A stretch of 64,000 nucleotides of DNA from Antarctobacter heliothermus (lineage in GTDB: Bacteria; Pseudomonadota; Alphaproteobacteria; Rhodobacterales; Rhodobacteraceae). The first letter of the stretch is position 1. Every line of letters starts with the position of its first letter. Of the stretch, positions 1 to 64,000 are shown in pieces. The DNA lies in assembly GCF_002237555.1 (NCBI RefSeq), contig NZ_CP022540.1, positions 3,787,001 to 3,851,000 of the forward strand, read 5' to 3'. The translations under genes and the position numbers were made by a program. A model generated the notes under the pieces. It was given only the letters and a program-made list of their open reading frames with translations. It searched no databases and was not told the DNA's origin.

Positions 1-1
1 A

Positions 2-1885
2 CTGACCAGCGCGCGCGATGGCAAAACAGACTGGCAAACCCCCGGCGAGATGCGCGCTGTCATTGTCGACGAAACCGTGGCCGCGCTGCGCGCGACGCCG
101 GACGGCTATGTCGCCGGGGTGATCTGGGTGCAGGGAGAAGGCGACACCGATGAATCGGGCACGCCGGGCGACTATGCCCCCGATTTCCATGCGCTGATGT
201 CAGAGTTCCGCGCAGAGGTCGCCTCGGACATGGGCAACCGCCTCACCGGGGTCGAAGATGCGCCCATCGTGATTTCCGGTCTGTCCGACTACGCCCCTGC
301 CGCCCCCGAGCGTCAGTTCTGGGACGCCATACAGGCAGAGCTGATAGGCTTGGGTGCTGACAACGCCGGGATCGTCACCGTGCAACCGGATCTTGTCCTG
401 ACCGCCGCAGGCATCGCACCCGCCCAGATGTTCACAGACGGATTGCACTATTCGGACGCCGCCAGCGTGGCCTTGGCCGACAATCTAGTTAGCGCGCTGG
501 TCCAGATGGACACGCAAGGCGGCGAAGGAGGCGCAAACACCCAAGGCACCTCTGGTGCAGATCGACTTGTGGGCACCAGCGGCAACGACATCTTTATCGT
601 GGACCACAGCGGCGACACCATCGTCGAGGCCGACAACGCCGGTATTGATCTTGTTCGGGCATCCGTTTCTTTTGCGCTGCGCGACTACGGCATGTCTCTG
701 GAAAACCTAACCTTGCTGGGCAATGCCGACCTCAGTGGCACCGGCAACGGCGCAGACAACATCCTGACAGGCAACAGCGGCAACAATGCGCTGAACGGTG
801 CCTGGGGCGATGATGTGATCTATGGCATGGCCGGCGACGACACCTTGCAGGATACCAACGGCACCGACACCCTGATCGGCGGCACTGGGGACGACGTCTA
901 TTTCGTGGACGACGCAAACGACGTCGTGATCGAATACAAGGGTCAGGGCCACGACCTGATCAATTCGTCTGTCTCCTACCGTCTCTGGGCCGATGCCCCA
1001 GAGGTCGAGGATCTGATCCTGACCGGCAGTGACAATATCGACGGCGCAGGCAATGGCTATGACAACCACATCATCGGCAACGCGGGTGCCAATTTTTTGG
1101 ACGGCGCGCGCGGGCGCGATCTGCTGGAGGGCGGTGGCGGAGCGGATACTCTGTTGGGACAGACCGGGGCCGATACTCTGCTGGGTCAGGATGGCGACGA
1201 TGTGCTGTATGGCGATCATGAGGACGGTGCATCGACCACCTATGCCGGGCAGGCCTTTCGCCTCTATCAGGCGACCCTAGCGCGGGCGCCCGATGCCAAT
1301 GGCTATGGCTTTTGGACCGAACAACTGGCGGATGGGGCCAATTACTTCAACGTCATTACCGGCTTTGTCCAAAGCCCCGAGTTTCAGGCCACCTACGGGT
1401 CGCTCTCAGACGATGCCTTTGTCGAAATGCTATATAACAACGTGCTGGACCGCGCCTCTGACGCAAACGGCAAGGCGGTCTGGCAGGCGTATCTGGACGA
1501 TGGGGCAACGCGTGAATTTGTGGTGTCACACTTTGCCGAAAGCCCCGAATTCCAGCGCATGATGGAACAGGATCTAGAGGCATGGACCCGCGCGCTTGGC
1601 CCCGATGACGTGCTGGACCCCGGTGCCGGGGATTCCACCTTGTCGGGCGGAGACTTGTCCGACACTTTCGTCTTCAGACCCTCCTCGGATGGCACCCATA
1701 TCATCACCGACTTTGAAGCATGGGACGTTCTGGACCTTGTTGCCTTTGGCTATGCTGACGCCAACGCCGCCCGGTCAAAGTTTTACCAACAGGGCGACGA
1801 TCTGATCTTTGACGATGAAGGCGTGACCATTGTCCTGCAAGACGCGACCATGGATGCGCTCAGCGATCAGGGCCTGATGATCTGA
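2..1885 (+). CDS. Secreted RTX protein with esterase-like N-terminus and DUF4214 region (5'-truncated by window)
   Basis: The frame is open from base 2, so the gene starts before the window; the first internal Met is at 50. Counting from that Met, residues about 1-150 carry a WVQGEGD motif and a DGLHYSDAAS segment, as in sialate O-acetylesterase/SGNH-like (SASA) domains. Residues about 160-395 hold RTX-type Ca-binding repeats (GNSGNNALNG, GGTGDDVYFVDD, GGGGADTLLG). Residues about 400-510 contain two DUF4214-like units (LARAPDANGYGFW and LDRASDANGKAVW, each followed by a SPEF motif). The C-terminus (STLSGGDLSDTFVF onward) resembles type I secretion ends. Family knowledge suggests export by a type I system and action on acetylated glycans; the substrate is unknown. 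It converges on the guanidine operon. Confidence 0.8.
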   Translation: MTSARDGKTDWQTPGEMRAVIVDETVAALRATPDGYVAGVIWVQGEGDTDESGTPGDYAPDFHALMSEFRAEVASDMGNRLTGVEDAPIVISGLSDYAPAAPERQFWDAIQAELIGLGADNAGIVTVQPDLVLTAAGIAPAQMFTDGLHYSDAASVALADNLVSALVQMDTQGGEGGANTQGTSGADRLVGTSGNDIFIVDHSGDTIVEADNAGIDLVRASVSFALRDYGMSLENLTLLGNADLSGTGNGADNILTGNSGNNALNGAWGDDVIYGMAGDDTLQDTNGTDTLIGGTGDDVYFVDDANDVVIEYKGQGHDLINSSVSYRLWADAPEVEDLILTGSDNIDGAGNGYDNHIIGNAGANFLDGARGRDLLEGGGGADTLLGQTGADTLLGQDGDDVLYGDHEDGASTTYAGQAFRLYQATLARAPDANGYGFWTEQLADGANYFNVITGFVQSPEFQATYGSLSDDAFVEMLYNNVLDRASDANGKAVWQAYLDDGATREFVVSHFAESPEFQRMMEQDLEAWTRALGPDDVLDPGAGDSTLSGGDLSDTFVFRPSSDGTHIITDFEAWDVLDLVAFGYADANAARSKFYQQGDDLIFDDEGVTIVLQDATMDALSDQGLMI

Positions 1886-1906
1886 AAGGATCAAGGGTCG
1901 GGGCGA

Positions 1907-2356
1907 TCAGCCGCCCTGCCCGTCCATTCGATCCTTCAGAAACTGGCGAATGTCCAACAGTGATTTCTCATCCATCGAAACGTAGACCAGCTCCATGTTC
2001 ACCCGCTCGCGCACCATTTCACCCGGAAAAGGTAAATAGCTTAGTTCGCGCGACCCGAAGGACGGTGAGGCCGTGCCCACCTGCCACTCGGTCTTCAACT
2101 CCACATCCACCAGTTTCAGCGCCGTATCGCTGCCCGCGCCGGGCCGCTCGAACGGGACACCGGCCAGTCGCAGATACGACGCTTTGTCAGCGGCCTGCAC
2201 AAAGCCGTCGATGAACTGCGTCGCCAGCACCTGCAATTCCGCCGCTTGATCCTCGGGTTTGAGATGGCTGTGCAGGTGGTCGTGATCATGTGGGTGGTTG
2301 TGATCATGCGGGTGGTGATGGTGGCCGATATGGCCGTTCACGATGTCATGCGGCAT
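1907..2356 (-). CDS. His-rich protein, last gene of the guanidine operon
   Basis: A 149-residue protein whose first 31 residues include 14 histidines (alternating His with Asp, Pro and Asn). A charged body of about 110 residues follows that I cannot assign. I start it at the ATG at 2356 because a GGAGG lies nine bases upstream; an in-frame ATG at 2365 sits directly on that GGAGG. It overlaps the end of the CMD gene by 11 bases, so it is probably translationally coupled. His-rich tails are typical of nickel or zinc storage proteins and chaperones. With a GdmH-type hydrolase in the same operon, a nickel-delivery or storage role is an inference. No HypA or HypB gene is visible in the window. Confidence 0.8.
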
Positions 2357-2735
2357 CGGTTTCATCCTCCAGTTCAAAGACCTTAAGCGCAGTATTCAGC
2401 GCATTGATCGCGGCCGGCAGCCCGCCATACAGCGACATCTGCCAGATTGCCTCAGCGATTTCCTCACGGCTCAGCCCCGCCTTGCGCCCGCCTGTGATAT
2501 TTACCGCCAGTTGCGGCGCGGTTTGGCCGCCAAGGGCGGTCAGCGCCGCGATGGTGGCCAAATAGCGGTCGCGTAGCGGCAGGCCGGGGCGCGCGTATTG
2601 CTGGCCATAGGCGTAGTCGACCACGGTTTGCGCCATGCCCGGCAAGAGGTGGCCATAGCGCTGCGTCAACGCCTCCTCCATGCCGGGGTTCAACTGTTCG
2701 GACAGCTTGCGGCCGGTTTCCAATGTCTCTGACAC
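2346..2735 (-). CDS. Carboxymuconolactone decarboxylase (CMD) family protein
   Basis: A 129-residue protein with the CMD-fold pattern: [16 protein letters not shown], then PQLAVNIT, then [28 protein letters not shown]. It contains no cysteine at all, so it lacks the CxxC redox pair of AhpD-like members and is closer to the gamma-carboxymuconolactone decarboxylase type. It starts five bases after the stop of the ureohydrolase gene and overlaps the His-rich gene, so it belongs to the guanidine operon. Its part in guanidine use is not obvious. The family covers decarboxylases and small hydro-lyase-like enzymes, and the true reaction here is unknown. Confidence 0.85.
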
Positions 2736-2740
2736 GTCGT

Positions 2741-3880
2741 TTACCGTTTTGTCCGGCCGTGCCAGCGTTTGCCCTCGAATTCGCCATGCGGGATGGCGAC
2801 AGGCTTGTCGATATGACGAGTGTGCTTGCCCATATTGCCGCTGGCGACAAGGCTGCCCAGCACATCAACAATGACCCGCGTGCCCATCAGCGCGGTAATG
2901 TCTGACGTGTCATAGGGGGGCGACACCTCGACCAGTTCCATGCCGCAGATCCCCTCTGCCGCGACTTTGGACGCCAGCGCCAAGGCCTCACGCGGCAGGA
3001 AACCACCCGGTTCCGGCCAGCCGGTTCCGGGAACAAAACCACAGTCAATGCTGTCGATATCAAATGACATGTAGACCATGTCGACCCCGTCCCAGGCCAT
3101 TTCCAGCGCCATTTCTGCCGTCTTTTCGATGCCCATCTTTTCCATGTCGCCCATGGTGATGATGTTGGTCTCGCGGTCCCGCGCGACCTTGACCGCCTCA
3201 CGCGGCACCTGCCAGCCGCCGATGCCGACCTGCACAAGGTTCTTGGCGGGCACGTTCGGCAACAAGGTGGAATGGAACCACGGTGTCGTGTGCATCCGCT
3301 CATCCAGATCCTTTTCCTGAATGTCGGCGTGGCGGTCAAAATGGACGATGCCGATCTTTTTCGAAGTACATTCCGCGATACCGCGCACGCAGGGAAAGCC
3401 GATCGAATGGTCTCCTCCGATCATCACCGGCAAGGAGCCGCTGGAAAACACATGGCTGACGGCGCGGCTGATCTGGTCAAAGGATTTCTCAAGGTTCGCC
3501 GGGATGGTGAACACATCGCCCGCGTCACACAGGGTCATCTGCTCGCGCAGATCCACCCCCAGTTCATAGTTGTACGGCGTATACAGCGCGCTGATCTTGC
3601 GCAGCCCCTGCGGACCAAACCGCGTGCCGGGGCGATAGGTGGTGCCGCCGTCAAAGGGAATGCCAAGGATCGTGGCGTCGTAGTCGCCGACCTCTGTCAC
3701 ATCCTCTGCATAGGGCGCTTTGAGGAAGGTATTGATGCCCGCGAAATGCGGCAGTTCCCCGCGCGCAAATGTGGGGATCGACTTGTCCTCGATGCTGTCG
3801 GCCCCGGTCAGTCCCATGCGCAGCGCCCAACGGCGTTCTTCGTCCCATCGGCCTTCGGGCAGATCCGCCTCGGCCTTCAT
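2741..3880 (-). CDS. gdmH: Ureohydrolase, probable Ni-dependent guanidine hydrolase
   Basis: Predicted to hydrolyse guanidine to urea and ammonia. The 379-residue protein has the binuclear-metal motifs of the arginase/agmatinase fold: GGDHS (156-160), HFDRHAD (180-186, with Arg where agmatinases have Ala in DAHxD), SFDIDSID (272-279) and [10 protein letters not shown] (315-324). It is longer than typical agmatinases (about 305 residues), mainly through an N-terminal extension, as is known for cyanobacterial GdmH. It lies downstream of a guanidine-I riboswitch and an ABC importer, which argues for guanidine rather than agmatine. I chose the ATG at 3880 (AAGG and GGAAA upstream); the frame stays open to 4150, but that part overlaps the ATPase gene. 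Alternatives are agmatinase or guanidinobutyrase. Confidence 0.85.
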
Positions 3881-3971
3881 CGATTTCCAGCCTTGCAGTT
3901 TGGTCAGGTCCGGGTGGTGGGCACGGCGGTCCGTGCCGATCAGGTCGGCAGGATGGTGAGACCGGCGGCGG

Positions 3972-4742
3972 TCAGCGGGGGTGCAAAACATGGGTGCGCT
4001 CCTTGAGTGTCTGAAAGGGGATGCCATCATCGCGGGCATCGAAATCATAGGTGATCGTGGCGGCGTTCTTTTCTGGGTCGGTCGCGTCCCAGACCGGTTT
4101 GTCAAAGGCCCAGACGCGATCCCCCAGCTTGAACGCCTCGCCCAAATCATGGGTGATCATGAAAATGGTCATGCCGCTTTGATCCCGCAGTTCCTGCAGG
4201 AAATCGTGCATGACAATCTTGGTGCCCGGATCCAACGCGCCAAAAGGTTCGTCCAGCAACAGGATCTTGGGCTCACCAGCCAGCGCCTGCGCGATGGCCA
4301 GACGTTGCAGCATTCCGCCCGACAAATCGGCGGGGTATTGATCCGCCACATGCTCCAGCCCGATGCGGGCCAACGTGGCGCGGGCCTTGTCGCGTTCTTC
4401 GGCCCGGTCGGCGCGGCTCAACCGTCCCCAAAAGGACGACCGGAACGCGCGCGGCGCGATCAAGTTGTTCAGAACCGTTTGATGTGGCAGCACCGAATAG
4501 CGTTGAAACACAATGCCATGGTCGCGCCCCGGTTCGCGCGCCATGGGGGCGCCGTCGATGTGGATTTCACCGCGCGTGGGTTGCTCCTGCGCCAATAGCA
4601 GCCGCAGAAAGGTGGTCTTGCCACAGCCTGAGGCACCGACAATGGAGACAAACTGCCCCTTCGGCACACTGACATCGATGTTTTCAATGATGGTGCGTTT
4701 GCCATAGGTTTTGGACAGGCCCTTGATGGTGACGTAGCTCAT
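3972..4742 (-). CDS. ABC transporter ATPase, guanidine uptake
   Basis: A 256-residue ATPase of the nitrate/sulfonate/taurine (SsuB/TauB-like) class. Visible motifs are Walker A GASGCGKTT, Q-loop VFQRYSVLPH, signature LSGGMLQRLAIAQAL, Walker B ILLLDEPFGALD and switch His ITHD. The start ATG at 4742 overlaps the permease stop in an ATGA arrangement; the frame is open further upstream but inside the permease gene. A 91-base spacer separates it from the hydrolase gene. From the riboswitch and the hydrolase the likely cargo is guanidine. The C-terminal 45 residues after the ATPase core are charged and may be regulatory. Confidence 0.88.
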   Translation of the reverse strand: MSYVTIKGLSKTYGKRTIIENIDVSVPKGQFVSIVGASGCGKTTFLRLLLAQEQPTRGEIHIDGAPMAREPGRDHGIVFQRYSVLPHQTVLNNLIAPRAFRSSFWGRLSRADRAEERDKARATLARIGLEHVADQYPADLSGGMLQRLAIAQALAGEPKILLLDEPFGALDPGTKIVMHDFLQELRDQSGMTIFMITHDLGEAFKLGDRVWAFDKPVWDATDPEKNAATITYDFDARDDGIPFQTLKERTHVLHPR

Positions 4743-5551
4743 AGCGCCTCTCCATCCCAAGGGAACGCTCGCTTGGACAGCATCCGCAGCGCCAGATCCA
4801 GTAAGAAGGCCAGCAGGGTTATCCAGACGACGTAGGTCAGGATCACGTCCATCGCCAAATATCGCCGCACCAGAAAGATGCGGTAGCCCAGCCCCTGATC
4901 CGACGCGATGGCCTCTGCGGCAATCAGAAACAACCACGCGGGCCCCAGCGACAGCCGCACCGCGGCAATCAGGCGGGGCAGCACCTGCGGCAGGACCACA
5001 TGCAGCGCGATGGCAGTGGAACTCGCCCCCAGTGTCTGGGCCTTGACGAATTGTTCGCTGGGCAGGTCAATCACCCGCTGCGACATGTCGCGGATCAGGA
5101 AGGGGGTGATGCCAATGACAATCAGCGCCACCTTGGACACCTCACCCAGCCCCAGCAGGATAAACAGGACCGGCAGGATTGCCAGCGGCGGCACCATAGA
5201 GACCACCGACACAAATGGCGCAAAGCTCTTGCGCAGGTAGGGCAACATGCCGATGCCGATACCAGTTATCAGCGCCGTGGTTGCCGCGATCAGCACCCCC
5301 AATGCCAGACGACGCAGACTGGCGAACGTGTCGTTCCAGAACAGGATCTCTCCGGACCGGCGGTCAGCTTCGGTCAGCAGCCGTTCGGCGGTGGATAGGA
5401 TTGTCGTGGGCGCGGGCAACAGCTTGTCCTGCGGGTTCACCGCCAGCCGCATTTCCGATCCGATCATGTAGACGATCAGCACTGCGACAAAGGGCACGGC
5501 GGCCAACAGAATGGCCAAGGCCGGTCCCGGTTTTCGATTGATCCAGCGCAT
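4739..5551 (-). CDS. ABC transporter permease, guanidine uptake
   Basis: A 270-residue inner-membrane permease with about six hydrophobic segments, the first at residues 11-31 and the last at about 237-255. The cytoplasmic coupling loop reads VKAQTLGASSTAIALHVVLPQVLPRL, matching the EAA loop of nitrate/taurine-type permeases. It pairs with the ATPase (four-base overlap) and with the binding protein upstream. Inferred to form the channel of a riboswitch-controlled guanidine importer. The 95 bases between it and the binding-protein gene hold two hairpins that may lower its expression relative to the binding protein. Confidence 0.88.
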   Translation of the reverse strand: MRWINRKPGPALAILLAAVPFVAVLIVYMIGSEMRLAVNPQDKLLPAPTTILSTAERLLTEADRRSGEILFWNDTFASLRRLALGVLIAATTALITGIGIGMLPYLRKSFAPFVSVVSMVPPLAILPVLFILLGLGEVSKVALIVIGITPFLIRDMSQRVIDLPSEQFVKAQTLGASSTAIALHVVLPQVLPRLIAAVRLSLGPAWLFLIAAEAIASDQGLGYRIFLVRRYLAMDVILTYVVWITLLAFLLDLALRMLSKRAFPWDGEAL

Positions 5552-5572
5552 GGTGATCCTCGGCGGGCAGAG

Positions 5573-5639
5573 GCCCCGGATCAGGTCCGGGGCGCGGTTC
5601 GTCGTGGCAACAAGCGGCCCGCCTATATCAGCGGGCCGC
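5573..5639 (-). other. Two intercistronic hairpins between binding protein and permease genes
   Basis: Two perfect inverted repeats lie between the binding-protein stop and the permease start: an 8-bp stem at 5573-5580 / 5586-5593 and a 9-bp GC-rich stem at 5614-5622 / 5631-5639 with an 8-base loop. Neither is followed by a T run on the minus strand. They probably protect the upstream binding-protein mRNA or attenuate transcription, a common way to make more binding protein than membrane parts. This role is inferred from position. Confidence 0.6.
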
Positions 5640-5646
5640 GCAAGGC

Positions 5647-6705
5647 TTACAAAGCGCCGTCCGCCGCCATCTGCATGTAGGTGGTGTCAAAGCGGAACCT
5701 GACATTCGCCGGGTCGCCTGTAGTGCTGCCGTCCGGGTAGGACACGCCGACGAAATCAGCACTTGGCGCGCCCTCACCCAAGATTCCCTTGTCGAACAGG
5801 AATTCGGCCACGTTGACCATTGTCGTGGGCAGATCCGCCCCCATGGTGAATGCCACCGCGTCAGCCGGATCATAGAACATCTCTGTCGAATCCAACTGCG
5901 CCTTGTAGCCCGCCAGATCGGTGCCAGAGGCCTCTGCCATCGCAGTCAGGACCGCCTCGTCACCCGCAGCCATCAGGCCCATGACCTCGTACCACGCGCC
6001 GGCCATGGCTTTGCCGAAATCGGGGTTGGCGGCCAGCGTGTCGGTGTTCACCACCATCAGGTCGATGATCTCACCCGGGATGTCGGAACTGTCGAACAGC
6101 TTTTTAGCATTCGGCTCTTCGAGGATGGTGGAAACCAGCGGGTTCCAAGTCACCACCGCCTCTACGTCCGCAGTGGTAAATGCGGCGATCATGTCCGCGT
6201 CCGAGGTGTTCAGCACCCCGCCAAGGTCACGTTCCTGCAGGCCGACGCTGTCCAGCGCGCGCGCCAGCAGATAGTGCGAGACCGACAATTCCACCAGATT
6301 CACCGGCTTGCCCGCCAGATCCGCCAATTCACCATCGCCCTTGACGATCACCGCGTCATTGCCGTTGGAGAAGTCGCCGACGATCAGCGCCGTGGTGTCT
6401 ACCCCACCGCCAGCAGGGATCGACAGGGTGTCCATGTTGGTGGCCGACACGCCGTCAAAGGCACCAGCCGTGTATTGATTGATCGACTCGACATAATCGT
6501 TGATCTGCACGATCTCGACGGTGATGCCGTATTTCTCGGCCCATTTGTCCATGATCCCGGACTCGTCCAGATAGCCCCAAGGCATCCAGCCCACATAGAT
6601 GGACCAAGCGACACGAAAGTCGGTTTTGTCCTGAGCCGTGGCGGGTGTGGCCGCCGCCAGCGCAAGTGCCGCGCAGGTGGCCACAAATTGGCGTCTTGCA
6701 AACAT
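5647..6705 (-). CDS. ABC transporter substrate-binding protein, guanidine uptake
   Basis: A 352-residue periplasmic binding protein of the NMT1/SsuA-like class, with a signal peptide (FARRQFVATCAALALAAA, cleavage near ATAQ-DK). The mature part has the family pattern VGWMPWGYLDESGIMDKWAEKYG, then QYTAGAFDGVSATNMDTL and AFTTADVEAVVTWNP. I chose the ATG at 6705 because GAGGGGA lies just upstream and the signal peptide begins there; the open frame to 6753 is leader. It is the first gene after the guanidine-I riboswitch, so expression should rise with guanidine. The several Trp and acidic residues would suit a cation, but the ligand is inferred only from the operon. Confidence 0.88.
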   Translation of the reverse strand: MFARRQFVATCAALALAAATPATAQDKTDFRVAWSIYVGWMPWGYLDESGIMDKWAEKYGITVEIVQINDYVESINQYTAGAFDGVSATNMDTLSIPAGGGVDTTALIVGDFSNGNDAVIVKGDGELADLAGKPVNLVELSVSHYLLARALDSVGLQERDLGGVLNTSDADMIAAFTTADVEAVVTWNPLVSTILEEPNAKKLFDSSDIPGEIIDLMVVNTDTLAANPDFGKAMAGAWYEVMGLMAAGDEAVLTAMAEASGTDLAGYKAQLDSTEMFYDPADAVAFTMGADLPTTMVNVAEFLFDKGILGEGAPSADFVGVSYPDGSTTGDPANVRFRFDTTYMQMAADGAL

Positions 6706-6796
6706 GGGTGTCCCCTCATGCAACGTCCCGCCTTTGATTGCTGATCGAGGCACCGAGGCGGAACTTGAGAGATCGGTGAAACCTCAACGCGCAGTG

Positions 6797-6905
6797 CTCT
6801 CCCGGGATTTTGCCCCGCCGTGTCCCGGCAGGGAATTTGCCCCGTCGGTGGCATCTCTTGGACCAGTCCCTCCGGGAGGAGAAAAGAGGCGGAACCCTAG
6901 ATACC
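6797..6905 (-). promoter_or_regulatory. Guanidine-I riboswitch (ykkC class)
   Basis: Read on the minus strand, this leader contains the most conserved blocks of the ykkC/guanidine-I aptamer in the right order: CTAGGGTTCCG (from 6900), GACTGGTCC followed by AAGAGA, ACACGG (about 6823-6818), then a GGGGCAAAATCCC segment and CGGGAGAG ending near 6797. These match the known consensus apart from minor positions. Guanidine binding turns such genes on. The aptamer ends about 92 bases before the ATG of the binding-protein gene. I see no clear Rho-independent terminator with a T run after it, so the expression platform (translation or Rho) is unresolved. Confidence 0.93.
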
Positions 6906-7071
6906 CTGCTGTCTTCAGCATCGGGGATGGGGCTATGTTGTCACGCGGGTTGCATCAATCGCAGGCGGCGCAACTCGTCATCGCCCAAAAAACAGGCTAT
7001 TTTTTCGTCCAATGGTGCGAAATGTGGCAGCGGGCATTGCGCGCGACCTATGACCGGACAAAACTCAGGCC
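6906..7071. other. Divergent promoter region between riboswitch leader and MBL gene
   Basis: This stretch must hold the promoter for the riboswitch transcript (minus) and that of the MBL-fold gene (plus). On the minus strand TTGATG near 6960 with a TAGCCC-like -10 about 17 bases downstream is a weak candidate. There is an A/T-rich patch at about 6987-7007. I see no gene here. Confidence 0.35.
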
Positions 7072-7854
7072 ATGACATATCCCATCGCATCGCCGTGGTA
7101 CGGCACTCAGCAGATCGACGCCCGTATCTGGTGCCTGACGGAACCGCATGTGCACCCGATCTTTTCCGCCAACATCTTTCTGGTCTTGGGATCAGAGGCC
7201 GACATGGTCGTGGACAGCGGCATGGGCATCGCCCCGCTGCGGCCGGTCGTGGATGCGCTGCGCCCTGATCCGGCCAAACCACTGATCCTGGTCACCACCC
7301 ATTGCCACGTCGACCACATCGGTGCCGCGCATGAGTTCGACATCCGGCTTGTGCATCCGCTGGAGGCAGAAGACCTGGCACATCCCACCCCCTACAGCCT
7401 GGACACCGCTGGTATTTCAGACACGTTCCGCACACTTTTCCTAGACGCGGGCTATCCTCCGCTCTGGCCGCACCTGATGGATGCCCTGCCCCATGCAGGG
7501 TATGATCCCGCCGCCTACACGCTCAAGGGCGCGCCCGCGACCCGCACGGTCGAGGACGGTGATACCGTCGATCTGGGCGACTGGCAGGCAGAGGTTTTGC
7601 ATCTGCCCGGCCACTCGCCCGGACAGGTCGGGCTGTGGCATGGCAACAGCGGCACGCTGTTCGGCGCGGATGCGATCTATGATGGCCCGCTGATTTACGA
7701 CGGGCCGGGAATGGACGTTGCCGCCTATGCCGCAACGCTGCGCCGGATCCGGGCGTTGCCGGTCCAGCGTGTGCTGGGCGGCCATGATCCGGTATTTGGC
7801 CAAGACCGCTGTCACCAGATTGTGGATCACTACCTGACGCTCTGGCAGGCGTGA
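7072..7854 (+). CDS. MBL-fold metallo-hydrolase
   Basis: A 260-residue metallo-beta-lactamase fold protein. The metal-binding motif THCHVDHIG (HxHxDH) is at about residues 81-89. Further ligands sit in LPGHSPGQ (His near 180), GADAIYDGP (Asp near 200) and LGGHDPVF near the C-terminus. There is no signal peptide, so it is cytoplasmic. Members include glyoxalase II-like thioesterases, lactonases and other hydrolases; nothing here fixes the substrate. It diverges from the guanidine operon and converges on the unknown gene at 7867, with a small GC hairpin (7861-7876) between them. Confidence 0.85.
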   Translation: MTYPIASPWYGTQQIDARIWCLTEPHVHPIFSANIFLVLGSEADMVVDSGMGIAPLRPVVDALRPDPAKPLILVTTHCHVDHIGAAHEFDIRLVHPLEAEDLAHPTPYSLDTAGISDTFRTLFLDAGYPPLWPHLMDALPHAGYDPAAYTLKGAPATRTVEDGDTVDLGDWQAEVLHLPGHSPGQVGLWHGNSGTLFGADAIYDGPLIYDGPGMDVAAYAATLRRIRALPVQRVLGGHDPVFGQDRCHQIVDHYLTLWQA

Positions 7855-7866
7855 AACCGGCGCGGC

Positions 7867-8619
7867 TCAGGCCGCGTCGATCCGCACCTGCGCCGGTTGT
7901 GTCAAAGGCACTTCGCGGCTTTGTCCCAGAAAATCCACCGCGTGCCAGATCAGCGCGCCATCGCCCGTGCAACTGAGCACCGGCTGTCCTTCGAGCAGCG
8001 GGTTGGTGCACAATTCGGCCAGACCGCAAGCCCCGTCCCAGCGCCCGAAGGCAAAGACATGCCGCAACTGTTCCTGCAAGGCCCATGTCCGCTGCCCAGC
8101 CTCCAGCGCCGCGATGGTATTGCGCGAGTTCTCTGCATCAGGCTGCCCGACGCCAAACACGAACCGCTGGCCGATGGACACGATGAAGGCATGGGCAGAC
8201 CCCGCCATCAAGTGCATCGCGCTGGCCGGGTGATCCGCCCGCCGGTTCCACAGTTCGGCATAATCGCCATAGACCCCGGTCTCCATCATCTGGTCCGACC
8301 CGTTGAGTTCAAGCAGGCCGCTGTCCTCCGCCTCTGGTCGGCCGTGCCAATTGATCTCTCGGTGCCAGGTACAGACGTCGTCGCGCAGGGCCACAACACC
8401 GGCAAAGCCCTCGGCCCGCAACAGCGCCATCAGCGCAGCGTCAGGCAGGTCCGCCAACGCAGAGGCCCCGCGCACGTCTGGCCGATTGGGCGGAATGCGG
8501 ATGTCGGCGTAAAGCGATCCGCATTGCATCCAGTGCACGTTTGTCTCACAGTCATTGAATGACGGCGACTTGAGCCAGGCGCGATGCCAGTGTCCCTGAA
8601 TATCCCCGGATGTGATCAT
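7867..8619 (-). CDS. Conserved hypothetical protein, possible calycin-like fold
   Basis: A 250-residue soluble protein without signal peptide. I do not recognise its function. The start (GHWHRAWLKSP, then WMQCGSLYADIRIP) recalls the N-terminal strands of HRI1-like/calycin beta barrels, and a second half (HLMAGSAHAFIVSIGQRFVFGVGQP) looks like a repeat of that barrel pattern. It is the last gene of the ABC-transporter operon and overlaps the isochorismatase-family gene by four bases (ATGA), so it is probably made together with it. It may bind or modify the transported compound. Confidence 0.7.
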   Translation of the reverse strand: MITSGDIQGHWHRAWLKSPSFNDCETNVHWMQCGSLYADIRIPPNRPDVRGASALADLPDAALMALLRAEGFAGVVALRDDVCTWHREINWHGRPEAEDSGLLELNGSDQMMETGVYGDYAELWNRRADHPASAMHLMAGSAHAFIVSIGQRFVFGVGQPDAENSRNTIAALEAGQRTWALQEQLRHVFAFGRWDGACGLAELCTNPLLEGQPVLSCTGDGALIWHAVDFLGQSREVPLTQPAQVRIDAA

Positions 8620-9230
8620 TCTGCTGCCATTTGACGATTGCCCATCGCCCCGATGATCTCATCCGCGCTCAGCACGGCCCCTGCCTGAAGGTATTCCATA
8701 GCGTTCAACGACGCCTGATGCGCCTCGGGCGAGGTGCCTCCAACGCAATCCGCAACAACGCGACAATAATAATCGCTTTGGTGGCCGTCGGCGAAACTGT
8801 AGTGGACGCAAACATCCGTCATGCCGCCGACAAAGATCAGCGTTTCCGCTTTCAGGCCGCGCAGGAGGATCTCCATCTCGGTTCCGAAAAAGCAGGAATA
8901 GCGTCGCTTGGGCACATGATAGTCGCCAGGCTTGTACCCCATTTCTTCAAAGGCGACTGGTGTGCCTGGATCACCCTCCATGCAATGGATGTCCTCGGAG
9001 CCGTCCAGCTCTCGACCATAGTCAATCTGGTCACGGCGGTGGATTTCCTGAACGAAAACAACCGGAATGCCGTTGTCATGCGCGGCATCCACAACGGCGC
9101 GCGCGCGCATCATGTTCTCGGCATAGCCGGGCATATGCGGAATACCGCCTTCGGATTTCATGAAAGCGGATTTCTGGATGTCGATGACCATAAGAACGGT
9201 GTTGCCGACAAGAGTGGGTTGGCGGGCCAT
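8616..9230 (-). CDS. Isochorismatase-family cysteine hydrolase
   Basis: A 204-residue hydrolase with the full catalytic triad of the family: Asp17 (VIDIQ), Lys108 (VPKRRYSCFFGT) and Cys141 (GGMTDVCVHYSFADGHQ). The cis-peptide motif GGMTD before the Cys is typical. Relatives cleave amide or carbamoyl bonds in small molecules, for example ureidoacrylate/peroxyureidoacrylate (RutB), N-carbamoylsarcosine and nicotinamide. It follows the second permease gene by 12 bases in an ABC-importer operon, so it likely acts on the imported compound or a product of it. The exact amide is not predictable from the motifs alone. Confidence 0.88.
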   Translation of the reverse strand: MARQPTLVGNTVLMVIDIQKSAFMKSEGGIPHMPGYAENMMRARAVVDAAHDNGIPVVFVQEIHRRDQIDYGRELDGSEDIHCMEGDPGTPVAFEEMGYKPGDYHVPKRRYSCFFGTEMEILLRGLKAETLIFVGGMTDVCVHYSFADGHQSDYYCRVVADCVGGTSPEAHQASLNAMEYLQAGAVLSADEIIGAMGNRQMAAE

Positions 9231-9242
9231 TGTGCGCCTCCT

Positions 9243-10040
9243 TCAGGTGTTGGATTGGTCCGCGCCCATCAGGCGCGGCAGGTCGCCCCAGCGGGCAACG
9301 GCGGAAAAAACAAGGACCGACACGGCGATAAAGGTAATCGCCGCCACGGCCATTGTCGGCGTGTAGCCGTTTCTCAGAGAGTTGAAGATTTGCAGGGTCA
9401 CGGTGGCGTAGCCGGAGGCCGAGACAAAGAACATCACGATGAATTCGTTGAACGACAGCACCAGCACAAAGAAGAAGCCCGAGATCGTGTAGGGGATCGT
9501 CTGCGGCAGGATCACCGTGCGGAAGGTGACGGATTCAGTGGCGCCCATCGTCGCGGCGGCGTCCAGATGCGCGCGGTCGATGCTCTGCAACCCGATTGTG
9601 ATCGTCACCATCGGCAACGCCATCAGCAGCACCGCATGGCTGACCACCCCTGCCCAAAGCGCACCCAAACCGCCAAAAAAGCTCCAGAAAAAGCCAAGCC
9701 CGACGCCAAAAACGATGGGTGGCACCGCAAACGGCATCGACCCCAGCGCTGCCAGCGTGCGGGACAGTTTCGATCCCGTCGACCACAGCAGATAGGCCAA
9801 CGGCCAGGCCAGCATAACCGCAAGACTGGCCGCGCCGACCGCGACAATCACCGAATTGCCCAGCGCTTGCGTCCAGACGGGTTCAGAAACAAAGAACTCG
9901 CCAAAGCGCGCCAACGTCGGCTCGCGCGGGGGAAAGAACATGCTGCGCCCGCCGTTCAACGCAGCGCCGCAAACCACCGCGATGGGCAGCGCCAGCAGCA
10001 GTGCGCAAAACGCCATGTAAAGCGGTCCGACAATCCGCAT
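9243..10040 (-). CDS. ABC transporter permease (PotC-like)
   Basis: A 265-residue permease with six hydrophobic segments and the EAA-type loop DAAATMGATESVTFRTVILPQTIP near residue 180. The class is that of spermidine/putrescine (PotC) permeases. The ATG at 10040 shares one base with the stop of the first permease (TGATG). The frame stays open far upstream to 10646, but that part overlaps the partner gene in another frame. It is followed 12 bases later by the isochorismatase-family gene. Confidence 0.86.
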   Translation of the reverse strand: MRIVGPLYMAFCALLLALPIAVVCGAALNGGRSMFFPPREPTLARFGEFFVSEPVWTQALGNSVIVAVGAASLAVMLAWPLAYLLWSTGSKLSRTLAALGSMPFAVPPIVFGVGLGFFWSFFGGLGALWAGVVSHAVLLMALPMVTITIGLQSIDRAHLDAAATMGATESVTFRTVILPQTIPYTISGFFFVLVLSFNEFIVMFFVSASGYATVTLQIFNSLRNGYTPTMAVAAITFIAVSVLVFSAVARWGDLPRLMGADQSNT

Positions 10041-11017
10041 CAGCGCGCCTCCGCCCATGTGTTGATCCGGTGACCAAGCGCCAGACAGACCCCCGCCGAG
10101 ATCAGCAGGATCACCGCCTGCGCTGCCCCGAAGGGCGCGTTCAGGTTGGCCCCCCGGATGTTGGAATAGATCGCCACAGCGGTCGAATGCTGCGCAGGTG
10201 CGGCAAAGACCGTGACGGCAACGTAGGTGCCCAACAGGAACACAAACAGCAGCAATGTCGTGCCAAACAACGGTAGTCGGATCGCGGGCAGGATCACTGT
10301 GCGGGCCACGCACCAGCCGCCTGCCCCCATCGTGCGCGCCGCCTCGGACTGTGAGCGATCCAGGCGCGACAGCGCCGGAAACAAAAGGATCACCGCATAG
10401 GGCCAGACAAGGTAGCTCATGGTCAAGATGGTGGCGAATTGCGAGGTCTTGAACTTGACGTTGCGCGGGTTCGCCAGCCCCCAGTCGCGCAGCACCTGAA
10501 ACCAACCTGTGTCCTTCAGCCATTGGGTCAGCCCGGTGGATTTGAACAGCGCCGGCAAGCCAGAGTTGTTTGACAACAGGATGTCCCAGCCCATGACAAT
10601 GAACACCTCGGACAACGACAGCGACGACAGGATGAAGACCAGCCACGCCGCCTGCGTCCGGCGCGACAGTCGGGTCAGCAGCAACGTGAACGGCAGCGCC
10701 GTCAGCACCGCAAGCAAAGAGGCGATGACCGCGTACCAGAACGAAAACCCAAGTTGTTGCAGGTAAAGAAAGGTCACGTCGTCAGGCCAGAGCGTGCCGA
10801 CGAAAAACCGCTGGTAGTTTTCCAGGGTAAAGTCCCAGACCCAGGCGGCACCTTCGATCTTGCGACCAAAGCTGATCACGAAGACTAACAGGAACGGCAC
10901 AACGCATAGCGTCACGATCACCGCCGTCAGCGCCCAACTCAGTATGCGCACAACCGGGAATGGTCTGGCCGGGCGCGCCGTGTCAGGCCCCGTTTCGATA
11001 TGTTCGGCGACCGTCAT
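10040..11017 (-). CDS. ABC transporter permease (PotB-like)
   Basis: A 325-residue permease with a short hydrophilic N-terminus and about six to seven membrane segments. The coupling loop reads EAARTMGAGGWCVARTVILPAIRLPL. An insertion between the second and third core helices (about residues 130-180, SNNSGLPALFKSTGLTQW) faces the periplasm and is common in the PotB class. It overlaps the ATPase gene by four bases (ATGA) and the second permease by one. It forms a heterodimeric channel with the downstream permease. Confidence 0.86.
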   Translation of the reverse strand: MTVAEHIETGPDTARPARPFPVVRILSWALTAVIVTLCVVPFLLVFVISFGRKIEGAAWVWDFTLENYQRFFVGTLWPDDVTFLYLQQLGFSFWYAVIASLLAVLTALPFTLLLTRLSRRTQAAWLVFILSSLSLSEVFIVMGWDILLSNNSGLPALFKSTGLTQWLKDTGWFQVLRDWGLANPRNVKFKTSQFATILTMSYLVWPYAVILLFPALSRLDRSQSEAARTMGAGGWCVARTVILPAIRLPLFGTTLLLFVFLLGTYVAVTVFAAPAQHSTAVAIYSNIRGANLNAPFGAAQAVILLISAGVCLALGHRINTWAEAR

Positions 11018-12090
11018 TCGGCAGCCATGGCCAGCGCATCGTGGGCCGTTGGATCGGGGAAGATGTGCAAGGCATCGGGCGGCAGGCGGACCTCTGTCGT
11101 ATCGCCGACATGAAAGATCTTTCCGCCCTCACCTGCAGCGTATTCCACGACCATCCGGCCCACCGCAGTCTCGAGGTGGTATTCCCGTATCGGGCCAAGA
11201 TCGCGCACAAAGGTGATCTTGGCCGGCAATCGGTTTGCGCCCGGTTCCTCATCCAGACAGGCGCGTTCCGGTCGGATCGCCACGCGCACCGGGGAACCGC
11301 CAACAAAATGCGGATCAGCCACCAGATGTGTAGCACCGATGCGGATACCGCCCGGCTCTGTCACCCCGTCAAAAAAGTTCGCCTTGCCGATGAAATCCGC
11401 GACAAAGGCGTTTTCCGGCTTGTGATAGATGTCTTGCGGCGGGCCCACCTGTTCCACCCGCCCGTTGGACATGACGACGATGCTATCGGCCATAGTCATG
11501 GCCTCGCGTTGATCATGGGTGACGACGATGGTGGTGATGCCCAGCCGCTGTTGCAGTAGCCGCAGTTCCACCTGCATCTCTTCGCGCAACTTGGCGTCCA
11601 GCGCCGACATCGGTTCGTCCAGCAGGAAAACCTCTGGTTCCTGCGCCAGCGCGCGGGCAATCGCGACGCGCTGGCGCTGCCCGCCCGACAGCTGGCCAAT
11701 CCGGCGGTCGCCAAAGGCCGACAGTTGCACCAGATCCAGCAACTTGCCTGCCCGATCCGCCGCCTCTGACCGAGAAACGCCGGAGATGTGCAGCGAATAG
11801 GCTACGTTGTCTCGCACCGTCAGATGCGGGAACAGCGCAAAACTCTGGAACACCATGCCGAACTTGCGCCGGTGCGCGGGCAGATCCGTGATGTTACGAT
11901 CCCCCAGCAGGATCACCCCGCCTGAGGGCGCCTCCAATCCCGCCACCATGCGCAAAAGGGTCGTCTTGCCACAACCTGACGGCCCCAACAGCGCCGTCAG
12001 TTGCCCTTCTCCGAATGTCAGGTTCACCAGATCAACGGCACGGGTGCCGCCGAAGGTCTTGGAGATGCTCTTGAGGACAAGACCGGACAT
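11014..12090 (-). CDS. ABC transporter ATPase (PotA-like)
   Basis: A 358-residue ATPase of the spermidine/putrescine/Fe/maltose (CUT1/PotA) type. Motifs are Walker A GPSGCGKTT (about 36-44), Q-loop VFQSFALFPH, signature LSGGQRQRVAIARAL, Walker B VFLLDEPMSALD and switch VTHDQREAM. The C-terminal 120 residues form the TOBE regulatory domain (VRVAIRPERACL). It lies six bases after the binding-protein stop. The cargo is unknown; the neighbouring deaminase, oxygenase and amidase would fit a nucleobase or an amide/amine compound. Confidence 0.88.
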   Translation of the reverse strand: MSGLVLKSISKTFGGTRAVDLVNLTFGEGQLTALLGPSGCGKTTLLRMVAGLEAPSGGVILLGDRNITDLPAHRRKFGMVFQSFALFPHLTVRDNVAYSLHISGVSRSEAADRAGKLLDLVQLSAFGDRRIGQLSGGQRQRVAIARALAQEPEVFLLDEPMSALDAKLREEMQVELRLLQQRLGITTIVVTHDQREAMTMADSIVVMSNGRVEQVGPPQDIYHKPENAFVADFIGKANFFDGVTEPGGIRIGATHLVADPHFVGGSPVRVAIRPERACLDEEPGANRLPAKITFVRDLGPIREYHLETAVGRMVVEYAAGEGGKIFHVGDTTEVRLPPDALHIFPDPTAHDALAMAAE

Positions 12091-12096
12091 GACCGG

Positions 12097-13170
12097 TTAC
12101 GCCCCAGCCAACATCTTGTCCCAGCTTTCCTTAATGAAGGTTTCTTTGTCCAGATAGGCCTCATAGGCGGGCTTGATCGACGGCGTACCAGACACAAAGT
12201 CAAACTCCTCATCTGTCAGATCCGTCTTGGACTGATCGACAAGAGGCGCTGTGCCGATCTTGCGGCTCATAATCGCCTGCGTGGCCGGATCGGACGAGAA
12301 GTTAATGAACTCTGCCGCCTCATCCGCCTTGTCCGACAACGAGGACAGGCACCACGAGCCATAGTCCTGCGGGTTGCCCTCCTTGGGGAAGATCGGTTTG
12401 ATCGGAAAGCCGTCCAGCGCCATCAGGTTGGCCACGTCGAGATAGTATTGCCCGCCAATGACGTCGCCGTTCTTCATCGACTGTTCCATCTGGCTTTCAG
12501 CTGACCACCAAAGCGCCACGTTGGGTTTGATCTCTGCCGCCTTTTCGATGATCGCCAGAATGCCTTCGTCGGTCGCAAAGGTCGCCTCGCCGTCAAAGAA
12601 GGTCGCCGCAACAATGTCGAGGAACTGCGAGTTATAGTTGCGCGAGAGGCCCAGAGAGGACTCGTATATTGTGCTATCCCAGAACTCTGCCCAGCTTGCC
12701 GGGGCGTCTACCTCATCCGGGTTGATAACCATGGCGGAGAACCACGACATTGCGCCAACACCAAGCGGACCTTCAGGGGCCTCGAACACAAAATAGGGGT
12801 CCAGATTCGACGCCGCCGGGATCGCCTTGAGGTTCAGGGGTTTGAGCAATCCGCCGATGCGGCTGGCCTTGATCAGCGTGTCTCGCGCATAGAGCGACAG
12901 ATCCGCAGGCACGCTGCCCGCCGCCGTCGCCTGCTGCATCGTCACCAACCAGTCGGTCGAATTGGGCTGCGTCACCGACTCGACCTCAATCCCCGTAGCC
13001 TCGGTGAAGGCAGGATAGACAAACTCCTTAAAGCTGTTTTCAAAGTACCCGCCGTATGAGCCGACCTTCAGGCTGCGGCTTTGCGCGATCAATGGCGTGC
13101 CCAGAACGCTGGTGGCGGCAAAGCTGGCCGCGCCGGTCTTGAGCAGGGTCCGTCTGTTGAGTTTGGTCAT
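12097..13170 (-). CDS. ABC transporter substrate-binding protein (PotD-like, Tat signal)
   Basis: A 357-residue binding protein beginning MTKLNRRTLLKTGAASFAATS, a twin-arginine-type signal with cleavage near LIAQ-SR. The mature sequence (SLKVGSYGGYFENSFKEFVYPAFTEATGIEVESV) is typical of the extracellular solute-binding family 1/8 used for polyamines, opines and other compounds. The ATG at 13170 is chosen because it starts the signal peptide and has GGAAGGAACC upstream. It is the first gene of the six-gene minus-strand operon and is divergent from the oxygenase gene across 255 bases in which I see no clear operator. Confidence 0.87.
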   Translation of the reverse strand: MTKLNRRTLLKTGAASFAATSVLGTPLIAQSRSLKVGSYGGYFENSFKEFVYPAFTEATGIEVESVTQPNSTDWLVTMQQATAAGSVPADLSLYARDTLIKASRIGGLLKPLNLKAIPAASNLDPYFVFEAPEGPLGVGAMSWFSAMVINPDEVDAPASWAEFWDSTIYESSLGLSRNYNSQFLDIVAATFFDGEATFATDEGILAIIEKAAEIKPNVALWWSAESQMEQSMKNGDVIGGQYYLDVANLMALDGFPIKPIFPKEGNPQDYGSWCLSSLSDKADEAAEFINFSSDPATQAIMSRKIGTAPLVDQSKTDLTDEEFDFVSGTPSIKPAYEAYLDKETFIKESWDKMLAGA

Positions 13171-13425
13171 GATGGTTCCTTCCTTCGTTCGCAGCTGTCT
13201 GCGGACCTGATGCAGAGCCTGGTGGCGGTGCCCGGTGATGACCCCATGAACGCGCTGATAAGGATAATCGGTCAAAGGAACTGACTGCAAAGAGACCAAC
13301 CGCCCGCGAAACTGATCCTTTTTTGGGCAATCACGCCGGACTGATGCGCTTTCTTAATCGCGGCGGATACCGCTGTGGGTTTTTCGGGCCAGCCTGACCC
13401 TACGCAATCGACTCGGAGAGGTTTC

Positions 13426-14505
13426 ATGGCACGCGCATCTATATCGGACGATCAAAAGGCCCTGACGGTAGAGGACGCCACCCTGCCGGTGGTGGATCTG
13501 TCTGGCCTCTTTACCGGCGACATGGCGGACAAGGCGCGCGTCGCCGCAGATCTGGGTGACGCCGCGCGCACCTCTGGCTTTTTCTACATCACCGGGCACG
13601 GTATTTCGCAGGGTCTCATCGACGCGGTCTTTGCCGCGTCCAAGGAGTTCCACGAGAAGTCTCGCAGCTTCAAGATGAAGTATTGGTCCGGGTTCACCAC
13701 CCATCATCGCGGCTATGTCCCGTTTGAGGAAAACGGCGCCGATTTCCCCAAGTCGATCAATTTCAACGAAGCCTGGGACATGTCCTATGAGGCGCCCGCC
13801 GATCATCCCGACTATCTGGCCAAGTGGCGCATGACCGGCCCCAACATCTGGCCCGACATCCCGGGATGGAAAGAGACCGTTGGCGGTTATTACGATCAGG
13901 CTTTTGACCTTGGCCTGCGGCTCTTGGATGCACTGGCACTGGAACTTGGGGTCGATCCCGAAGAGTTGACTCGTCACATCACCTTTCCCACCTCACAGTT
14001 GCGCCTGCTGCGCTACATCCCCAACGACATGCCCGCCACCAAAGAACTGGTTGGCATCGCGGCGCATTCGGATTTTGAGTGTTTCACCATCTTGATGACC
14101 GGCGCGCCGGGGTTGCAGGTGATGAACGCCGATGACATCTGGATCGAGGCACCGCCAATTCCGGGCTGTTTTGTGGTCAACATCGGCGACATCTTTGAGA
14201 CGTGGTCCGGCGGCCAGTTCAAATCGACCCAGCACCGGGTCGTGAACCTAGGGACCGAGCGATATTCTTTCCCGATCTTCTTTGGTCTGGACTATCATGC
14301 GGTTGTAGAGCCGCTAGAGAAGTTCCGCACACCCGAAACGGTGGCCAAATACCCCGCAATGAAAGCCGGGGATCACCTGATGCGCATGTCAGTGGGAGCT
14401 TTTCGTTATATGGCCGACGCGCGCGACAAGGGGGAATTGGTGCCTGACTATGACGTGCCAGAGGAAAACCCCTTCAAACGCGAGGCAAAACAGCCCGACC
14501 CGTAA
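13426..14505 (+). CDS. 2-oxoglutarate/Fe(II)-dependent oxygenase, isopenicillin-N-synthase-like
   Basis: A 359-residue oxygenase. An N-terminal DIOX_N region (LPVVDLSGL, GFFYITGHGI at 51-60) is followed by the double-stranded beta-helix core with the iron ligands His214 and Asp216 (AAHSDFECFT) and His270 (STQHRVV), and Arg279 (TERYSFP) to hold 2-oxoglutarate. All catalytic residues are present. The ATG at 13426 has GGAGAGG upstream; an in-frame start at 13375 lacks such a site. It is divergent from the ABC importer operon and precedes a GNAT-like gene and a predicted 5-methylcytosine deaminase. Fungal thymine-7-hydroxylases belong to this superfamily, so pyrimidine oxidation is one hypothesis among others. 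Confidence 0.87.
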   Translation: MARASISDDQKALTVEDATLPVVDLSGLFTGDMADKARVAADLGDAARTSGFFYITGHGISQGLIDAVFAASKEFHEKSRSFKMKYWSGFTTHHRGYVPFEENGADFPKSINFNEAWDMSYEAPADHPDYLAKWRMTGPNIWPDIPGWKETVGGYYDQAFDLGLRLLDALALELGVDPEELTRHITFPTSQLRLLRYIPNDMPATKELVGIAAHSDFECFTILMTGAPGLQVMNADDIWIEAPPIPGCFVVNIGDIFETWSGGQFKSTQHRVVNLGTERYSFPIFFGLDYHAVVEPLEKFRTPETVAKYPAMKAGDHLMRMSVGAFRYMADARDKGELVPDYDVPEENPFKREAKQPDP

Positions 14506-14532
14506 GCGCCCCAAGGATAAGGACGGCCAAAG

Positions 14533-14988
14533 ATGAGACTTCGCAGCCATCCCGATTTCGACACGGAACCCCTGCCCCGCAGCGCATCGCTGCGGGGCTT
14601 TGCCCTGACTCCGCTGACCCCCGCCGAAGTCGATGAGGATTTCGCCGCCGTCACCTGCGCGGCCCATGTCCTGACGAATATTTTCGGTTCCTGGCCTGAC
14701 GGGCTGACGTTGACGGAGAACCTGTACGATCTGGCCTGGCATGACCGCGAGTTCGCGGCGGCCCGGTCATTTTCATGGATCGTGCGGGACAAGGATGGCG
14801 TTTATATCGGCTGTGCCTATCTCTTTCCCGAAATGGGGCAGCGCGGGGCGGCCAACGGATTTATCTGGATCATCGATCTTGAGGACCGGTTGGCGCTGCT
14901 GGACCAGCTACAGGCTGAATTGACTGACTGGTTTGACGCGAGTTTGCCGCATCCCGTCAAGGTCACTTGGCACAGGCCCTCTGTCTAA
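14533..14988 (+). CDS. GNAT-like acetyltransferase
   Basis: A 151-residue protein with the outline of a GNAT domain: an N-terminal LTPLTPAEVDEDFAAV segment, a central beta hairpin SFSWIVRDKDGVYIGCAYLFPE and a following strand ANGFIWIIDLE. The acetyl-CoA P-loop (Q/RxxGxG/A) is weak (QRGAANG), so acetyltransferase activity is uncertain. It lies 28 bases after the oxygenase stop and is probably co-transcribed with it. It converges on the deaminase gene, with only four bases between the stops. Confidence 0.65.
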   Translation: MRLRSHPDFDTEPLPRSASLRGFALTPLTPAEVDEDFAAVTCAAHVLTNIFGSWPDGLTLTENLYDLAWHDREFAAARSFSWIVRDKDGVYIGCAYLFPEMGQRGAANGFIWIIDLEDRLALLDQLQAELTDWFDASLPHPVKVTWHRPSV

Positions 14989-14992
14989 CGGC

Positions 14993-16234
14993 CTAGAACC
15001 CGGCAGAGGTCGTGCAGCGCGCAGGCTCTGTCCGTGCCACAACCCGTCCGTTTGAAATCACGGCCAGCCGGGCGGGCCGCAGTCGCAATGCCTCGATCGG
15101 GTCGGGTGCATCCAACACCACCAGGCTGCCCCGCTTTCCAACCTCCAGCCCATAGTCCAGCCCCATCACCTGCGCGGGCGTCTCTGTCACCATCTGATAG
15201 GCGGCGCGCATCTGGTCCGGGGCTGTCATCAACGCCACATGCAGTCCCATGTGCGCCACTTCCAGCATGTCGCCGGAGCCCAGCGGATACCACGGATCTC
15301 GCACACAATCCTGACCAAAGGCCACCGTCACCCCCGCAGCGCGCAGTTCCGGCACGCGGGTCAGGCCGCGCCGCTTGGGGTAGGTATCCATGCGCCCTTG
15401 AAGGGTGATGTTGATCAGCGGATTGGGGATCGCCGCCACCTGTGCCTCGGCGATCAGCGGCAACAGCTTGGCCACATAGTAATTGTCCATCGAATGCATC
15501 GAGGTCAGATGCGACCCGGCCACCCGGCCTTGAAGGCCCAACCGGATCGTTTCCGCCGCCAGTGTTTCGATGTGGCGACAAAGGGGGTCGTCGCTTTCGT
15601 CGCAATGCAGATCGACGCATAGCCCTCGCGCTGCGGCCAGTTCACAAGCTGCCCGGACCGAGGCCGCGCCCGCCGCCATCGTGCGTTCGAAATGTGGAAT
15701 GCCCCCGACAACATCGACACCAGCATCCAGTGCGCGGATCACCTGTGCCTCTGCCCCCTGCGCGCGATACCAGCCGTCCTGCGGAAAGGCGACCAGTTGC
15801 AGGTCGATCACGTCGCGCACGCGCTCTTGCACCTCCAGCAGCGCCTCGACGGTGCGGAACGTCGGGTCAGTCACGTCCACATGGCTGCGGATCCCCAGCA
15901 CGCCCCGCCCGACCGCCTGTCGGCAATAGTCCAGAGCGCGGGCGACGATCTCTTCGCGCGTCTGGTGTTGCTTCAACTCTCCCCACAACGCGATCCCCTC
16001 CAGCAGCGTGCCAGAGGCATTCACCCGGGGCCGCCCATAGCTGAGCGTCGCGTCCATGTGAAAATGCGCATCGACAAAAGGGGCGCTGACCAGCTTGCCG
16101 GTGGCATCGATGACCTCGCCCGCCTCTGTCGTGATCCCCGGTTCTACCCCGATGATGATCCCGTCTGTAATGGCTACATCTGCCTCGCTGCCGTCCGCCA
16201 GCACCCCACCCTTGACCAAAATGTCGATGTCCAT
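14993..16234 (-). CDS. CodA-family pyrimidine deaminase, predicted 5-methylcytosine deaminase
   Basis: A 413-residue amidohydrolase closely following the E. coli CodA pattern (IDLQLVAFPQ, VGGIPHFERT, PLINITLQGRMDTYPKRRGLTRV, DPWYPLG). Metal and catalytic residues are present: His57 and His59 (DAHFHMD), His210 and Glu213 (LHCDES), His242 (SHLTSMHS) and Asp309. The residue after that Asp is Cys310, where CodA has Asp314. Published work on CodA homologues showed that enzymes lacking that Asp, including one from Rhodobacter sphaeroides, deaminate 5-methylcytosine to thymine. That specificity is therefore predicted here; plain cytosine deaminase remains possible. The ATG at 16234 gives a full-length protein. 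Confidence 0.85.
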   Translation of the reverse strand: MDIDILVKGGVLADGSEADVAITDGIIIGVEPGITTEAGEVIDATGKLVSAPFVDAHFHMDATLSYGRPRVNASGTLLEGIALWGELKQHQTREEIVARALDYCRQAVGRGVLGIRSHVDVTDPTFRTVEALLEVQERVRDVIDLQLVAFPQDGWYRAQGAEAQVIRALDAGVDVVGGIPHFERTMAAGAASVRAACELAAARGLCVDLHCDESDDPLCRHIETLAAETIRLGLQGRVAGSHLTSMHSMDNYYVAKLLPLIAEAQVAAIPNPLINITLQGRMDTYPKRRGLTRVPELRAAGVTVAFGQDCVRDPWYPLGSGDMLEVAHMGLHVALMTAPDQMRAAYQMVTETPAQVMGLDYGLEVGKRGSLVVLDAPDPIEALRLRPARLAVISNGRVVARTEPARCTTSAGF

Positions 16235-16311
16235 GCCCTGCGTCCCCTTGAATTGCGGCGATGAGAAAACCCTAGCAGAGGCCGCAATCCGCCTCGACCA
16301 GCAATCGCATC

Positions 16312-17085
16312 CTACGGTGTGTCGAACACTGCCAACATCGCCGCGCGGAGGCGGTCAAGATCCTCATCCACACTTACGGTCGGATCGCAGACGAAAGGCG
16401 GCAGGACGTCCACGCGAATCGTGCCGCTGCGCGGGACGAATTTGCCTCGCGGCAACAACTGATCCGAATCGCGAATGACAATTGGCCGAATCGCGCGGCC
16501 GGTTTCCCTCGCCACCAGAACCGCCCCAGCCTTGAACGGGCCCAGCGTGTCGGTTCGCGCGCGCGTGCCTTCGGGGAACAGCACCACAGATCGACGGGCG
16601 GGCATGGTCCGCACCGCCGCGCTGAGCGTTTCCAACGCCAGCTTGCCGCTTTTGCGGTCAATTTCGACCAGTCCGGCGCCGTTAAAGCCCGTACGCAGAA
16701 AAGGAGCCTCGAACAATTCCTTCTTGGCGGCAAAGGTGAACCATTTCTGGTCCGGCACCACGTCCATCAGGACAAAGCCATCGAGGTGGCTGCGGTGGTT
16801 GATCACGATCAGGCTGTCTGTGTCGTCACCCAGCGCCTGTCTGTCTGCGGCCGACATATCCGCCCGGATGCTGAGCAGCCACAACAGCCAAGAACAGGCT
16901 CTTTTGACCAGACGCCAATACCACCCGGCAAAGCCCCTTCGCCGGGCGCAGAGCAACGGCACAAAGGCGATGAACCCGAAATAGACCGGCCCCAATACGA
17001 CCAGTGCCGTGCGCTTAAGCAGCCTTGCAGGCAACGGATCAATGGCCGCCGTCGCGGCCTCGCGTGATGCGGAACGTTGTGTCAT
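16312..17085 (-). CDS. 1-acylglycerol-3-phosphate acyltransferase (PlsC-like)
   Basis: A 257-residue membrane-associated acyltransferase. The HX4D motif is NHRSHLD and the second motif is FPEGTR, both as in PlsC/LPAAT enzymes that transfer an acyl chain to lysophosphatidic acid. A hydrophobic segment (LVVLGPVYFGFIAFVPLL) near residues 25-42 anchors it. The ATG at 17085 (MTQRSAS) is chosen from the usual N-terminus length; the frame is open to 17220. It stands alone between the deaminase and the RpiR regulator. Ornithine-lipid acyltransferase is an alternative within the same superfamily. Confidence 0.84.
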   Translation of the reverse strand: MTQRSASREAATAAIDPLPARLLKRTALVVLGPVYFGFIAFVPLLCARRRGFAGWYWRLVKRACSWLLWLLSIRADMSAADRQALGDDTDSLIVINHRSHLDGFVLMDVVPDQKWFTFAAKKELFEAPFLRTGFNGAGLVEIDRKSGKLALETLSAAVRTMPARRSVVLFPEGTRARTDTLGPFKAGAVLVARETGRAIRPIVIRDSDQLLPRGKFVPRSGTIRVDVLPPFVCDPTVSVDEDLDRLRAAMLAVFDTP

Positions 17086-17264
17086 GGGCCCCAGTCGCAG
17101 GTTGTGGCCCCATCGGGCCATTGGTCCATGACAACAATGGCGCCAAGGCGGCAGCCGGAGATCATGACAGGTGTCAGGCAAATCGGCTGTGTCCAGCGTC
17201 ACTGCGCCTGTGTGAGGCATACCCCCTCACAAATCAATGAAAACCACTGCTCTCATGGATCGGC

Positions 17265-18137
17265 TCAGGTGAACTTGCGAAACAGCTTTGTCTGGTCAAA
17301 GATCTCTTCGAGTTCCTGCATGCGGCCCTTGGTGTCGCCCCAATTCAGCGTTTGAACCGCCGAGATCATGGTTTCGACCAACAGCATCGGCGTAGCCAGC
17401 GAATCCCACGCCGACGGCACAATGATCCGACTGGTCAGGCTGATGTCGGCCAACCTGTGCACAGGGGATCGCCACTGATCGGTGAACAACACGATCTTTG
17501 CGCCGCGCGCGCGCGCCATTTCCGCCAGTTTCAGGGTGTTGTTCTCATACCGCCTGACGTCGAAGATGACAAAAACGTCGCCTTCTGCGGCATTCAGCAG
17601 GTAGTGCGGCCATGTGTTCGACGTAGACTGAACATGGGTCAGGTTGGGGCGAATGACCTGCATGTGCAGGAACATGTACTCTGCCAAGGTATGGGTGATG
17701 CGCCCACCCACAATGTACAGATGCCGGTTCCGGTCAGCCGCCAGTGCGCAGGCCTGATCAAAGGCGGCAGGGTCGATGTGGGCCAACGTGTTGCGGATGT
17801 TGTCGATCACCGCATCGGTAAAACGGTTCAGGATATGCTCTGACGGAGCTGCCCCGGCCCATGTTTCGTGTTTGGCAATCGGCCCTTTGGCAATAGCGCC
17901 CAATTCATCCCGCAGGTCGGCCTGAAAATCCGGATAGCCCTTGTACCCCAGCTTTTGCACCATGCGGGCCACGGTGGGGACAGAGACATTGGCCCCCTTG
18001 GCCAGTGCCGCCAATGGCCCCAGACCGGAGGCGGGGTAATTTTCCAGTATCGACAGGGCCAACTGCCGCTCTGCCCGGGTCAGGTCATCCAGTCGGGCCT
18101 GGATCCGATCCGAAATGGTGCGGTCTTCGTCCGTCAT
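17265..18137 (-). CDS. RpiR-family transcriptional regulator (HTH + SIS)
   Basis: A 290-residue regulator with an N-terminal helix-turn-helix (about 30-60, LAALAKGANVSVPTVARMVQKLGYKGYPDF) and a C-terminal SIS sugar-isomerase-type ligand domain (HLYIVGGRITHTLAEYMFLHMQ, DVFVIFDVRRYENNTLKLAEMARARGAKIVLFTD). It is divergent from the amidohydrolase-TRAP-ligase operon across 118 bases, so it most likely controls that operon and itself in response to a pathway intermediate. I chose the ATG at 18137 (MTDEDRT); the upstream extension to 18230 has no family resemblance. Confidence 0.87.
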   Translation of the reverse strand: MTDEDRTISDRIQARLDDLTRAERQLALSILENYPASGLGPLAALAKGANVSVPTVARMVQKLGYKGYPDFQADLRDELGAIAKGPIAKHETWAGAAPSEHILNRFTDAVIDNIRNTLAHIDPAAFDQACALAADRNRHLYIVGGRITHTLAEYMFLHMQVIRPNLTHVQSTSNTWPHYLLNAAEGDVFVIFDVRRYENNTLKLAEMARARGAKIVLFTDQWRSPVHRLADISLTSRIIVPSAWDSLATPMLLVETMISAVQTLNWGDTKGRMQELEEIFDQTKLFRKFT

Positions 18138-18152
18138 TGGCGACACCTCATC

Positions 18153-18236
18153 TTGACTAAAAATATACCAGCGCACACAAGCCTGAGATAATTTTTCCAC
18201 AATCCTGTTGACAGACGGGCGGCTTGGCAAGAGTTT
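18153..18236. promoter_or_regulatory. Promoter/operator region between RpiR regulator and amidohydrolase operon
   Basis: On the plus strand TTGACA (18208-18213) is a perfect -35 box; 17 bases later the -10 position holds only GAGTTT, so it may need activation. Upstream, an A/T-rich imperfect inverted repeat (AAAAATAT near 18157-18164, ATAATTTTT near 18188-18196) lies between the divergent genes and resembles the spaced A/T-rich half-sites used by RpiR proteins. The regulatory role is inferred from layout. Confidence 0.4.
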
Positions 18237-18255
18237 TTCTCTGGTAGGGGGCGCG

Positions 18256-19017
18256 ATGAATCACCGTGACGATGCCTTGATGAGCGACATGGTCGATGTG
18301 CGAAATGCGCAGGCGGCGTCACCGATCGTGATCGTTTGCGAACATGCCAGCGCGCATATTCCGCCGGCGTTTGGCGATCTGGGCCTGCCCGCCTCTGCAC
18401 TGCACAGCCATGTGGTCTGGGATCCCGGCGCCATGGCGGTGGCTACCGGGATGGCGGACCTGCTGGATGCCGCGCTGGTCGCCTCGAAAACCTCGCGGCT
18501 TGTCTATGATTGCAACCGTCCCCCCGAAGCGCCTGACGCGATGCCCGCGCGCAGTGAGATCTTTGACGTTCCGGGAAACGCTGATCTTAGCGCCAATGAC
18601 AAGGCAGAGCGCGTCGCCAGATATTACACCCCGTTCCGAGAGGCACTAGCGGCCATCCTTGCCGCACGAACTGCACCCATCATGGTGACGGTTCACAGCT
18701 TTACGCCCGTGTACCATGGCAAGACTCGCGAAGTGGAAATCGGCATCCTGCATGACAACGATGCGCGCCTCGCGGATGCAATGCTGGGACTTGCGGCCCA
18801 CCACACGTCCCGTATCGTGCGCCGAAATGACCCATATGGCCCCGGCGATGGCGTCACTCATACGCTCAAGGAACACGCCCTTGCCCATGGACATCTCAAC
18901 GTGATGCTGGAGATCCGCAACGACCTGATCGCCACCGAGGCCGAACAGGCAGCGGTGGCCAGAACCCTGTCCGATTGGGTGTCCAATGCCCGCGCGCAGA
19001 TTGAGGCCAAGGCATGA
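18256..19017 (+). CDS. N-formylglutamate amidohydrolase family protein
   Basis: A 253-residue zinc-type amidohydrolase of the FGase family. It has the conserved IVCEHASAHIP near residue 27, RLVYDCNRPPEAPDAMP, and TVHSFTPVYHGKTREVEIGIL. N-formylglutamate deformylase (HutG-type) is the usual label, but no histidine-degradation gene is near. It is the first gene of an operon with a TRAP transporter, a glutamine-synthetase-like ligase, an aldehyde dehydrogenase and an Fe-alcohol dehydrogenase. Hydrolysis of a gamma-glutamyl amide to release glutamate is a reasonable inferred role. The start ATG at 18256 is preceded by a purine-rich GGGGGCG; it overlaps DctQ by four bases. Confidence 0.84.
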   Translation: MNHRDDALMSDMVDVRNAQAASPIVIVCEHASAHIPPAFGDLGLPASALHSHVVWDPGAMAVATGMADLLDAALVASKTSRLVYDCNRPPEAPDAMPARSEIFDVPGNADLSANDKAERVARYYTPFREALAAILAARTAPIMVTVHSFTPVYHGKTREVEIGILHDNDARLADAMLGLAAHHTSRIVRRNDPYGPGDGVTHTLKEHALAHGHLNVMLEIRNDLIATEAEQAAVARTLSDWVSNARAQIEAKA

Positions 19018-19535
19018 TCGGACCAATGCGCCGCTTCATCCGCGTCGTGGACGCCATGAATCGCCGTATCGGGCGGATCATGATGTACGGGATCTTTGTG
19101 ATGATGGCGATCCTGCTGTGGTCCTCGATCTCCAAGACGTTCTTTCTGCCGTCGCTCTGGACACTGGAAATGGCGCAGTTCGCCATGGTGGCCTATTACA
19201 TGCTGGGTGGTCCGTACTCGATCCAGATGGGATCAAACGTGCGGATGGACCTGATTTATGGCGAATGGTCTGACCGCAAAAAGGCGCAAATCGACGCCAT
19301 GACTGTGCTGTTTCTGATCGTTTACCTGGTCTTTCTGCTCTGGGGCGGCTGGGAAAGCCTGATGTATTCGCTGAAATACGGCGGTGAGCGCAGCTCATCG
19401 GTCTGGCGGCCTTACATGTGGCCAATCAAATCCATCATGGTTCTGGCGATCTTTTTGATGCTGCTGCAGGCGATCTCTGAGTTCATCAAGGACATCCTGC
19501 GCATTCAGGGACATGACATGGGAGACAAGCTCTGA
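19014..19535 (+). CDS. TRAP transporter small permease (DctQ-type)
   Basis: A 173-residue membrane protein with four hydrophobic segments (about 24-42, 56-73, 100-118 and 138-160), the DctQ topology. The segment SIQMGSNVRMDLIYGEWSDRKKAQID matches the conserved cytoplasmic region of the family. The ATG overlaps the upstream stop (ATGA), and its own stop overlaps the DctM start (TGATG), so the three genes are translationally coupled. It partners DctM and DctP in sodium-driven uptake of a small molecule. Confidence 0.88.
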   Translation: MIGPMRRFIRVVDAMNRRIGRIMMYGIFVMMAILLWSSISKTFFLPSLWTLEMAQFAMVAYYMLGGPYSIQMGSNVRMDLIYGEWSDRKKAQIDAMTVLFLIVYLVFLLWGGWESLMYSLKYGGERSSSVWRPYMWPIKSIMVLAIFLMLLQAISEFIKDILRIQGHDMGDKL

Positions 19536-20860
19536 TGTCTTATGAACTGATTGCCGCGCTGATGTTTTCCTCGATGATGCTTATGTTGCTGACTGGGCAG
19601 CGGGTGTTCGGGGCCATCGGGTTTGTCGCCGTGATTGCCGCGTTCTTCCTTTGGGGCGATCGGGGTGGCTTCGATCTTGGGTTTGCAGCCGCTATCAAGC
19701 TGATGAAGTGGTATCCGCTGCTGACGCTGCCGATGTTCATCTTCATGGGCTACATCCTGTCGGAATCCCGCATCGCCGACGACCTGTACAAGATGTTTCA
19801 CGTCTGGATGGGCGGGTTGTCCGGCGGGTTGGCGGTGGGCACCATTGGGCTGATGGTTCTGATCTCTGCCATGAATGGCCTGTCCGTCGCAGGCATGGCC
19901 ATCGGGGCCACCATCGCCCTGCCCGAGCTACTTAAACGCGGGTACGACAAACGCATGGTGACGGGCGTCATTCAGGCGGGATCGTCACTGGGGATCCTTG
20001 TGCCGCCCTCTGTGGTGCTGGTGCTCTATGCGATGATTGCGCGGCAACCTGTGGGTCAGTTGTGGCTGGCCGGCGTGGTGCCGGGCCTGATGATGGCGGC
20101 GATGTTCGTGATCTATATCGTGATCCGCTGCCGACTGAACCCCGCGCTTGGCCCGATCCTACCACCCGAAGAACGCGCCATGCCTATGGGTGAAAAGATC
20201 AAACTGCTTGGGGCCGGTCTGCTGCCGCTGTTCATCTTCTTTGCCATGATGGTGCCGTTCGTGAACGGCTGGACCTCGCTGGTCGAAAGCTCTGCCATCG
20301 GGGCGATTGCCGCCTTTCTGGCGGCCGTACTCAAGGGGCGCATGACGCGCGAAGTGTTTGAGACAAGCGTGCGCAAAACGCTGGGCATCTCCTGCATGTT
20401 CATGTGGATCATCCTTGCGGCGCTGGCTTTTGGCGCGGTGTTCGACGGGCTGGGCGCGGTCAAGGCGATTGAATCGCTGTTCACCGAAAAACTCGGCCTC
20501 AGCCCGTGGATGATCCTGATCCTGATGCAGCTTAGCTTTATCCTGATGGGCACCTTTCTGGACGACACCGCCATGCTGGTGATTGTCGCCCCGTTATATG
20601 TGCCGCTGGTAGGCGCACTTGGCTTTGATCTGATCTGGTACGGCGTGCTTTACACGATCACGACGCAGATTGCCTACATGACGCCGCCGTTTGGCTATAA
20701 CCTGTTCCTGATGCGCGCGATGGCCCCGCCGGAAATCACGCTGCGCGACATCTACGGATCTATTCTGCCGTTTGTTTTGGTGATGATTGTTGCACTGGCC
20801 ACGATCATGGCCTTCCCCGAACTGGCCCTTTGGCTGCCGGGGTACGTCTACGGAAATTAA
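19535..20860 (+). CDS. TRAP transporter large permease (DctM-type)
   Basis: A 441-residue, 12-helix-type transport subunit. It carries DctM family patterns such as LTLPMFIFMGYILSESRIADDLY, MNGLSVAGMAIGATIALPELLKRGYDKRMVTGVIQAGSSLGILVPPS and a second half GTFLDDTAMLVIVAPLYVPL with TPPFGYNLFLMRA. These are the two pseudo-symmetric substrate and sodium loops. The length is near the family norm of about 430. It forms the channel with DctQ. Confidence 0.9.
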   Translation: MSYELIAALMFSSMMLMLLTGQRVFGAIGFVAVIAAFFLWGDRGGFDLGFAAAIKLMKWYPLLTLPMFIFMGYILSESRIADDLYKMFHVWMGGLSGGLAVGTIGLMVLISAMNGLSVAGMAIGATIALPELLKRGYDKRMVTGVIQAGSSLGILVPPSVVLVLYAMIARQPVGQLWLAGVVPGLMMAAMFVIYIVIRCRLNPALGPILPPEERAMPMGEKIKLLGAGLLPLFIFFAMMVPFVNGWTSLVESSAIGAIAAFLAAVLKGRMTREVFETSVRKTLGISCMFMWIILAALAFGAVFDGLGAVKAIESLFTEKLGLSPWMILILMQLSFILMGTFLDDTAMLVIVAPLYVPLVGALGFDLIWYGVLYTITTQIAYMTPPFGYNLFLMRAMAPPEITLRDIYGSILPFVLVMIVALATIMAFPELALWLPGYVYGN

Positions 20861-20923
20861 CAACCCAAGAGATCCCGGCAGCGGGACGCATTTGAGAAGA
20901 GCTTCAACAGAGAGGAAAATACC

Positions 20924-21961
20924 ATGACCACAAGACGTAAGTTCCTGACCACCGCCGGGATCGGTGGCGCCGCCGCCCTTGCCAGCCCCACTGTCGTCAA
21001 GGCGCAGTCGGCCATCAAGTGGCGTTTCCAGACCTATGCCGGCAGCGCATTGGGCGAACATGTGACCAAGCCGGTCATCGACTACATCAACGCCAACTCT
21101 AACGGCGAACTTGAGGTCGAACTGTTCTACGCCGACCAGATCGTGCCCACCGGTGAGCTGTTTCAGGCCCTTCAGCGCGGCACCATCGATGGTGTGCATT
21201 CCGACGACGATTCAATGGCCTCGCCCACCCCGCTGCGCCAGTTCGGCGGCTATTTCCCCTTCGCGACCAAGCACATCCTCGACGTTCCGGTGCTGTTCAA
21301 CCAGTACGGTCTGAAAGAGATCTGGGAAGAGGAATACGCCAAGGTCGGCGTCAAATGGCTGTCTGCTGCTGGCCAAGACCCGTGTAACTTCAACACCAAA
21401 AAGGAAATCACCAGCGTCGCCGATCTGGACGGGCTCAAGCTGTATACCTTCCCCACGGCGGGCCGCTTCCTGTCCAAGTTCGGCGTTGTCCCGGTCAACA
21501 TCCCCTATGAGGACGCCGAGGTTGCGGTGCAAACCGGCGAGTTGGACGGCATGGCCTGGTCCGGCATCACCGAGGATTACACCGTCGGCTGGGCGGATGT
21601 GACCGACTACTTCTTGACCAACAACATCTCTGGTGCATGGATCGGGTCGTGGTTTGTCAACGAGGAACGCTGGGCCGAATTGCCAGACCACCTCAAATCC
21701 GTTGTGATGGCGGCGACTGAGGCCGGTCACACCTACCGCAACCAGTGGTACTGGGGTGGCGAAGCGGCCCTGCGCGCCAATGGCGACAAACTGGCCCTGC
21801 GGTCGGTCCCCGCCGGTGAGTGGGCAGAGGTTGAAACCGCCGCCAAGGAGTTCTGGGAAGAAGTGGCCGAAGAAGGCGAAGTCCACCAGAAGATCGTCAA
21901 CATCTTCAAGGAATACAACTCCGTCATCAACCAAGCGGGCGCGCCGTACAACTTCGAGTAA
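20924..21961 (+). CDS. TRAP transporter substrate-binding protein (DctP-type, Tat signal)
   Basis: A 345-residue periplasmic protein beginning TTRRKFLTTAGIGGAAALASP, a twin-arginine signal with cleavage near VKAQS. The mature sequence follows the DctP fold (QTYAGSALGEHVTKPVIDYINANSNG, VNIPYEDAEVAVQTGELDG). An Arg in FPTAGRFLSKFG occupies the region where DctP proteins place the ligand-carboxylate Arg, though the local motif differs from the commonest form. A strong hairpin follows the stop, which should raise this transcript relative to the enzymes downstream. The ligand is unknown; operon context suggests an amino alcohol or a related amine. Confidence 0.88.
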   Translation: MTTRRKFLTTAGIGGAAALASPTVVKAQSAIKWRFQTYAGSALGEHVTKPVIDYINANSNGELEVELFYADQIVPTGELFQALQRGTIDGVHSDDDSMASPTPLRQFGGYFPFATKHILDVPVLFNQYGLKEIWEEEYAKVGVKWLSAAGQDPCNFNTKKEITSVADLDGLKLYTFPTAGRFLSKFGVVPVNIPYEDAEVAVQTGELDGMAWSGITEDYTVGWADVTDYFLTNNISGAWIGSWFVNEERWAELPDHLKSVVMAATEAGHTYRNQWYWGGEAALRANGDKLALRSVPAGEWAEVETAAKEFWEEVAEEGEVHQKIVNIFKEYNSVINQAGAPYNFE

Positions 21962-21984
21962 GCGATCCCATAACACGACCATAT

Positions 21985-22011
21985 GCACCCTCGCTTTTGC
22001 GGGGGTGCTTC
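21985..22011 (+). terminator. Intercistronic hairpin between dctP and ligase gene
   Basis: A 10-bp stem (21985-21994 with 21999-22008, one G-T pair) and a TTTT loop, followed by only a short T stretch. It sits between the TRAP binding-protein stop and the GS-like ligase start 74 bases later. It is more likely a partial terminator or mRNA stabiliser than a full stop. Confidence 0.6.
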
Positions 22012-22033
22012 ACCATGAAGAGGGCATAACGAC

Positions 22034-23398
22034 ATGGCTGGAAATCTGACGTTCGACGGTCTGAAAGAGGCCGTGGCAGGCGGTACAATCGACACCGTTC
22101 TCGCTTGTTTCCCCGACATGCAGGGGCGCCTGATGGGCAAACGGTTCCATGCGGTGAACTTTGTCGAGACCAGCTTTAAGGAAACGCATTGCTGCAACTA
22201 CTTGCTGGCCACCGATCTGGAAATGGCCACGCCAGAGGGCTATGCCGCCTCTAGTTGGGAAAAGGGCTATGGTGATTACATCATGGCACCGGACCTCTCG
22301 ACGATCCGGCTGCTGCCATGGCTGGAAGGCACTGCCATGGTGCTATGCGACGTGCTTGACCACCACACCCACGCGCCGGTGCCCCATTCGCCGCGCCAGA
22401 TGCTGAAAACCCAGATCGCCCGGCTCAAGGCCCTTGGCTATGACGCCATGATGGCGACAGAGCTAGAGTTTTTCCTGTTCGAACAGTCCTTTGACGACAT
22501 CCGCAAAGGTGGGTTCCGCGATCTGACCCCGATCAGCGGCTACAACGAAGATTACGCCATCCTGCAAACCACCAAGGAAGAAGGCGTGATGCGCCCGATC
22601 CGCAACCACCTGTTTGCAGCCGGTCTGCCGATCGAGAATACCAAGGGTGAGGCTGAGACCGGTCAGGAAGAGCTGAACATCCGCTACGCCGATGCGCTCG
22701 ACTGTGCCGACCACCACACCATCGCCAAGAACGCCGTCAAGGAAATCGCTTGGCAACACGGGCGCGCGGCCAGCTTCTTGCCGAAATGGCACCACGACAA
22801 GGTCGGTTCCTCCAGCCACGTGCACCAGTCGCTCTGGCAGGACGGCGAACCGGCGTTCTACGACAAATCCGCCGATCTGGGCATGTCGCAACTGATGAAG
22901 CACTACATGGCGGGTGTGATCGCCTATGCGCCGGATTACACCTTTTTCCTCGCCCCCTACATCAACAGCTACAAACGCTTTGCCAAAGGCACCTTTGCGC
23001 CGACGAAAACGGTCTGGTCCGTGGACAATCGCACCGCCGGGTTCCGCCTGTGTGGTGAGGGCTCCAAAGGTGTGCGGGTCGAATGCCGTATCGGAGGATC
23101 TGACCTGAACCCCTATCTGGCACAGGCCGCCATGCTGGCCGCCGGGATCAAGGGGATCGAGGACAAGATGGATCTCGCGCCACCGACACGCGGCGACATC
23201 TATGAAGACGCCAAGGCACAGGACATCCCGCAGACCTTGCGCGCCGCCACCGAAACCCTGCGCGGATCCGCTTTTTTGCGTGAAGCCTTCGGCGATCAGG
23301 TGGTTGACCATTACACGCGCTGCGCCGAATGGGAGCAGGAAGAGTTTGACCGCGTCGTGACCGATTGGGAAATTGCGCGCGGCTTTGAAAGGGCCTGA
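22034..23398 (+). CDS. Glutamine-synthetase-like gamma-glutamyl ligase (PuuA/GmaS/IpuC type)
   Basis: A 454-residue ligase with the glutamine synthetase catalytic fold. Visible are the metal-binding Glu residues (MATELEFFLFE near 140), GEAETGQEELNIRY near 205, SSHVHQSLW near 255 (HxH glutamate site), the ATP/ammonium region YKRFAKGTFAPTKTVWSVDNRTAGFRL and ECRIGGSDLNPYLA. It lacks the adenylylation Tyr motif of GlnA. Family members join glutamate to an amine (putrescine, methylamine, ethanolamine, isopropylamine, alaninol). Followed by an aldehyde and an alcohol dehydrogenase, it is inferred to make a gamma-glutamyl amide of an amino alcohol. The ATG at 22034 follows an AGAGGG site. Confidence 0.86.
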   Translation: MAGNLTFDGLKEAVAGGTIDTVLACFPDMQGRLMGKRFHAVNFVETSFKETHCCNYLLATDLEMATPEGYAASSWEKGYGDYIMAPDLSTIRLLPWLEGTAMVLCDVLDHHTHAPVPHSPRQMLKTQIARLKALGYDAMMATELEFFLFEQSFDDIRKGGFRDLTPISGYNEDYAILQTTKEEGVMRPIRNHLFAAGLPIENTKGEAETGQEELNIRYADALDCADHHTIAKNAVKEIAWQHGRAASFLPKWHHDKVGSSSHVHQSLWQDGEPAFYDKSADLGMSQLMKHYMAGVIAYAPDYTFFLAPYINSYKRFAKGTFAPTKTVWSVDNRTAGFRLCGEGSKGVRVECRIGGSDLNPYLAQAAMLAAGIKGIEDKMDLAPPTRGDIYEDAKAQDIPQTLRAATETLRGSAFLREAFGDQVVDHYTRCAEWEQEEFDRVVTDWEIARGFERA

Positions 23399-23401
23399 TA
23401 C

Positions 23402-24769
23402 ATGATCCGTTGTACCTCTCCTATCGACGGCTCGGTCTATGCCGAGCGTGACACACTCACCTTTGACGCCGCCCGCGATGCGGTGAACCGTGCAAAGATT
23501 GCGCAAAACGAATGGGCCGCGAGACCGCTGGCAGAGCGCATTGCGCTGGTTCAGGCCGGCGTCGCCAAAATCGGCGAAATGAACGACGAAATCGTCCCCG
23601 AACTGGCACACCAGATGGGCCGCCCGGTCCGCTACGGCGGTGAATTTGGCGGTTTCAACGAACGCGCGACCTATATGGCCGACATCGCCAAAGACGCGCT
23701 GGCGGATATCGAGATTGAGAACAGCGACAGCTTTCGCCGCGTGATCAAACGTGTACCGCATGGCGTCGTTCTGGTCGTGGCGCCGTGGAACTATCCCTAC
23801 ATGACGGCCATCAACACCGTGGCCCCCGCCCTGATCGCGGGCAACGCGGTCTTGCTGAAACACGCCAGCCAGACGCTGCTGGTAGGCGAACGGCTGGCAG
23901 CAGCGTTTCATGCGGCGGGCATCCCTCAGGACGTGTTCCAGAACGTTTTTCTGGACCATCAAAGCACCACAGACCTGATCGCAGCTAAATCCTTTGGCTT
24001 TGTGAATTTCACCGGGTCTGTCGGCGGCGGCAAGGCGATGGAACGTGCCGCTGCGGGCACCTTTACCGGCGTCGGGCTGGAGCTGGGGGGCAAAGACCCC
24101 GGCTATGTCTGCGATGACGCTGATCTGGACGCCGCTGTCGACACGCTGATCGACGGTGCAATGTTCAACTCCGGCCAGTGTTGCTGTGGTATCGAACGCA
24201 TTTATGTGGCCGAACAACACTTTGACGCCTTTGTCGAAAAGGCCGTGGCCATCGTCCGGGGATACAAACTGGGCAATCCGCTGGACACGGCCACAACGAT
24301 TGGCCCCATGGCGCACAAACGCTTTGCCGATGAGGTCCGCGCCCAGACCGCAGAGGCGATTGCCGCCGGGGCCACCGCCCATATCGACACGTTTCTCGAA
24401 GATGACGGCGGCGCCTATCTGACGCCGCAGATCCTCACCAATGTCACCCATGACATGCGCGTCATGCGTGAAGAAAGCTTTGGCCCCGTGGTCGGCATCA
24501 TGCCGGTCAAAGACGACGCCGAGGCGATCCGCCTGATGAATGACAGCGACTTTGGCCTGACCGCCTCAGTCTGGACCCGCGATGCGGCGCGCGCCGAGGC
24601 GATTGCAGACCAGATCGAAACCGGAACGGTCTTCATGAACCGCGCCGACTACCTTGATCCGGGCCTGTGCTGGACCGGGTGCAAAGACACCGGTCGCGGC
24701 GGCGGCCTGTCGATCATTGGCTATCACAACCTGACCCGTCCCAAATCTTACCACCTGAAAAAGGCCTGA
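23402..24769 (+). CDS. NAD(P)-dependent aldehyde dehydrogenase
   Basis: A 455-residue aldehyde dehydrogenase. Catalytic features are VAPWNYPYMTAINTVAPALIAGN (cofactor and oxyanion Asn), LELGGKDPGYV (general base Glu) and FNSGQCCCGIERIY (catalytic Cys, in a run of three Cys). ESFGPVVGI and the C-terminal LDPGLCWTGCKDTGRGG are typical. It begins three bases after the ligase stop, so it is tightly coupled to it. The predicted role is oxidation of a gamma-glutamyl aminoaldehyde to the acid, as in PuuC-like pathways. Confidence 0.9.
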   Translation: MIRCTSPIDGSVYAERDTLTFDAARDAVNRAKIAQNEWAARPLAERIALVQAGVAKIGEMNDEIVPELAHQMGRPVRYGGEFGGFNERATYMADIAKDALADIEIENSDSFRRVIKRVPHGVVLVVAPWNYPYMTAINTVAPALIAGNAVLLKHASQTLLVGERLAAAFHAAGIPQDVFQNVFLDHQSTTDLIAAKSFGFVNFTGSVGGGKAMERAAAGTFTGVGLELGGKDPGYVCDDADLDAAVDTLIDGAMFNSGQCCCGIERIYVAEQHFDAFVEKAVAIVRGYKLGNPLDTATTIGPMAHKRFADEVRAQTAEAIAAGATAHIDTFLEDDGGAYLTPQILTNVTHDMRVMREESFGPVVGIMPVKDDAEAIRLMNDSDFGLTASVWTRDAARAEAIADQIETGTVFMNRADYLDPGLCWTGCKDTGRGGGLSIIGYHNLTRPKSYHLKKA

Positions 24770-24773
24770 GCCT

Positions 24774-25919
24774 ATGACTCTTACTGCAAACTGGTCTTAC
24801 CCCACCGCCATTCGGTTTGGCGCCGGCCGCATTGCTGAAATCGCCGAGGCCTGCGCCGCCGCCGGGATCACGAAACCCCTGCTGGTGACAGACCGTGGCC
24901 TGAAGGACATGGCGATCACCTCCAAAACGCTGGACCTGCTGGAAGCCGCCGGTCTGGGCCGGGCGATCTTTGCCGATGTCGACCCCAACCCCAACGAAAA
25001 GAACGCCGAGGCTGGTGTGCGCGCCTTCAAGGACGGAGGTCATGACGGTGTTGTTGCCTTTGGCGGTGGCTCTGGCCTTGATCTGGGTAAGCTGGTGGCC
25101 TTTCTGGCGGGGCAAACCCGCCCCCTGTGGGACTTTGAGGATATCGGCGACTGGTGGACACGCGCCGACGCCGACGCCATCGTCCCCATCGTGGCAGTGC
25201 CCACAACGGCAGGCACCGGGTCAGAGGTTGGGCGCGCGTCGGTCATCACCAATTCAGAAACCGAGCAGAAAAAGATCATCTTTCACCCGAAATTCCTGCC
25301 GTCGGTGGTGATCTGCGATCCTGAACTGACCGTCGGGATGCCCAAATTCATCACCGCAGGCACCGGGCTGGATGCCTTTGCCCATTGTGTCGAGGCGTTC
25401 TGCTCACCGCATTACCATCCGATGTCACAGGGCATCGCGCTGGAAGGCATGCGGCTGGTCAAGGACTACCTGCCCCGCGCCTATGCCGATGGCACCGATC
25501 TGGAGGCACGCGCGCATATGATGTCCGCCGCCGCCATGGGCGCCACCGCCTTTCAAAAGGGTCTGGGTGCAATCCACGCCCTGTCGCACCCCATCGGCGC
25601 GATCTATCACACCCACCACGGCACCACGAACGCGGTCTGCATGCCGGCAGTCCTGCAATTCAACAAGCCCGCCATCACCGACGTTCTGGGGCAAGCCGCC
25701 AACTACCTTGGCATCGACGGCGGCTTCGACGGCTTCTGCGCCTTTGTTGACGATCTGAACGACAGCATGGACATTCCCAAGTCGCTGGCCGGTCTGGGGA
25801 TCGAGAACCCCGACATCGACCGGATTGTGGCGGGCGCGCTGACAGATCCCAGCACCGGCGGCAACCCGGTTGAAATGACTGCCGCGAACACCCGCGATCT
25901 GCTGCTACGGATCGTCTGA
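24774..25919 (+). CDS. Iron-type (group III) alcohol dehydrogenase
   Basis: A 381-residue Fe-ADH. The NAD-binding part includes FGGGSGLDLGK and VPTTAGTGSEVGRASVIT. The metal site is in TGLDAFAHCVEAF and ALSHPIGAIYHTHHGTTNAVCMP (His and Asp ligands all present). It starts four bases after the aldehyde dehydrogenase and ends the operon before a hairpin. The predicted role is oxidation of the alcohol group of the gamma-glutamyl amide to an aldehyde, the step before the neighbouring dehydrogenase. Confidence 0.9.
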   Translation: MTLTANWSYPTAIRFGAGRIAEIAEACAAAGITKPLLVTDRGLKDMAITSKTLDLLEAAGLGRAIFADVDPNPNEKNAEAGVRAFKDGGHDGVVAFGGGSGLDLGKLVAFLAGQTRPLWDFEDIGDWWTRADADAIVPIVAVPTTAGTGSEVGRASVITNSETEQKKIIFHPKFLPSVVICDPELTVGMPKFITAGTGLDAFAHCVEAFCSPHYHPMSQGIALEGMRLVKDYLPRAYADGTDLEARAHMMSAAAMGATAFQKGLGAIHALSHPIGAIYHTHHGTTNAVCMPAVLQFNKPAITDVLGQAANYLGIDGGFDGFCAFVDDLNDSMDIPKSLAGLGIENPDIDRIVAGALTDPSTGGNPVEMTAANTRDLLLRIV

Positions 25920-25951
25920 GACGGACCGGCATCCAGACCGCTGGAAAACTT

Positions 25952-25985
25952 CTGTCCCTCTGCTCTGGCGCGGAGGGACAGTTTG
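25952..25985 (+). terminator. Rho-independent-like terminator after Fe-ADH
   Basis: A perfect 9-bp inverted repeat (25952-25960 with 25973-25981) and a short TTT follow the alcohol dehydrogenase gene by 32 bases. The T run is weak, but placement at the end of the operon supports a terminator. Confidence 0.6.
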
Positions 25986-26134
25986 GGTCAATACCAATCC
26001 CCGCCCCTTCGGCAGGGCCAAGTGATGCCACTGGGTCACTCGACGACGCATCCCGCCGGCCACCGTATTGCGCAGGTACAGCATTATCCGTAAGCCCGTT
26101 AGCGCTAACTCAAGTACCGTAATCGGAGCACCCC

Positions 26135-26428
26135 ATGAGCACCCCCCAAATCGACAACGCCCAGATCGCCAAGGCGGCTTTTTTCCTCTGGCTGGATGAA
26201 GGCCGTCCCGCAGGTCAGGACCGCGATCACTGGTTCCGCGCCACCGAGGCGCTGAAAAACGCGGCTGCCGCCCCGGTCAAACCCGCCCGCAAGCCGCGCG
26301 CCAAAGCCGCTGCGAAACCTGCCGCCGCCCGCGCGACAGGTGCCGCCAAGCCAAAGGCATCCGCCAAGACAAAGGCGGCCACGAAACCCGCAGCCACCCG
26401 CAAACCCCGCAAACCAGCGGAGAATTGA
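26135..26428 (+). CDS. DUF2934-type protein with histone-H1-like Ala/Lys/Pro tail
   Basis: A 97-residue protein. Residues about 9-45 (IAKAAFFLWLDEGRPAGQDRDHWFRATEAL) match the DUF2934 pattern. The rest is almost only Ala, Lys, Pro, Arg and Thr in (K/R)-P-A-A repeats, like bacterial histone-H1-type tails (AlgP/HU-tail). Such tails bind DNA or other polyanions, so a nucleoid role is plausible but unproven. GGAG lies nine bases before the ATG. It stands alone with its own upstream region of 215 bases. Confidence 0.8.
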   Translation: MSTPQIDNAQIAKAAFFLWLDEGRPAGQDRDHWFRATEALKNAAAAPVKPARKPRAKAAAKPAAARATGAAKPKASAKTKAATKPAATRKPRKPAEN

Positions 26429-26481
26429 TCCGTCACTGCACGGTGGTCGGGCCCCGACCACCGCACCGCCGCCCTTCCTGA

Positions 26482-27648
26482 TCAGGACGCGACCGGCATC
26501 CGCCGTTCGACGATCTCTGCCCACCACGAACAGCCCGCCGGGATCGCCTCATCGTTGAAGTTGTACTCAGGGTGATGCACCATCGCGGTATCCCCGTTGC
26601 CGACCAAGATATAGGCCCCTGGCCGCTCTTCGAGCATAAAGGCGAAATCCTCCCCGCCCATGACCAGCGGTGCCTCATCGACTGCGCCCGACACGGCGCG
26701 CGCCACGTCGCGGGCAAATTCAGTCTGTTCGGGGTGGTTGACCATCACCGGATAGCCACGGTGGTAAGTCACCTCGGCGGTGCCACCGAAGGTCGCCGCC
26801 ACACCCGCCGACATTTCCTTGATCCGCTTCTCCGCAAGATCGCGCATAGCGGTCGACTGGGTGCGGACGGTCCCCTTCAGATGCACTCGCTGCGGGATCA
26901 CGTTGAACGCCTTGGACGAGGTTTCAAAGCTGGTGACAGAAACCACCACCTGATCCACCGGGTCCGCATTGCGCGATGCAATGGTCTGCAGCGCCAGCAC
27001 CAGAGAAGAGGCCATGACAGTGGTGTCGACCGTCTCATGCGGCTTGGCCGCGTGGCCGCCCAGCCCCTCGAGGGCGATTTCGAACTGGTCGGTGGCGGCA
27101 AAGAACGCGCCTTCACGGATGGCAAAGCTGCCCACCGGCTTGCCCGGCCAGTTGTGCATTCCGTACACTTCCTGAATGCCCCAACGGTCCATCATACCGT
27201 CATCGCACATTTCTTTGCCGCCGCCGCCGCCCTCTTCGGCGGGCTGAAAGATCACCACAACCGTCCCGTCGAAATTGCGCGTCTCTGACAGGTACTTGGT
27301 CGCGCCCAACAACATGGCCGTGTGACCGTCATGGCCGCACGCGTGCATTGCCCCATCGGTCTTGGAGGCATAGTCCAGCCCGGTCTGCTCATGGATCGGC
27401 AGTGCGTCCATGTCAGCGCGCAAACCGATCACTCGACCAGACCCGTTTTGACGCCCCTTGATCACCCCCACAACACCGGTGCGCCCGATGCCGGTCACGA
27501 CCTCGTCACAACCGAACTCCTTCAGCTTATCCGCTACCAATGCAGAGGTGCGGTGCGTCTCGAACAGGATTTCCGGGTTCTCGTGCAGGTCGCGCCGCCA
27601 AGCGGTGATTTCATCCTGCAATTCGGCAAAGCGATTTTTTACGGGCAT
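26482..27648 (-). CDS. M20 family amidohydrolase (hippurate/N-acyl-amino-acid hydrolase type)
   Basis: A 388-residue metallohydrolase of the M20D group. Motifs are WRRDLHENPE, GLRADMDALPI, HACGHDGHTAMLLGA, FQPAEEGGGGGKEM, GMHNWPGKPVGSF and VMGGEDFAFML. These hold the di-metal ligands and the catalytic Glu. Substrates in the family are N-acyl or N-benzoyl amino acids and related amides. The ATG at 27648 has AAAGGAAA upstream. It is on the strand opposite to the amino-alcohol operon and next to an FAD oxidoreductase and an ArgE-like gene, a possible amino-acid salvage group. Confidence 0.88.
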   Translation of the reverse strand: MPVKNRFAELQDEITAWRRDLHENPEILFETHRTSALVADKLKEFGCDEVVTGIGRTGVVGVIKGRQNGSGRVIGLRADMDALPIHEQTGLDYASKTDGAMHACGHDGHTAMLLGATKYLSETRNFDGTVVVIFQPAEEGGGGGKEMCDDGMMDRWGIQEVYGMHNWPGKPVGSFAIREGAFFAATDQFEIALEGLGGHAAKPHETVDTTVMASSLVLALQTIASRNADPVDQVVVSVTSFETSSKAFNVIPQRVHLKGTVRTQSTAMRDLAEKRIKEMSAGVAATFGGTAEVTYHRGYPVMVNHPEQTEFARDVARAVSGAVDEAPLVMGGEDFAFMLEERPGAYILVGNGDTAMVHHPEYNFNDEAIPAGCSWWAEIVERRMPVAS

Positions 27649-27829
27649 GGAGTTTCCTTTCCAGTTTCAGGTTTGACCCGCACTCCGCGCGCCCGGTTCG
27701 AATGGCGCGTCACATGCAAAGCGTGTCAGTCTATCAGATACAATGCGGCAAAGGCCGCCCCAAAGGTCAGTTGCCTTTTGGCAGAGAATACGCCTCGTAC
27801 CGACGGGTTCAAGACGACCGGTGCGGATT

Positions 27830-29173
27830 TCACAGGTTCGGCCCCGGGCGTAGGGGACTGCCGTCAAAAAAGCGACCAATGCGAAAACGGCTGAGATCAT
27901 GACCCGGGTCGCGGCCCGTGGCCAGATCCAGCGCCACGCGGCCAAAACCCGGCCCCGCGCCAAAGCCATGCCCGCACATGCCGGTGCAGACCGTCAGACC
28001 GGGCAACGCCTCCACCCGGTCCACCACGGGCACGACGTCGGGCAAGACATCAATCATCCCGCCCCACCCCGCTTGCATGTCGATGTGGCCAAGGTCAGGA
28101 AAATGTGTGCCGAACCGCTGCGTGATCTCGGCCAGTTTTGCCACGTTCGGCCCCGGGTCCAGAATGCGCATCCGTTCAAACGGGCTCTGCTCTGCCCCGC
28201 TCCAGTGACGTGGGGTCGAAAAGGCATCCGGCCAGTTGGCCGGTTGTGGGTGCCGCAAATGCACGTCGAATTCCCCAGACAGCGCCAACGGTAGATAGTG
28301 CCGCACATGGCGCAACGCATCGGGGCCAAGGAACAGTTCCGCAAAGGCGGACGGTGCCAAGGTATAGCCGCCATCGGCGCGCGGCCTGAAGGCAAGCCGA
28401 TCATCGACCGCCGCCGTGTCGACCACACGGCGCAGCGGTTGCGTCGCCATTGCCGTGGAACGCACCGAAAGCTGTGGAATATCTACGCCATGACGGCGCA
28501 GGAACAGCGACGACCACGCCCCGCCCGCCAGCACGACAGCGTTTGTCCTGATCCGCCCAGCCTCGGTGACTACGCCGGTGATCCGGCCCGCCTTGCGGTC
28601 CAACCCACGCGCGGCACATCGTTCGATGAGTGTGGCCCCCTCGGCGCGCGCCAACCGTGCAAGCTCTGGCACCGCTGCCCAAGGTTCCGCCACCATGTCG
28701 GTCGGTGTGTGCAACGCGCCCATCCACGCGGCGCGCGGATAGCCCAGATGCCGCAACATGGCCGTGCGCCCCAATATCTCGCTGGAAACGCCCAAACCGC
28801 GCGCCTCGCCCAGCCACGCCTCGAAAGCGCCAAGTTCACCCTCAGTGCGCGCAAGATAGGTGACCCCGGTGGTCCGTGTTCCTAGACGCCCTTGACAGGC
28901 CACGTCCAGATCGCGCCAAAGCGCCTGCGCCTCCAGCGCGATGGGGATCTCGGCCAGATCCCTGCCCTGCACGCGGATCCAACCCCAATTGCGTGAGCTT
29001 TGCTCTGCAGCGATCCGTCCCTTTTCCAGCAGAACGACCGAAAGCCCGCGCTGCGCTGCAAACATCGCGGTACTGACCCCGATCACGCCGCCGCCGATCA
29101 CAACCAGATCCGCCGCCTCGGGCAACGGCGCGTCAAATTCCACGGGTCCCGTGTCACGGAATGGAAAAATCAC
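27830..29173 (-). CDS. FAD-dependent amino-acid/amine oxidoreductase (DAO family)
   Basis: A 447-residue flavoprotein. The dinucleotide-binding motif VVIGGGVIGVSTAMFAAQRG lies about 20 residues from the start, followed by the DAO motif AAEQSSRNWGWIRVQGRD and the C-terminal FAD segment VCTGMCGHGFGAGPGFGRVALDLATG. No ATG fits the family start, so I propose the GTG at 29173, which has TTGGAG six bases upstream. The longer open frame (to 29236) would add residues with no family likeness. It probably oxidises a secondary amine or D-amino acid; the substrate is unknown. Confidence 0.85.
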   Translation of the reverse strand: MIFPFRDTGPVEFDAPLPEAADLVVIGGGVIGVSTAMFAAQRGLSVVLLEKGRIAAEQSSRNWGWIRVQGRDLAEIPIALEAQALWRDLDVACQGRLGTRTTGVTYLARTEGELGAFEAWLGEARGLGVSSEILGRTAMLRHLGYPRAAWMGALHTPTDMVAEPWAAVPELARLARAEGATLIERCAARGLDRKAGRITGVVTEAGRIRTNAVVLAGGAWSSLFLRRHGVDIPQLSVRSTAMATQPLRRVVDTAAVDDRLAFRPRADGGYTLAPSAFAELFLGPDALRHVRHYLPLALSGEFDVHLRHPQPANWPDAFSTPRHWSGAEQSPFERMRILDPGPNVAKLAEITQRFGTHFPDLGHIDMQAGWGGMIDVLPDVVPVVDRVEALPGLTVCTGMCGHGFGAGPGFGRVALDLATGRDPGHDLSRFRIGRFFDGSPLRPGPNL

Positions 29174-29354
29174 GGTATCTCCAAACTTGTCGAACGTCCG
29201 CCTGAAGCAGCGGAGCAAGTTGAGTATTTTAACCAAGAAGAAGGACTCGGAGCACGCTCGGAATTTTTCTTGGCAAAAATACTCCGGGGGTGAGGCCGGA
29301 GGCCGAGGGGTCTTGCTGCAAGCATTCCTGCGGCAGGACGTCCCCTTCGCCCTT

Positions 29355-30527
29355 TCAGCTTAGCCGCTCTAGTAAATTCTCCATGAACCTGTGGCCCTGC
29401 TGGAACTGCGCCAAAGTTATGTACTCATCCGGCTGGTGCGCCACATGGATGCTGCCGGGGCCGCACACCACCGCCTTGTAACCGGCCTGCTGAAAGTGGC
29501 TGGCCTCGGTGCCGTAGCTTACAAAATTCTCCGAATTGTCGCCGGTCAATGCGCGGACCAGCGCCTCGGCGGTGTTGTCGTTTTCGGGGGCAAATGGCGG
29601 CAATTCGAATTTTTCGATCAACTCAAAGCCGGTTCCGGGACGGATTTCCTGCATCGCGGCGTTCAGCTCTGCCATTTTGTCCGTCGTCAGGCGGCGCCAT
29701 TGGTCCAGCGACTCACCTGGAACAACGCGATAGCCAAGTCCAAACTCACAGTCCTTGGCACTGATGTTATGCGCGGTGCCGCCGTGGATCATGCCGACAT
29801 GGACATTTGTGTAGGGCGGATCGAACAAACCCGGCATGCCCGCAGGCTCTGCTGCTTGAAGATCGGCGTTCAGCTGGTTGGCCCAGTCGATCATTTTGGC
29901 CGCCCACATGATCGCGCTGACACCCGTGTGCAGCAAAGAACTGTGCACCTCAAAGCCGTGGACATGGACCCAGAAGTTCACTCCGCCCTTGTGGCCGGTG
30001 ACGGCCTTCATCATCGTCGGTTCCCCAACGATCACGTCCGAGGCGCGCGGGAGCCCCTGCATCGCCTCAATCAACGGCGGCGCGCCGGTGCAGCCAATTT
30101 CCTCATCGTAGGACAGCGCCAGTTGCAGCGGCCGCGAGACGCCCCGTTTTTGTGCCTCAACCAGCGTCCAGATCGCCAGCGCATCAAAGCCTTTCATGTC
30201 GGTGGTGCCGCGCCCGTACAGTTTGCCATCCTGTTCGGTCACAACAAACGGGTCGAAATTCCAATCCTGCCCGTCTACCGGCACCACGTCCGTATGACCC
30301 GACAGGATCACACCGCCCGTCTCTTGCGGTCCGACATGGGCGAAGATCGCCGCTTTTTGCGCGTCATCGGGTTTGACGTGGCGCTGTGCGTCGATCCCGT
30401 GACTGACCAGGTAGTCCTGCACCCAGTCGATCAGCGGCAGGTTGGTATCGCGGCTGACGGTGGGAAAGCTCACCAGTTTTTCCAGCAGCGCACGGGGGGA
30501 CAACACCTCGGGCAAGAGCAACCTCAT
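29355..30527 (-). CDS. argE: Acetylornithine deacetylase (ArgE-like, M20 family)
   Basis: A 390-residue M20A hydrolase. It shows LSGHTDVVPVDGQDW (metal His and catalytic Asp), YGRGTTDMKGFDAL, LSYDEEIGCTGA (catalytic Glu), the dimerisation-domain His in HGFEVHSSLLHTGVSAI, and a C-terminal SIHVAHQPDEYI. The gap between motifs and the length match ArgE, which frees ornithine from N-acetylornithine. Roseobacters often carry extra ArgE-like copies for other N-acyl amino acids, so the exact substrate is open. Start ATG at 30527; a TTG at 30548 is an alternative. Confidence 0.84.
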   Translation of the reverse strand: MRLLLPEVLSPRALLEKLVSFPTVSRDTNLPLIDWVQDYLVSHGIDAQRHVKPDDAQKAAIFAHVGPQETGGVILSGHTDVVPVDGQDWNFDPFVVTEQDGKLYGRGTTDMKGFDALAIWTLVEAQKRGVSRPLQLALSYDEEIGCTGAPPLIEAMQGLPRASDVIVGEPTMMKAVTGHKGGVNFWVHVHGFEVHSSLLHTGVSAIMWAAKMIDWANQLNADLQAAEPAGMPGLFDPPYTNVHVGMIHGGTAHNISAKDCEFGLGYRVVPGESLDQWRRLTTDKMAELNAAMQEIRPGTGFELIEKFELPPFAPENDNTAEALVRALTGDNSENFVSYGTEASHFQQAGYKAVVCGPGSIHVAHQPDEYITLAQFQQGHRFMENLLERLS

Positions 30528-30552
30528 TGTTTTACGGCGGGTGAACAATGCC

Positions 30553-31104
30553 TGTCATGGAAGCGTCAGGTCCGCAACCACCGGGTAGTGATCAGAGGGC
30601 CAGTCATCTACCCGCCTGCCTTGAATCGCCCAAGGACCGGCCAGAAGGGCCAGAACGGCCATCCTCAAGGTGCCAGAGATCCTATCAATCGGCCCCCTGC
30701 GGTTGAAGTGATAGCTGGTAGAGCCGGCAAGACAGCGCCTTCAAGTCTCCCATCACCAAAGCAGGCACACCACGAGACGCCACAGGGCGATATGGCCCAG
30801 AATCCGATAGGCCGGGGTTGCGTGCCAACGGCCTGTCGCGCGCCAGATTGGTGTTGCGTTCCCCGTCTGGGCCAATACCGACCATCACCTTGAAAGGCCA
30901 TCAGGTGGGCGTCCGCTTCCTTGAATACTGCCTCCAGCGCGTGTTACCGCGCCTCTCAGTCTGCCACGGACCGCGCTCACGGGTCAGGTGAATGAAATCC
31001 AAAGTGTGCGACCCGACCCACAGGCTATCCCGCGACCGTTCTTGCGGTACCGCAGGGGCCTGTCCGCATCCGATTGCCAGACCCAGAACAAGCGAAGCGC
31101 GCAT
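30553..31104 (-). pseudogene. Decayed endonuclease/exonuclease/phosphatase family gene
   Basis: Pieces of one protein appear in order but in different minus-strand frames: a start at 31104 with a GGGGGGG-type ribosome site and hydrophobic leader, then HTLDFIHLTRERGPWQTER, then (shifted) GIGPDGERNTNLARDRPLARNPG, GPYRPVASRGVPALVMGDLKAL and finally RRVDDWPSDHYPVVADLTLP ending at 30553. The start and end pieces are hallmarks of EEP-fold metal-dependent phosphatases (TRERGPW; SDHYPVVADL). Two or more frameshifts and stops separate them, and the middle, with its catalytic residues, is shortened. Probably a dead gene. Confidence 0.75.
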
Positions 31105-31518
31105 ACATCGCCCCCCCTTTGTCGTGAGAATGTCGCACAGCCCTTGTTCGTCAAACTGAGAGAAATAACAATCCGGACGCTCCGATGCGATCAAACGGCC
31201 CGGCGTGGCGGCGGTGTCCTAGTCGTCCGGCACAAGGCTGATATAGCCGTCGTCGTGGTTGGGCATCCCTACATGCATCTGAAAACTTGCCCTGCCGAGT
31301 TCAGCTATTGCTCTGTGCGTTCCAACGCTTTCCCGGCACATGGCGCTCAATGTCCCTGCGGATCGCATCCGTCGGACCAAACGGGAGGCTCGGGTGTCCG
31401 GACATTCGACCCGTCATGAACGGGTCGATCTCAAGGCAGGCATCGTCACGCTTGATCTACGGCAGGGCGCCATAACTATAGGTACAACACCCGCCTGACT
31501 GCCCTGTCCCCTTTGCGG
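31105..31518. other. Gap with only eroded coding-like fragments
   Basis: No intact gene. On the minus strand a 40-50 codon open stretch (about 31435-31300; EIDPFMTGRMSG through IERHVPGKRW) and a short open end (MHVGMPNHDDGYISLVPDD, stop at 31218) look coding but lie in different frames and lack a complete start. They may be remains of one more lost gene upstream of the decayed phosphatase. I cannot name it. Confidence 0.45.
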
Positions 31519-33363
31519 TCAGTACCCGCTGTCGGTGGTGAGCACCATGTGGCCCGGGCTGACCTCTTCGTAGACCGAAGGCTCTGGCTCATAGTCAACC
31601 GAGTGGATCGGCGATGGGATCGGCTTGAAGTTCAGATCCTTTTCCGATTTGCGGCGGCGGGGATCGGCGATTGGCACTGCCTTCATCAACGCCTGTGTGT
31701 AGGGATGGCGCGGGTCTTCGAACACCGCGCGGCGCGGGCCCAGCTCGACGATCCGCCCCAAATACATAACGCCGACATTGTGGCTGACCCGTTCGACAAC
31801 GGCCATGTCGTGACTGATGAACAAATAACCCAGCCCCATGTCCACTTGTAGTTCCATCATCAGGTTGATCACCTGCGCCTGAACCGACACGTCCAGCGCG
31901 CTGACGGCCTCATCCGCGACAATCAACCGGGGTCGCAGCGCAAGGGCGCGGGCAATGGCAATCCGCTGGCGTTGCCCGCCCGACAGTTCATGCGGGTAGC
32001 GGCGCATGAAACTGCGCGGCAGTTCGACCCTGTCAAACAAACCAGCGACGTTGTCCATCACGGCGCTGCCGGATTCGAGCCCGTAGTTGTGGATCGGCTC
32101 TGCCACCTGATCCGCCAACTGGATCTGCGGGTTCAGTGACGCAAACGGGTCCTGAAAAATCATCTGCATGTCGCGCCGCGCCTCGCGCAGAGCACCCTGC
32201 GACAGACCCATGATGTCCGTGCCATCCAGATCGACCTTGCCCATGAGCGGTTCGACCAGCCGCAGGATCGACCGTCCGGCGGTGGATTTTCCGCAACCGG
32301 ACTCTCCCACCAGGCTCAGCGTCTGGCCCTTGTTCACGGTAAAGGACAAGTCCTCAACCGCGTGGACATTGGCCACCGTGCGGCGAAAGAAACCGCCCTT
32401 GACTGGAAAGCGCGTGGTCAGCCCCTCAACCGTCAGCAAACGTTCATTCGTGCCGGAGATCGGTTTTACCTGCTGGTTGTCGTGGCCGACCAATTTCATC
32501 GGTTCGGGCAGGTCGGTGCCGGTCATCTCTCCCAGTTTGGGGACCGCCGCCAGCAGCGCCTTGGTATAGGGGTGCTGAGGGTTCTCAAAGATCTCTTCGA
32601 CAGTGCCCTCTTCGACCTTGTTGCCGCGGAACATGACCACAACCCGGTCTGCCATCTGGGCGACCACAGCCATGTCATGGGTAATAAACATCACCGCCGT
32701 GCCGGTTTCCCGTTTCAGCCGGTCCATCAGGGCGAGGATCTCTGCCTGAATGGTCACGTCCAATGCAGTGGTCGGCTCATCCGCGATCAGCAGGCGCGGC
32801 TTGCAGGCCATGGCCATCGCAATCACCACACGTTGCCGCATCCCGCCCGACAGTTCGTGCGGATACTGGGTCAACCGGCGTTCAGGTTCCGGGATGCGCA
32901 CCTCGCGCAGCAATTCGATGGCGCGCGCATCGGCCTGTTTGCGAGACATGCCGCGGTGCACGCGCAACCCCTCTGTCAACTGCTTGCCGACGGTAAAGAC
33001 CGGATTTAGCGCCGTCATCGGCTCTTGAAAGATCATGCCGATCTCATTGCCGCGAATGTCACGCATGTGGCGCTGGTCCATCGTGCGAAGATCGACAGAT
33101 CCGCCGTCCTTGCGGTCGAAAAGCAACTGGCCGCCTGCGATGTCGCCGCCGCCGTATTCCACCAGCCGCATCAGCGCCAGTGAGGACACGGACTTGCCAG
33201 AGCCGGACTCTCCAACCACGCACACTGTTTCGCCCGGTCCGATGTCAAAACTCACATCCTCGACCCCCACCACAGGGCCGTCCTTGGTCTGAAACTCGAC
33301 CCGCAATTTTTCGATCCGGGCGATCGGTCCCTTGGTGGCTGTGTCAGGTGCCGTATCCAGCAT
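31519..33363 (-). CDS. Dipeptide/oligopeptide ABC transporter, fused two-domain ATPase
   Basis: A 614-residue protein with two complete ATPase domains of the DppD and DppF type in one chain. Domain 1 has Walker A GESGSGKS (51-58), signature LSGGMRQRV and Walker B LLIADEPTTALD. Domain 2 has GESGCGKS (353-360), LSGGQRQRI and LIVADEAVSALD. Each is followed by an oligopeptide-type tail (NPQHPYTKALLAAVP; DPRHPYTQALMKAVP). In domain 2 Walker B ends DEA instead of DEP, a common change. Same layout as GsiA/YejF fused ATPases. It is divergent from the binding protein and permeases. Confidence 0.9.
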   Translation of the reverse strand: MLDTAPDTATKGPIARIEKLRVEFQTKDGPVVGVEDVSFDIGPGETVCVVGESGSGKSVSSLALMRLVEYGGGDIAGGQLLFDRKDGGSVDLRTMDQRHMRDIRGNEIGMIFQEPMTALNPVFTVGKQLTEGLRVHRGMSRKQADARAIELLREVRIPEPERRLTQYPHELSGGMRQRVVIAMAMACKPRLLIADEPTTALDVTIQAEILALMDRLKRETGTAVMFITHDMAVVAQMADRVVVMFRGNKVEEGTVEEIFENPQHPYTKALLAAVPKLGEMTGTDLPEPMKLVGHDNQQVKPISGTNERLLTVEGLTTRFPVKGGFFRRTVANVHAVEDLSFTVNKGQTLSLVGESGCGKSTAGRSILRLVEPLMGKVDLDGTDIMGLSQGALREARRDMQMIFQDPFASLNPQIQLADQVAEPIHNYGLESGSAVMDNVAGLFDRVELPRSFMRRYPHELSGGQRQRIAIARALALRPRLIVADEAVSALDVSVQAQVINLMMELQVDMGLGYLFISHDMAVVERVSHNVGVMYLGRIVELGPRRAVFEDPRHPYTQALMKAVPIADPRRRKSEKDLNFKPIPSPIHSVDYEPEPSVYEEVSPGHMVLTTDSGY

Positions 33364-33532
33364 GTCGCGTGCTCCCCAGCTTCTGGAAACCCGAGGCTAT
33401 GGGCTGTGTACGCGCCCTGTAAAGGCCCACTGTGCTTTTACGTTAGGCAACGCTTGCATTTTGTGCATCTTCTGCTTCGATGGGGATGGAGTGGGTTCTC
33501 CGGCGCATCGTTGAAAGATCAGCGGTTGCATT

Positions 33533-33548
33533 GCACGCGGTAGCGTGC
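33533..33548. promoter_or_regulatory. Palindrome upstream of peptide-binding-protein gene, possible operator
   Basis: A perfect 6-bp inverted repeat (GCACGC and GCGTGC around GGTA) lies 68 bases before the binding-protein start, in the 252-base divergent region between the two halves of the peptide transporter. A TTGCAT overlaps its left edge. It may be an operator; nothing shows which protein would bind. Confidence 0.35.
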
Positions 33549-33615
33549 CGATTATCCCACCATAAACAAAGGGACCGGAGGAGACAGCCAGTCCCGCCCA
33601 ACATGGAGTGACACA

Positions 33616-35313
33616 ATGAAACTCAAGTCTCTATTGCTTGGGGCCGCTGCTGCAATGGCGCTGGCCCCCGCCGCCTTTGCCGAGCGCGCCTCGGACGGCG
33701 AGGTCAAGATCCTGTATTGGCAAGCTCCGTCGATTCTGAACCCGTTCCTGTCCGGCGGCACAAAAGACACCGAAGCCTCTTCTTTGATTGTCGAACCGCT
33801 GGCCCGCTACAATGAAACCGGCACGCTGGTTCCCTGGCTGGTCGACGAGGTTCCCTCCGTCGCAAATGGCGGCGTAAGCGAGGATCTGACACAGATCACA
33901 TGGAAGCTCACACCAGGGCTGCTGTGGTCTGATGGTTCTCCCGTTACTTCGGCAGATGTGAAATTCACTTACGAATACTGCACCCACCCCGAAGGCGGCT
34001 GTGCGCAACTGACCAAATTCGAAGGCGTGACATCGGTCGAGACACCGGATGACCTGACCATCGTGGTCACATTCGACGTGCCGACCCCGAACCCCTATGG
34101 TCCCTTTGTCGGCAACGAAAGCCCGATCCTGCAAAAGGCCCAGTTTGAGAGCTGTACCGGCGCGGCGGCCTCGACCTGCACCGAACAAAACTTCAACCCC
34201 ATTGGCACCGGCCCGTTTGTTGTCACCGAGTTCAAGACGAACGACGTGATCACCATGGTCGCCAACACCAACTACCGCGATCCGGCAAAACCCGCCTTTG
34301 CCAGCCTCACCCTGAAGGGCGGCGGCACGGCTGCGGCGGCTGGTACGGCCGTGATGGAAACCGGCGAATTCGACTACGCTTGGAACCTGCAACTGGCCCC
34401 CGACGTCATCGCCAAGATGGAAGAAGGCGGCAAGGGTGTGCCGGTCGCAGGCTTTGGCCCGCTGTTGGAACGCATCATGCTGAACAACACCAATCCCGAT
34501 CCGGCGCTTGGCCCGGACGAGCGGTCGGTGATCCGTCCGCATCCGTTCCTGTCGGACCCCGCCGTCTACAAGGCGATGTCGATGGCCATCGACCGTCCGC
34601 TGCTGGTTGAGGTTGGCTATGGCCAGGCCGGCCGCGTGTCCTGTTCCTGGGTACCCGCGCCTGCGGCCTTTGCCGTCGACATCGAAGGCTGCGACGTGCA
34701 GGACATCGATGGTGCCAACAAGATGTTGGATGACGCCGGAATCGTCGACACTGACGGTGACGGTATCCGCGAAAAAGATGGCGTTCCGCTGTCCATCGTC
34801 TACCAGTCGTCTGTTAACGCCGTCCGTCAGGACTTTCAGGCGCTGATCAAGGATTGGTGGGAGCAGATCGGCATGGAAGTCGAACTGCGCGCAATCGACT
34901 CTTCGGTCTTCTTCGGTGGCGATGCGGGCAGCCCAGACACTTTCCAAAAGTTCTATGCCGACGTCGAAATGTACGCCAACACCTTCAACGGCACCGACCC
35001 GCAGGCCTATCTGGGCAACGGTCTTTGCGACAAGGCACCGCGTCCCGCAACCCAGTGGCAGGGTGAGAACATCAGCCGCTTCTGCGACGAAGAGTATGAC
35101 GCCCTGCACAAGGAACTGTCCGAAACCGCCGACATGGCAGAGCGTTCGCGCATCGGTAAGGAACTGTCGCGCATGGCGTTCGAGCGTGGGTCGATGATCC
35201 CGCTGGTGCACCGTGGCCGTCTTTCGGCGCACTCCAACAGCCTGGGCGGCGTCAAGCTGAACGTCTGGGACTCTGAACTGTGGAACGTCGCCGACTGGTA
35301 TCGGATGGACTGA
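33616..35313 (+). CDS. Peptide ABC transporter substrate-binding protein
   Basis: A 565-residue periplasmic binding protein (SBP family 5, DppA/OppA class) with a signal peptide (KLKSLLLGAAAAMALAPAAFA, cleavage before ERAS). The signature WKLTPGLLWSDGSPVTSADVKFTYEY and NPIGTGPFVVTEF are typical. Four to six Cys residues in the mature part could form disulfides. It lies ahead of two permease genes; two hairpins after its stop (35325-35373) likely favour its expression. Ligands could be peptides, opines or other compounds; not fixed by sequence. Confidence 0.9.
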   Translation: MKLKSLLLGAAAAMALAPAAFAERASDGEVKILYWQAPSILNPFLSGGTKDTEASSLIVEPLARYNETGTLVPWLVDEVPSVANGGVSEDLTQITWKLTPGLLWSDGSPVTSADVKFTYEYCTHPEGGCAQLTKFEGVTSVETPDDLTIVVTFDVPTPNPYGPFVGNESPILQKAQFESCTGAAASTCTEQNFNPIGTGPFVVTEFKTNDVITMVANTNYRDPAKPAFASLTLKGGGTAAAAGTAVMETGEFDYAWNLQLAPDVIAKMEEGGKGVPVAGFGPLLERIMLNNTNPDPALGPDERSVIRPHPFLSDPAVYKAMSMAIDRPLLVEVGYGQAGRVSCSWVPAPAAFAVDIEGCDVQDIDGANKMLDDAGIVDTDGDGIREKDGVPLSIVYQSSVNAVRQDFQALIKDWWEQIGMEVELRAIDSSVFFGGDAGSPDTFQKFYADVEMYANTFNGTDPQAYLGNGLCDKAPRPATQWQGENISRFCDEEYDALHKELSETADMAERSRIGKELSRMAFERGSMIPLVHRGRLSAHSNSLGGVKLNVWDSELWNVADWYRMD

Positions 35314-35324
35314 TCCTGTGAACC

Positions 35325-35373
35325 GGGGCGCACGCTGCGCCCCGCCCGCAGGCCGGGTATGATCACGGCCTGC
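35325..35373 (+). other. Two hairpins between peptide-binding-protein and permease genes
   Basis: An 8-bp stem (35325-35332 with 35336-35343) and a 7-bp stem (35348-35354 with 35367-35373) follow the binding-protein stop. No T run follows, so they look like mRNA-stabilising or attenuating structures rather than a terminator. Confidence 0.6.
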
Positions 35374-35411
35374 CCCCCTCGGCCCCCGTGCCGCAATAAA
35401 TTGAGGCGCCG

Positions 35412-36419
35412 ATGCTCTCATTCGCGATGCGACGTCTGGTCCTGACGATCCCGACGCTTCTCTTCATCAGCTTTGTCATCTTCATGTTGCTGCAACTCGC
35501 CCCAGGCGATCCGATGGCAAACGTGCCTTTGACCGTCCCCGATGAAGTCAAACAAAAGATGCGTGAGGCGCTAGGCCTTGGTGAACCGCCGCTGGTGCAA
35601 TACTGGAAATGGCTGGTTCAGATGTTCTGGATTGAACCGCAGGTCTTTATCGACTGGCTCTTTGGCACCAACATGACCGAAGGCGTGCAGCGCGTGATCT
35701 CGTGGCAGTCTCGGTCTCCGGTGATGGACATCATCCTTCAGCGCATTCCCCAGACACTTTGGGTTGTGGGTACGGCCTATATCGTCGCGATCCTGATCGC
35801 CCTGCCCGTCGGCATCTATTCCGCCTACCGGCAATATTCGGTCTTTGATCAGGCGGGCACCTTTGTCACCATGATCGGGTTTTCGATCCCGCCCTTCTTT
35901 ACCGGACCGCTACTGATCGTGATCTTTTCGGTCCAGCTGGGCTGGTTTCCGTCGATCTATGACACCACCCACACCGTCACCGACTGGGCCAGCTTCAAGG
36001 TGCAGCTTGGGCAGATGATCATGCCGGTGCTTGTGCTGGCGTTGCAGATTACGGCACAGTTGTCGCGCTACATGCGCGCCTCGACGCTGGACAACCTCAA
36101 TCAGGATTATGTCCGCACCGCCCGCGCCAAGGGCCTATCAGAGGCGATTGTCGTCAACGTCCACGTTGTCCGCAACTCGATGATCCCGGTCGTTACCGTG
36201 ATCGCACTGGGGATACCGGCGATTTTCGGCGGCGCCATCATCACCGAAAACGTGTTCAAGGTGAACGGCATCGGCCAACTCCTGATAACCGCTCTCAGCG
36301 CCAATGACCTGCCCATGGTCATGACACTGACCTTCATCTTTGCCGTGCTGATCGTTCTCTTCAACTTGATCGCTGACGTCCTCTACGGCCTGCTCGACCC
36401 GAGGATCCGCTATGACTGA
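35412..36419 (+). CDS. Peptide ABC transporter permease (DppB-like)
   Basis: A 335-residue permease. The start MLSFAMRRLVLTIPTLLFISFVIFMLLQLAPGDP is the typical DppB N-terminus. Six membrane segments and the coupling loop YVRTARAKGLSEAIVVNVHVVRNSMIPVVTV are present. It overlaps the next permease by eight bases, indicating coupled translation. It serves with the DppC-like partner and the divergent fused ATPase. Confidence 0.9.
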   Translation: MLSFAMRRLVLTIPTLLFISFVIFMLLQLAPGDPMANVPLTVPDEVKQKMREALGLGEPPLVQYWKWLVQMFWIEPQVFIDWLFGTNMTEGVQRVISWQSRSPVMDIILQRIPQTLWVVGTAYIVAILIALPVGIYSAYRQYSVFDQAGTFVTMIGFSIPPFFTGPLLIVIFSVQLGWFPSIYDTTHTVTDWASFKVQLGQMIMPVLVLALQITAQLSRYMRASTLDNLNQDYVRTARAKGLSEAIVVNVHVVRNSMIPVVTVIALGIPAIFGGAIITENVFKVNGIGQLLITALSANDLPMVMTLTFIFAVLIVLFNLIADVLYGLLDPRIRYD

Positions 36420-37416
36420 TAGCCCGCAAAACGATGTGATCGTCACAAAGGACATGCCATTGCAGGCCATTGAGGCCTTGCAAGACAAGGAACCGTCCAA
36501 GCCGCCGAGGTCGCGAGGCAAGGACGTCTGGGATCAGTTCAGCAAACACAAGGGCGCCATGTTCGGCCTTGGGTTTTTGACCTTTATCACGCTGGCCGTG
36601 CTGATCGGTCCATGGATCTATCAGGTCGATCCGCAAAAGATCGACATCCGCAATAAGGACTTTCGCCCGATCTACGTTGCTCTTTGGGACTCCGGCGCAA
36701 AGACCGGCTGGCTGAAGCCCTTTGGATCGGACCAGTTGGGTCGTGACCAGCTGGCGCAGATGATCGCGGGCGGTCGTGCGTCAATGGCGGTCGGTTGGGC
36801 GGCGATGATCCTCAGCCTTGTGATCGGCACCGCTGTCGGCGTCGCCGCAGGCTTTTTCAAGCGGCTGGACGGGTTCCTGATGCGGACAACCGATTTGTTC
36901 CTGTCTTTGCCGATCCTGCCGCTGGTCCTACTGGCGGTGACACTGTTCCGACAACCGTTGCGCGCCAACTTTGGCCCAGAGGGCGGCATGTTCATACTGA
37001 TCGTGACGATGATCGCCATCACCTCATGGATGCCGACAGCGCGCATCGTGCGCGGCGATATTCTGGCCATCAAGGAGCGTGAGTTCATTCTGGCCGCCCG
37101 GTCCATCGGCACCACCCCGCTCAAGATCATCCGCCGCCACCTGCTGCCCAACGTCCTGTCGCCGATCATGGTCTCGGCGGCGCTGGGTCTGGCGACGGCG
37201 ATCATCACGGAATCGGCGCTGTCATTCCTTGGCGTAGGCTTCCCCTCGGACTTTCCGACATGGGGCAAAATGCTGGCTGACGCCGTGGTACGGATGGAGG
37301 AATTCCCCGAACGCGTCCTGCTTCCCGGTATTGCCATCTCGGTGACAGTTCTGTCGGTGAACTATGTCGGTGACGGGCTGCGCGACGCGCTGGACCCACG
37401 CATCCGGGGCCGCTGA
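36412..37416 (+). CDS. Peptide ABC transporter permease (DppC-like)
   Basis: A 334-residue permease with an N-terminal hydrophilic tail of about 45 residues, then membrane segments and the DppC patterns FGSDQLGRDQLAQMIAGGRASM and EFILAARSIGTTPLKIIRRHLLPNVLSPIMV (coupling loop), ending in the usual DGLRDALDPRIRGR. An extra loop of about 45 residues after the first helix (VDPQKIDIRNKDFRPIYVALWDSGAKTGWLKP) is typical of this subfamily. A strong terminator follows 30 bases later. Confidence 0.9.
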   Translation: MTDSPQNDVIVTKDMPLQAIEALQDKEPSKPPRSRGKDVWDQFSKHKGAMFGLGFLTFITLAVLIGPWIYQVDPQKIDIRNKDFRPIYVALWDSGAKTGWLKPFGSDQLGRDQLAQMIAGGRASMAVGWAAMILSLVIGTAVGVAAGFFKRLDGFLMRTTDLFLSLPILPLVLLAVTLFRQPLRANFGPEGGMFILIVTMIAITSWMPTARIVRGDILAIKEREFILAARSIGTTPLKIIRRHLLPNVLSPIMVSAALGLATAIITESALSFLGVGFPSDFPTWGKMLADAVVRMEEFPERVLLPGIAISVTVLSVNYVGDGLRDALDPRIRGR

Positions 37417-37446
37417 ACAGCGACTCACGGCACCGTTTCGAGACAA

Positions 37447-37473
37447 GGGCGGCCCTGTCGGGCCGCCCTTTTT
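37447..37473 (+). terminator. Rho-independent terminator of the peptide transporter operon
   Basis: A perfect 9-bp GC-rich stem (37447-37455 with 37460-37468), a TGTC loop and five T residues directly after. It closes the binding protein-permease operon. Confidence 0.9.
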
Positions 37474-37709
37474 CGCGCCAATAGCGGATCGAACGGTCAA
37501 CGCGCCAAAAAAGGATAAGCCTGCGCCTGAGCTTGTGGTCCACCGAACACGCCCTGCGGACCGGGCGCGCAATCGGGCAATCCATTCCTGCACGGACTGT
37601 GCTTTTGGGAAATGGTTCCATGGTTCACCTAAGCCTATAAGACCAATGTGCTTGCCAAGCGTCACTTACCCCCTCATTTGGAACAAAATTCCTGAGTCCG
37701 GAGGCTGAC

Positions 37710-38759
37710 ATGTTTGAATCGCTGGGTTTCGAAGACCTGACCGCGCCGCAAGTGGTGGTCTGGTTCGCGCTCATTCTTGGGGTCGGCTTTGGCATTCTGG
37801 CAGAGCGTACCCGTTTTTGCCTGCGCCGCGGTCTTGTCGGTGAGGATCGCCGGGCTGCTCTTGGCGTTTGGCTGACCGCGCTTGCCTTTGCCCTGCTGGG
37901 GACTCAGGCCGCCGTAGCTATGGGCTGGATCAGCTTTGGCGATCACCGTTTTCTGGCCTCAAACCTGCCGGTGGCCGCGATCGTGATAGGTGGCGCGCTG
38001 TTCGGTGCGGGCATGGTGCTGACCCGTGGCTGTGTTTCGCGGCTGACAGTGCTGACCGGGTCCGGCAACCTGCGCGCATTGACCGTACTAGCAATCTTTG
38101 CTGTGGTTGCCCATGCGACGCTCAAGGGCGTGCTTGCCCCGATCCGCACCACGCTGGCCGAGGTGACATTGCCGTTGGGTGAAACCACCAGCCTTGCCGC
38201 CCTGCCCGGCGGCGCTGCTCTGTGGACTGCCCTGCTGGTCGCCGCCGCGCTGGCCTATGCCGCGCGCTCTGGCAACCGCTGGCAGGCGCTGGTCGGCGGT
38301 GCGCTGATCGGTCTGTTGGTTCCGTTGGGTTGGGTCGGCACCGGGTTCATCCTGTATGACGATTTTGACCCGATCGCGATGGAAAGCCTCGCCTTCACTT
38401 CAACCTGGTCCGACACGCTGTTCTGGACCGTGGCCTCAACCTCGATCCCGGCGGGATTTGGCGTGGGCCTTGTCGGCGGCGTGCTTGCAGGTGCGTTTGT
38501 CTCATCGCTGGCCGCAGGCCGGTTCCAATGGCAAAGCTTTTCGTCCCCGTCCGAAACCGGTCGCTATCTAGCAGGCGCATCGCTGATGGGTGTCGGCGGC
38601 GTGCTGGCGGGTGGTTGCACCGTCGGCGCGGGCCTTTCGGGCGTGCCGACCCTGTCGATTGCGGCGCTACTGGCGCTGGCAGCTATCGTCGCGGGTGCTC
38701 TGCTGACCAATGCCGTGCTGGCGAGCACACCGCGCACCGCCCTGCACCCGGCAGAGTAA
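37710..38759 (+). CDS. YeeE/YedE family transporter (thiosulfate uptake TsuA-like)
   Basis: A 349-residue membrane protein with about nine to ten hydrophobic segments. It keeps the three conserved Cys contexts of the family: Cys37 (TRFCLRRG), Cys108 (LTRGCVSR) and Cys303 (AGGCTVGAG), which in TsuA line a path for thiosulfate. It therefore probably moves thiosulfate or another sulfur-containing ion across the inner membrane. GGAGG lies seven bases before the ATG. It is monocistronic with a terminator after it, and no TusA/TsuB partner is adjacent. Confidence 0.86.
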   Translation: MFESLGFEDLTAPQVVVWFALILGVGFGILAERTRFCLRRGLVGEDRRAALGVWLTALAFALLGTQAAVAMGWISFGDHRFLASNLPVAAIVIGGALFGAGMVLTRGCVSRLTVLTGSGNLRALTVLAIFAVVAHATLKGVLAPIRTTLAEVTLPLGETTSLAALPGGAALWTALLVAAALAYAARSGNRWQALVGGALIGLLVPLGWVGTGFILYDDFDPIAMESLAFTSTWSDTLFWTVASTSIPAGFGVGLVGGVLAGAFVSSLAAGRFQWQSFSSPSETGRYLAGASLMGVGGVLAGGCTVGAGLSGVPTLSIAALLALAAIVAGALLTNAVLASTPRTALHPAE

Positions 38760-38793
38760 CCTTATCTACGGACCCCTCCGGTCAGGAGGGATC

Positions 38794-38845
38794 AGAGGGC
38801 ATCGCCCGCGCCAAGCACTCCCGGCGCAGGCGATGCCCTCTTTGT
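38794..38845. terminator. Bidirectional terminator between YeeE-like and DUF3422 genes
   Basis: A 13-bp perfect stem (38794-38806 with 38829-38841), which can extend inward by further GC pairs, lies between two convergent genes. A short T run follows on the plus strand. It likely ends both transcripts. Confidence 0.75.
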
Positions 38846-38867
38846 GTTGAGCCAGATGCGCGAGCCA

Positions 38868-40175
38868 TCACAGATCGGGTCCGCTGCCCTCACCTTCGGC
38901 ATGGTGACGAATGCGCCGGATCATCAGAAAGACAACCGCCACAACGGGCAAGGTCACAAGGGCCGTCAACATGCCCTTGCTGATCCCCAGCATGTCACCC
39001 ACCGGATACAGCAGGTAGCCCACCAGCGAGACGGCATAATAGCTGATTGCCACAACGGACAGTCCTTCGACCGTCTTTTGCAATTGCAACTGCAATTCGG
39101 CCCGCTTGTTCATGCTTTCCAACAGTTGCTGGTTCTGCGCCGAACGCCCCACCTCGACCCGTGTGCGCAGCAGATCGGCAGCGCGGGTTGCACGGCGGGT
39201 CATGTTGTCCAGCCGCCGTTCCGCGCTTTTGACCGTGCGCATGGCCGGATCGTAACGGCGCATCATGAATTCCGAAAACGATTGTCGCCCCTGAAAGCGT
39301 TCCTCGCGCAGCACCTCGATCCGCTGGCCCACGATGGCCTCATAGGCCCCGGTCGCGCCCAGTCGAAAAGAGGTCCGCGCCGACAGGCTTTCAAGTTCCG
39401 CCGACACGTTGAGCAGGGATCTCAGGGTGTCCTCTTCCTGCCCGCCGTCTTCTGTCATGATCTGCATCAGGCGGGTCAGTTCGGAGTCGATCTGGCCCAA
39501 CCGAGGCGAGATTTCGCGCACGCGGGTAAACCCCAGCATCGACATCGCCTTGTAGGTTTCGATCTCACACAACCGCTGCACGATACGACCAACCCGGCGT
39601 TGGCCGATCCCTTGGCGCACAAAAGCGGCAAAGCGTAGATGCCCTGCCGGATCAATGCGAAAGTCCCCGGCGATCACCGCATCGCGGTCGATCACCTCAC
39701 TGACGGCAATGCTCTCCGGGACCATCCAGTTGTTCAGATTGCTGCTGATGTCCAAGTTTGCGGTTGGCCGGTCATCGATTCGGATCATGGCCGAAGTGAC
39801 GCGAACCCCCGGCGCGGTGTTCAGCCAATCTGATGGAAACACATCAAAATCGGCAGGGTCGTAGGGCCGCTCTCCCAGTCCCGACATAAAGACGGTGTAC
39901 GTCACAAATTCGGTATGCTGCTCCCATTTGAGCATGTGCTGCCCGATCTGTCCTTGAAAATGGGTCGCGCCGGGCTGGGGATGTGCCGTGCCATAACGGT
40001 CCAACAAATCAATCAGATGGATCAAATCCTGGCTGCGATCCCGTGACGCCGCATCCCGAGGCTGCTTGATCGCAAGATAAATCGCCCGGCACGGGGCTGT
40101 CAGCGAGGGAAAAGGCCGCGCGTGCAGCTCATTCGCCAGCTTGTAGCGCAGCGGGTGGTCCTGGATGGGGGGCAT
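38868..40175 (-). CDS. DUF3422 family membrane protein
   Basis: A 435-residue protein with the DUF3422 start (HPLRYKLANELHARPFPSL) and a long cytoplasmic body ending in a coiled-coil-like stretch (about 315-375, RRLDNMTRRATRAADLLRTRVEV through NKRAELQLQLQKTVEGLSV). Two C-terminal membrane helices follow (VVAISYYAVSLVGYLLYPVGDML and ALVTLPVVAVVFLMIRRI). The family is widespread in alphaproteobacteria without a settled function. The ATG at 40175 is chosen from the family N-terminus; the open frame continues to 40250. Confidence 0.85.
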   Translation of the reverse strand: MPPIQDHPLRYKLANELHARPFPSLTAPCRAIYLAIKQPRDAASRDRSQDLIHLIDLLDRYGTAHPQPGATHFQGQIGQHMLKWEQHTEFVTYTVFMSGLGERPYDPADFDVFPSDWLNTAPGVRVTSAMIRIDDRPTANLDISSNLNNWMVPESIAVSEVIDRDAVIAGDFRIDPAGHLRFAAFVRQGIGQRRVGRIVQRLCEIETYKAMSMLGFTRVREISPRLGQIDSELTRLMQIMTEDGGQEEDTLRSLLNVSAELESLSARTSFRLGATGAYEAIVGQRIEVLREERFQGRQSFSEFMMRRYDPAMRTVKSAERRLDNMTRRATRAADLLRTRVEVGRSAQNQQLLESMNKRAELQLQLQKTVEGLSVVAISYYAVSLVGYLLYPVGDMLGISKGMLTALVTLPVVAVVFLMIRRIRHHAEGEGSGPDL

Positions 40176-40316
40176 GGCACAGCTCCGGTCAGATGGCGCT
40201 ATATGGAATGCAGAACGCGCAAAGTAAAGAAAAAATACGCTTGGTTTCAATACCTTATGTGAATACCACCGTATACCGTTCAGGCTGGGGCAAGCGGCGA
40301 AACAGAATCGGGATCG

Positions 40317-40724
40317 TTATGTTCCTGCCCGCGTATAGAGGGTGGAGCTGACGTAGGCCTTGCGTGGACCATCAACGCGCCACTTCACCCTCCAGACCGG
40401 CCATTCCGCAAAGTCATAGACACCATCATACTGATCAGGGGGGCACCAGTGGACAACAGTGCCGCCCTGCGGCGGGACCTGGTGAAATAGACGCCCGTCG
40501 TCAAAAAACACGCTTAGATCCGGGGCCCATCGATAGCGGCGCTCGGCCAGAAACGGTCCCTGCCCGCCCAACCAAACGTGTCCGGTCTCTGAATACAGCG
40601 CGCCGGTATCCTCAAGATGCCATTCTGCCGTGCCCTTGAACTGGCCCTCACCGCCGTCGTCCTGTCGGATGGACCGCGTCACGTCCCACGTCCCAAGGAA
40701 ATCTGCCAGCGTTCGAGAGGTCAC
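40317..40724 (-). CDS. DUF6314 family protein
   Basis: A 135-residue soluble protein with a lipocalin-like pattern: TLADFLGTWDVTRSI, then FKGTAEWHLEDTGALYSETGHVWL, RYRWAPDLSVFFDDGRLFHQV and the end YDGVYDFAEWPVWRVKWRVDGPRKAY. This matches the DUF6314 family, common in Rhodobacterales, function unknown. No ATG fits; the GTG at 40724 with AAGG just upstream gives the family length. The longer open frame to 40961 would run into the purB start region. It is divergent from purB. Confidence 0.72.
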   Translation of the reverse strand: MTSRTLADFLGTWDVTRSIRQDDGGEGQFKGTAEWHLEDTGALYSETGHVWLGGQGPFLAERRYRWAPDLSVFFDDGRLFHQVPPQGGTVVHWCPPDQYDGVYDFAEWPVWRVKWRVDGPRKAYVSSTLYTRAGT

Positions 40725-40874
40725 AGGCCCTTGCCGCCTCTCGGCATCGCAGCGGCAACGGTCAAAACTATATGGATCAGGGCAATCCGTCTCATCGCGT
40801 GCTCCTTGCAGGACATGTACAGGCATCGTAAAGGCAGCGCTTTGCCAGAGACAATGCACGAAAGGGTTTGCGCC

Positions 40875-42179
40875 ATGATCCCCCGTTACTCCCGCCCCGA
40901 AATGGTGGCCATCTGGAGCCCCGAAACCAAGTTCCGCATCTGGTACGAGATCGAGGCACACGCCTGTGACGCCCAGGCCGACCTAGGTGTGATCCCCAAG
41001 GCCAACGCCGAAGCGGTCTGGAAAGCCAAGGATGTCGAGTTTGACGTCGCCCGCATCGATGAAATCGAGGCCGTGACCAAACATGACGTCATCGCCTTTC
41101 TGACCCATCTGGCAGAGATCATCGGCAACGATGAGGCGCGGTTTGTCCATCAGGGCATGACCTCTTCGGATGTGCTGGACACCTGCTTCAACGTGCAACT
41201 GGTGCGCGCGGCGGATATCCTGATCAAGGATCTTGAGGGCCTTCTGGCCGCGCTGAAACGGCGCGCACTGGAACATAAGGACACGATCCGCATTGGCCGG
41301 TCGCACGGCATCCACGCCGAACCCACCACCATGGGCCTGACCTTTGCCCGCTTTTACGCAGAAATGGACCGCAACCTGAGCCGGATGCGCGATGCCCGGT
41401 CCGAGATAGCAACCGGCGCGATTTCCGGTGCGGTCGGCACCTTTGCCAACATCGACCCGGCGGTTGAGGAACATGTCTGCGACAAGCTGGGACTGGTGCC
41501 GGAACCGATCAGCACGCAGGTCATCCCGCGCGACCGTCACGCCGCGTTTTTTGCGACTCTGGGGGTGATTGCCTCTTCGGTGGAAAACATCGCGACAGAG
41601 ATCCGGCATATGCAGCGCACCGAAGTGCTGGAAGCCGCGGAATTCTTTTCGATGGGGCAAAAGGGTTCATCCGCGATGCCGCACAAGAAGAACCCGGTGC
41701 TGACCGAAAACCTGACCGGCCTTGCGCGTCTGGTTCGTATGGCCGTCGTGCCAGCGATGGAAAACGTGACCCTTTGGCATGAGCGCGACATCTCGCACTC
41801 TTCGGTTGAGCGTAACATCGGCCCTGACACCACCATCACGCTGGACTTTGCGCTTTCGCGCCTGACAGGTGTGATCGACAAGCTGTTGGTGTATCCGCAG
41901 AACATGCTGGACAACATGAACAAATTCCCCGGTCTGGTGATGTCCCAACGGGTGCTGCTGGCGCTGACGCAGGCCGGTGTGTCGCGCGAGGATGCCTACC
42001 GTCTGGTGCAGCGCAACGCCATGAAGGTCTGGGATCACCGCACCGATTTCCGCGAGGAACTGCTGGCGGACGAAGAGGTGCGCGCCGCCCTGTCAGAGGA
42101 AGAGATCAACGAAAAGTTCGACCTTGGCTATCATACCAAGCATGTCGACACGATCTTTGCCCGCGTTTTCGGCGAGTGA
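40875..42179 (+). CDS. purB: Adenylosuccinate lyase
   Basis: A 434-residue lyase that removes fumarate from SAICAR and from adenylosuccinate in purine synthesis. It shows the superfamily signature GSSAMPHKKNPVLTEN, the catalytic His regions GRSHGIHAEPTTMG and TSSDVLDTC, and the typical N-terminus MIPRYSRPEMVAIWS. The length is standard. ATG at 40875 is chosen from that N-terminus; the open frame begins much earlier. A terminator follows within 10 bases of the stop. Confidence 0.96.
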   Translation: MIPRYSRPEMVAIWSPETKFRIWYEIEAHACDAQADLGVIPKANAEAVWKAKDVEFDVARIDEIEAVTKHDVIAFLTHLAEIIGNDEARFVHQGMTSSDVLDTCFNVQLVRAADILIKDLEGLLAALKRRALEHKDTIRIGRSHGIHAEPTTMGLTFARFYAEMDRNLSRMRDARSEIATGAISGAVGTFANIDPAVEEHVCDKLGLVPEPISTQVIPRDRHAAFFATLGVIASSVENIATEIRHMQRTEVLEAAEFFSMGQKGSSAMPHKKNPVLTENLTGLARLVRMAVVPAMENVTLWHERDISHSSVERNIGPDTTITLDFALSRLTGVIDKLLVYPQNMLDNMNKFPGLVMSQRVLLALTQAGVSREDAYRLVQRNAMKVWDHRTDFREELLADEEVRAALSEEEINEKFDLGYHTKHVDTIFARVFGE

Positions 42180-42183
42180 TCGG

Positions 42184-42212
42184 AATGGCCCGTCGGATAG
42201 GCGGGCCATTTC
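42184..42212 (+). terminator. Rho-independent terminator after purB
   Basis: A 9-bp stem (42184-42192 with 42202-42210) followed by TTT, starting five bases after the purB stop. It separates purB from the small secreted-protein gene. Confidence 0.8.
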
Positions 42213-42304
42213 CATTCTGTCCATCACAAACCGATTTGCGCAACTTTGTTTAGGTCCACCCCCGGTGTCGTGCTATCTTTTGGTGCATTCGCAACAGGAG
42301 GACC

Positions 42305-42466
42305 ATGAAGATGACGCTGAAGACCCTTATCGCCGCAGCCGCATTGACCCTGTCCCCGGCGCTGGCAATTGCGGCCTGCTCTGATCACGCTGAACAGGTG
42401 ATGACCTGCGCAGACGGCACCACCTATGACGCCACCAGCAAGACCTGCGTGGTGATGTCGGGCTAA
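42305..42466 (+). CDS. Small secreted Cys-containing protein
   Basis: A 53-residue protein: signal peptide (KMTLKTLIAAAALTLSPALAIA, cleavage before ACSD) and a mature part of about 30 residues with three Cys (25, 35 and 48) in a pattern (TCADGTTYDATSKTC) reminiscent of tiny chitin-binding (CBM14/peritrophin-like) modules. An ideal AGGAGG lies four bases before the ATG. Similar small genes next to purB are familiar in Rhodobacterales and are sometimes mislabelled as adenylosuccinate lyase. Function unknown; an envelope or surface role is inferred from the signal. Confidence 0.8.
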   Translation: MKMTLKTLIAAAALTLSPALAIAACSDHAEQVMTCADGTTYDATSKTCVVMSG

Positions 42467-42564
42467 TCCGCCCGGTCCGGTCCACGTTCAAGGAAAAGAC
42501 CCGGGCGGCCCTAACGGCGGCCCGTTTTCATGGCCGTTTCATCGCGGTTCATGGCTGTAATGCG

Positions 42565-43167
42565 TCAGGACAAAGGCTCTGGCGCAATCGGAGTTACGGT
42601 TCCGGCGCTGACAACCTCTGACATCGCCAGCAGCATTTCCTCCAGCTTGTCGAGTTCGTCGATTGCCATTTGCGGATCACGCCGGGCGACCCGTGCGCGT
42701 GCCATGCGCAACGTGCGCAACATGCGTCCCATTCCCGGTGACAGGCTTTCGCCAAGCGGATTGCCGAAATCGGTCACGCGTTGCGCCTTTTCAGTCGTTC
42801 GCAGGATCTCGCGCTCCTTGAGAAATCGACTGACCATATCCCATATACTCTGCGTCGAAAGCCGCTCCTTGGACAACGCGGCGATATCGGAGTCGAGGGT
42901 GCGCACATCATCGCCCGTTACAATGCAGATCACGGAATCGGCCATCCGGCTGTTTGAGCGAAGCTCTTGCGCGAATTCGGTCCCAAGGCCATCGGGCATC
43001 CGATTGTCGATCAGGATCAAATCGGCACTGCCGTGATCCAGAAAGCGCCGCGCTTTTGTCAGAGTAGCGCATTCGTACAGGCGCAGATTGGGGCGCGCAC
43101 GTCCAACGCATCGCTTGATCATGTGGCGGTCAAAGGTATCGTCATCGATCACCAGACAGGTGGACAA
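42565..43167 (-). CDS. Response regulator receiver protein
   Basis: A 200-residue protein. The receiver domain (residues 1-120) has the acidic cluster Asp8-Asp10 (VIDDD), the phospho-acceptor Asp54 (LILIDNRMPDG), Thr84 (CIVTGDD) and Lys100 (LSKERL). The remaining 80 residues are helical and charged (RMLRTLRMARARVARRDPQMAIDELDKLEEMLLAM), with no DNA-binding motif seen; they may bind a partner. No histidine kinase is nearby, so it is an orphan. It is divergent from the FliG-like gene, which suggests but does not prove a motility link. Confidence 0.82.
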   Translation of the reverse strand: MSTCLVIDDDTFDRHMIKRCVGRARPNLRLYECATLTKARRFLDHGSADLILIDNRMPDGLGTEFAQELRSNSRMADSVICIVTGDDVRTLDSDIAALSKERLSTQSIWDMVSRFLKEREILRTTEKAQRVTDFGNPLGESLSPGMGRMLRTLRMARARVARRDPQMAIDELDKLEEMLLAMSEVVSAGTVTPIAPEPLS

Positions 43168-43410
43168 TGATTGCTGTTGACGTCACGCCCGCTTGTCTGC
43201 TGCACCCTGATACCTCGTCATCCGCCACCAGACGCGAACCTGAACAGAGTTCCCTAACCGGAGATGAATCCGGACGGAAAATTCATGTGCAATTGCAAGT
43301 GTTTCTCCGGCCATTTCCCGGTCAACTTGCGGCATCAGACTTAACGGGTCAGAAACCTTGTCCCGCTACCTCTGTCCTTCGTAGCCAACAATGTGGTCGA
43401 GAATTTCTGG

Positions 43411-44466
43411 ATGTCAGCCCTTGCCGCCCTGCCCGCCCCTGCCGTCGTCCGCCCCGGCAAACAGCCCCTCAGCCGTAAGGCCAAGGCCGCCATCATCGTG
43501 CAGTTCTTACTGAACGAAGGCGCCGATGTGCCGCTGTCCGCCCTGCCGGACGAATATCAGGCCGAACTGACGATGTTGCTGGGCAATATGCGTTATATCG
43601 ACCGCGAGACGCTGAATGCGGTGGTCGAGGAGTTTTCGAACGAACTCGAATCGGTCGGTCTTGCCTTTCCCGGCGACATGGCCGGAGCACTGAATGCGCT
43701 TGACGGAAAGATCAACGCACACACCGCCCATCGCCTGCGCAAAGAGGCGGGTGTGCGCCAGACCGGCGATCCCTGGCAGCGGATCAACGCGCTGGATGTG
43801 GACCGGTTGCGCGCCCTCGTAACATCCGAAAGCACGGAAATCGCAGCCGTCATGATGTCCAAAATCGATGTTGGCAAGGCCGCGCAAGTGCTGGCCAAAC
43901 TGCCCGGGGACAAGGCGCGGCGGATTTCCTACGCGGTTTCGATGACCACCGGTGTCACCCCCGACGCGGTGGACCGGATCGGCATCAGCCTTGCGGCGCA
44001 GATCGACGCCGAACCACTCAAGGCATTCAAGACGCGCCCGGATGAGCGACTGGGCGCTATCCTGAACTATTCCAACACCGCTGTGCGTGAGGAATTGCTA
44101 CAGAACCTCGAACAGGAAGATGCCGACTTCGCCGAGGCCGTGCGCAAGGCCATCTTCACCTTTGCGAATATCCCGGAACGGCTGAACGCAATCGACGTGC
44201 CAAAGATCACTCGCGACGTGCCGCCCGATGCCTTGGCCATGGCCATGGCCGCCGCCTCTGCCGGATCAGATGAGGAAAGGAAGGCCGTCGAATTTCTCTA
44301 TGCCAACATGTCCAAACGTCTGGGCGAAAACATCCGCGAAGAAGCCGCCAATTTTGGCGAGGTCAAGGCCAAGAATGGTGAGGCTGCCATGTCCGCGGTT
44401 GTCAGCGCGATTCGCGATCTGGTCGCCGTCGGTGAGATTGAACTGGTCAGCCCGGAGGACGAGTGA
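43411..44466 (+). CDS. fliG: FliG-like flagellar motor switch protein
   Basis: A 351-residue protein following the FliG layout: N-terminal KAKAAIIVQFLLNEGADVPLSALPDEYQAEL, a middle part, and a C-terminal block (LLQNLEQEDADFAEAVRKAIFTFANI, LAMAMAAA, EFLYANMSKRLGENIREEA) that matches the ARM and torque-generating region. FliG sits in the rotor switch and binds MotA. No other flagellar gene is in the window, so this copy is isolated. The start is uncertain: ATG at 43411 or GTG at 43393, neither with a strong ribosome site. Confidence 0.78.
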   Translation: MSALAALPAPAVVRPGKQPLSRKAKAAIIVQFLLNEGADVPLSALPDEYQAELTMLLGNMRYIDRETLNAVVEEFSNELESVGLAFPGDMAGALNALDGKINAHTAHRLRKEAGVRQTGDPWQRINALDVDRLRALVTSESTEIAAVMMSKIDVGKAAQVLAKLPGDKARRISYAVSMTTGVTPDAVDRIGISLAAQIDAEPLKAFKTRPDERLGAILNYSNTAVREELLQNLEQEDADFAEAVRKAIFTFANIPERLNAIDVPKITRDVPPDALAMAMAAASAGSDEERKAVEFLYANMSKRLGENIREEAANFGEVKAKNGEAAMSAVVSAIRDLVAVGEIELVSPEDE

Positions 44467-44567
44467 AACGGCCTTTACGGCCCCCCATAGGACCGGGGCG
44501 GCACCGCCCTCTTGCCGCCCGTGGCCATGCCGCTTAGGTACGGCTCACGCAGGCTTTGGGGCGGAAA

Positions 44568-45506
44568 ATGGGAAAAAGCAGCAAACAGAAGGACGCGCAG
44601 GAGCACGGCGGCTGGCGGGATCGCCTGTCCGACATGGCGCTGCGCGGCTTTATCGGGGCGGTCAACCTGCTCCCGGTGCGCCGCCGACTTGCGTTTGTCG
44701 GCTGGGCCGTCCGCCGCGTCATTGCACCGCCTCTGGGCTGGTACGCGCGGGTTGAGGCCAATCTTGATCACGTCTGGCCCGCCACCCCGCCCGACCGGAA
44801 ACGGGCCATCGCAGAGGCCGCAATCGATAATCTGGGCCGCGCACTAATCGAAAATTATGACCCGCAGGAAATGTTGCGCCGGGGCGCGGCATATCCGGTG
44901 ACTGGCCCCGGCCTGTCCGCATTGGAAGAAGCCTGCGCAGAGGGCCGCCCGGTCCTGCTGCTGTCGGGGCATTACGGTAATCCGGTCTGTGCGCGCTGTG
45001 CTCTGGTGGCGCGGGGCATTCCGGTGGGCGGCTTTCTGCGCCCGCTGTCGAATCCCTATTCGAACGCACGTTATATCCAGAATTACCGCGATGTGGCCGA
45101 TCCTGTCTTTGTTCAAGGACGGCGCGGGTTGATGGACCTGCTCAAGCACATCCGCGACGGGGGCGTTGCTGCTATGGCCTTTGATGTCTTCGAAAGCTCT
45201 GGCCCCGCCATCGACTTTCTGGGCCAGCCAGCGCCAACCACCCTGTCCCCCGCCGAGATCGCGCTGAAGACAAACGCCCTGCTGATCCCTTACTTCGGCA
45301 TCCGCCGAAGTGATGGCTATGGCTTTGACGCCGTCGTCGAAGAACCGATCCCGCACGGCGATGCTCTGGAGATGATGCGTGAGGCAACCCGCCGGCTAGA
45401 GGCGCGGATCGAAGCCGATCCAGGTCAATGGATGTGGACGCACCGACGCTGGAAACCCAAGCGCCAGAAAAAGCGTCAGCGCAAGCGGGCCGCAGCCACG
45501 ATGTGA
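44568..45506 (+). CDS. Lysophospholipid/lipid A acyltransferase (LpxL/HtrB family)
   Basis: A 312-residue membrane-associated acyltransferase. The family catalytic motif appears as LLLSGHYGNP (HX4D/E region, here with Asn), followed by VFVQGRRGLMDLLKHIRDGGVAAMAFDVFESSG and the C-terminal PGQWMWTHRRWK, typical of late lipid A acyltransferases. The Asp/Glu of the HX4(D/E) motif is not evident, so activity may differ. The C-terminus is very basic (KRQKKRQRKR). ATG at 44568 follows GGGGCGG. Its end overlaps the convergent DUF1223 gene by 31 bases. Confidence 0.8.
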   Translation: MGKSSKQKDAQEHGGWRDRLSDMALRGFIGAVNLLPVRRRLAFVGWAVRRVIAPPLGWYARVEANLDHVWPATPPDRKRAIAEAAIDNLGRALIENYDPQEMLRRGAAYPVTGPGLSALEEACAEGRPVLLLSGHYGNPVCARCALVARGIPVGGFLRPLSNPYSNARYIQNYRDVADPVFVQGRRGLMDLLKHIRDGGVAAMAFDVFESSGPAIDFLGQPAPTTLSPAEIALKTNALLIPYFGIRRSDGYGFDAVVEEPIPHGDALEMMREATRRLEARIEADPGQWMWTHRRWKPKRQKKRQRKRAAATM

Positions 45507-46171
45507 CCGTCAACCGGGTCCTGCACCAGCACAACCACCGGCTCACCCTCGTTCACCTGGACATTACCCTCATAGACGCCGCGCCCGTCCCAGCGCGCCA
45601 CCACATCCCAACTGTTTGCAATGTTGGTATAGGTCAGCGTGCGGCCTGCGTTTTCGCCTTTCGCGATCATCACTTGCTCTTGTGGCAGGTAGCGCACCAC
45701 ATGGATGTCGCAGGGGCGCAGGCCGCCCCGCGCTTCGGCGCGGATGTTGATGCTGTCGCCGTTGCGACTGACGTCGAGATCCACATGCGACGGCATCGCC
45801 GCGTGTTTGCTGATCAGCTTGGTCAATTTCATCGGGCGCGAGCCGACCACATCATCGACGCCGTTGACCACCATTTGCGGGGTATAAATCATCTTCCAGC
45901 CGCCGGTGCGCGCATAGGCTTTTTGCCGCCGGGTAAAGGCGTGCTTGGCAAAAACGTCTTTCCAGCCAATGTAGTCCCAGTAATCGACATGCAGGGCCAG
46001 CGCGATCACGTCGTCCCGGTCGCTCAGCTCGGCAAGGATGTCGTCGGCGGCCGGGCAAGAGGAACAGCCCTGCGACGTAAACAGCTCGACCACAACAGGA
46101 GAGTCCTGAGCGGCAACCGCCCCGGCCAGCGCAAACCATCCCGCCGCCATGTATCCCGCTACTCTGCGCAT
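45476..46171 (-). CDS. DUF1223 family secreted thioredoxin-fold protein
   Basis: A 231-residue protein with a signal peptide (RRVAGYMAAGWFALAGAVAAQ) and the DUF1223 start VVVELFTSQGCSSCPAADDIL, a CxxC pair at Cys36 and Cys39. The sequence HVDYWDYIGWKDVFA and TPQMVVNG are also typical. The fold is thioredoxin-like, but the function of the family is unknown; periplasmic redox chemistry is plausible. ATG at 46171 is chosen over the TTG at 46180. Confidence 0.84.
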   Translation of the reverse strand: MRRVAGYMAAGWFALAGAVAAQDSPVVVELFTSQGCSSCPAADDILAELSDRDDVIALALHVDYWDYIGWKDVFAKHAFTRRQKAYARTGGWKMIYTPQMVVNGVDDVVGSRPMKLTKLISKHAAMPSHVDLDVSRNGDSINIRAEARGGLRPCDIHVVRYLPQEQVMIAKGENAGRTLTYTNIANSWDVVARWDGRGVYEGNVQVNEGEPVVVLVQDPVDGHIVAAARLR

Positions 46172-46321
46172 GAATTCCAAGCCTTTGTCTGTTATCCCCA
46201 GTTCGGTCTACCCAAGCTCGTTCCTGAACGCCAATCAAGGTTTTGGGATAAAGCGTGACAGAACGCTTGGCTAGAGACATGAAAGCCGGGAAACACAGCA
46301 CAACCGGCGATTGGCCGGGCT

Positions 46322-46352
46322 TTGCCCGTCAAATTGTGTGCGACGGTATACA
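46322..46352 (+). promoter_or_regulatory. Candidate promoter upstream of aconitase gene
   Basis: TTGCCC (46322-46327) and TATACA (46347-46352) with a 19-base spacer lie about 92 bases before the acnA start. The -10 box is good, while the -35 and spacer are poor, so this is tentative. Confidence 0.35.
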
Positions 46353-46443
46353 AAAACGACGCACCCCCCTTGATAGACTCACCGGGTTTCGGCATGAGGG
46401 GCGCAAGCAACCCCTTTTCGTCACCCCATCGGAGGCATTTCCC

Positions 46444-49215
<2,772 letters not shown>

Positions 49216-49255
49216 GGTCATCGCGTCAGAGTAACTCTCTGAACTAAAATGGATT

Positions 49256-49292
49256 ATGGGCCGCTGTTCCTTTGGAACAGCGGCCCATTTCG
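49256..49292 (+). terminator. Rho-independent terminator after acnA
   Basis: A perfect 15-bp stem (49256-49270 with 49274-49288) with a three-base loop, followed by TT. It is one of the strongest hairpins in the window and ends the aconitase transcript. Confidence 0.88.
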
Positions 49293-49394
49293 TTTGTCGT
49301 CCCCGATTTGATAAACCACTGGTTCCCGGGCGGAACCGCCGCTAACCTCTCGGCCATAACCCTATGCAGCATTTGTCTCAGCCGGAGTTTCCAG

Positions 49395-50300
49395 ATGTCC
49401 GAAACCTTTACCCATATCTTTGCCGTCGGCGGCGTCGACGGATCGGGCAACTACCAGTTGCAAGGCCCCAATGCCATATCCTCGACCGTCAGCGACGGGG
49501 CGGATGGCGTCAACGACACCTCCACCGCCGTGGGCGACAATGTCACCTGGACGGTGTCCAGCGTTTTGGCCAGCGGCCCCTATGAGCTGATCGGCCTGAC
49601 CGTTGACGGCGACCCGGTGCTGTTCGACGGGTCCGCCGCCTATGTGGCGTCAAACAACCCGACACTTGGGCCCGGCGTTGTGAATGCCTCCAGCGACCCA
49701 AGCTACACCTACTGCTTTGCCGCCGGAACCTTGATCGCGACACCCTCCGGCGACGTCCCTGTCGAGACCCTGACCATCGGGGACACCGTGCTGACCGCTG
49801 CGGCCAGACCCGTGCCCGTCAGATGGATTGGCCGCCAGACCCTGCGCAGCCTGTTTGCCGGCCCCAGACAACAGCTTGTCCGTATTTGTGCAGGCGCGCT
49901 TGGTGGCGGCCTGCCCTACAGCGACCTGACCGTGACTGCTGATCACGGCATGATCCTTGACGGAGTGGTCGTCAATGCCTCCGCGCTGGTCAACGGCGAC
50001 AGCATCAACTTTGTGCCGCTGGCCGATCTCCCCGCACAGGTCACCGTCTACCATGTCGAGACAGAGGCGCATGACGTGATCCTCGCCAATGGTGCGCCGT
50101 CGGAGACCTTCATCGACTATCGCGACCGCCGCGCCTTTGACAATTTCGAGGAATACCTCGATCTCTACGGCCTCGAGCGGATCATCCCCGAGATGGCGCG
50201 CCCTCGGATCTCATCCCGGCGCATGTTGCCGCAGCAGATCCGGAACCGTTTGGAACCTGCCGACGCCTCAATGGCCCCCGACTTGGCCCGCCTTGCCTGA
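49395..50300 (+). CDS. Hint-domain protein 1 (Hint_2 family, variable N-terminus)
   Basis: A 301-residue protein. Residues 1-106 form a Gly/Asp/Ser-rich, beta-prone module without signal peptide. Residues 107-260 are a Hint (Hedgehog/intein) domain: nucleophile Cys107 in YCFAAGTLIATPSGD, the block-B TxxH motif TADHGM, VYHVETEAHDVILANG as block F. The intein-type final His-Asn is replaced by SETFID, so N-terminal cleavage or ester formation is possible but splicing is not expected. The C-terminal tail (RAFDNFEEYLDLYG, ERIIPEMARPRISSRRMLP) recurs in all five paralogues. First member of the array; start ATG at 49395. Confidence 0.88.
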   Translation: MSETFTHIFAVGGVDGSGNYQLQGPNAISSTVSDGADGVNDTSTAVGDNVTWTVSSVLASGPYELIGLTVDGDPVLFDGSAAYVASNNPTLGPGVVNASSDPSYTYCFAAGTLIATPSGDVPVETLTIGDTVLTAAARPVPVRWIGRQTLRSLFAGPRQQLVRICAGALGGGLPYSDLTVTADHGMILDGVVVNASALVNGDSINFVPLADLPAQVTVYHVETEAHDVILANGAPSETFIDYRDRRAFDNFEEYLDLYGLERIIPEMARPRISSRRMLPQQIRNRLEPADASMAPDLARLA

Positions 50301-50331
50301 CCGGATCAAGACCGCGAATCCGGTGGACTGA

Positions 50332-50403
50332 ATCGAACACGGCGGCGTGTACCTTTACGTTCTGCGCCCTCCGGCGAAAGCATCGTTCGCGGCAGAATGA
50401 GCC
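50332..50403 (+). pseudogene. Remnant of a second acnA 3' end
   Basis: The first 18 bases (50332-50349) are identical to 49162-49179 inside acnA. Translated in that frame the segment gives IEHGGVYLYVLRPPAKASF and then a stop, against IEHGGVLHYVLRNLAKS and a stop for the real aconitase: 12 of 17 residues match. It is followed by its own terminator-like hairpin. So Hint gene 1 and the present acnA terminator lie between two aconitase 3' ends. Confidence 0.7.
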
Positions 50404-50418
50404 GGTTGAACACTTGTG

Positions 50419-50446
50419 AAAAGGGCACTTCGGCGCCCCTTTTTTG
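50419..50446 (+). terminator. Terminator-like hairpin after the acnA remnant
   Basis: AAAAGGGC and GCGCCCCTTTTTT form a short stem with one bulge around CTTCG, ending in six T residues. It may be the original terminator of the duplicated aconitase end. Confidence 0.65.
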
Positions 50447-50554
50447 GTTGATCGGATGCGCTGTGCCAGACCTGCGTTAAACCAAGTTGCTTGACTTATC
50501 GTTAACCTTTGGGCGTGTTGATCGGCATTAATCTATTTCGAGGGACAAGAAATC

Positions 50555-51625
50555 ATGCCGACAACTTTCCATTTTGAGTCGCAAGTCGGCATCGGCCCCA
50601 AGAATACTCCAGCCTCTGCCAACCCCATCAATTTTGACGTCGAGATTACTGCACTGATCGACGACGGTTCGATCCTGCCCGGCGACGAGATCACACTGAC
50701 GCAACTCGACTTTATTCCCCCACCGGAATGGATCTCAGCGGGTCTGACCCCGGTGAACCAAGGCCCGGACCCCGGCGGCTCGGGGGCCGACGTCTACACC
50801 GCCTCTGCCTATTATTATGGAACAAAAGATTTTTCTTCGTCCATCGGAAACCAGACCGGGTTCATTTTCGGCGCTGATCCATCCTTTTCTATCGAGTTCG
50901 AGTTCCTGATCCTCTTCGACAACAACTTTGACTTCTTCGGCGCAGATGCGATCCTTTTGAACGGAATAGAATTCTGGAACCAGACCAGCACGTCTCTACC
51001 CCTACTCATTGAACCTGCCTGTTTTCTGGCTGGAACCACCATCGCCACGCCTGGCGGTTCAAGTGCCGTCGAAGACCTCCGGATCGGACAGCCGATCTTG
51101 ACCGCTGATGGGCGGGTGGTGCCGGTCAGATGGATCGGTCGGCAGATCATTCACAAGTCGTTCTCAGGCAGCAAGGCGCAGCCAGTGCGCTTGCGCGCCG
51201 GAGCCTTGGGCGATGGACTGCCCCACAGCGACCTCACCGTAACCGCCGATCACGGAATGATCCTTGACGGAGTGGTCGTCAATGCCTCCGCGCTGGTCAA
51301 CGGCGACAGCATCGGTTTTGTGCCTCAGGCGGAATTGCCCGAGCAGTTCACCGTCTACCACGTCGAGACAGAGGCGCATGACGTGATCCTTGCCAATGGC
51401 GCGCCCGCAGAGACCTTTATCGACTACCGCGGTCGCCATGCGTTCGACAATTATGCCGAATACCTCGATCTCTACGGCTGTGAGCGTATCATCCCGGAAA
51501 TGCCGTCGCCCCGGATCAATACCCAACGAATGCTGCCGGACATGATCCGCCAAAAACTGGGAAACGCGGAGGACAAGCAGCTAGGGCACCAGATCGCGCC
51601 ATACGAGGACCGATTGATCGGCTAG
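50555..51625 (+). CDS. Hint-domain protein 2 (Hint_2 family, longest N-terminus)
   Basis: A 356-residue paralogue. The N-terminal module (1-155) is longer than in the others, rich in Phe, Asp and Pro, and contains IPPPEWIS and an IEFEFLILFDNNFDFFGAD segment resembling an extracellular beta sandwich; no signal peptide. Hint domain from Cys156 (CFLAGTTIATPGG), TADHGM as block B, HDVILANGAPAETFID at its end. The tail reads RHAFDNYAEYLDLYGCERIIPEMPSPRINTQRMLP. A 57-base stretch (51257-51313) is identical to one in Hint gene 1. Start ATG at 50555; an AGGGACAAG site precedes it. Confidence 0.88.
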   Translation: MPTTFHFESQVGIGPKNTPASANPINFDVEITALIDDGSILPGDEITLTQLDFIPPPEWISAGLTPVNQGPDPGGSGADVYTASAYYYGTKDFSSSIGNQTGFIFGADPSFSIEFEFLILFDNNFDFFGADAILLNGIEFWNQTSTSLPLLIEPACFLAGTTIATPGGSSAVEDLRIGQPILTADGRVVPVRWIGRQIIHKSFSGSKAQPVRLRAGALGDGLPHSDLTVTADHGMILDGVVVNASALVNGDSIGFVPQAELPEQFTVYHVETEAHDVILANGAPAETFIDYRGRHAFDNYAEYLDLYGCERIIPEMPSPRINTQRMLPDMIRQKLGNAEDKQLGHQIAPYEDRLIG

Positions 51626-51729
51626 ACTGTCCCTGATCCAGACTGACCACCGGCCCATTAACCTTGAGTTTACAAAGTCTGCCGCGCATACTGGAGTATA
51701 AGTTTAGTTTAGTACAGAAAGTGACCTTC

Positions 51730-52647
51730 ATGGCCGATTATGTTCTCAGCCCGATCGTTCAATACACCAACTACGGATCGGACGGAAATTTTAACGCAAA
51801 TTCAACATGGAACGATACCGTCACGGTGTCCGACGGCGCAATTGACGACAATCAATTCACGGATGGCGAAGGCGGCATCCAGATGGTGTTTTCGCCGAAT
51901 CCCGCGCAAGGTGTCATTTATCAGGGCCAGATTGAATACATGGGGGAATCGTACCCCATATTCGAAAACTTCACAGGCGCAGTCTTTGTGTTGGGCGTCC
52001 ACCTCCCAGAGGCAACATATGGGACGGTCGCCGATCTTGGGTCAGATACCAGCCCGTTCACCCTGTGCTTTGCCGAAGGCACGCGGATCGCTACGCCAAC
52101 AGGGGAAAGCGCCGTAGAAGCCCTGGCAATCGGTGACGCCGTCCTGAACGCTGCGGGCAACCCTGTTTCCGTTCGATGGATCGGGCGTCAGACTGTGCAG
52201 TCCCGGTTTGCCGGACCGAAGACCGCGATGGTCCGCATCTGCGCCGGTGCCCTTGGCGGCAACCTGCCCTACAGCGACCTGACTGTGACCGCAGATCACG
52301 GCATGATCCTTGACGGGCTCGTAATCAATGCATCCGCTCTGGTCGACGGCGACGGCATCGACTTTGTGCCTCTGGCCGAGATGCCCGACAGCTTCACCGT
52401 CTATCACATCGAGACAGAGTCGCATGACGTGATCCTCGCCAATGGTGCGCCGTCGGAAACCTTCATCGACTACCGCGGCCGCCGTGCGTTTGACAATTTC
52501 GACGAATACCTCGACCTCTACGGTGCCGAGCGGATCATTCCCGAGATGCACCGGCCGAGAATTTCATCGGCACGGCTCTTGCCACAGTCGATCTGCGACA
52601 AGCTGAAGATCAGCGCGCCCCTTTTGGATCTTGCCAAGTCCGCATAG
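51730..52647 (+). CDS. Hint-domain protein 3 (Hint_2 family)
   Basis: A 305-residue paralogue. The N-terminal module (1-112) begins ADYVLSPIVQYTNYGSDGNFNANSTWNDT and is unlike those of the other members. The Hint domain starts at Cys113 (CFAEGTRIATPTGE) with TADHGM and HDVILANGAPSETFID. The tail RRAFDNFDEYLDLYGAERIIPEMHRPRISSARLLP is shared. ATG at 51730 is chosen as the first ATG in frame; the extension to 51664 begins inside the intergenic region. It lies 104 bases after gene 2. Confidence 0.87.
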   Translation: MADYVLSPIVQYTNYGSDGNFNANSTWNDTVTVSDGAIDDNQFTDGEGGIQMVFSPNPAQGVIYQGQIEYMGESYPIFENFTGAVFVLGVHLPEATYGTVADLGSDTSPFTLCFAEGTRIATPTGESAVEALAIGDAVLNAAGNPVSVRWIGRQTVQSRFAGPKTAMVRICAGALGGNLPYSDLTVTADHGMILDGLVINASALVDGDGIDFVPLAEMPDSFTVYHIETESHDVILANGAPSETFIDYRGRRAFDNFDEYLDLYGAERIIPEMHRPRISSARLLPQSICDKLKISAPLLDLAKSA

Positions 52648-52893
52648 GGGCCTCTTAAAACACAGCGAGCAAGCAATCTTTGAAACCACTGCCACTGGCG
52701 TTGCAGACACTCCCCCTAAGCGGGTGCCCCCTGACATAACCCATGTCCCGACATTAGTTTTTTTAGCGCACTTGACTGCACGCCAAGCGGGACTGACCGA
52801 GATATAGATTGATGTGTGCTTGGATTTTCGCCTATCAACATACAGCGTTCATTTCTTCACGCAAAATAAACGAATAGTTAGAGAGAGAGTAGC

Positions 52894-53781
52894 ATGGGCA
52901 GTTTCTCGACAACACACGCCATCACCTACAATAGCGGCTCCTTCGAGGGTCCAGTACACAATTTCGTCGAGACCATCAGCGATGGCGACGCGGACACAAC
53001 CTTTGAAACCGGCGACACCCATTTCTATGTGGCCGGCGCCCTCACTATGGTCTTTCAGGGCACGGCGGTTGTCGACGGCATCACATGGCCGGTCTTCTCC
53101 TATCAAGAGGCTCCGACGTATTTCACAATTTTGATGGATCAGGCACCCGTCACTGTGCCGCCGACCCTATCGTATACTCCCGGTGAAACATTCAATAATG
53201 CCTGTTTCGCAGCAGGCACCCTGATCGCCACGCCTGCGGGCGACGTTCCCGTCGAGACCCTGCAAACCGGTGACCAGATCCGCACCGCCGATGGCCGCGA
53301 CGTCGCCGTGAAATGGTTGGGGCATCTCAGCTACAGACCCTTGTTCTGCTCCGCCAAGCACCTGCCCGTACGCATCCGTGCGGGCGCTTTGGGCGACGGC
53401 CTGCCTCTGGCTGATCTGGTGGTGACCGCCGATCATGGCATTATCATCGATGGGCTTGTGGTCAACGCCTCTGCGCTGATCAATGGCACGACCATCGATT
53501 TTGTCCCTGTGAAGGAACTTCCTGACAGGCTGACGGTCTATCACGTCGAGACAGACGCGCATGACGTCATCCTCGCCAATGGCGCGCCTGCAGAGACCTT
53601 CATCGACTACCGCGACCGTCGTGCCTTTGACAATTTCGGCGAATACCTCGAGCTATGCAGCTGTGAGCGGATCATCCCGGAAATGGACCGCCCGCGCATT
53701 TCCAGCGCTCGCCATTTGCCCGATGCGACCAGAGAAAGGTTGGGGATCACAGCGGCGGATCATCTTGCGTCTGCTTCCTGA
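52894..53781 (+). CDS. Hint-domain protein 4 (Hint_2 family)
   Basis: A 295-residue paralogue. Its N-terminal module (1-103) begins GSFSTTHAITYNSGSFEGPVHNF, has a GDADTTFETGDTHFYVAG segment, and is again distinct. Hint domain from Cys104 (CFAAGTLIATPAGD), block B TADHGI, block F VYHVETDAHDVILANG. The tail has RRAFDNFGEYLELCSCERIIPEM with an extra Cys pair. GAGAGAGAG lies just before the ATG. The 246 bases before it are richer in A and T and hold no gene that I can see. Confidence 0.87.
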   Translation: MGSFSTTHAITYNSGSFEGPVHNFVETISDGDADTTFETGDTHFYVAGALTMVFQGTAVVDGITWPVFSYQEAPTYFTILMDQAPVTVPPTLSYTPGETFNNACFAAGTLIATPAGDVPVETLQTGDQIRTADGRDVAVKWLGHLSYRPLFCSAKHLPVRIRAGALGDGLPLADLVVTADHGIIIDGLVVNASALINGTTIDFVPVKELPDRLTVYHVETDAHDVILANGAPAETFIDYRDRRAFDNFGEYLELCSCERIIPEMDRPRISSARHLPDATRERLGITAADHLASAS

Positions 53782-54431
53782 CTGTCAAAGGGTTTCCCTT
53801 CCCGTGAGGTGTCCGACTTCGCGCCAGACGACCTGATAAAGGTCACGCTCCTGAAATTCGTGCTCTCCCCAAAGCGTGGTGGTAGAGATCTCAACAGCTG
53901 TTGGGAAACGTGACACGATTCACGCTCATCTGGGATGAGCCATCCACTATGCTGCAGAGTGGCTCATCGATAGAACGTCTTGCCTGCACATTTTTTATTT
54001 TGCCTTTTTAAATAGCGATCTCGCATTGGCATCAACAATGCGGTCGAGGCCCGAAAGCGCCAATCGGAAATCGAATCCGAACAGCGGGTGGGGCACCTCG
54101 CCCAAAGCCACATTTGCGACACAACATTTAACGACCGTTAATCCTTTATTAACACTTTCCTCGCAGATTGGACATGATCCGCCCGCCAAGAACAACTGCA
54201 CAAAAGGAGACTCTCTAAGGTTGATGTCGTGAAGTTATCAACCTTTTCTGTTTGTTTTCTGCGTGTTGCTTCGTGTTCAAAAGCCCACCGAGACAAGCGA
54301 GCAATCAAATCACATTCAGCTCTGAAGAAAACCTTCTTTCGAGCGCACCCATGAATCATGCCTTGCGCTGCGTCTAGTTATTTCGACGCAGGCACCTCCC
54401 CAAAGGCATAAACATCAGGAGACTGTATTAT
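53782..54431. other. 650-base gap within the Hint array
   Basis: No convincing gene. It contains a perfect 7-bp inverted repeat (53923-53929 with 53933-53939, TGG loop), a second GCTCATC at about 53961, T-rich patches near 53990-54010, and A/T-rich sequence around 54120-54160 and 54240-54330. The A/T content is clearly above that of neighbouring genes, in keeping with an upstream control region for Hint gene 5 or with acquired DNA. Confidence 0.5.
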
Positions 54432-55367
54432 ATGTCCAGTATCGATCTTTCCGACGTCTATCAGTTCGACGGCGGCCTGCTATCACTTAGCTTGGGCGGT
54501 TCGACCACAACGCTGCTTTCCGACCTTAGCGCGCAAAGCCCGGCGGTCGTAGTCGACGCCAACGACTCTTTCGAGCAAACCGACGATGGCGTCACTACGT
54601 TTAATGGTGATACAATCGATTACGTTGGCAACGGAACAGCCTCCTTGCTGGGTATTATCGACCCGCAAGACTTCGTTATGTTCAACGCATCGGGTAGCAC
54701 CTATCTTTGGTTCCCAAATGGCACTCCAGTCGGTGCCGGTGTTTCAATGACGTTCGAATTGGATGACGCTGGTGCCTACGCATATTGCTTTGCCGCAGAC
54801 ACGCTGATCGCTGGCCCAGACGGGGAACGCAAGGTTCAGGACCTGACCATCGGCGACACGATCCTGACTGCAGACGGCAAAGAAACCGCTGTCAAATGGA
54901 TCGGACGCCAAACGCTGAACAAGATGTTTGGCGAAGCGTCCAAACAGATGGTGCGCATCTCCGCCGGCGCGCTGGGTTCAGGCCTGCCGCACAGCGACCT
55001 GACTTTGACCGCCGATCACGGTCTCAGCCTTGATGGGTACTTGGTAAACGCCTCGGCTTTGGTCAATGGGACGACTGTTTCATTCGTCCCGACATCGGAA
55101 CTCGAGATGCAGTTCACGGTCTACCATATCGAAACCGAGGGCCATCAAGAGATTTTGGCCAACGGCGCGGCTGCCGAAACCTTCATCGACTACGCCGAGC
55201 GCAAAAAGTTCGACAACTACGATGAGTTCGTTGAACTGATCGGCGCTGAGCACGTCATTGCGGAAATGGATAAGCCACGCGTATCCGCGCGCCGCATGTT
55301 GCCCCCGGAACTGAAGGCACGGCTTGATCTTGACTACGCAGACGTCGAACTAAGTGCGTGTGCCTGA
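54432..55367 (+). CDS. Hint-domain protein 5 (Hint_2 family, most divergent)
   Basis: A 311-residue paralogue. The N-terminal module (1-118) begins SSIDLSDVYQFDGGLLSLSLGG, is acidic and has no signal peptide. The Hint domain begins at Cys119 (CFAADTLIAGPDGE, with Asp and Gly changes in the usual AGT-IATP), has TADHGL, and ends HQEILANGAAAETFID instead of HDVILANG. The tail KKFDNYDEFVELIGAEHVIAEMDKPRVSARRMLP is the most diverged. AGGAG lies 12 bases before the ATG. A strong terminator follows. Confidence 0.87.
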   Translation: MSSIDLSDVYQFDGGLLSLSLGGSTTTLLSDLSAQSPAVVVDANDSFEQTDDGVTTFNGDTIDYVGNGTASLLGIIDPQDFVMFNASGSTYLWFPNGTPVGAGVSMTFELDDAGAYAYCFAADTLIAGPDGERKVQDLTIGDTILTADGKETAVKWIGRQTLNKMFGEASKQMVRISAGALGSGLPHSDLTLTADHGLSLDGYLVNASALVNGTTVSFVPTSELEMQFTVYHIETEGHQEILANGAAAETFIDYAERKKFDNYDEFVELIGAEHVIAEMDKPRVSARRMLPPELKARLDLDYADVELSACA

Positions 55368-55419
55368 TCAAAGTTAATGTCTTTGCCGCTTGAGCAGGAC
55401 ACAGATAGTTGAGAATTTG

Positions 55420-55457
55420 ACGGGCCTTGCCATTCGTTGGCAAGGCCCGTTCGCTTT
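55420..55457 (+). terminator. Rho-independent terminator after the Hint array
   Basis: A perfect 13-bp stem (55420-55432 with 55438-55450), a five-base loop and a TTTT run (55454-55457) four bases later. From here to 55726 I see no gene. Confidence 0.88.
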
Positions 55458-55726
55458 TCGTAATTCGGGAAAAGAACGGGAAACAGCGACACTTGGTATC
55501 CAGTGCCAATCCTCAGAGGCACTCCCCCAGAAGAGACAAATCCCCACTTGGATTCAGGAGCCGATCAAAGTCAGGCAAGAAAGCGCCTGACTTCACTGCA
55601 GAGCGGCCCACTTTCGCGCAAATCCTCCTCACCGGCGGTTTTCCTGACCTTCGCGCCCGCAAGTTCCCCCTGTAAATTAATCTCGTGACCCCATGTCTTG
55701 GGCATAAGAAAGAACGAGGCAGGACT

Positions 55727-55858
55727 ATGAGAACCCTAACACTTTTGCAGGCTGCGGCCCTGCTGATGCTGGCTGTGATCGGCGCCTATGCCGGGCAGGA
55801 TTCAGGCGAACACAATTGCGCAGCCCCCGCAGCAACGGTGAAGGTCTGCGAACACTGA
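55727..55858 (+). CDS. Small secreted or membrane-anchored peptide
   Basis: A 43-residue open frame with a hydrophobic leader (RTLTLLQAAALLMLAVIGAYA) and a short tail with two Cys (GEHNCAAPAATVKVCEH). GAGGCAGG lies a few bases before the ATG. It could be a small exported protein or a one-helix membrane peptide. No family is recognised. It is convergent with the cytochrome c gene (21 bases between stops). Confidence 0.55.
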   Translation: MRTLTLLQAAALLMLAVIGAYAGQDSGEHNCAAPAATVKVCEH

Positions 55859-55879
55859 ACGCGCGCCCAACTTGCGACC

Positions 55880-56722
55880 TCAGCCGGCGTCAGGCAGCGG
55901 CGGCAGGCTGCGCAGGTACAAGATGATGGCCGACAGATCATCGTCGGTCATCCCGGCCAGATAGCCATAGGGCATCGGCGGCGTCATCTGCGCGCCGTCC
56001 GGACGCAGCCCCTTGGTGATCATGTCCCGCAGCTCTGCATCGGTGTAGATCGCCAAACCGTCCTCATGCGGGGTCAGGTTGGCCGCCACCGACACCCCCC
56101 AAGGTCCATGAAACTCAAACCCGCCTGCCCCCAGCTGGGTGTCCAGCATCGGCCCCCTTTCACCCATCGGGGTATGGCATTCCATGCAATGGGACACAGG
56201 TCCGGCAAGGTACGCACCATAGGCGACACTCACCCCCTCTTCCGGCTGCGGCACGCTGTCGATGGGCGGGCCATAGGCGGGTGGCAGCGGGATGGCGTAG
56301 GTGCTCTTGCCCGGATCACCATCGACCGCGGGCACCGTGCGCAGATACATCACAACGCTCATCACGTCGTCATCCGACAATCCGCGATACATGGCAAACG
56401 GCATCGGCGGTCCGATGATGGACCCGTCCGGGCGCAGTCCTTCGCGGATCGCCTTTGCCAGTTCCACATCCGACCAATCCGCCACAGCGCCCGCAGGTGT
56501 GATATTCGGTGCGATCGCGGTAAACGCCGGGTTCTTGTCAACCAGCCGTCCGGCAAGGTTCTGTTCCATCATCGGGCCTTGGGGGCCCAAAGGGGTGTGG
56601 CAATTGCCGCAACCTGCCGGTCCTTCGACAAGATAGCGACCGCGTTCCAGGCTGGGGTCGGCATGGGCAAGTGTGCCGCCGACAGCAAGCGCTAGGCTCA
56701 GTCCGGCTAATCTGGAAATCAT
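55880..56722 (-). CDS. Dihaem cytochrome c, periplasmic
   Basis: A 280-residue protein with a signal peptide (ISRLAGLSLALAVGGTLAHA) and two c-type haem sites, CGNCH (38-42) and CMECH (179-183). Each is followed by a PPMPF/PPMPY segment that could supply the axial Met. The two halves are similar (RPDGSIIGPPMPF; RPDGAQMTPPMPY), indicating an internal duplication. This matches the cytochrome subunit of dehydrogenases, or a free electron carrier. It lies beside the cytochrome c maturation genes but 98 bases downstream of ccmG. ATG at 56722 starts the signal peptide. Confidence 0.88.
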   Translation of the reverse strand: MISRLAGLSLALAVGGTLAHADPSLERGRYLVEGPAGCGNCHTPLGPQGPMMEQNLAGRLVDKNPAFTAIAPNITPAGAVADWSDVELAKAIREGLRPDGSIIGPPMPFAMYRGLSDDDVMSVVMYLRTVPAVDGDPGKSTYAIPLPPAYGPPIDSVPQPEEGVSVAYGAYLAGPVSHCMECHTPMGERGPMLDTQLGAGGFEFHGPWGVSVAANLTPHEDGLAIYTDAELRDMITKGLRPDGAQMTPPMPYGYLAGMTDDDLSAIILYLRSLPPLPDAG

Positions 56723-56820
56723 CTTTCCCTCCCTGAAAAAAATTCTTTGTGGAAACCGCTTCGACTCGTACGCAAGGTCGAGAATAGCGCCTCTCAAAGA
56801 AGTCTCTCAGGGAAATCTTT

Positions 56821-57360
56821 TCAGCGTCCCAGCGCCTCGTTCAGCTTGGGCACAAACCGCTGTTGATAGTCAGAGCCAACCAGCGGCCCGACAAACTTGA
56901 AAACCACCGTGCCGTCACCATCCAGAATAAAGGTCTCTGGCGGGCCGGTCACGCCCCAGTCAATCGCCGTGCGGCCAGCCGGATCAAACGCCACCGCAGC
57001 AAACGGATTGCCGTCATCTGTCAAATACTTGACCGCGTTGCCTGCCTGATCCTTGAAGTTGACGCCGACAATGCGCACCCCGTCCTTTTGCATCTGCAAC
57101 AGAACAGGATGTTCGGCGCGGCACGGCGGGCACCAGCTGGCCCAGAAATTGACCAGCGTCACCTCTCCTCCGGCCAGCAATTCTGGCGTGATGGGGTCAT
57201 AGCCGGTCAAGGCAACATCGGTCATCGCGGGCGCCGGTTTGCCCTCGAACATCGAATCGAGACGGTCCTTGCCGTCACGCCCCAACCCCAGAAAGAACAT
57301 CAACCCGATACCGGCAAAGATCAGCGGCGGCGCAATCATCAGCGGAGATAGTTTAGCCAT
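56821..57360 (-). CDS. ccmG: Thiol:disulfide interchange protein CcmG/DsbE
   Basis: A 179-residue protein with an N-terminal membrane anchor (LMIAPPLIFAGIGLMFFLGLG) and a periplasmic thioredoxin domain with the reducing site WCPPC (Cys77, Cys80), plus the CcmG motif GVTGPPETFILDGDG. It keeps apocytochrome Cys reduced for haem attachment. ATG at 57360 overlaps the ccmD stop by eight bases. Confidence 0.93.
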   Translation of the reverse strand: MAKLSPLMIAPPLIFAGIGLMFFLGLGRDGKDRLDSMFEGKPAPAMTDVALTGYDPITPELLAGGEVTLVNFWASWCPPCRAEHPVLLQMQKDGVRIVGVNFKDQAGNAVKYLTDDGNPFAAVAFDPAGRTAIDWGVTGPPETFILDGDGTVVFKFVGPLVGSDYQQRFVPKLNEALGR

Positions 57361-57508
57361 TTCTCTGACGCTCCTCGATACGTTCCAGATGTGCCCGCAC
57401 CTTGCGGGCGCGCCGGACACTGGCAACCACCAGCACCAGCAACAGCAGCAGGGACACCCCGTAGGACGCCAGCACCGTGAACGCGTATTTCCCCAGTTCT
57501 GGCATCAT
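57353..57508 (-). CDS. ccmD: Haem exporter protein CcmD
   Basis: A 51-residue one-helix membrane protein (MMPELGKYAFTVLASYGVSLLLLLVLV) with a basic tail (RRARKVRAHLERIEERQ), the standard CcmD layout. It helps release holo-CcmE from CcmABC. It lies between ccmC and ccmG, overlapping both; the start is ATG at 57508 or 57505. Too short to stand out on length alone, but position and topology are clear. Confidence 0.88.
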   Translation of the reverse strand: MMPELGKYAFTVLASYGVSLLLLLVLVVASVRRARKVRAHLERIEERQRNG

Positions 57509-58254
57509 GCCATCCGCTCCCGTGCCAGTAGCGCGCGCGCCCGGCGGGCGCGAATTTCCGTCTGGGTGCGCAACAACACCAGCGCCACGAACAGCAGGAC
57601 AAAACCGACGCCAGACACCGCCAGCGGAATGAAATAGACGTTGCTGACCTTTTCGGTGGTGTCCGCGCCGGTCACAGCCCCCGCGCGCAGCACCGATGAC
57701 CCCTGATGCAGGCCCTGATTCCAGAACTGCACCGCGTACCGGCTGAGCACGGCAAAGACCGATCCCACTAGGCACAGGATCGAGGTCAGGTCGGCGGCGG
57801 TATCGTCGTCCTCGATCGCCTCCCACAGCGCCATATAGCCAAGGTAGAACAGGAACAGGATCAGGAACACGGTCAGGCGCGGATCCCATGCCCACCAAGT
57901 GCCCCACATCGGCTGCCCCCAGATCGCGCCGGTGACAAGGCCGATCAACGTCATGACAGCGCCAATGGGGGCCGCAGCGCGGGCGGCCAAGGCGCTGACA
58001 TGGTGGCGGCGCACAATCCAGATCAGAGAGGCAATCAGCATCATCATCCACGCATTGATCGCCATCATGGCGGCAGGCACATGCAGATAGATGATCTTGA
58101 CCGTGGACCCCTGCCGGAAATCCTCGGGCGTAAAGAAAAAGCCCCAGATCAATCCGACAGCCAGACAAATCGCAGCCGCCGCCGTCACCCAGGGCAACAG
58201 CACATCCGCGGTGCGGATGAACTTGACCGGATTGGCGTATTCCCAGATCGACAT
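57505..58254 (-). CDS. ccmC: Haem exporter permease CcmC
   Basis: A 249-residue, six-helix membrane protein with the WWD haem-handling motif MWGTWWAWDPRLT and the flanking conserved His regions (IYLHVPAAMMAIN; KIIYLH). It loads haem onto CcmE. It starts 69 bases after ccmB, with a small spacer. Confidence 0.94.
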   Translation of the reverse strand: MSIWEYANPVKFIRTADVLLPWVTAAAAICLAVGLIWGFFFTPEDFRQGSTVKIIYLHVPAAMMAINAWMMMLIASLIWIVRRHHVSALAARAAAPIGAVMTLIGLVTGAIWGQPMWGTWWAWDPRLTVFLILFLFYLGYMALWEAIEDDDTAADLTSILCLVGSVFAVLSRYAVQFWNQGLHQGSSVLRAGAVTGADTTEKVSNVYFIPLAVSGVGFVLLFVALVLLRTQTEIRARRARALLARERMA

Positions 58255-58323
58255 GGCCTATGGCCTCCCTTTCACGGGGTTACAGCGCAAATATCGCGCG
58301 GGCGCAATACGACACTGGTACAC

Positions 58324-58980
58324 TCACCGCAGGTTGATCCGCAGGACAGCCGCGCTGGCAAAGGGCAGCAGGGCCGCGACCCCGAAACTGATACCCGCCA
58401 ACATCAACAGCGGTGTTTGCACGGCCAGCCCCTCTGCGCCACGCCGCGCAACCTCGGCCCCGAATATCAACGTCGGCACATACAGCGGCAGCACCAGCAG
58501 CGACATCAACAGCCCGCCGCGTTTCAGCCCCACAGTCAACGCCGCGCCAAAGGTGCCGATCACCGACAACGCGGGCGTGCCCAACGCCAGACTGACAAAC
58601 AGCCACAGATAGCCCGGCCCGGCAAGGTTCAGCAGCACGCCCAGCAGCGGCGCCGCCAGCACCAGCGGCAACCCGGTGGTGATCCAGTGGGCCAGCGCCT
58701 TGACGGTGACGATCCCCTCCATCGGCAGCGGCGCTGTGGCCAGCAGGTCAAGGCTGCCATCCTCCCAGTCCAGCGCAAAGATCCGGTCCAGCGACAGCAG
58801 GCAGGCCAGCAGCGCGCCGATCCACAGCACCCCCGGCGCGATTTGCGTCAGCAGGTCGGTTTGCGGGCCAACGGCAAATGGCACCAGCACGGTAACGATC
58901 AGGAAAAAGGCAAGGCCAAGGCCAAAACCGCCGCCCGCCCGCACCGCCAGCCGCAAGTCCCGTGTCAGCAGCGCGATCAC
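58324..58980 (-). CDS. ccmB: Haem exporter permease CcmB
   Basis: A 218-residue six-helix permease with CcmB patterns: [35 protein letters not shown] and [24 protein letters not shown]. It forms the membrane part of the CcmAB complex. It overlaps ccmA by four bases (ATGA). Confidence 0.93.
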
Positions 58981-59591
58981 AGAAACGCCTCGTCCTGCAC
59001 GGCAGCGCGCGGTTTGGCGCGATAGGGGGCGACGTCAAACACATCCGCCTCGGGGATGCCAAGGTCGATATGGGTGGCCATCAATGCCGACCCGCCCTGC
59101 CCCAGATGCGCACGCACGGCCCCGGCGAATAGCGCGACAGAGTCGGCGTCCAGCGACACGGTCGGCTCATCCAGAACCCAGACGGGCCGCCCGGTGACCA
59201 TCAACCGCGCCAGCCCCAACCGCCGTTTCTGGCCTGCTGACAGTGTCCCAGCCAGCCGGTCCTGCAACGCCACAAGGTTGAAGGCCGACAGTGCCGCGTC
59301 GATGCCGGAACTGCCAAAGACCCGCGCCCAGAAATCAAGGTTCTCCGATACGCTCAACATGGTTTTCAGCCCGTCGACATGGCCGGCATAGGCGATGCGT
59401 TCGCCCGCACCACGCACCTCGCCCTGCATGGCAGGCTGCAATCCGGCCACGGTGCGCAACAGCGTGGTCTTGCCCGCGCCATTCGGCCCGCGCAGCACCA
59501 GCGCCCGACCGGGCGCCAGTGCAAAGCTGACCCCCTCCAGAACCGGCACACCACCCCGCGCCACCATCAGATTGCTTGCCGTCAATTCCAT
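58977..59591 (-). CDS. ccmA: Haem exporter ATPase CcmA
   Basis: A 204-residue ABC ATPase: Walker [10 protein letters not shown], signature [14 protein letters not shown], Walker [13 protein letters not shown] and switch THIDLG. With CcmB it drives release of haem-loaded CcmE. First gene of the ccmABCDG run. It lies 91 bases after the Mth938-like gene. Confidence 0.93.
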
Positions 59592-59682
59592 GGCATTTGG
59601 CTTAGCCCAGCCCGCGCCGCCGCAAAAGGGCCAAGCCGCCTCCGCGACGCCATGCCCGCGCCAAAACGACTGTCCGACCGGA

Positions 59683-60036
59683 TCAGACCGGCAGCGCGGC
59701 CAGCGCCACCCGCCGCCCCTCGCTCAACAGGACGTTGTAGGTGCGGCAGGCCGAAGGCGAGTTCATCGCGTCCACGCCCAGCCCCGCCTCTTCCAGCTGC
59801 GCGCGCAGACCGGCGGGCAGATGCGCCGTTTCGGCCCCCGTGCCGATGAACAGGACATCCACCGTCCCCGCCATGCTCAGCAGCGTCTCGACATCGTCCA
59901 ACCCGCCCCAATCGGCGCGGCCCCGGTCCCAGACCAGCAGCGGCCCCTCATGGGCCACCCCGCCAACGCGGAAAAAGCCCGGGCCGTAGCCATCTACCGG
60001 CACGGCGTTGGTATAGGTGATCTCATTCAGTCGCAT
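59683..60036 (-). CDS. Mth938-like domain protein (DUF498)
   Basis: A 117-residue protein with the Mth938-domain pattern: a start [85 protein letters not shown] end. Family members include mitochondrial NDUFAF3-type proteins and other assembly factors; the bacterial role is not settled. It usually lies between secF and ccmA in Rhodobacterales, as here with a TSUP gene inserted. Confidence 0.85.
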
Positions 60037-60045
60037 GGCCCTCTC

Positions 60046-60792
60046 CTACCCCCAAACCGGCAAGCCAGACAAGGCCGCCAGCGCGATCAGCACATAGGCC
60101 GCCGCGCGATACAGTCTCTCTTGTTCCGGTTGAAACAGATAGCCACCCAGCACGTTGCCCAGTACATTCGGCACCGCCAGAACCAGACCCAGCGCCGCGC
60201 CCGACGCTGTGACCCGGCCCATGCCCGTCATGTACCCCACGATGAGGATGTCGAAAAAGACCAGAAACAGCAGGATTGTCGCGCGGATCACCGCCACCGG
60301 CAGCGGCCGTGACATGTAGAACAGGATGACGACCGGACCGGGAATACCTGCAACGCCGCCCAGCAGCCCCGCAGCCGCCCCAATGCCCGCGACCATTCCG
60401 CGCCGCACCGTTCCGCGATAGCGCAGGCCCAGCAGCAACACCGCCACCATGCCCAGCGACACAAAGCTGACAGCGTAGCGAAACACCTCAGGCTCGACCC
60501 GCGTCAACATCCACAGGCCGACAGGCAAGGCCAGCGCACAGCCCGTCAGCAGACGCCACAGATCCGATTTCTCGACCGATCCCCAAGCCTGCCGCAGATT
60601 GGGCAGCGGCCCGAAGAGATCCATGATGGTCAGGGCAAGGATGGCCCCAAATGGGCCCAAAATCGGTGCGGCCACGGGCAAAAACACCATGGCCGTACCA
60701 AAGCCGGAAAAGCCACGCACCAGACCGCCCAGAAATGCTGCGGCGATCAGCCAGCCCAGCCCCTCCGGGGCCAGGCTGAATAAGTCAGGCAT
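60046..60792 (-). CDS. TauE/SafE (TSUP) family permease
   Basis: A 248-residue membrane protein with seven to eight hydrophobic segments. It has the TSUP repeat patterns GLVRGFSGFGTAMVFLPVAAPILGP and GVAGIPGPVVILFYMSRPL. TSUP proteins are thought to export sulfite, sulfoacetate or other sulfur-containing organic anions. The ATG at 60792 overlaps the secF stop by eight bases, so it is translated from the sec operon, an unusual place for this family. Confidence 0.85.
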   Translation of the reverse strand: MPDLFSLAPEGLGWLIAAAFLGGLVRGFSGFGTAMVFLPVAAPILGPFGAILALTIMDLFGPLPNLRQAWGSVEKSDLWRLLTGCALALPVGLWMLTRVEPEVFRYAVSFVSLGMVAVLLLGLRYRGTVRRGMVAGIGAAAGLLGGVAGIPGPVVILFYMSRPLPVAVIRATILLFLVFFDILIVGYMTGMGRVTASGAALGLVLAVPNVLGNVLGGYLFQPEQERLYRAAAYVLIALAALSGLPVWG

Positions 60793-61753
60793 CAATATCG
60801 CCGAACTGGTTTCCGGTGGTGTCCACCGGCTTGGACCAGTCGCGCTTGACGCCCAGACGCAACAGGATGGTCGAGGCCACAAAGATCGACGAATAGGTGC
60901 CCACGATCACGCCCCAGATCATCGCAAAGACAAAGCCGCGGATCACGTCGCCACCCAGCACAAACAGCGCGATCAGCGCCAACAGCGTGGTGACAGAGGT
61001 CATGAACGTCCGGCTGAGCGTCTCGTTGATCGACGGGTTCAGCACGTCTTTCAATGTCAGCGACTTGAACTTGATCAGGTTCTCACGCACCCGGTCAAAC
61101 ACCACCACCGTATCGTTCAGCGAATAGCCCACGATGGTCAGCAAGGCCGCGATGATCGCCAGATCGAACCGGATCTGAAGCTCGGAGAAGATGCCGATGG
61201 TCAGCACCACGTCATGCACCAACGCCACCACTGCGCCCACGGCGAACTGCCATTCAAAGCGCAGCCAGACATAGATCAGCACCGCCCCGATGGCCAAGGT
61301 CACCGCGATGGCGGCCGTTCGGATCAATTCGCCCGACACCTTGGGCCCCACCGATTCGACCGAGACGAACTTGATGTCCGTCGCCACCTCGGCCAATGCC
61401 AGACGCGCCTCTTCGATCAAATCGGTGCTGACGGCCTCTTCGCCGTCCTGAGCGCCGATGCGGACCATGGCGACGTTCTGATCGTCCCGAAAGTTCGGAT
61501 CGAACACCTCAGAGATCACCACATCGCCCAACTCCAGCGCGCCAAGAGCGGCGCGATAGGCTGCCACGTCGACAACTTGTGTGCTTTCGGTGCGGATGGT
61601 CGTACCGCCGCGAAAGTCGATGCCATAGTTCAGGCCGCGCAGGCCAAAACTTGCCAGCGCCAGCACGATCATGATCGCGGAAATGCCAAGCCATAGCGCC
61701 GGGCGAGAGAAGAAATCGAACTTTGTCTGTTCGGGAACCAGTTTCAGGCGCAT
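60785..61753 (-). CDS. secF: Protein translocase subunit SecF
   Basis: A 322-residue membrane protein with the SecF motifs GIDFRGGT, VGPKVSGELI, YSLNDTVVVFDRVREN and TRTFMTSVTTLLALIALF. Six membrane helices and a large periplasmic loop. With SecD it uses the proton gradient to help protein export. It begins 17 bases after the secD stop. Confidence 0.95.
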   Translation of the reverse strand: MRLKLVPEQTKFDFFSRPALWLGISAIMIVLALASFGLRGLNYGIDFRGGTTIRTESTQVVDVAAYRAALGALELGDVVISEVFDPNFRDDQNVAMVRIGAQDGEEAVSTDLIEEARLALAEVATDIKFVSVESVGPKVSGELIRTAAIAVTLAIGAVLIYVWLRFEWQFAVGAVVALVHDVVLTIGIFSELQIRFDLAIIAALLTIVGYSLNDTVVVFDRVRENLIKFKSLTLKDVLNPSINETLSRTFMTSVTTLLALIALFVLGGDVIRGFVFAMIWGVIVGTYSSIFVASTILLRLGVKRDWSKPVDTTGNQFGDIDA

Positions 61754-61770
61754 GTCAGGACGAGCCCCCT

Positions 61771-63435
61771 TTATACTTCGATGGTTTTCGGACGGCGGCG
61801 CTCAAACCAGATGATGATCAAGAGCCGCGTGACAAAGATCGCCGTAAAGACAGAGGTCAGAATGCCAAAGCCCAGCGTGATGGCAAAGCCGCGCACCGGA
61901 CCAGAGCCCATGACATACAGGATCACCGCCGTGATAAAGGTGGTGATGTTCGCGTCGACGATCGCAGACAGCGCCTTTTCATAACCCAGTTCGATCGCCC
62001 GCGCAGGCCCCTTGGCGGTGCGCAGTTCTTCGCGGATTCGTTCGAACACCAGCACGTTGGCGTCAACGGCCATACCCACGGTCAAGACGATCCCCGCGAT
62101 GCCCGGCAAGGTCAGCGTGGCCCCGATCAGCGACAGCAGGCCAAAGATCAGCGCGATGTTGAGGATCAGCGCGATATTGGCAAAGATCCCGAACAAGCCA
62201 TAGCTGAGCGCCATGAACACCAGCACCGCGACAAAGGCCACCATCGTGGCGATCTTGCCCGCGTCGATGCTGTCCTGCCCCAGTTCCGGGCCGATTGTGC
62301 GTTCTTCAAGGAACACCATCTTGGCAGGCAGCGCGCCCGCGCGCAGCAGAACCGCCAGATGGGTCGATTCCTCGACCGTAAAGTTACCGGTGATGATGCC
62401 CGATCCGCCGGGAATATGGCTTTGGATGACCGGGGCGCTGATCACCTCGTTGTCCAGCACGATGGCAAACGGAGAGCCGATGTTGTTGGCTGTATAGTCG
62501 CCGAACTTGCGCGCGCCTGACGGGTTGAAGTTGAAATTCACCGCCGGGCGGCCGTTCTGGTCAAAGGCGGGCTGCGCGTTGGTCAGTTCCTCACCTGTGA
62601 CCACAGGGGCCTGTTCGAGGACATAAAACACGCCTTCATCGTCCAGCGCAGGCACCAGTTCATTACCCGCACCCGGGCGTTCGCTGGCATCCGTGGTCCG
62701 GCTGATGACCGGCTGAAAGGTCAGCTGCGCGGTTGTGCCGATGATGGCCTTGAGTTCCGCGGCCGATCCAATGCCGGGCACCTGAATCAGGATACGGTCA
62801 TAGCCTTGTCTCTGGATCGTTGGTTCGCGCGTTCCGACCTCGTCGATACGGCGGCGAATGATCTCAAGGCTTTGCTGCATGGTGCGGTTGTCCATGGCCT
62901 GCTGTTCGGCCTCGGACAGGGACACGACGATCACGTCGTCCTCGCCCCGCACAACAATGTCGGTGGACCCGGCCCCCGTCAGCGAGACAACCGGCTGCGC
63001 CAATCCGCGCACCAGTTCCATCGCCCGGTCAATGCCGCCGGCTTCTGAAATCTTGACCCGCAGTTCACCCTTAGTGGCAGAAGGTTGCAGGCGAATGGTG
63101 CCCACAGTGTCGCGCGCATCGCGCAGCACATCCCGCACTTCGGGCCAAAGCGCCTCCATGCGGGCCTCGTAGACTTCTACTACCTGAACCTCGGCCAACA
63201 GATGCGCGCCGCCGCGCAGGTCCAGCCCAAGGTTCACTAGCCCCGAAGGCAGGAACGACGGCCAAGTGGCCGCCGCGTCCCGATTTTCGGTTGTGTCGAA
63301 TCCTGCATCAATCGCCTTTACGGCGTCATTGTGGGTTTCCACCCGGTTGTAAAAGACGTTTGGCGTGGCAAGGATCAGGCCGACCGCGACGGTCATCCAG
63401 ATCAGCACGCGTTTCCAGAGATCGACCTGCAGCAT
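61771..63435 (-). CDS. secD: Protein translocase subunit SecD
   Basis: A 554-residue subunit with DLRGGAHLLAEV, RIDEVGTREPTIQRQGYDRILIQVPG, LRAGALPAKMVFLEERTIGPELGQDSI and GMAVDANVLVFERIREEL. These mark the P1 domain and the C-terminal six-helix RND-type core. It lies six bases after yajC and pairs with SecF. Confidence 0.96.
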   Translation of the reverse strand: MLQVDLWKRVLIWMTVAVGLILATPNVFYNRVETHNDAVKAIDAGFDTTENRDAAATWPSFLPSGLVNLGLDLRGGAHLLAEVQVVEVYEARMEALWPEVRDVLRDARDTVGTIRLQPSATKGELRVKISEAGGIDRAMELVRGLAQPVVSLTGAGSTDIVVRGEDDVIVVSLSEAEQQAMDNRTMQQSLEIIRRRIDEVGTREPTIQRQGYDRILIQVPGIGSAAELKAIIGTTAQLTFQPVISRTTDASERPGAGNELVPALDDEGVFYVLEQAPVVTGEELTNAQPAFDQNGRPAVNFNFNPSGARKFGDYTANNIGSPFAIVLDNEVISAPVIQSHIPGGSGIITGNFTVEESTHLAVLLRAGALPAKMVFLEERTIGPELGQDSIDAGKIATMVAFVAVLVFMALSYGLFGIFANIALILNIALIFGLLSLIGATLTLPGIAGIVLTVGMAVDANVLVFERIREELRTAKGPARAIELGYEKALSAIVDANITTFITAVILYVMGSGPVRGFAITLGFGILTSVFTAIFVTRLLIIIWFERRRPKTIEV

Positions 63436-63441
63436 CCGGGA

Positions 63442-63729
63442 TCAGCTTTCTGCTGGTTCAGTTTTCGACAGAACCTGCGCGATGGTCGCCTTGACCACAC
63501 GGACTTTGACGCCCTCGGCGATCTCGACTTCGATTTCCTTGTCGTCCTTGACCTTGACGACCTTGCCGATCAACCCGCCCTGGGTCACGACCTGATCACC
63601 GCGGCGAACCGCCGCGACCATGTTCTGATGCTGCTTCATCTTCTTTTGCTGCGGGCGGATCAGCAAAAAATACATGATCGCGAAGATCAGGATGAGCGGA
63701 AGAAATTGGCCGATTGCGCTTGCGTCCAT
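63442..63729 (-). CDS. yajC: Sec translocon accessory protein YajC
   Basis: A 95-residue membrane protein: one helix (LPLILIFAIMYFLLIRPQQKK) and a cytoplasmic tail with GDQVVTQGGLIGKVVKVKDD. It is the usual partner of SecDF. ATG at 63729 (MDASAIG) is chosen because it begins just before the helix and has AGGAG upstream; the open frame extends to 63762. Confidence 0.93.
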   Translation of the reverse strand: MDASAIGQFLPLILIFAIMYFLLIRPQQKKMKQHQNMVAAVRRGDQVVTQGGLIGKVVKVKDDKEIEVEIAEGVKVRVVKATIAQVLSKTEPAES

Positions 63730-63936
63730 TTGGGATGCTCCTGTTGAATTAAGACGGGGCACCCCCCGCGAAAGCTGGCCGGAACCTATGCGCGGCGCTG
63801 GTCAGATGCAAGGCGGGGCAGAGCCATGAACCGCATTGACGGAAAGGTGACTTTGTCGCGGCAGGATACGGTGCAGAAACAGGCCCGGGATCACGCGGGC
63901 GATTGCCCGCTGGCATAAGCCGGATCGGAACAGACG

Positions 63937-64000
63937 ATGCTCAAGACCATTCCAACCCTTGGACACAGGATTGCTCTGACGCTTGGTGGCCTCTGGCTGG
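63937..64000 (+). CDS. 5' end of a probable membrane protein gene (cut by window)
   Basis: An open frame from the ATG at 63937 to the window end encodes KTIPTLGHRIALTLGGLWL, the beginning of a hydrophobic stretch. It faces away from yajC. Too little is visible to name it; a sensor or other membrane protein is possible. Confidence 0.45.
   Translation, partial: MLKTIPTLGHRIALTLGGLWL

Follow-up and report, generated by a model that had tools for sequence, protein, structure and literature searches.

A predicted riboswitch-controlled guanidine uptake and hydrolysis operon in Antarctobacter heliothermus, with a His-rich protein as candidate metal partner of the guanidinase

The operon and its guanidine-I riboswitch

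The window (the whole stretch of Antarctobacter heliothermus DNA that was analysed, 64 kb) contains an operon with the order riboswitch, substrate-binding protein (SBP), permease, ATPase, ureohydrolase, CMD-family gene and His-rich gene (Table 1). All members are located on the minus strand, and their frames were checked. The first-pass annotation had described the same succession, an ABC importer followed by the ureohydrolase, CMD and His-rich genes, and all of these components are present.

Table 1 Features of the operon and the matches that define them
Feature	Position	Strand	Length	Evidence
Guanidine-I riboswitch aptamer (RF00442)	6797..6911	-		cmscan 74.8 bits, gathering 63
ABC importer SBP, TIGR03427 family	5647..6705	-	352 aa	529.7 bits vs cutoff 333.9
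ABC importer permease	4739..5551	-	270 aa	PF00528 71.7 bits
ABC importer ATPase	3972..4742	-	256 aa	PF00005 116.6 bits
GdmH-type guanidinase (predicted)	2741..3991	-	416 aa	PF00491 254.6 bits
CMD-family (PF02627) protein, GTG start	2346..2735	-	129 aa	PF02627 55.9 bits
His-rich guanidinase-linked protein	1907..2356	-	149 aa	adjoins guanidinase in 79/80 related loci (best 80 of 564)

The RF00442 match extends over the full length of the model (1-107, E 3.4e-12) and exceeds the gathering score, confirming the guanidine-I aptamer proposed earlier upstream of the importer. It is the sole Rfam match at gathering score in the window, and the RF00442 match at this leader is the single one genome-wide. 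The aptamer, reading from 6911 to 6797, and the SBP start at 6705 are on the same strand, which places the aptamer in the leader of guanidine-related genes. RNA folding yields a hairpin 3' of the aptamer, without a T run. Judging from the sequence, guanidine may be the signal of this operon, and its binding would switch the operon on. The stretch delimited in the first-pass annotation (1907-6905) lacks the initial 6 nt of the aptamer.

The riboswitch recurs among related guanidinase loci. A custom riboswitch model, which was trained on 18 of the same loci, matches 73 of 80 (the best 80 of 564 matches), and Rfam's RF00442 model passes in 8/8 related loci kept out of this training. Seven of the 80 loci (L075, L085, L086, L087, L091, L092 and L093) gave no match with the custom model; the Rfam model was also negative in the first six of these. 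In L075 and L091-L093, the ABC importer was not seen at the listing threshold.

The hydrolase and the importer

The ureohydrolase gene carries AAGGAG upstream of its start. Its arginase domain begins ~100 residues into the protein and includes a DRHAD motif, in line with the N-terminal extension and DRHxD motif noted earlier, and the metal ligand positions GGDH, DxHxD and DxD are kept. Among solved chains, two characterised guanidinases match best, at 546 and 540 bits, whereas the next chain reaches 171 bits. The enzyme is 65.1% (7esr) and 63.8% (9fek) identical to these guanidinases, compared with 33-35% for guanidinobutyrase, guanidinopropionase and proclavaminate amidinohydrolase. Moreover, the equivalents of T97, H214, W305 and E336 are all present. 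Guanidine specificity depends on both T97 and W305, according to PMC11410670, and position 305 is T in the other aligned ureohydrolases and in the relatives L120 and L135.

In a 49-row tree, which contained no characterised agmatinase among its rows, the enzyme falls within an alphaproteobacterial clade of 34 rows (100/99), which has GdmH and the Nitrospira inopinata enzyme as neighbours. On its sequence, the hydrolase is GdmH-like. Among the rows of this tree, it groups with the characterised guanidinases and apart from other ureohydrolases, and so passes the placement check set in the first-pass annotation; its substrate would be guanidine and its metal nickel. Among the relatives outside the 34-row clade, position 305 is occupied by T in those from G079 and Embleya, those from R. 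radiotolerans and Nonomuraea possess both T and W without a riboswitch match, and that from Rubrobacter indicoceani combines T, W and riboswitch.

Named database entries refer to the hydrolase as agmatinase or agmatinase family, and agmatinase models match it below cutoff. However, both cutoffs are missed (NF002564, 202.8 vs 302; TIGR01230, 167.8 vs 174.3), and the listed chains with the name agmatinase score at most 131 bits, leaving aside two entries in which the characterised guanidinases carry this old name. We therefore consider it extremely improbable that the enzyme is an agmatinase as publicly annotated.

The family name of the SBP, 'putative urea ABC transporter substrate-binding protein', refers to urea; despite this name, the cargo of the SBP here is probably guanidine, and the importer as a whole is predicted to carry the same compound. 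Since the family is named after urea and not guanidine, and since metformin or dimethylguanidine are substrates of related ureohydrolases (PMC11399263), hydrolase or importer might instead serve another small guanidino compound, such as methylguanidine or guanidinobutyrate, with guanidine mainly a signal. The presence of both specificity residues and the identities given above argue against this alternative, which we regard as very unlikely.

Linkage of the His-rich gene to guanidinase

The His-rich gene is linked to guanidinase. It is the next gene after guanidinase in 79 of the 80 related loci (best 80 of 564), and the remaining locus is truncated by the end of its contig. The two genes overlap by 11 nt in 37 of these 79 loci and by any amount in 50, while in L049 a 433-nt spacer separates them. 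This set, the 80 top-ranking of 564 matches obtained with an alphaproteobacterial query, favours relatives. Two even draws do not; they comprise 385 and 398 genomes of one phylum, with coverage beyond Pseudomonadota limited to plasmid-collection records. In these draws, every genome with an at least 75% identical guanidinase also carries the His-rich gene (11/11 and 7/7; 16 distinct genomes, 16/16), with Fisher p values for co-occurrence of 1e-19 and 3e-14, kinship being ignored.

Three genomes contain the His-rich gene without guanidinase, as fragments only: residues 60-146 in G125, residues 50-139 in G365 and 27 residues in G594. The G365 fragment is located directly after a truncated SBP gene and riboswitch, and reflects a deletion or assembly fault. 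Outside the 34-row clade, the His-rich gene is absent from the examined stretch of G079, Rubrobacter indicoceani, R. radiotolerans, Nonomuraea and Embleya, as well as of G064, where the contig ends inside the gene.

The His-rich protein is composed of a His-rich tail and an HLHSH motif, followed by a conserved folded domain. Its AF2 model has a mean pLDDT of 78.8, with ten-residue block means of 81-97 over residues 41-140. The N-terminal parts contain at least 8 His in 71 of 79 members (median 16), and in L147 and L142 the C-terminal domain is kept with the His tail nearly missing. Neither a convincing Pfam or NCBIfam family match nor a convincing structural relative was found for the protein. 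A comparison of 39 members with Pfam gave a best match of any kind at E 0.073 and none to UreE or HypA. Our literature searches, restricted to open-licence papers, brought up nothing about a His-rich protein that partners guanidinase.

Nickel handling and the proposed mechanism

Guanidinase belongs to the nickel enzymes. UreE, HypB and other His-rich nickel proteins combine a folded domain with a His-rich stretch and are encoded with their nickel enzyme; the His-rich protein resembles them in layout, but matches no UreE, HypA or G3E GTPase model. The cyanobacterial guanidinase is activated by nickel chaperones (PMC11399263, PMC12186494), and the Synechocystis Sll1077/GdmH operon comprises a guanidine-I riboswitch, guanidinase, hypA, hypB and an ABC importer (PMC8390497, PMC12186494). 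The window operon has riboswitch class, importer type and enzyme family (65% identity) in common with this operon, but it is without HypA/HypB, has the unnamed His-rich protein in the accessory place and includes an extra CMD gene.

Profile searches with Pfam and NCBIfam found neither hypA nor hypB in the operon, as the first-pass annotation had stated, and HypA (PF01155) has no match genome-wide. PF02492 (CobW/HypB/UreG) matches five times in the genome, once in the urease cluster (UreG-type), three times in frames of 388-410 aa (CobW-like length) and once at 22 bits; from length and place, none of the five appears to be HypB. The 105 loci scanned gave no HypA match, and among 16 guanidinase genomes, urease alpha is matched in 16 and HypA in five. 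The absence of HypA/HypB is not unique to the window. Comammox Nitrospira inopinata (PDB 9fek) likewise has a guanidine-I riboswitch and an enzyme of the same family (64% identity), with an APC-type permease in contrast to the ABC importer of the window, and its nickel-loading mechanism is called unclear because nickel chaperones were not found around the guanidinase gene (PMC11410670).

Additional hints of nickel handling come from neighbouring genes. A HupE/UreJ nickel permease gene (PF04955) directly follows the His-rich gene in two alphaproteobacterial loci, S. fredii NGR234 and G532, and in G096 the operon is immediately preceded by a UreG gene and an apparent UreF gene. According to PMC11399263, the metformin hydrolase is a Ni-dependent ureohydrolase encoded with hypA, hypB and hupE, and the metformin/dimethylguanidine hydrolase operons of Aminobacter and Pseudomonas resemble the two His-rich loci in having hupE downstream. 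However, that enzyme is heteromeric and distant from the window enzyme (134 bits), and its accessories are HypA and HypB.

We propose that guanidine, when present, would turn on the single operon through the riboswitch, and that the SBP, permease and ATPase would carry it into the cell, where the guanidinase would convert it to urea and ammonia. The urease gene cluster is located elsewhere on the same contig, ~1.24 Mb away if the contig is circular, and urease would release ammonia from the urea. The guanidine-to-urea route claimed earlier is supported by the genes on paper, and because urease genes are present, the predicted route is complete to ammonia. The His-rich protein would serve as a metal partner specific to guanidinase: its HLHSH motif and flexible His-rich tail would bind nickel, while its conserved C-terminal domain would dock on guanidinase or an assembly intermediate. 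It would thereby fill the role that HypA/HypB-like proteins have for Synechocystis GdmH. We favour this reading as a whole, a riboswitch-controlled guanidine uptake and hydrolysis operon with a His-rich metal partner, with reasonable confidence. Context and His content suggest that the protein delivers nickel to alphaproteobacterial guanidinases or stores it for them, and it probably stands in for the usual nickel helpers as the supplier of guanidinase.

A rather doubtful, yet plausible, alternative is that the operon serves guanidine uptake and hydrolysis, with the His-rich protein storing nickel or forming a structural or regulatory part of the enzyme instead of acting as a delivery chaperone. 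Nickel would then come from urease accessory proteins or the cytosol. The C-terminal domain persisting in L147 and L142, the urease accessory genes of this genome and the guanidinases of N. inopinata (PMC11410670) and Rubrobacter indicoceani, both without an adjoining chaperone gene, agree with this alternative, whereas the adjoining nickel permease gene in two loci and the His-rich tails of most members fit nickel handling for guanidinase. More broadly, the protein might found a new, guanidinase-dedicated class of nickel metallochaperones without relationship to HypA, HypB or UreE. This class would take the place of HypA/HypB throughout the guanidinase clade of Alphaproteobacteria, which extends from marine roseobacters and SAR116 to Sinorhizobium fredii; we give this broader proposal an even chance. 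The His-rich gene is a concrete single-gene candidate for the nickel-loading step in Alphaproteobacteria, and it is present in marine strains in culture as well as in S. fredii NGR234, where its role can be tested. Many Rhodobacterales possess riboswitch-controlled guanidine operons whose enzyme is labelled agmatinase, and whose importer is assigned to urea, in public records.

The first-pass annotation had also claimed a different accessory set. Its His-rich part stands, while the CMD gene has no homologue in any of the 80 related loci (best 80 of 564) and was rejected as a conserved component; it is a local insertion. Assignment of its product to the 4-carboxymuconolactone decarboxylase PcaC was likewise discarded (TIGR02425, 52.8 vs cutoff 155.7 bits), the protein meeting only the broad PF02627 family. 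A second PF02627 protein of this genome is encoded between ureB and ureC in the urease cluster, and BLASTP detected no similarity between the two. Homologues 72-79% identical to the operon CMD protein occur in G154, G565 and G594, genomes with no guanidinase at the search threshold. The G154 homologue is located between a LysR-like gene and apparent urea ABC importer genes, as read from sequence starts.

The guanidine operon and its hydrolase

The operon leader gives a full-length guanidine-I match, which confirms the riboswitch suspected in the first-pass annotation. No other Rfam model reaches its gathering score in the 64-kb window, and no second RF00442 match occurs anywhere in the 5.3 Mb genome. 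Folding of the leader places a strong hairpin, without a T run, 3' of the aptamer. According to excerpts of a published study, the guanidine-I class permits transcription only with guanidine (PMC11410670). Our own guanidine-I model finds the motif upstream in 73 of 80 guanidinase loci (the best 80 of 564 from the genome scan, 18 of them its training set); in locus L072 the motif is cut by the start of the locus. Rfam's RF00442 model passes in eight of eight loci outside the training set, and in S. fredii NGR234 at 82.9 bits.

Features of the guanidine operon in the window
Feature	Coordinates	Strand	Evidence
Guanidine-I riboswitch (RF00442)	6911-6797	-	full-length match, 74.8 bits, gathering 63, E 3.4e-12
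Substrate-binding protein (SBP)	6705-5647	-	TIGR03427, 529.7 vs 333.9
Permease	5551-4739	-	downstream of riboswitch
ATPase	4742-3972	-	downstream of riboswitch
Ureohydrolase	3991-2741	-	downstream of riboswitch
CMD-family protein	2735-2346	-	downstream of riboswitch
His-rich protein	2356-1907	-	downstream of riboswitch

TIGR03427 carries the name 'putative urea ABC transporter substrate-binding protein', yet the window SBP is under a guanidine riboswitch and next to a guanidinase gene, and a revised family name may be called for.

Among solved chains, Synechocystis GdmH (7esr/7oi1) at 546 bits and the N. inopinata guanidinase (9fek) at 540 bits score highest against the ureohydrolase; both are still labelled agmatinase 2 in the structure file. 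A guanidinobutyrase ranks third (171 bits), and the best other agmatinase-named chain reaches 130.5. Aligned identity is 65.1% to GdmH and 63.8% to the N. inopinata enzyme, and 32.6-34.6% to guanidinobutyrase, guanidinopropionase and proclavaminate amidinohydrolase. Excerpts of PMC11410670 trace guanidine specificity to T97 and W305 in Synechocystis GdmH; equivalents of T97, W305, H214 and E336 are all present in the window enzyme, and the metal ligand positions are kept. In a maximum-likelihood tree of 49 rows, which include no characterised agmatinase, the enzyme falls in a 34-row alphaproteobacterial clade (100/99). GdmH and the N. inopinata enzyme branch next to it, their order having weak support (87/57, 88/50), and a long branch (100/97) separates off the other ureohydrolases, four from the source genome, in line with the earlier assignment. 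Agmatinase is a very unlikely annotation, the window protein scoring below both agmatinase cutoffs.

Linkage of the His-rich gene to the guanidinase

The His-rich protein is the most interesting part of the guanidine system. Its homologue is the next gene after the guanidinase in 79 of the best 80 of 564 loci; the remaining locus (L094) lies on a contig that stops within the guanidinase. The two genes overlap by exactly 11 nt in 37 of the 79 loci and to any extent in 50, and in 73 the spacing ranges from a 20-nt overlap to a 30-nt gap. The window has the CMD gene placed between the two, with the same 11-nt overlap onto the His-rich gene (2346-2356). The first-pass annotation had placed both proteins in the accessory set; the His-rich protein stays, while the CMD gene was dropped from the system, the 80 loci having yielded no homologue of it.

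Of 385 genomes drawn evenly from the class, 11 carry a guanidinase that is 75% or more identical, each with the His-rich gene adjacent. Among 398 genomes of the phylum, it is present in 7/7 with a guanidinase at least 75% identical. The source genome (G000) and G107 are common to both draws, which leaves 16 distinct genomes. Fisher tests give uncorrected p values of 1e-19 (class) and 3e-14 (phylum), which are too small because of kinship among the genomes. Beyond the alphaproteobacterial clade, the gene was not found in the stretches around the guanidinases of two Rubrobacter, Nonomuraea, Embleya, and genomes G064 and G079 of the class draw, whose enzyme relatives are 57-59% identical over the matched part. 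The family is therefore confined, as far as seen, to one enzyme clade.

Only pieces of the gene occur in two more genomes of the class draw, G125 and G365. In G365 (L129 9018-9933), the riboswitch is followed by an SBP that breaks off near residue 142 and then directly by the His-rich domain, either an internal deletion or an assembly fault. In G594 of the phylum draw, a 27-residue piece (L186 4772-4852) adjoins apparent urea ABC importer genes, as if the guanidine operon had been lost there.

Nickel context of the His-rich protein

GdmH requires Ni, and accessory proteins that deliver nickel and are needed for activity are encoded with it (excerpts of PMC12186494), and the N. inopinata enzyme contains one nickel and one manganese (excerpts of PMC11410670). 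Metformin hydrolase genes have hypA and hypB on one flank and hupE on the other, as excerpts of PMC11399263 describe. In S. fredii NGR234 (L136) and genome G532 (L139) the guanidinase is followed by the His-rich gene and a HupE/UreJ permease (PF04955, 153.3 and 169.3 bits, respectively). The His-rich gene therefore sits where the accessory genes would be, next to a nickel permease. HupE turned up in 2 of 98 loci scanned, and thus supports a nickel role without being a rule. In G096, UreG and, by our reading, UreF lie directly upstream of the operon. The His-rich protein represents an unnamed guanidinase-linked family and, judged by context and composition, is probably the nickel partner. In G335, a 76-aa membrane-like protein lies directly 3' of the His-rich gene (L144 8998-9228); it had no match in the HupE search.

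The lack of visible HypA/HypB noted earlier was borne out. HypA has no match in the source genome or, by phmmer, in any of 105 loci (the best 80 of 564 plus L127-L151). Queries were two HypA proteins, a HypB-like GTPase, UreG and three CobW-like proteins. UreG matched in L133, L143 and L146, and a match in L086 falls on the frame of the His-rich gene. Of the 16 genomes that carry a close guanidinase, 5 have a HypA match and all 16 have one to urease alpha. The source genome's urease cluster has recognisable ureD, ureB, ureC, ureE, ureF and a UreG-type gene; no ureA was identified in the frames examined. Together with riboswitch, importer and GdmH-type enzyme, these genes support the guanidine route originally proposed, whose activity is predicted from sequence. 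Between ureB and ureC of this cluster is a CMD-family (PF02627) gene (L152 8042-8434; G000:C1 about 304.0-304.4 kb), with no BLASTP similarity to the operon's CMD protein.

Neighbouring genes and related loci

Beside the operon (window 7072-9230) are an MBL-fold gene (+), an unknown 250-aa gene (-) and an isochorismatase-like gene (-). This trio adjoins the operon in 6/80 loci, upstream in L019, L020 and L034 and downstream in L059, L068 and L083; the three genes may be connected with guanidine or urea-like compounds. Beyond it (9243-12090) are ABC importer genes, a PotA/PhnT-like ATPase and a PotC-like permease, scoring below curated cutoffs. Mameliella alba has about 2 kb of additional genes between ATPase and guanidinase (L019 5800-7980), putatively RNA-ligase-like and HD-domain proteins by reading of the translation.

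A Rubrobacter indicoceani plasmid (L133) groups a riboswitch (RF00442, 75.7 bits), guanidinase, sodium:solute symporter, formamidase and urease genes; the stretch has no ABC importer annotation and no His-rich gene. It also contains an antisense 5'ureB sRNA match (RF02514, 92.3 bits). At L073 11172-11300, a Ruegeria cis8 sRNA match (RF02646, 92.7 bits) lies 3' of a related guanidine operon.
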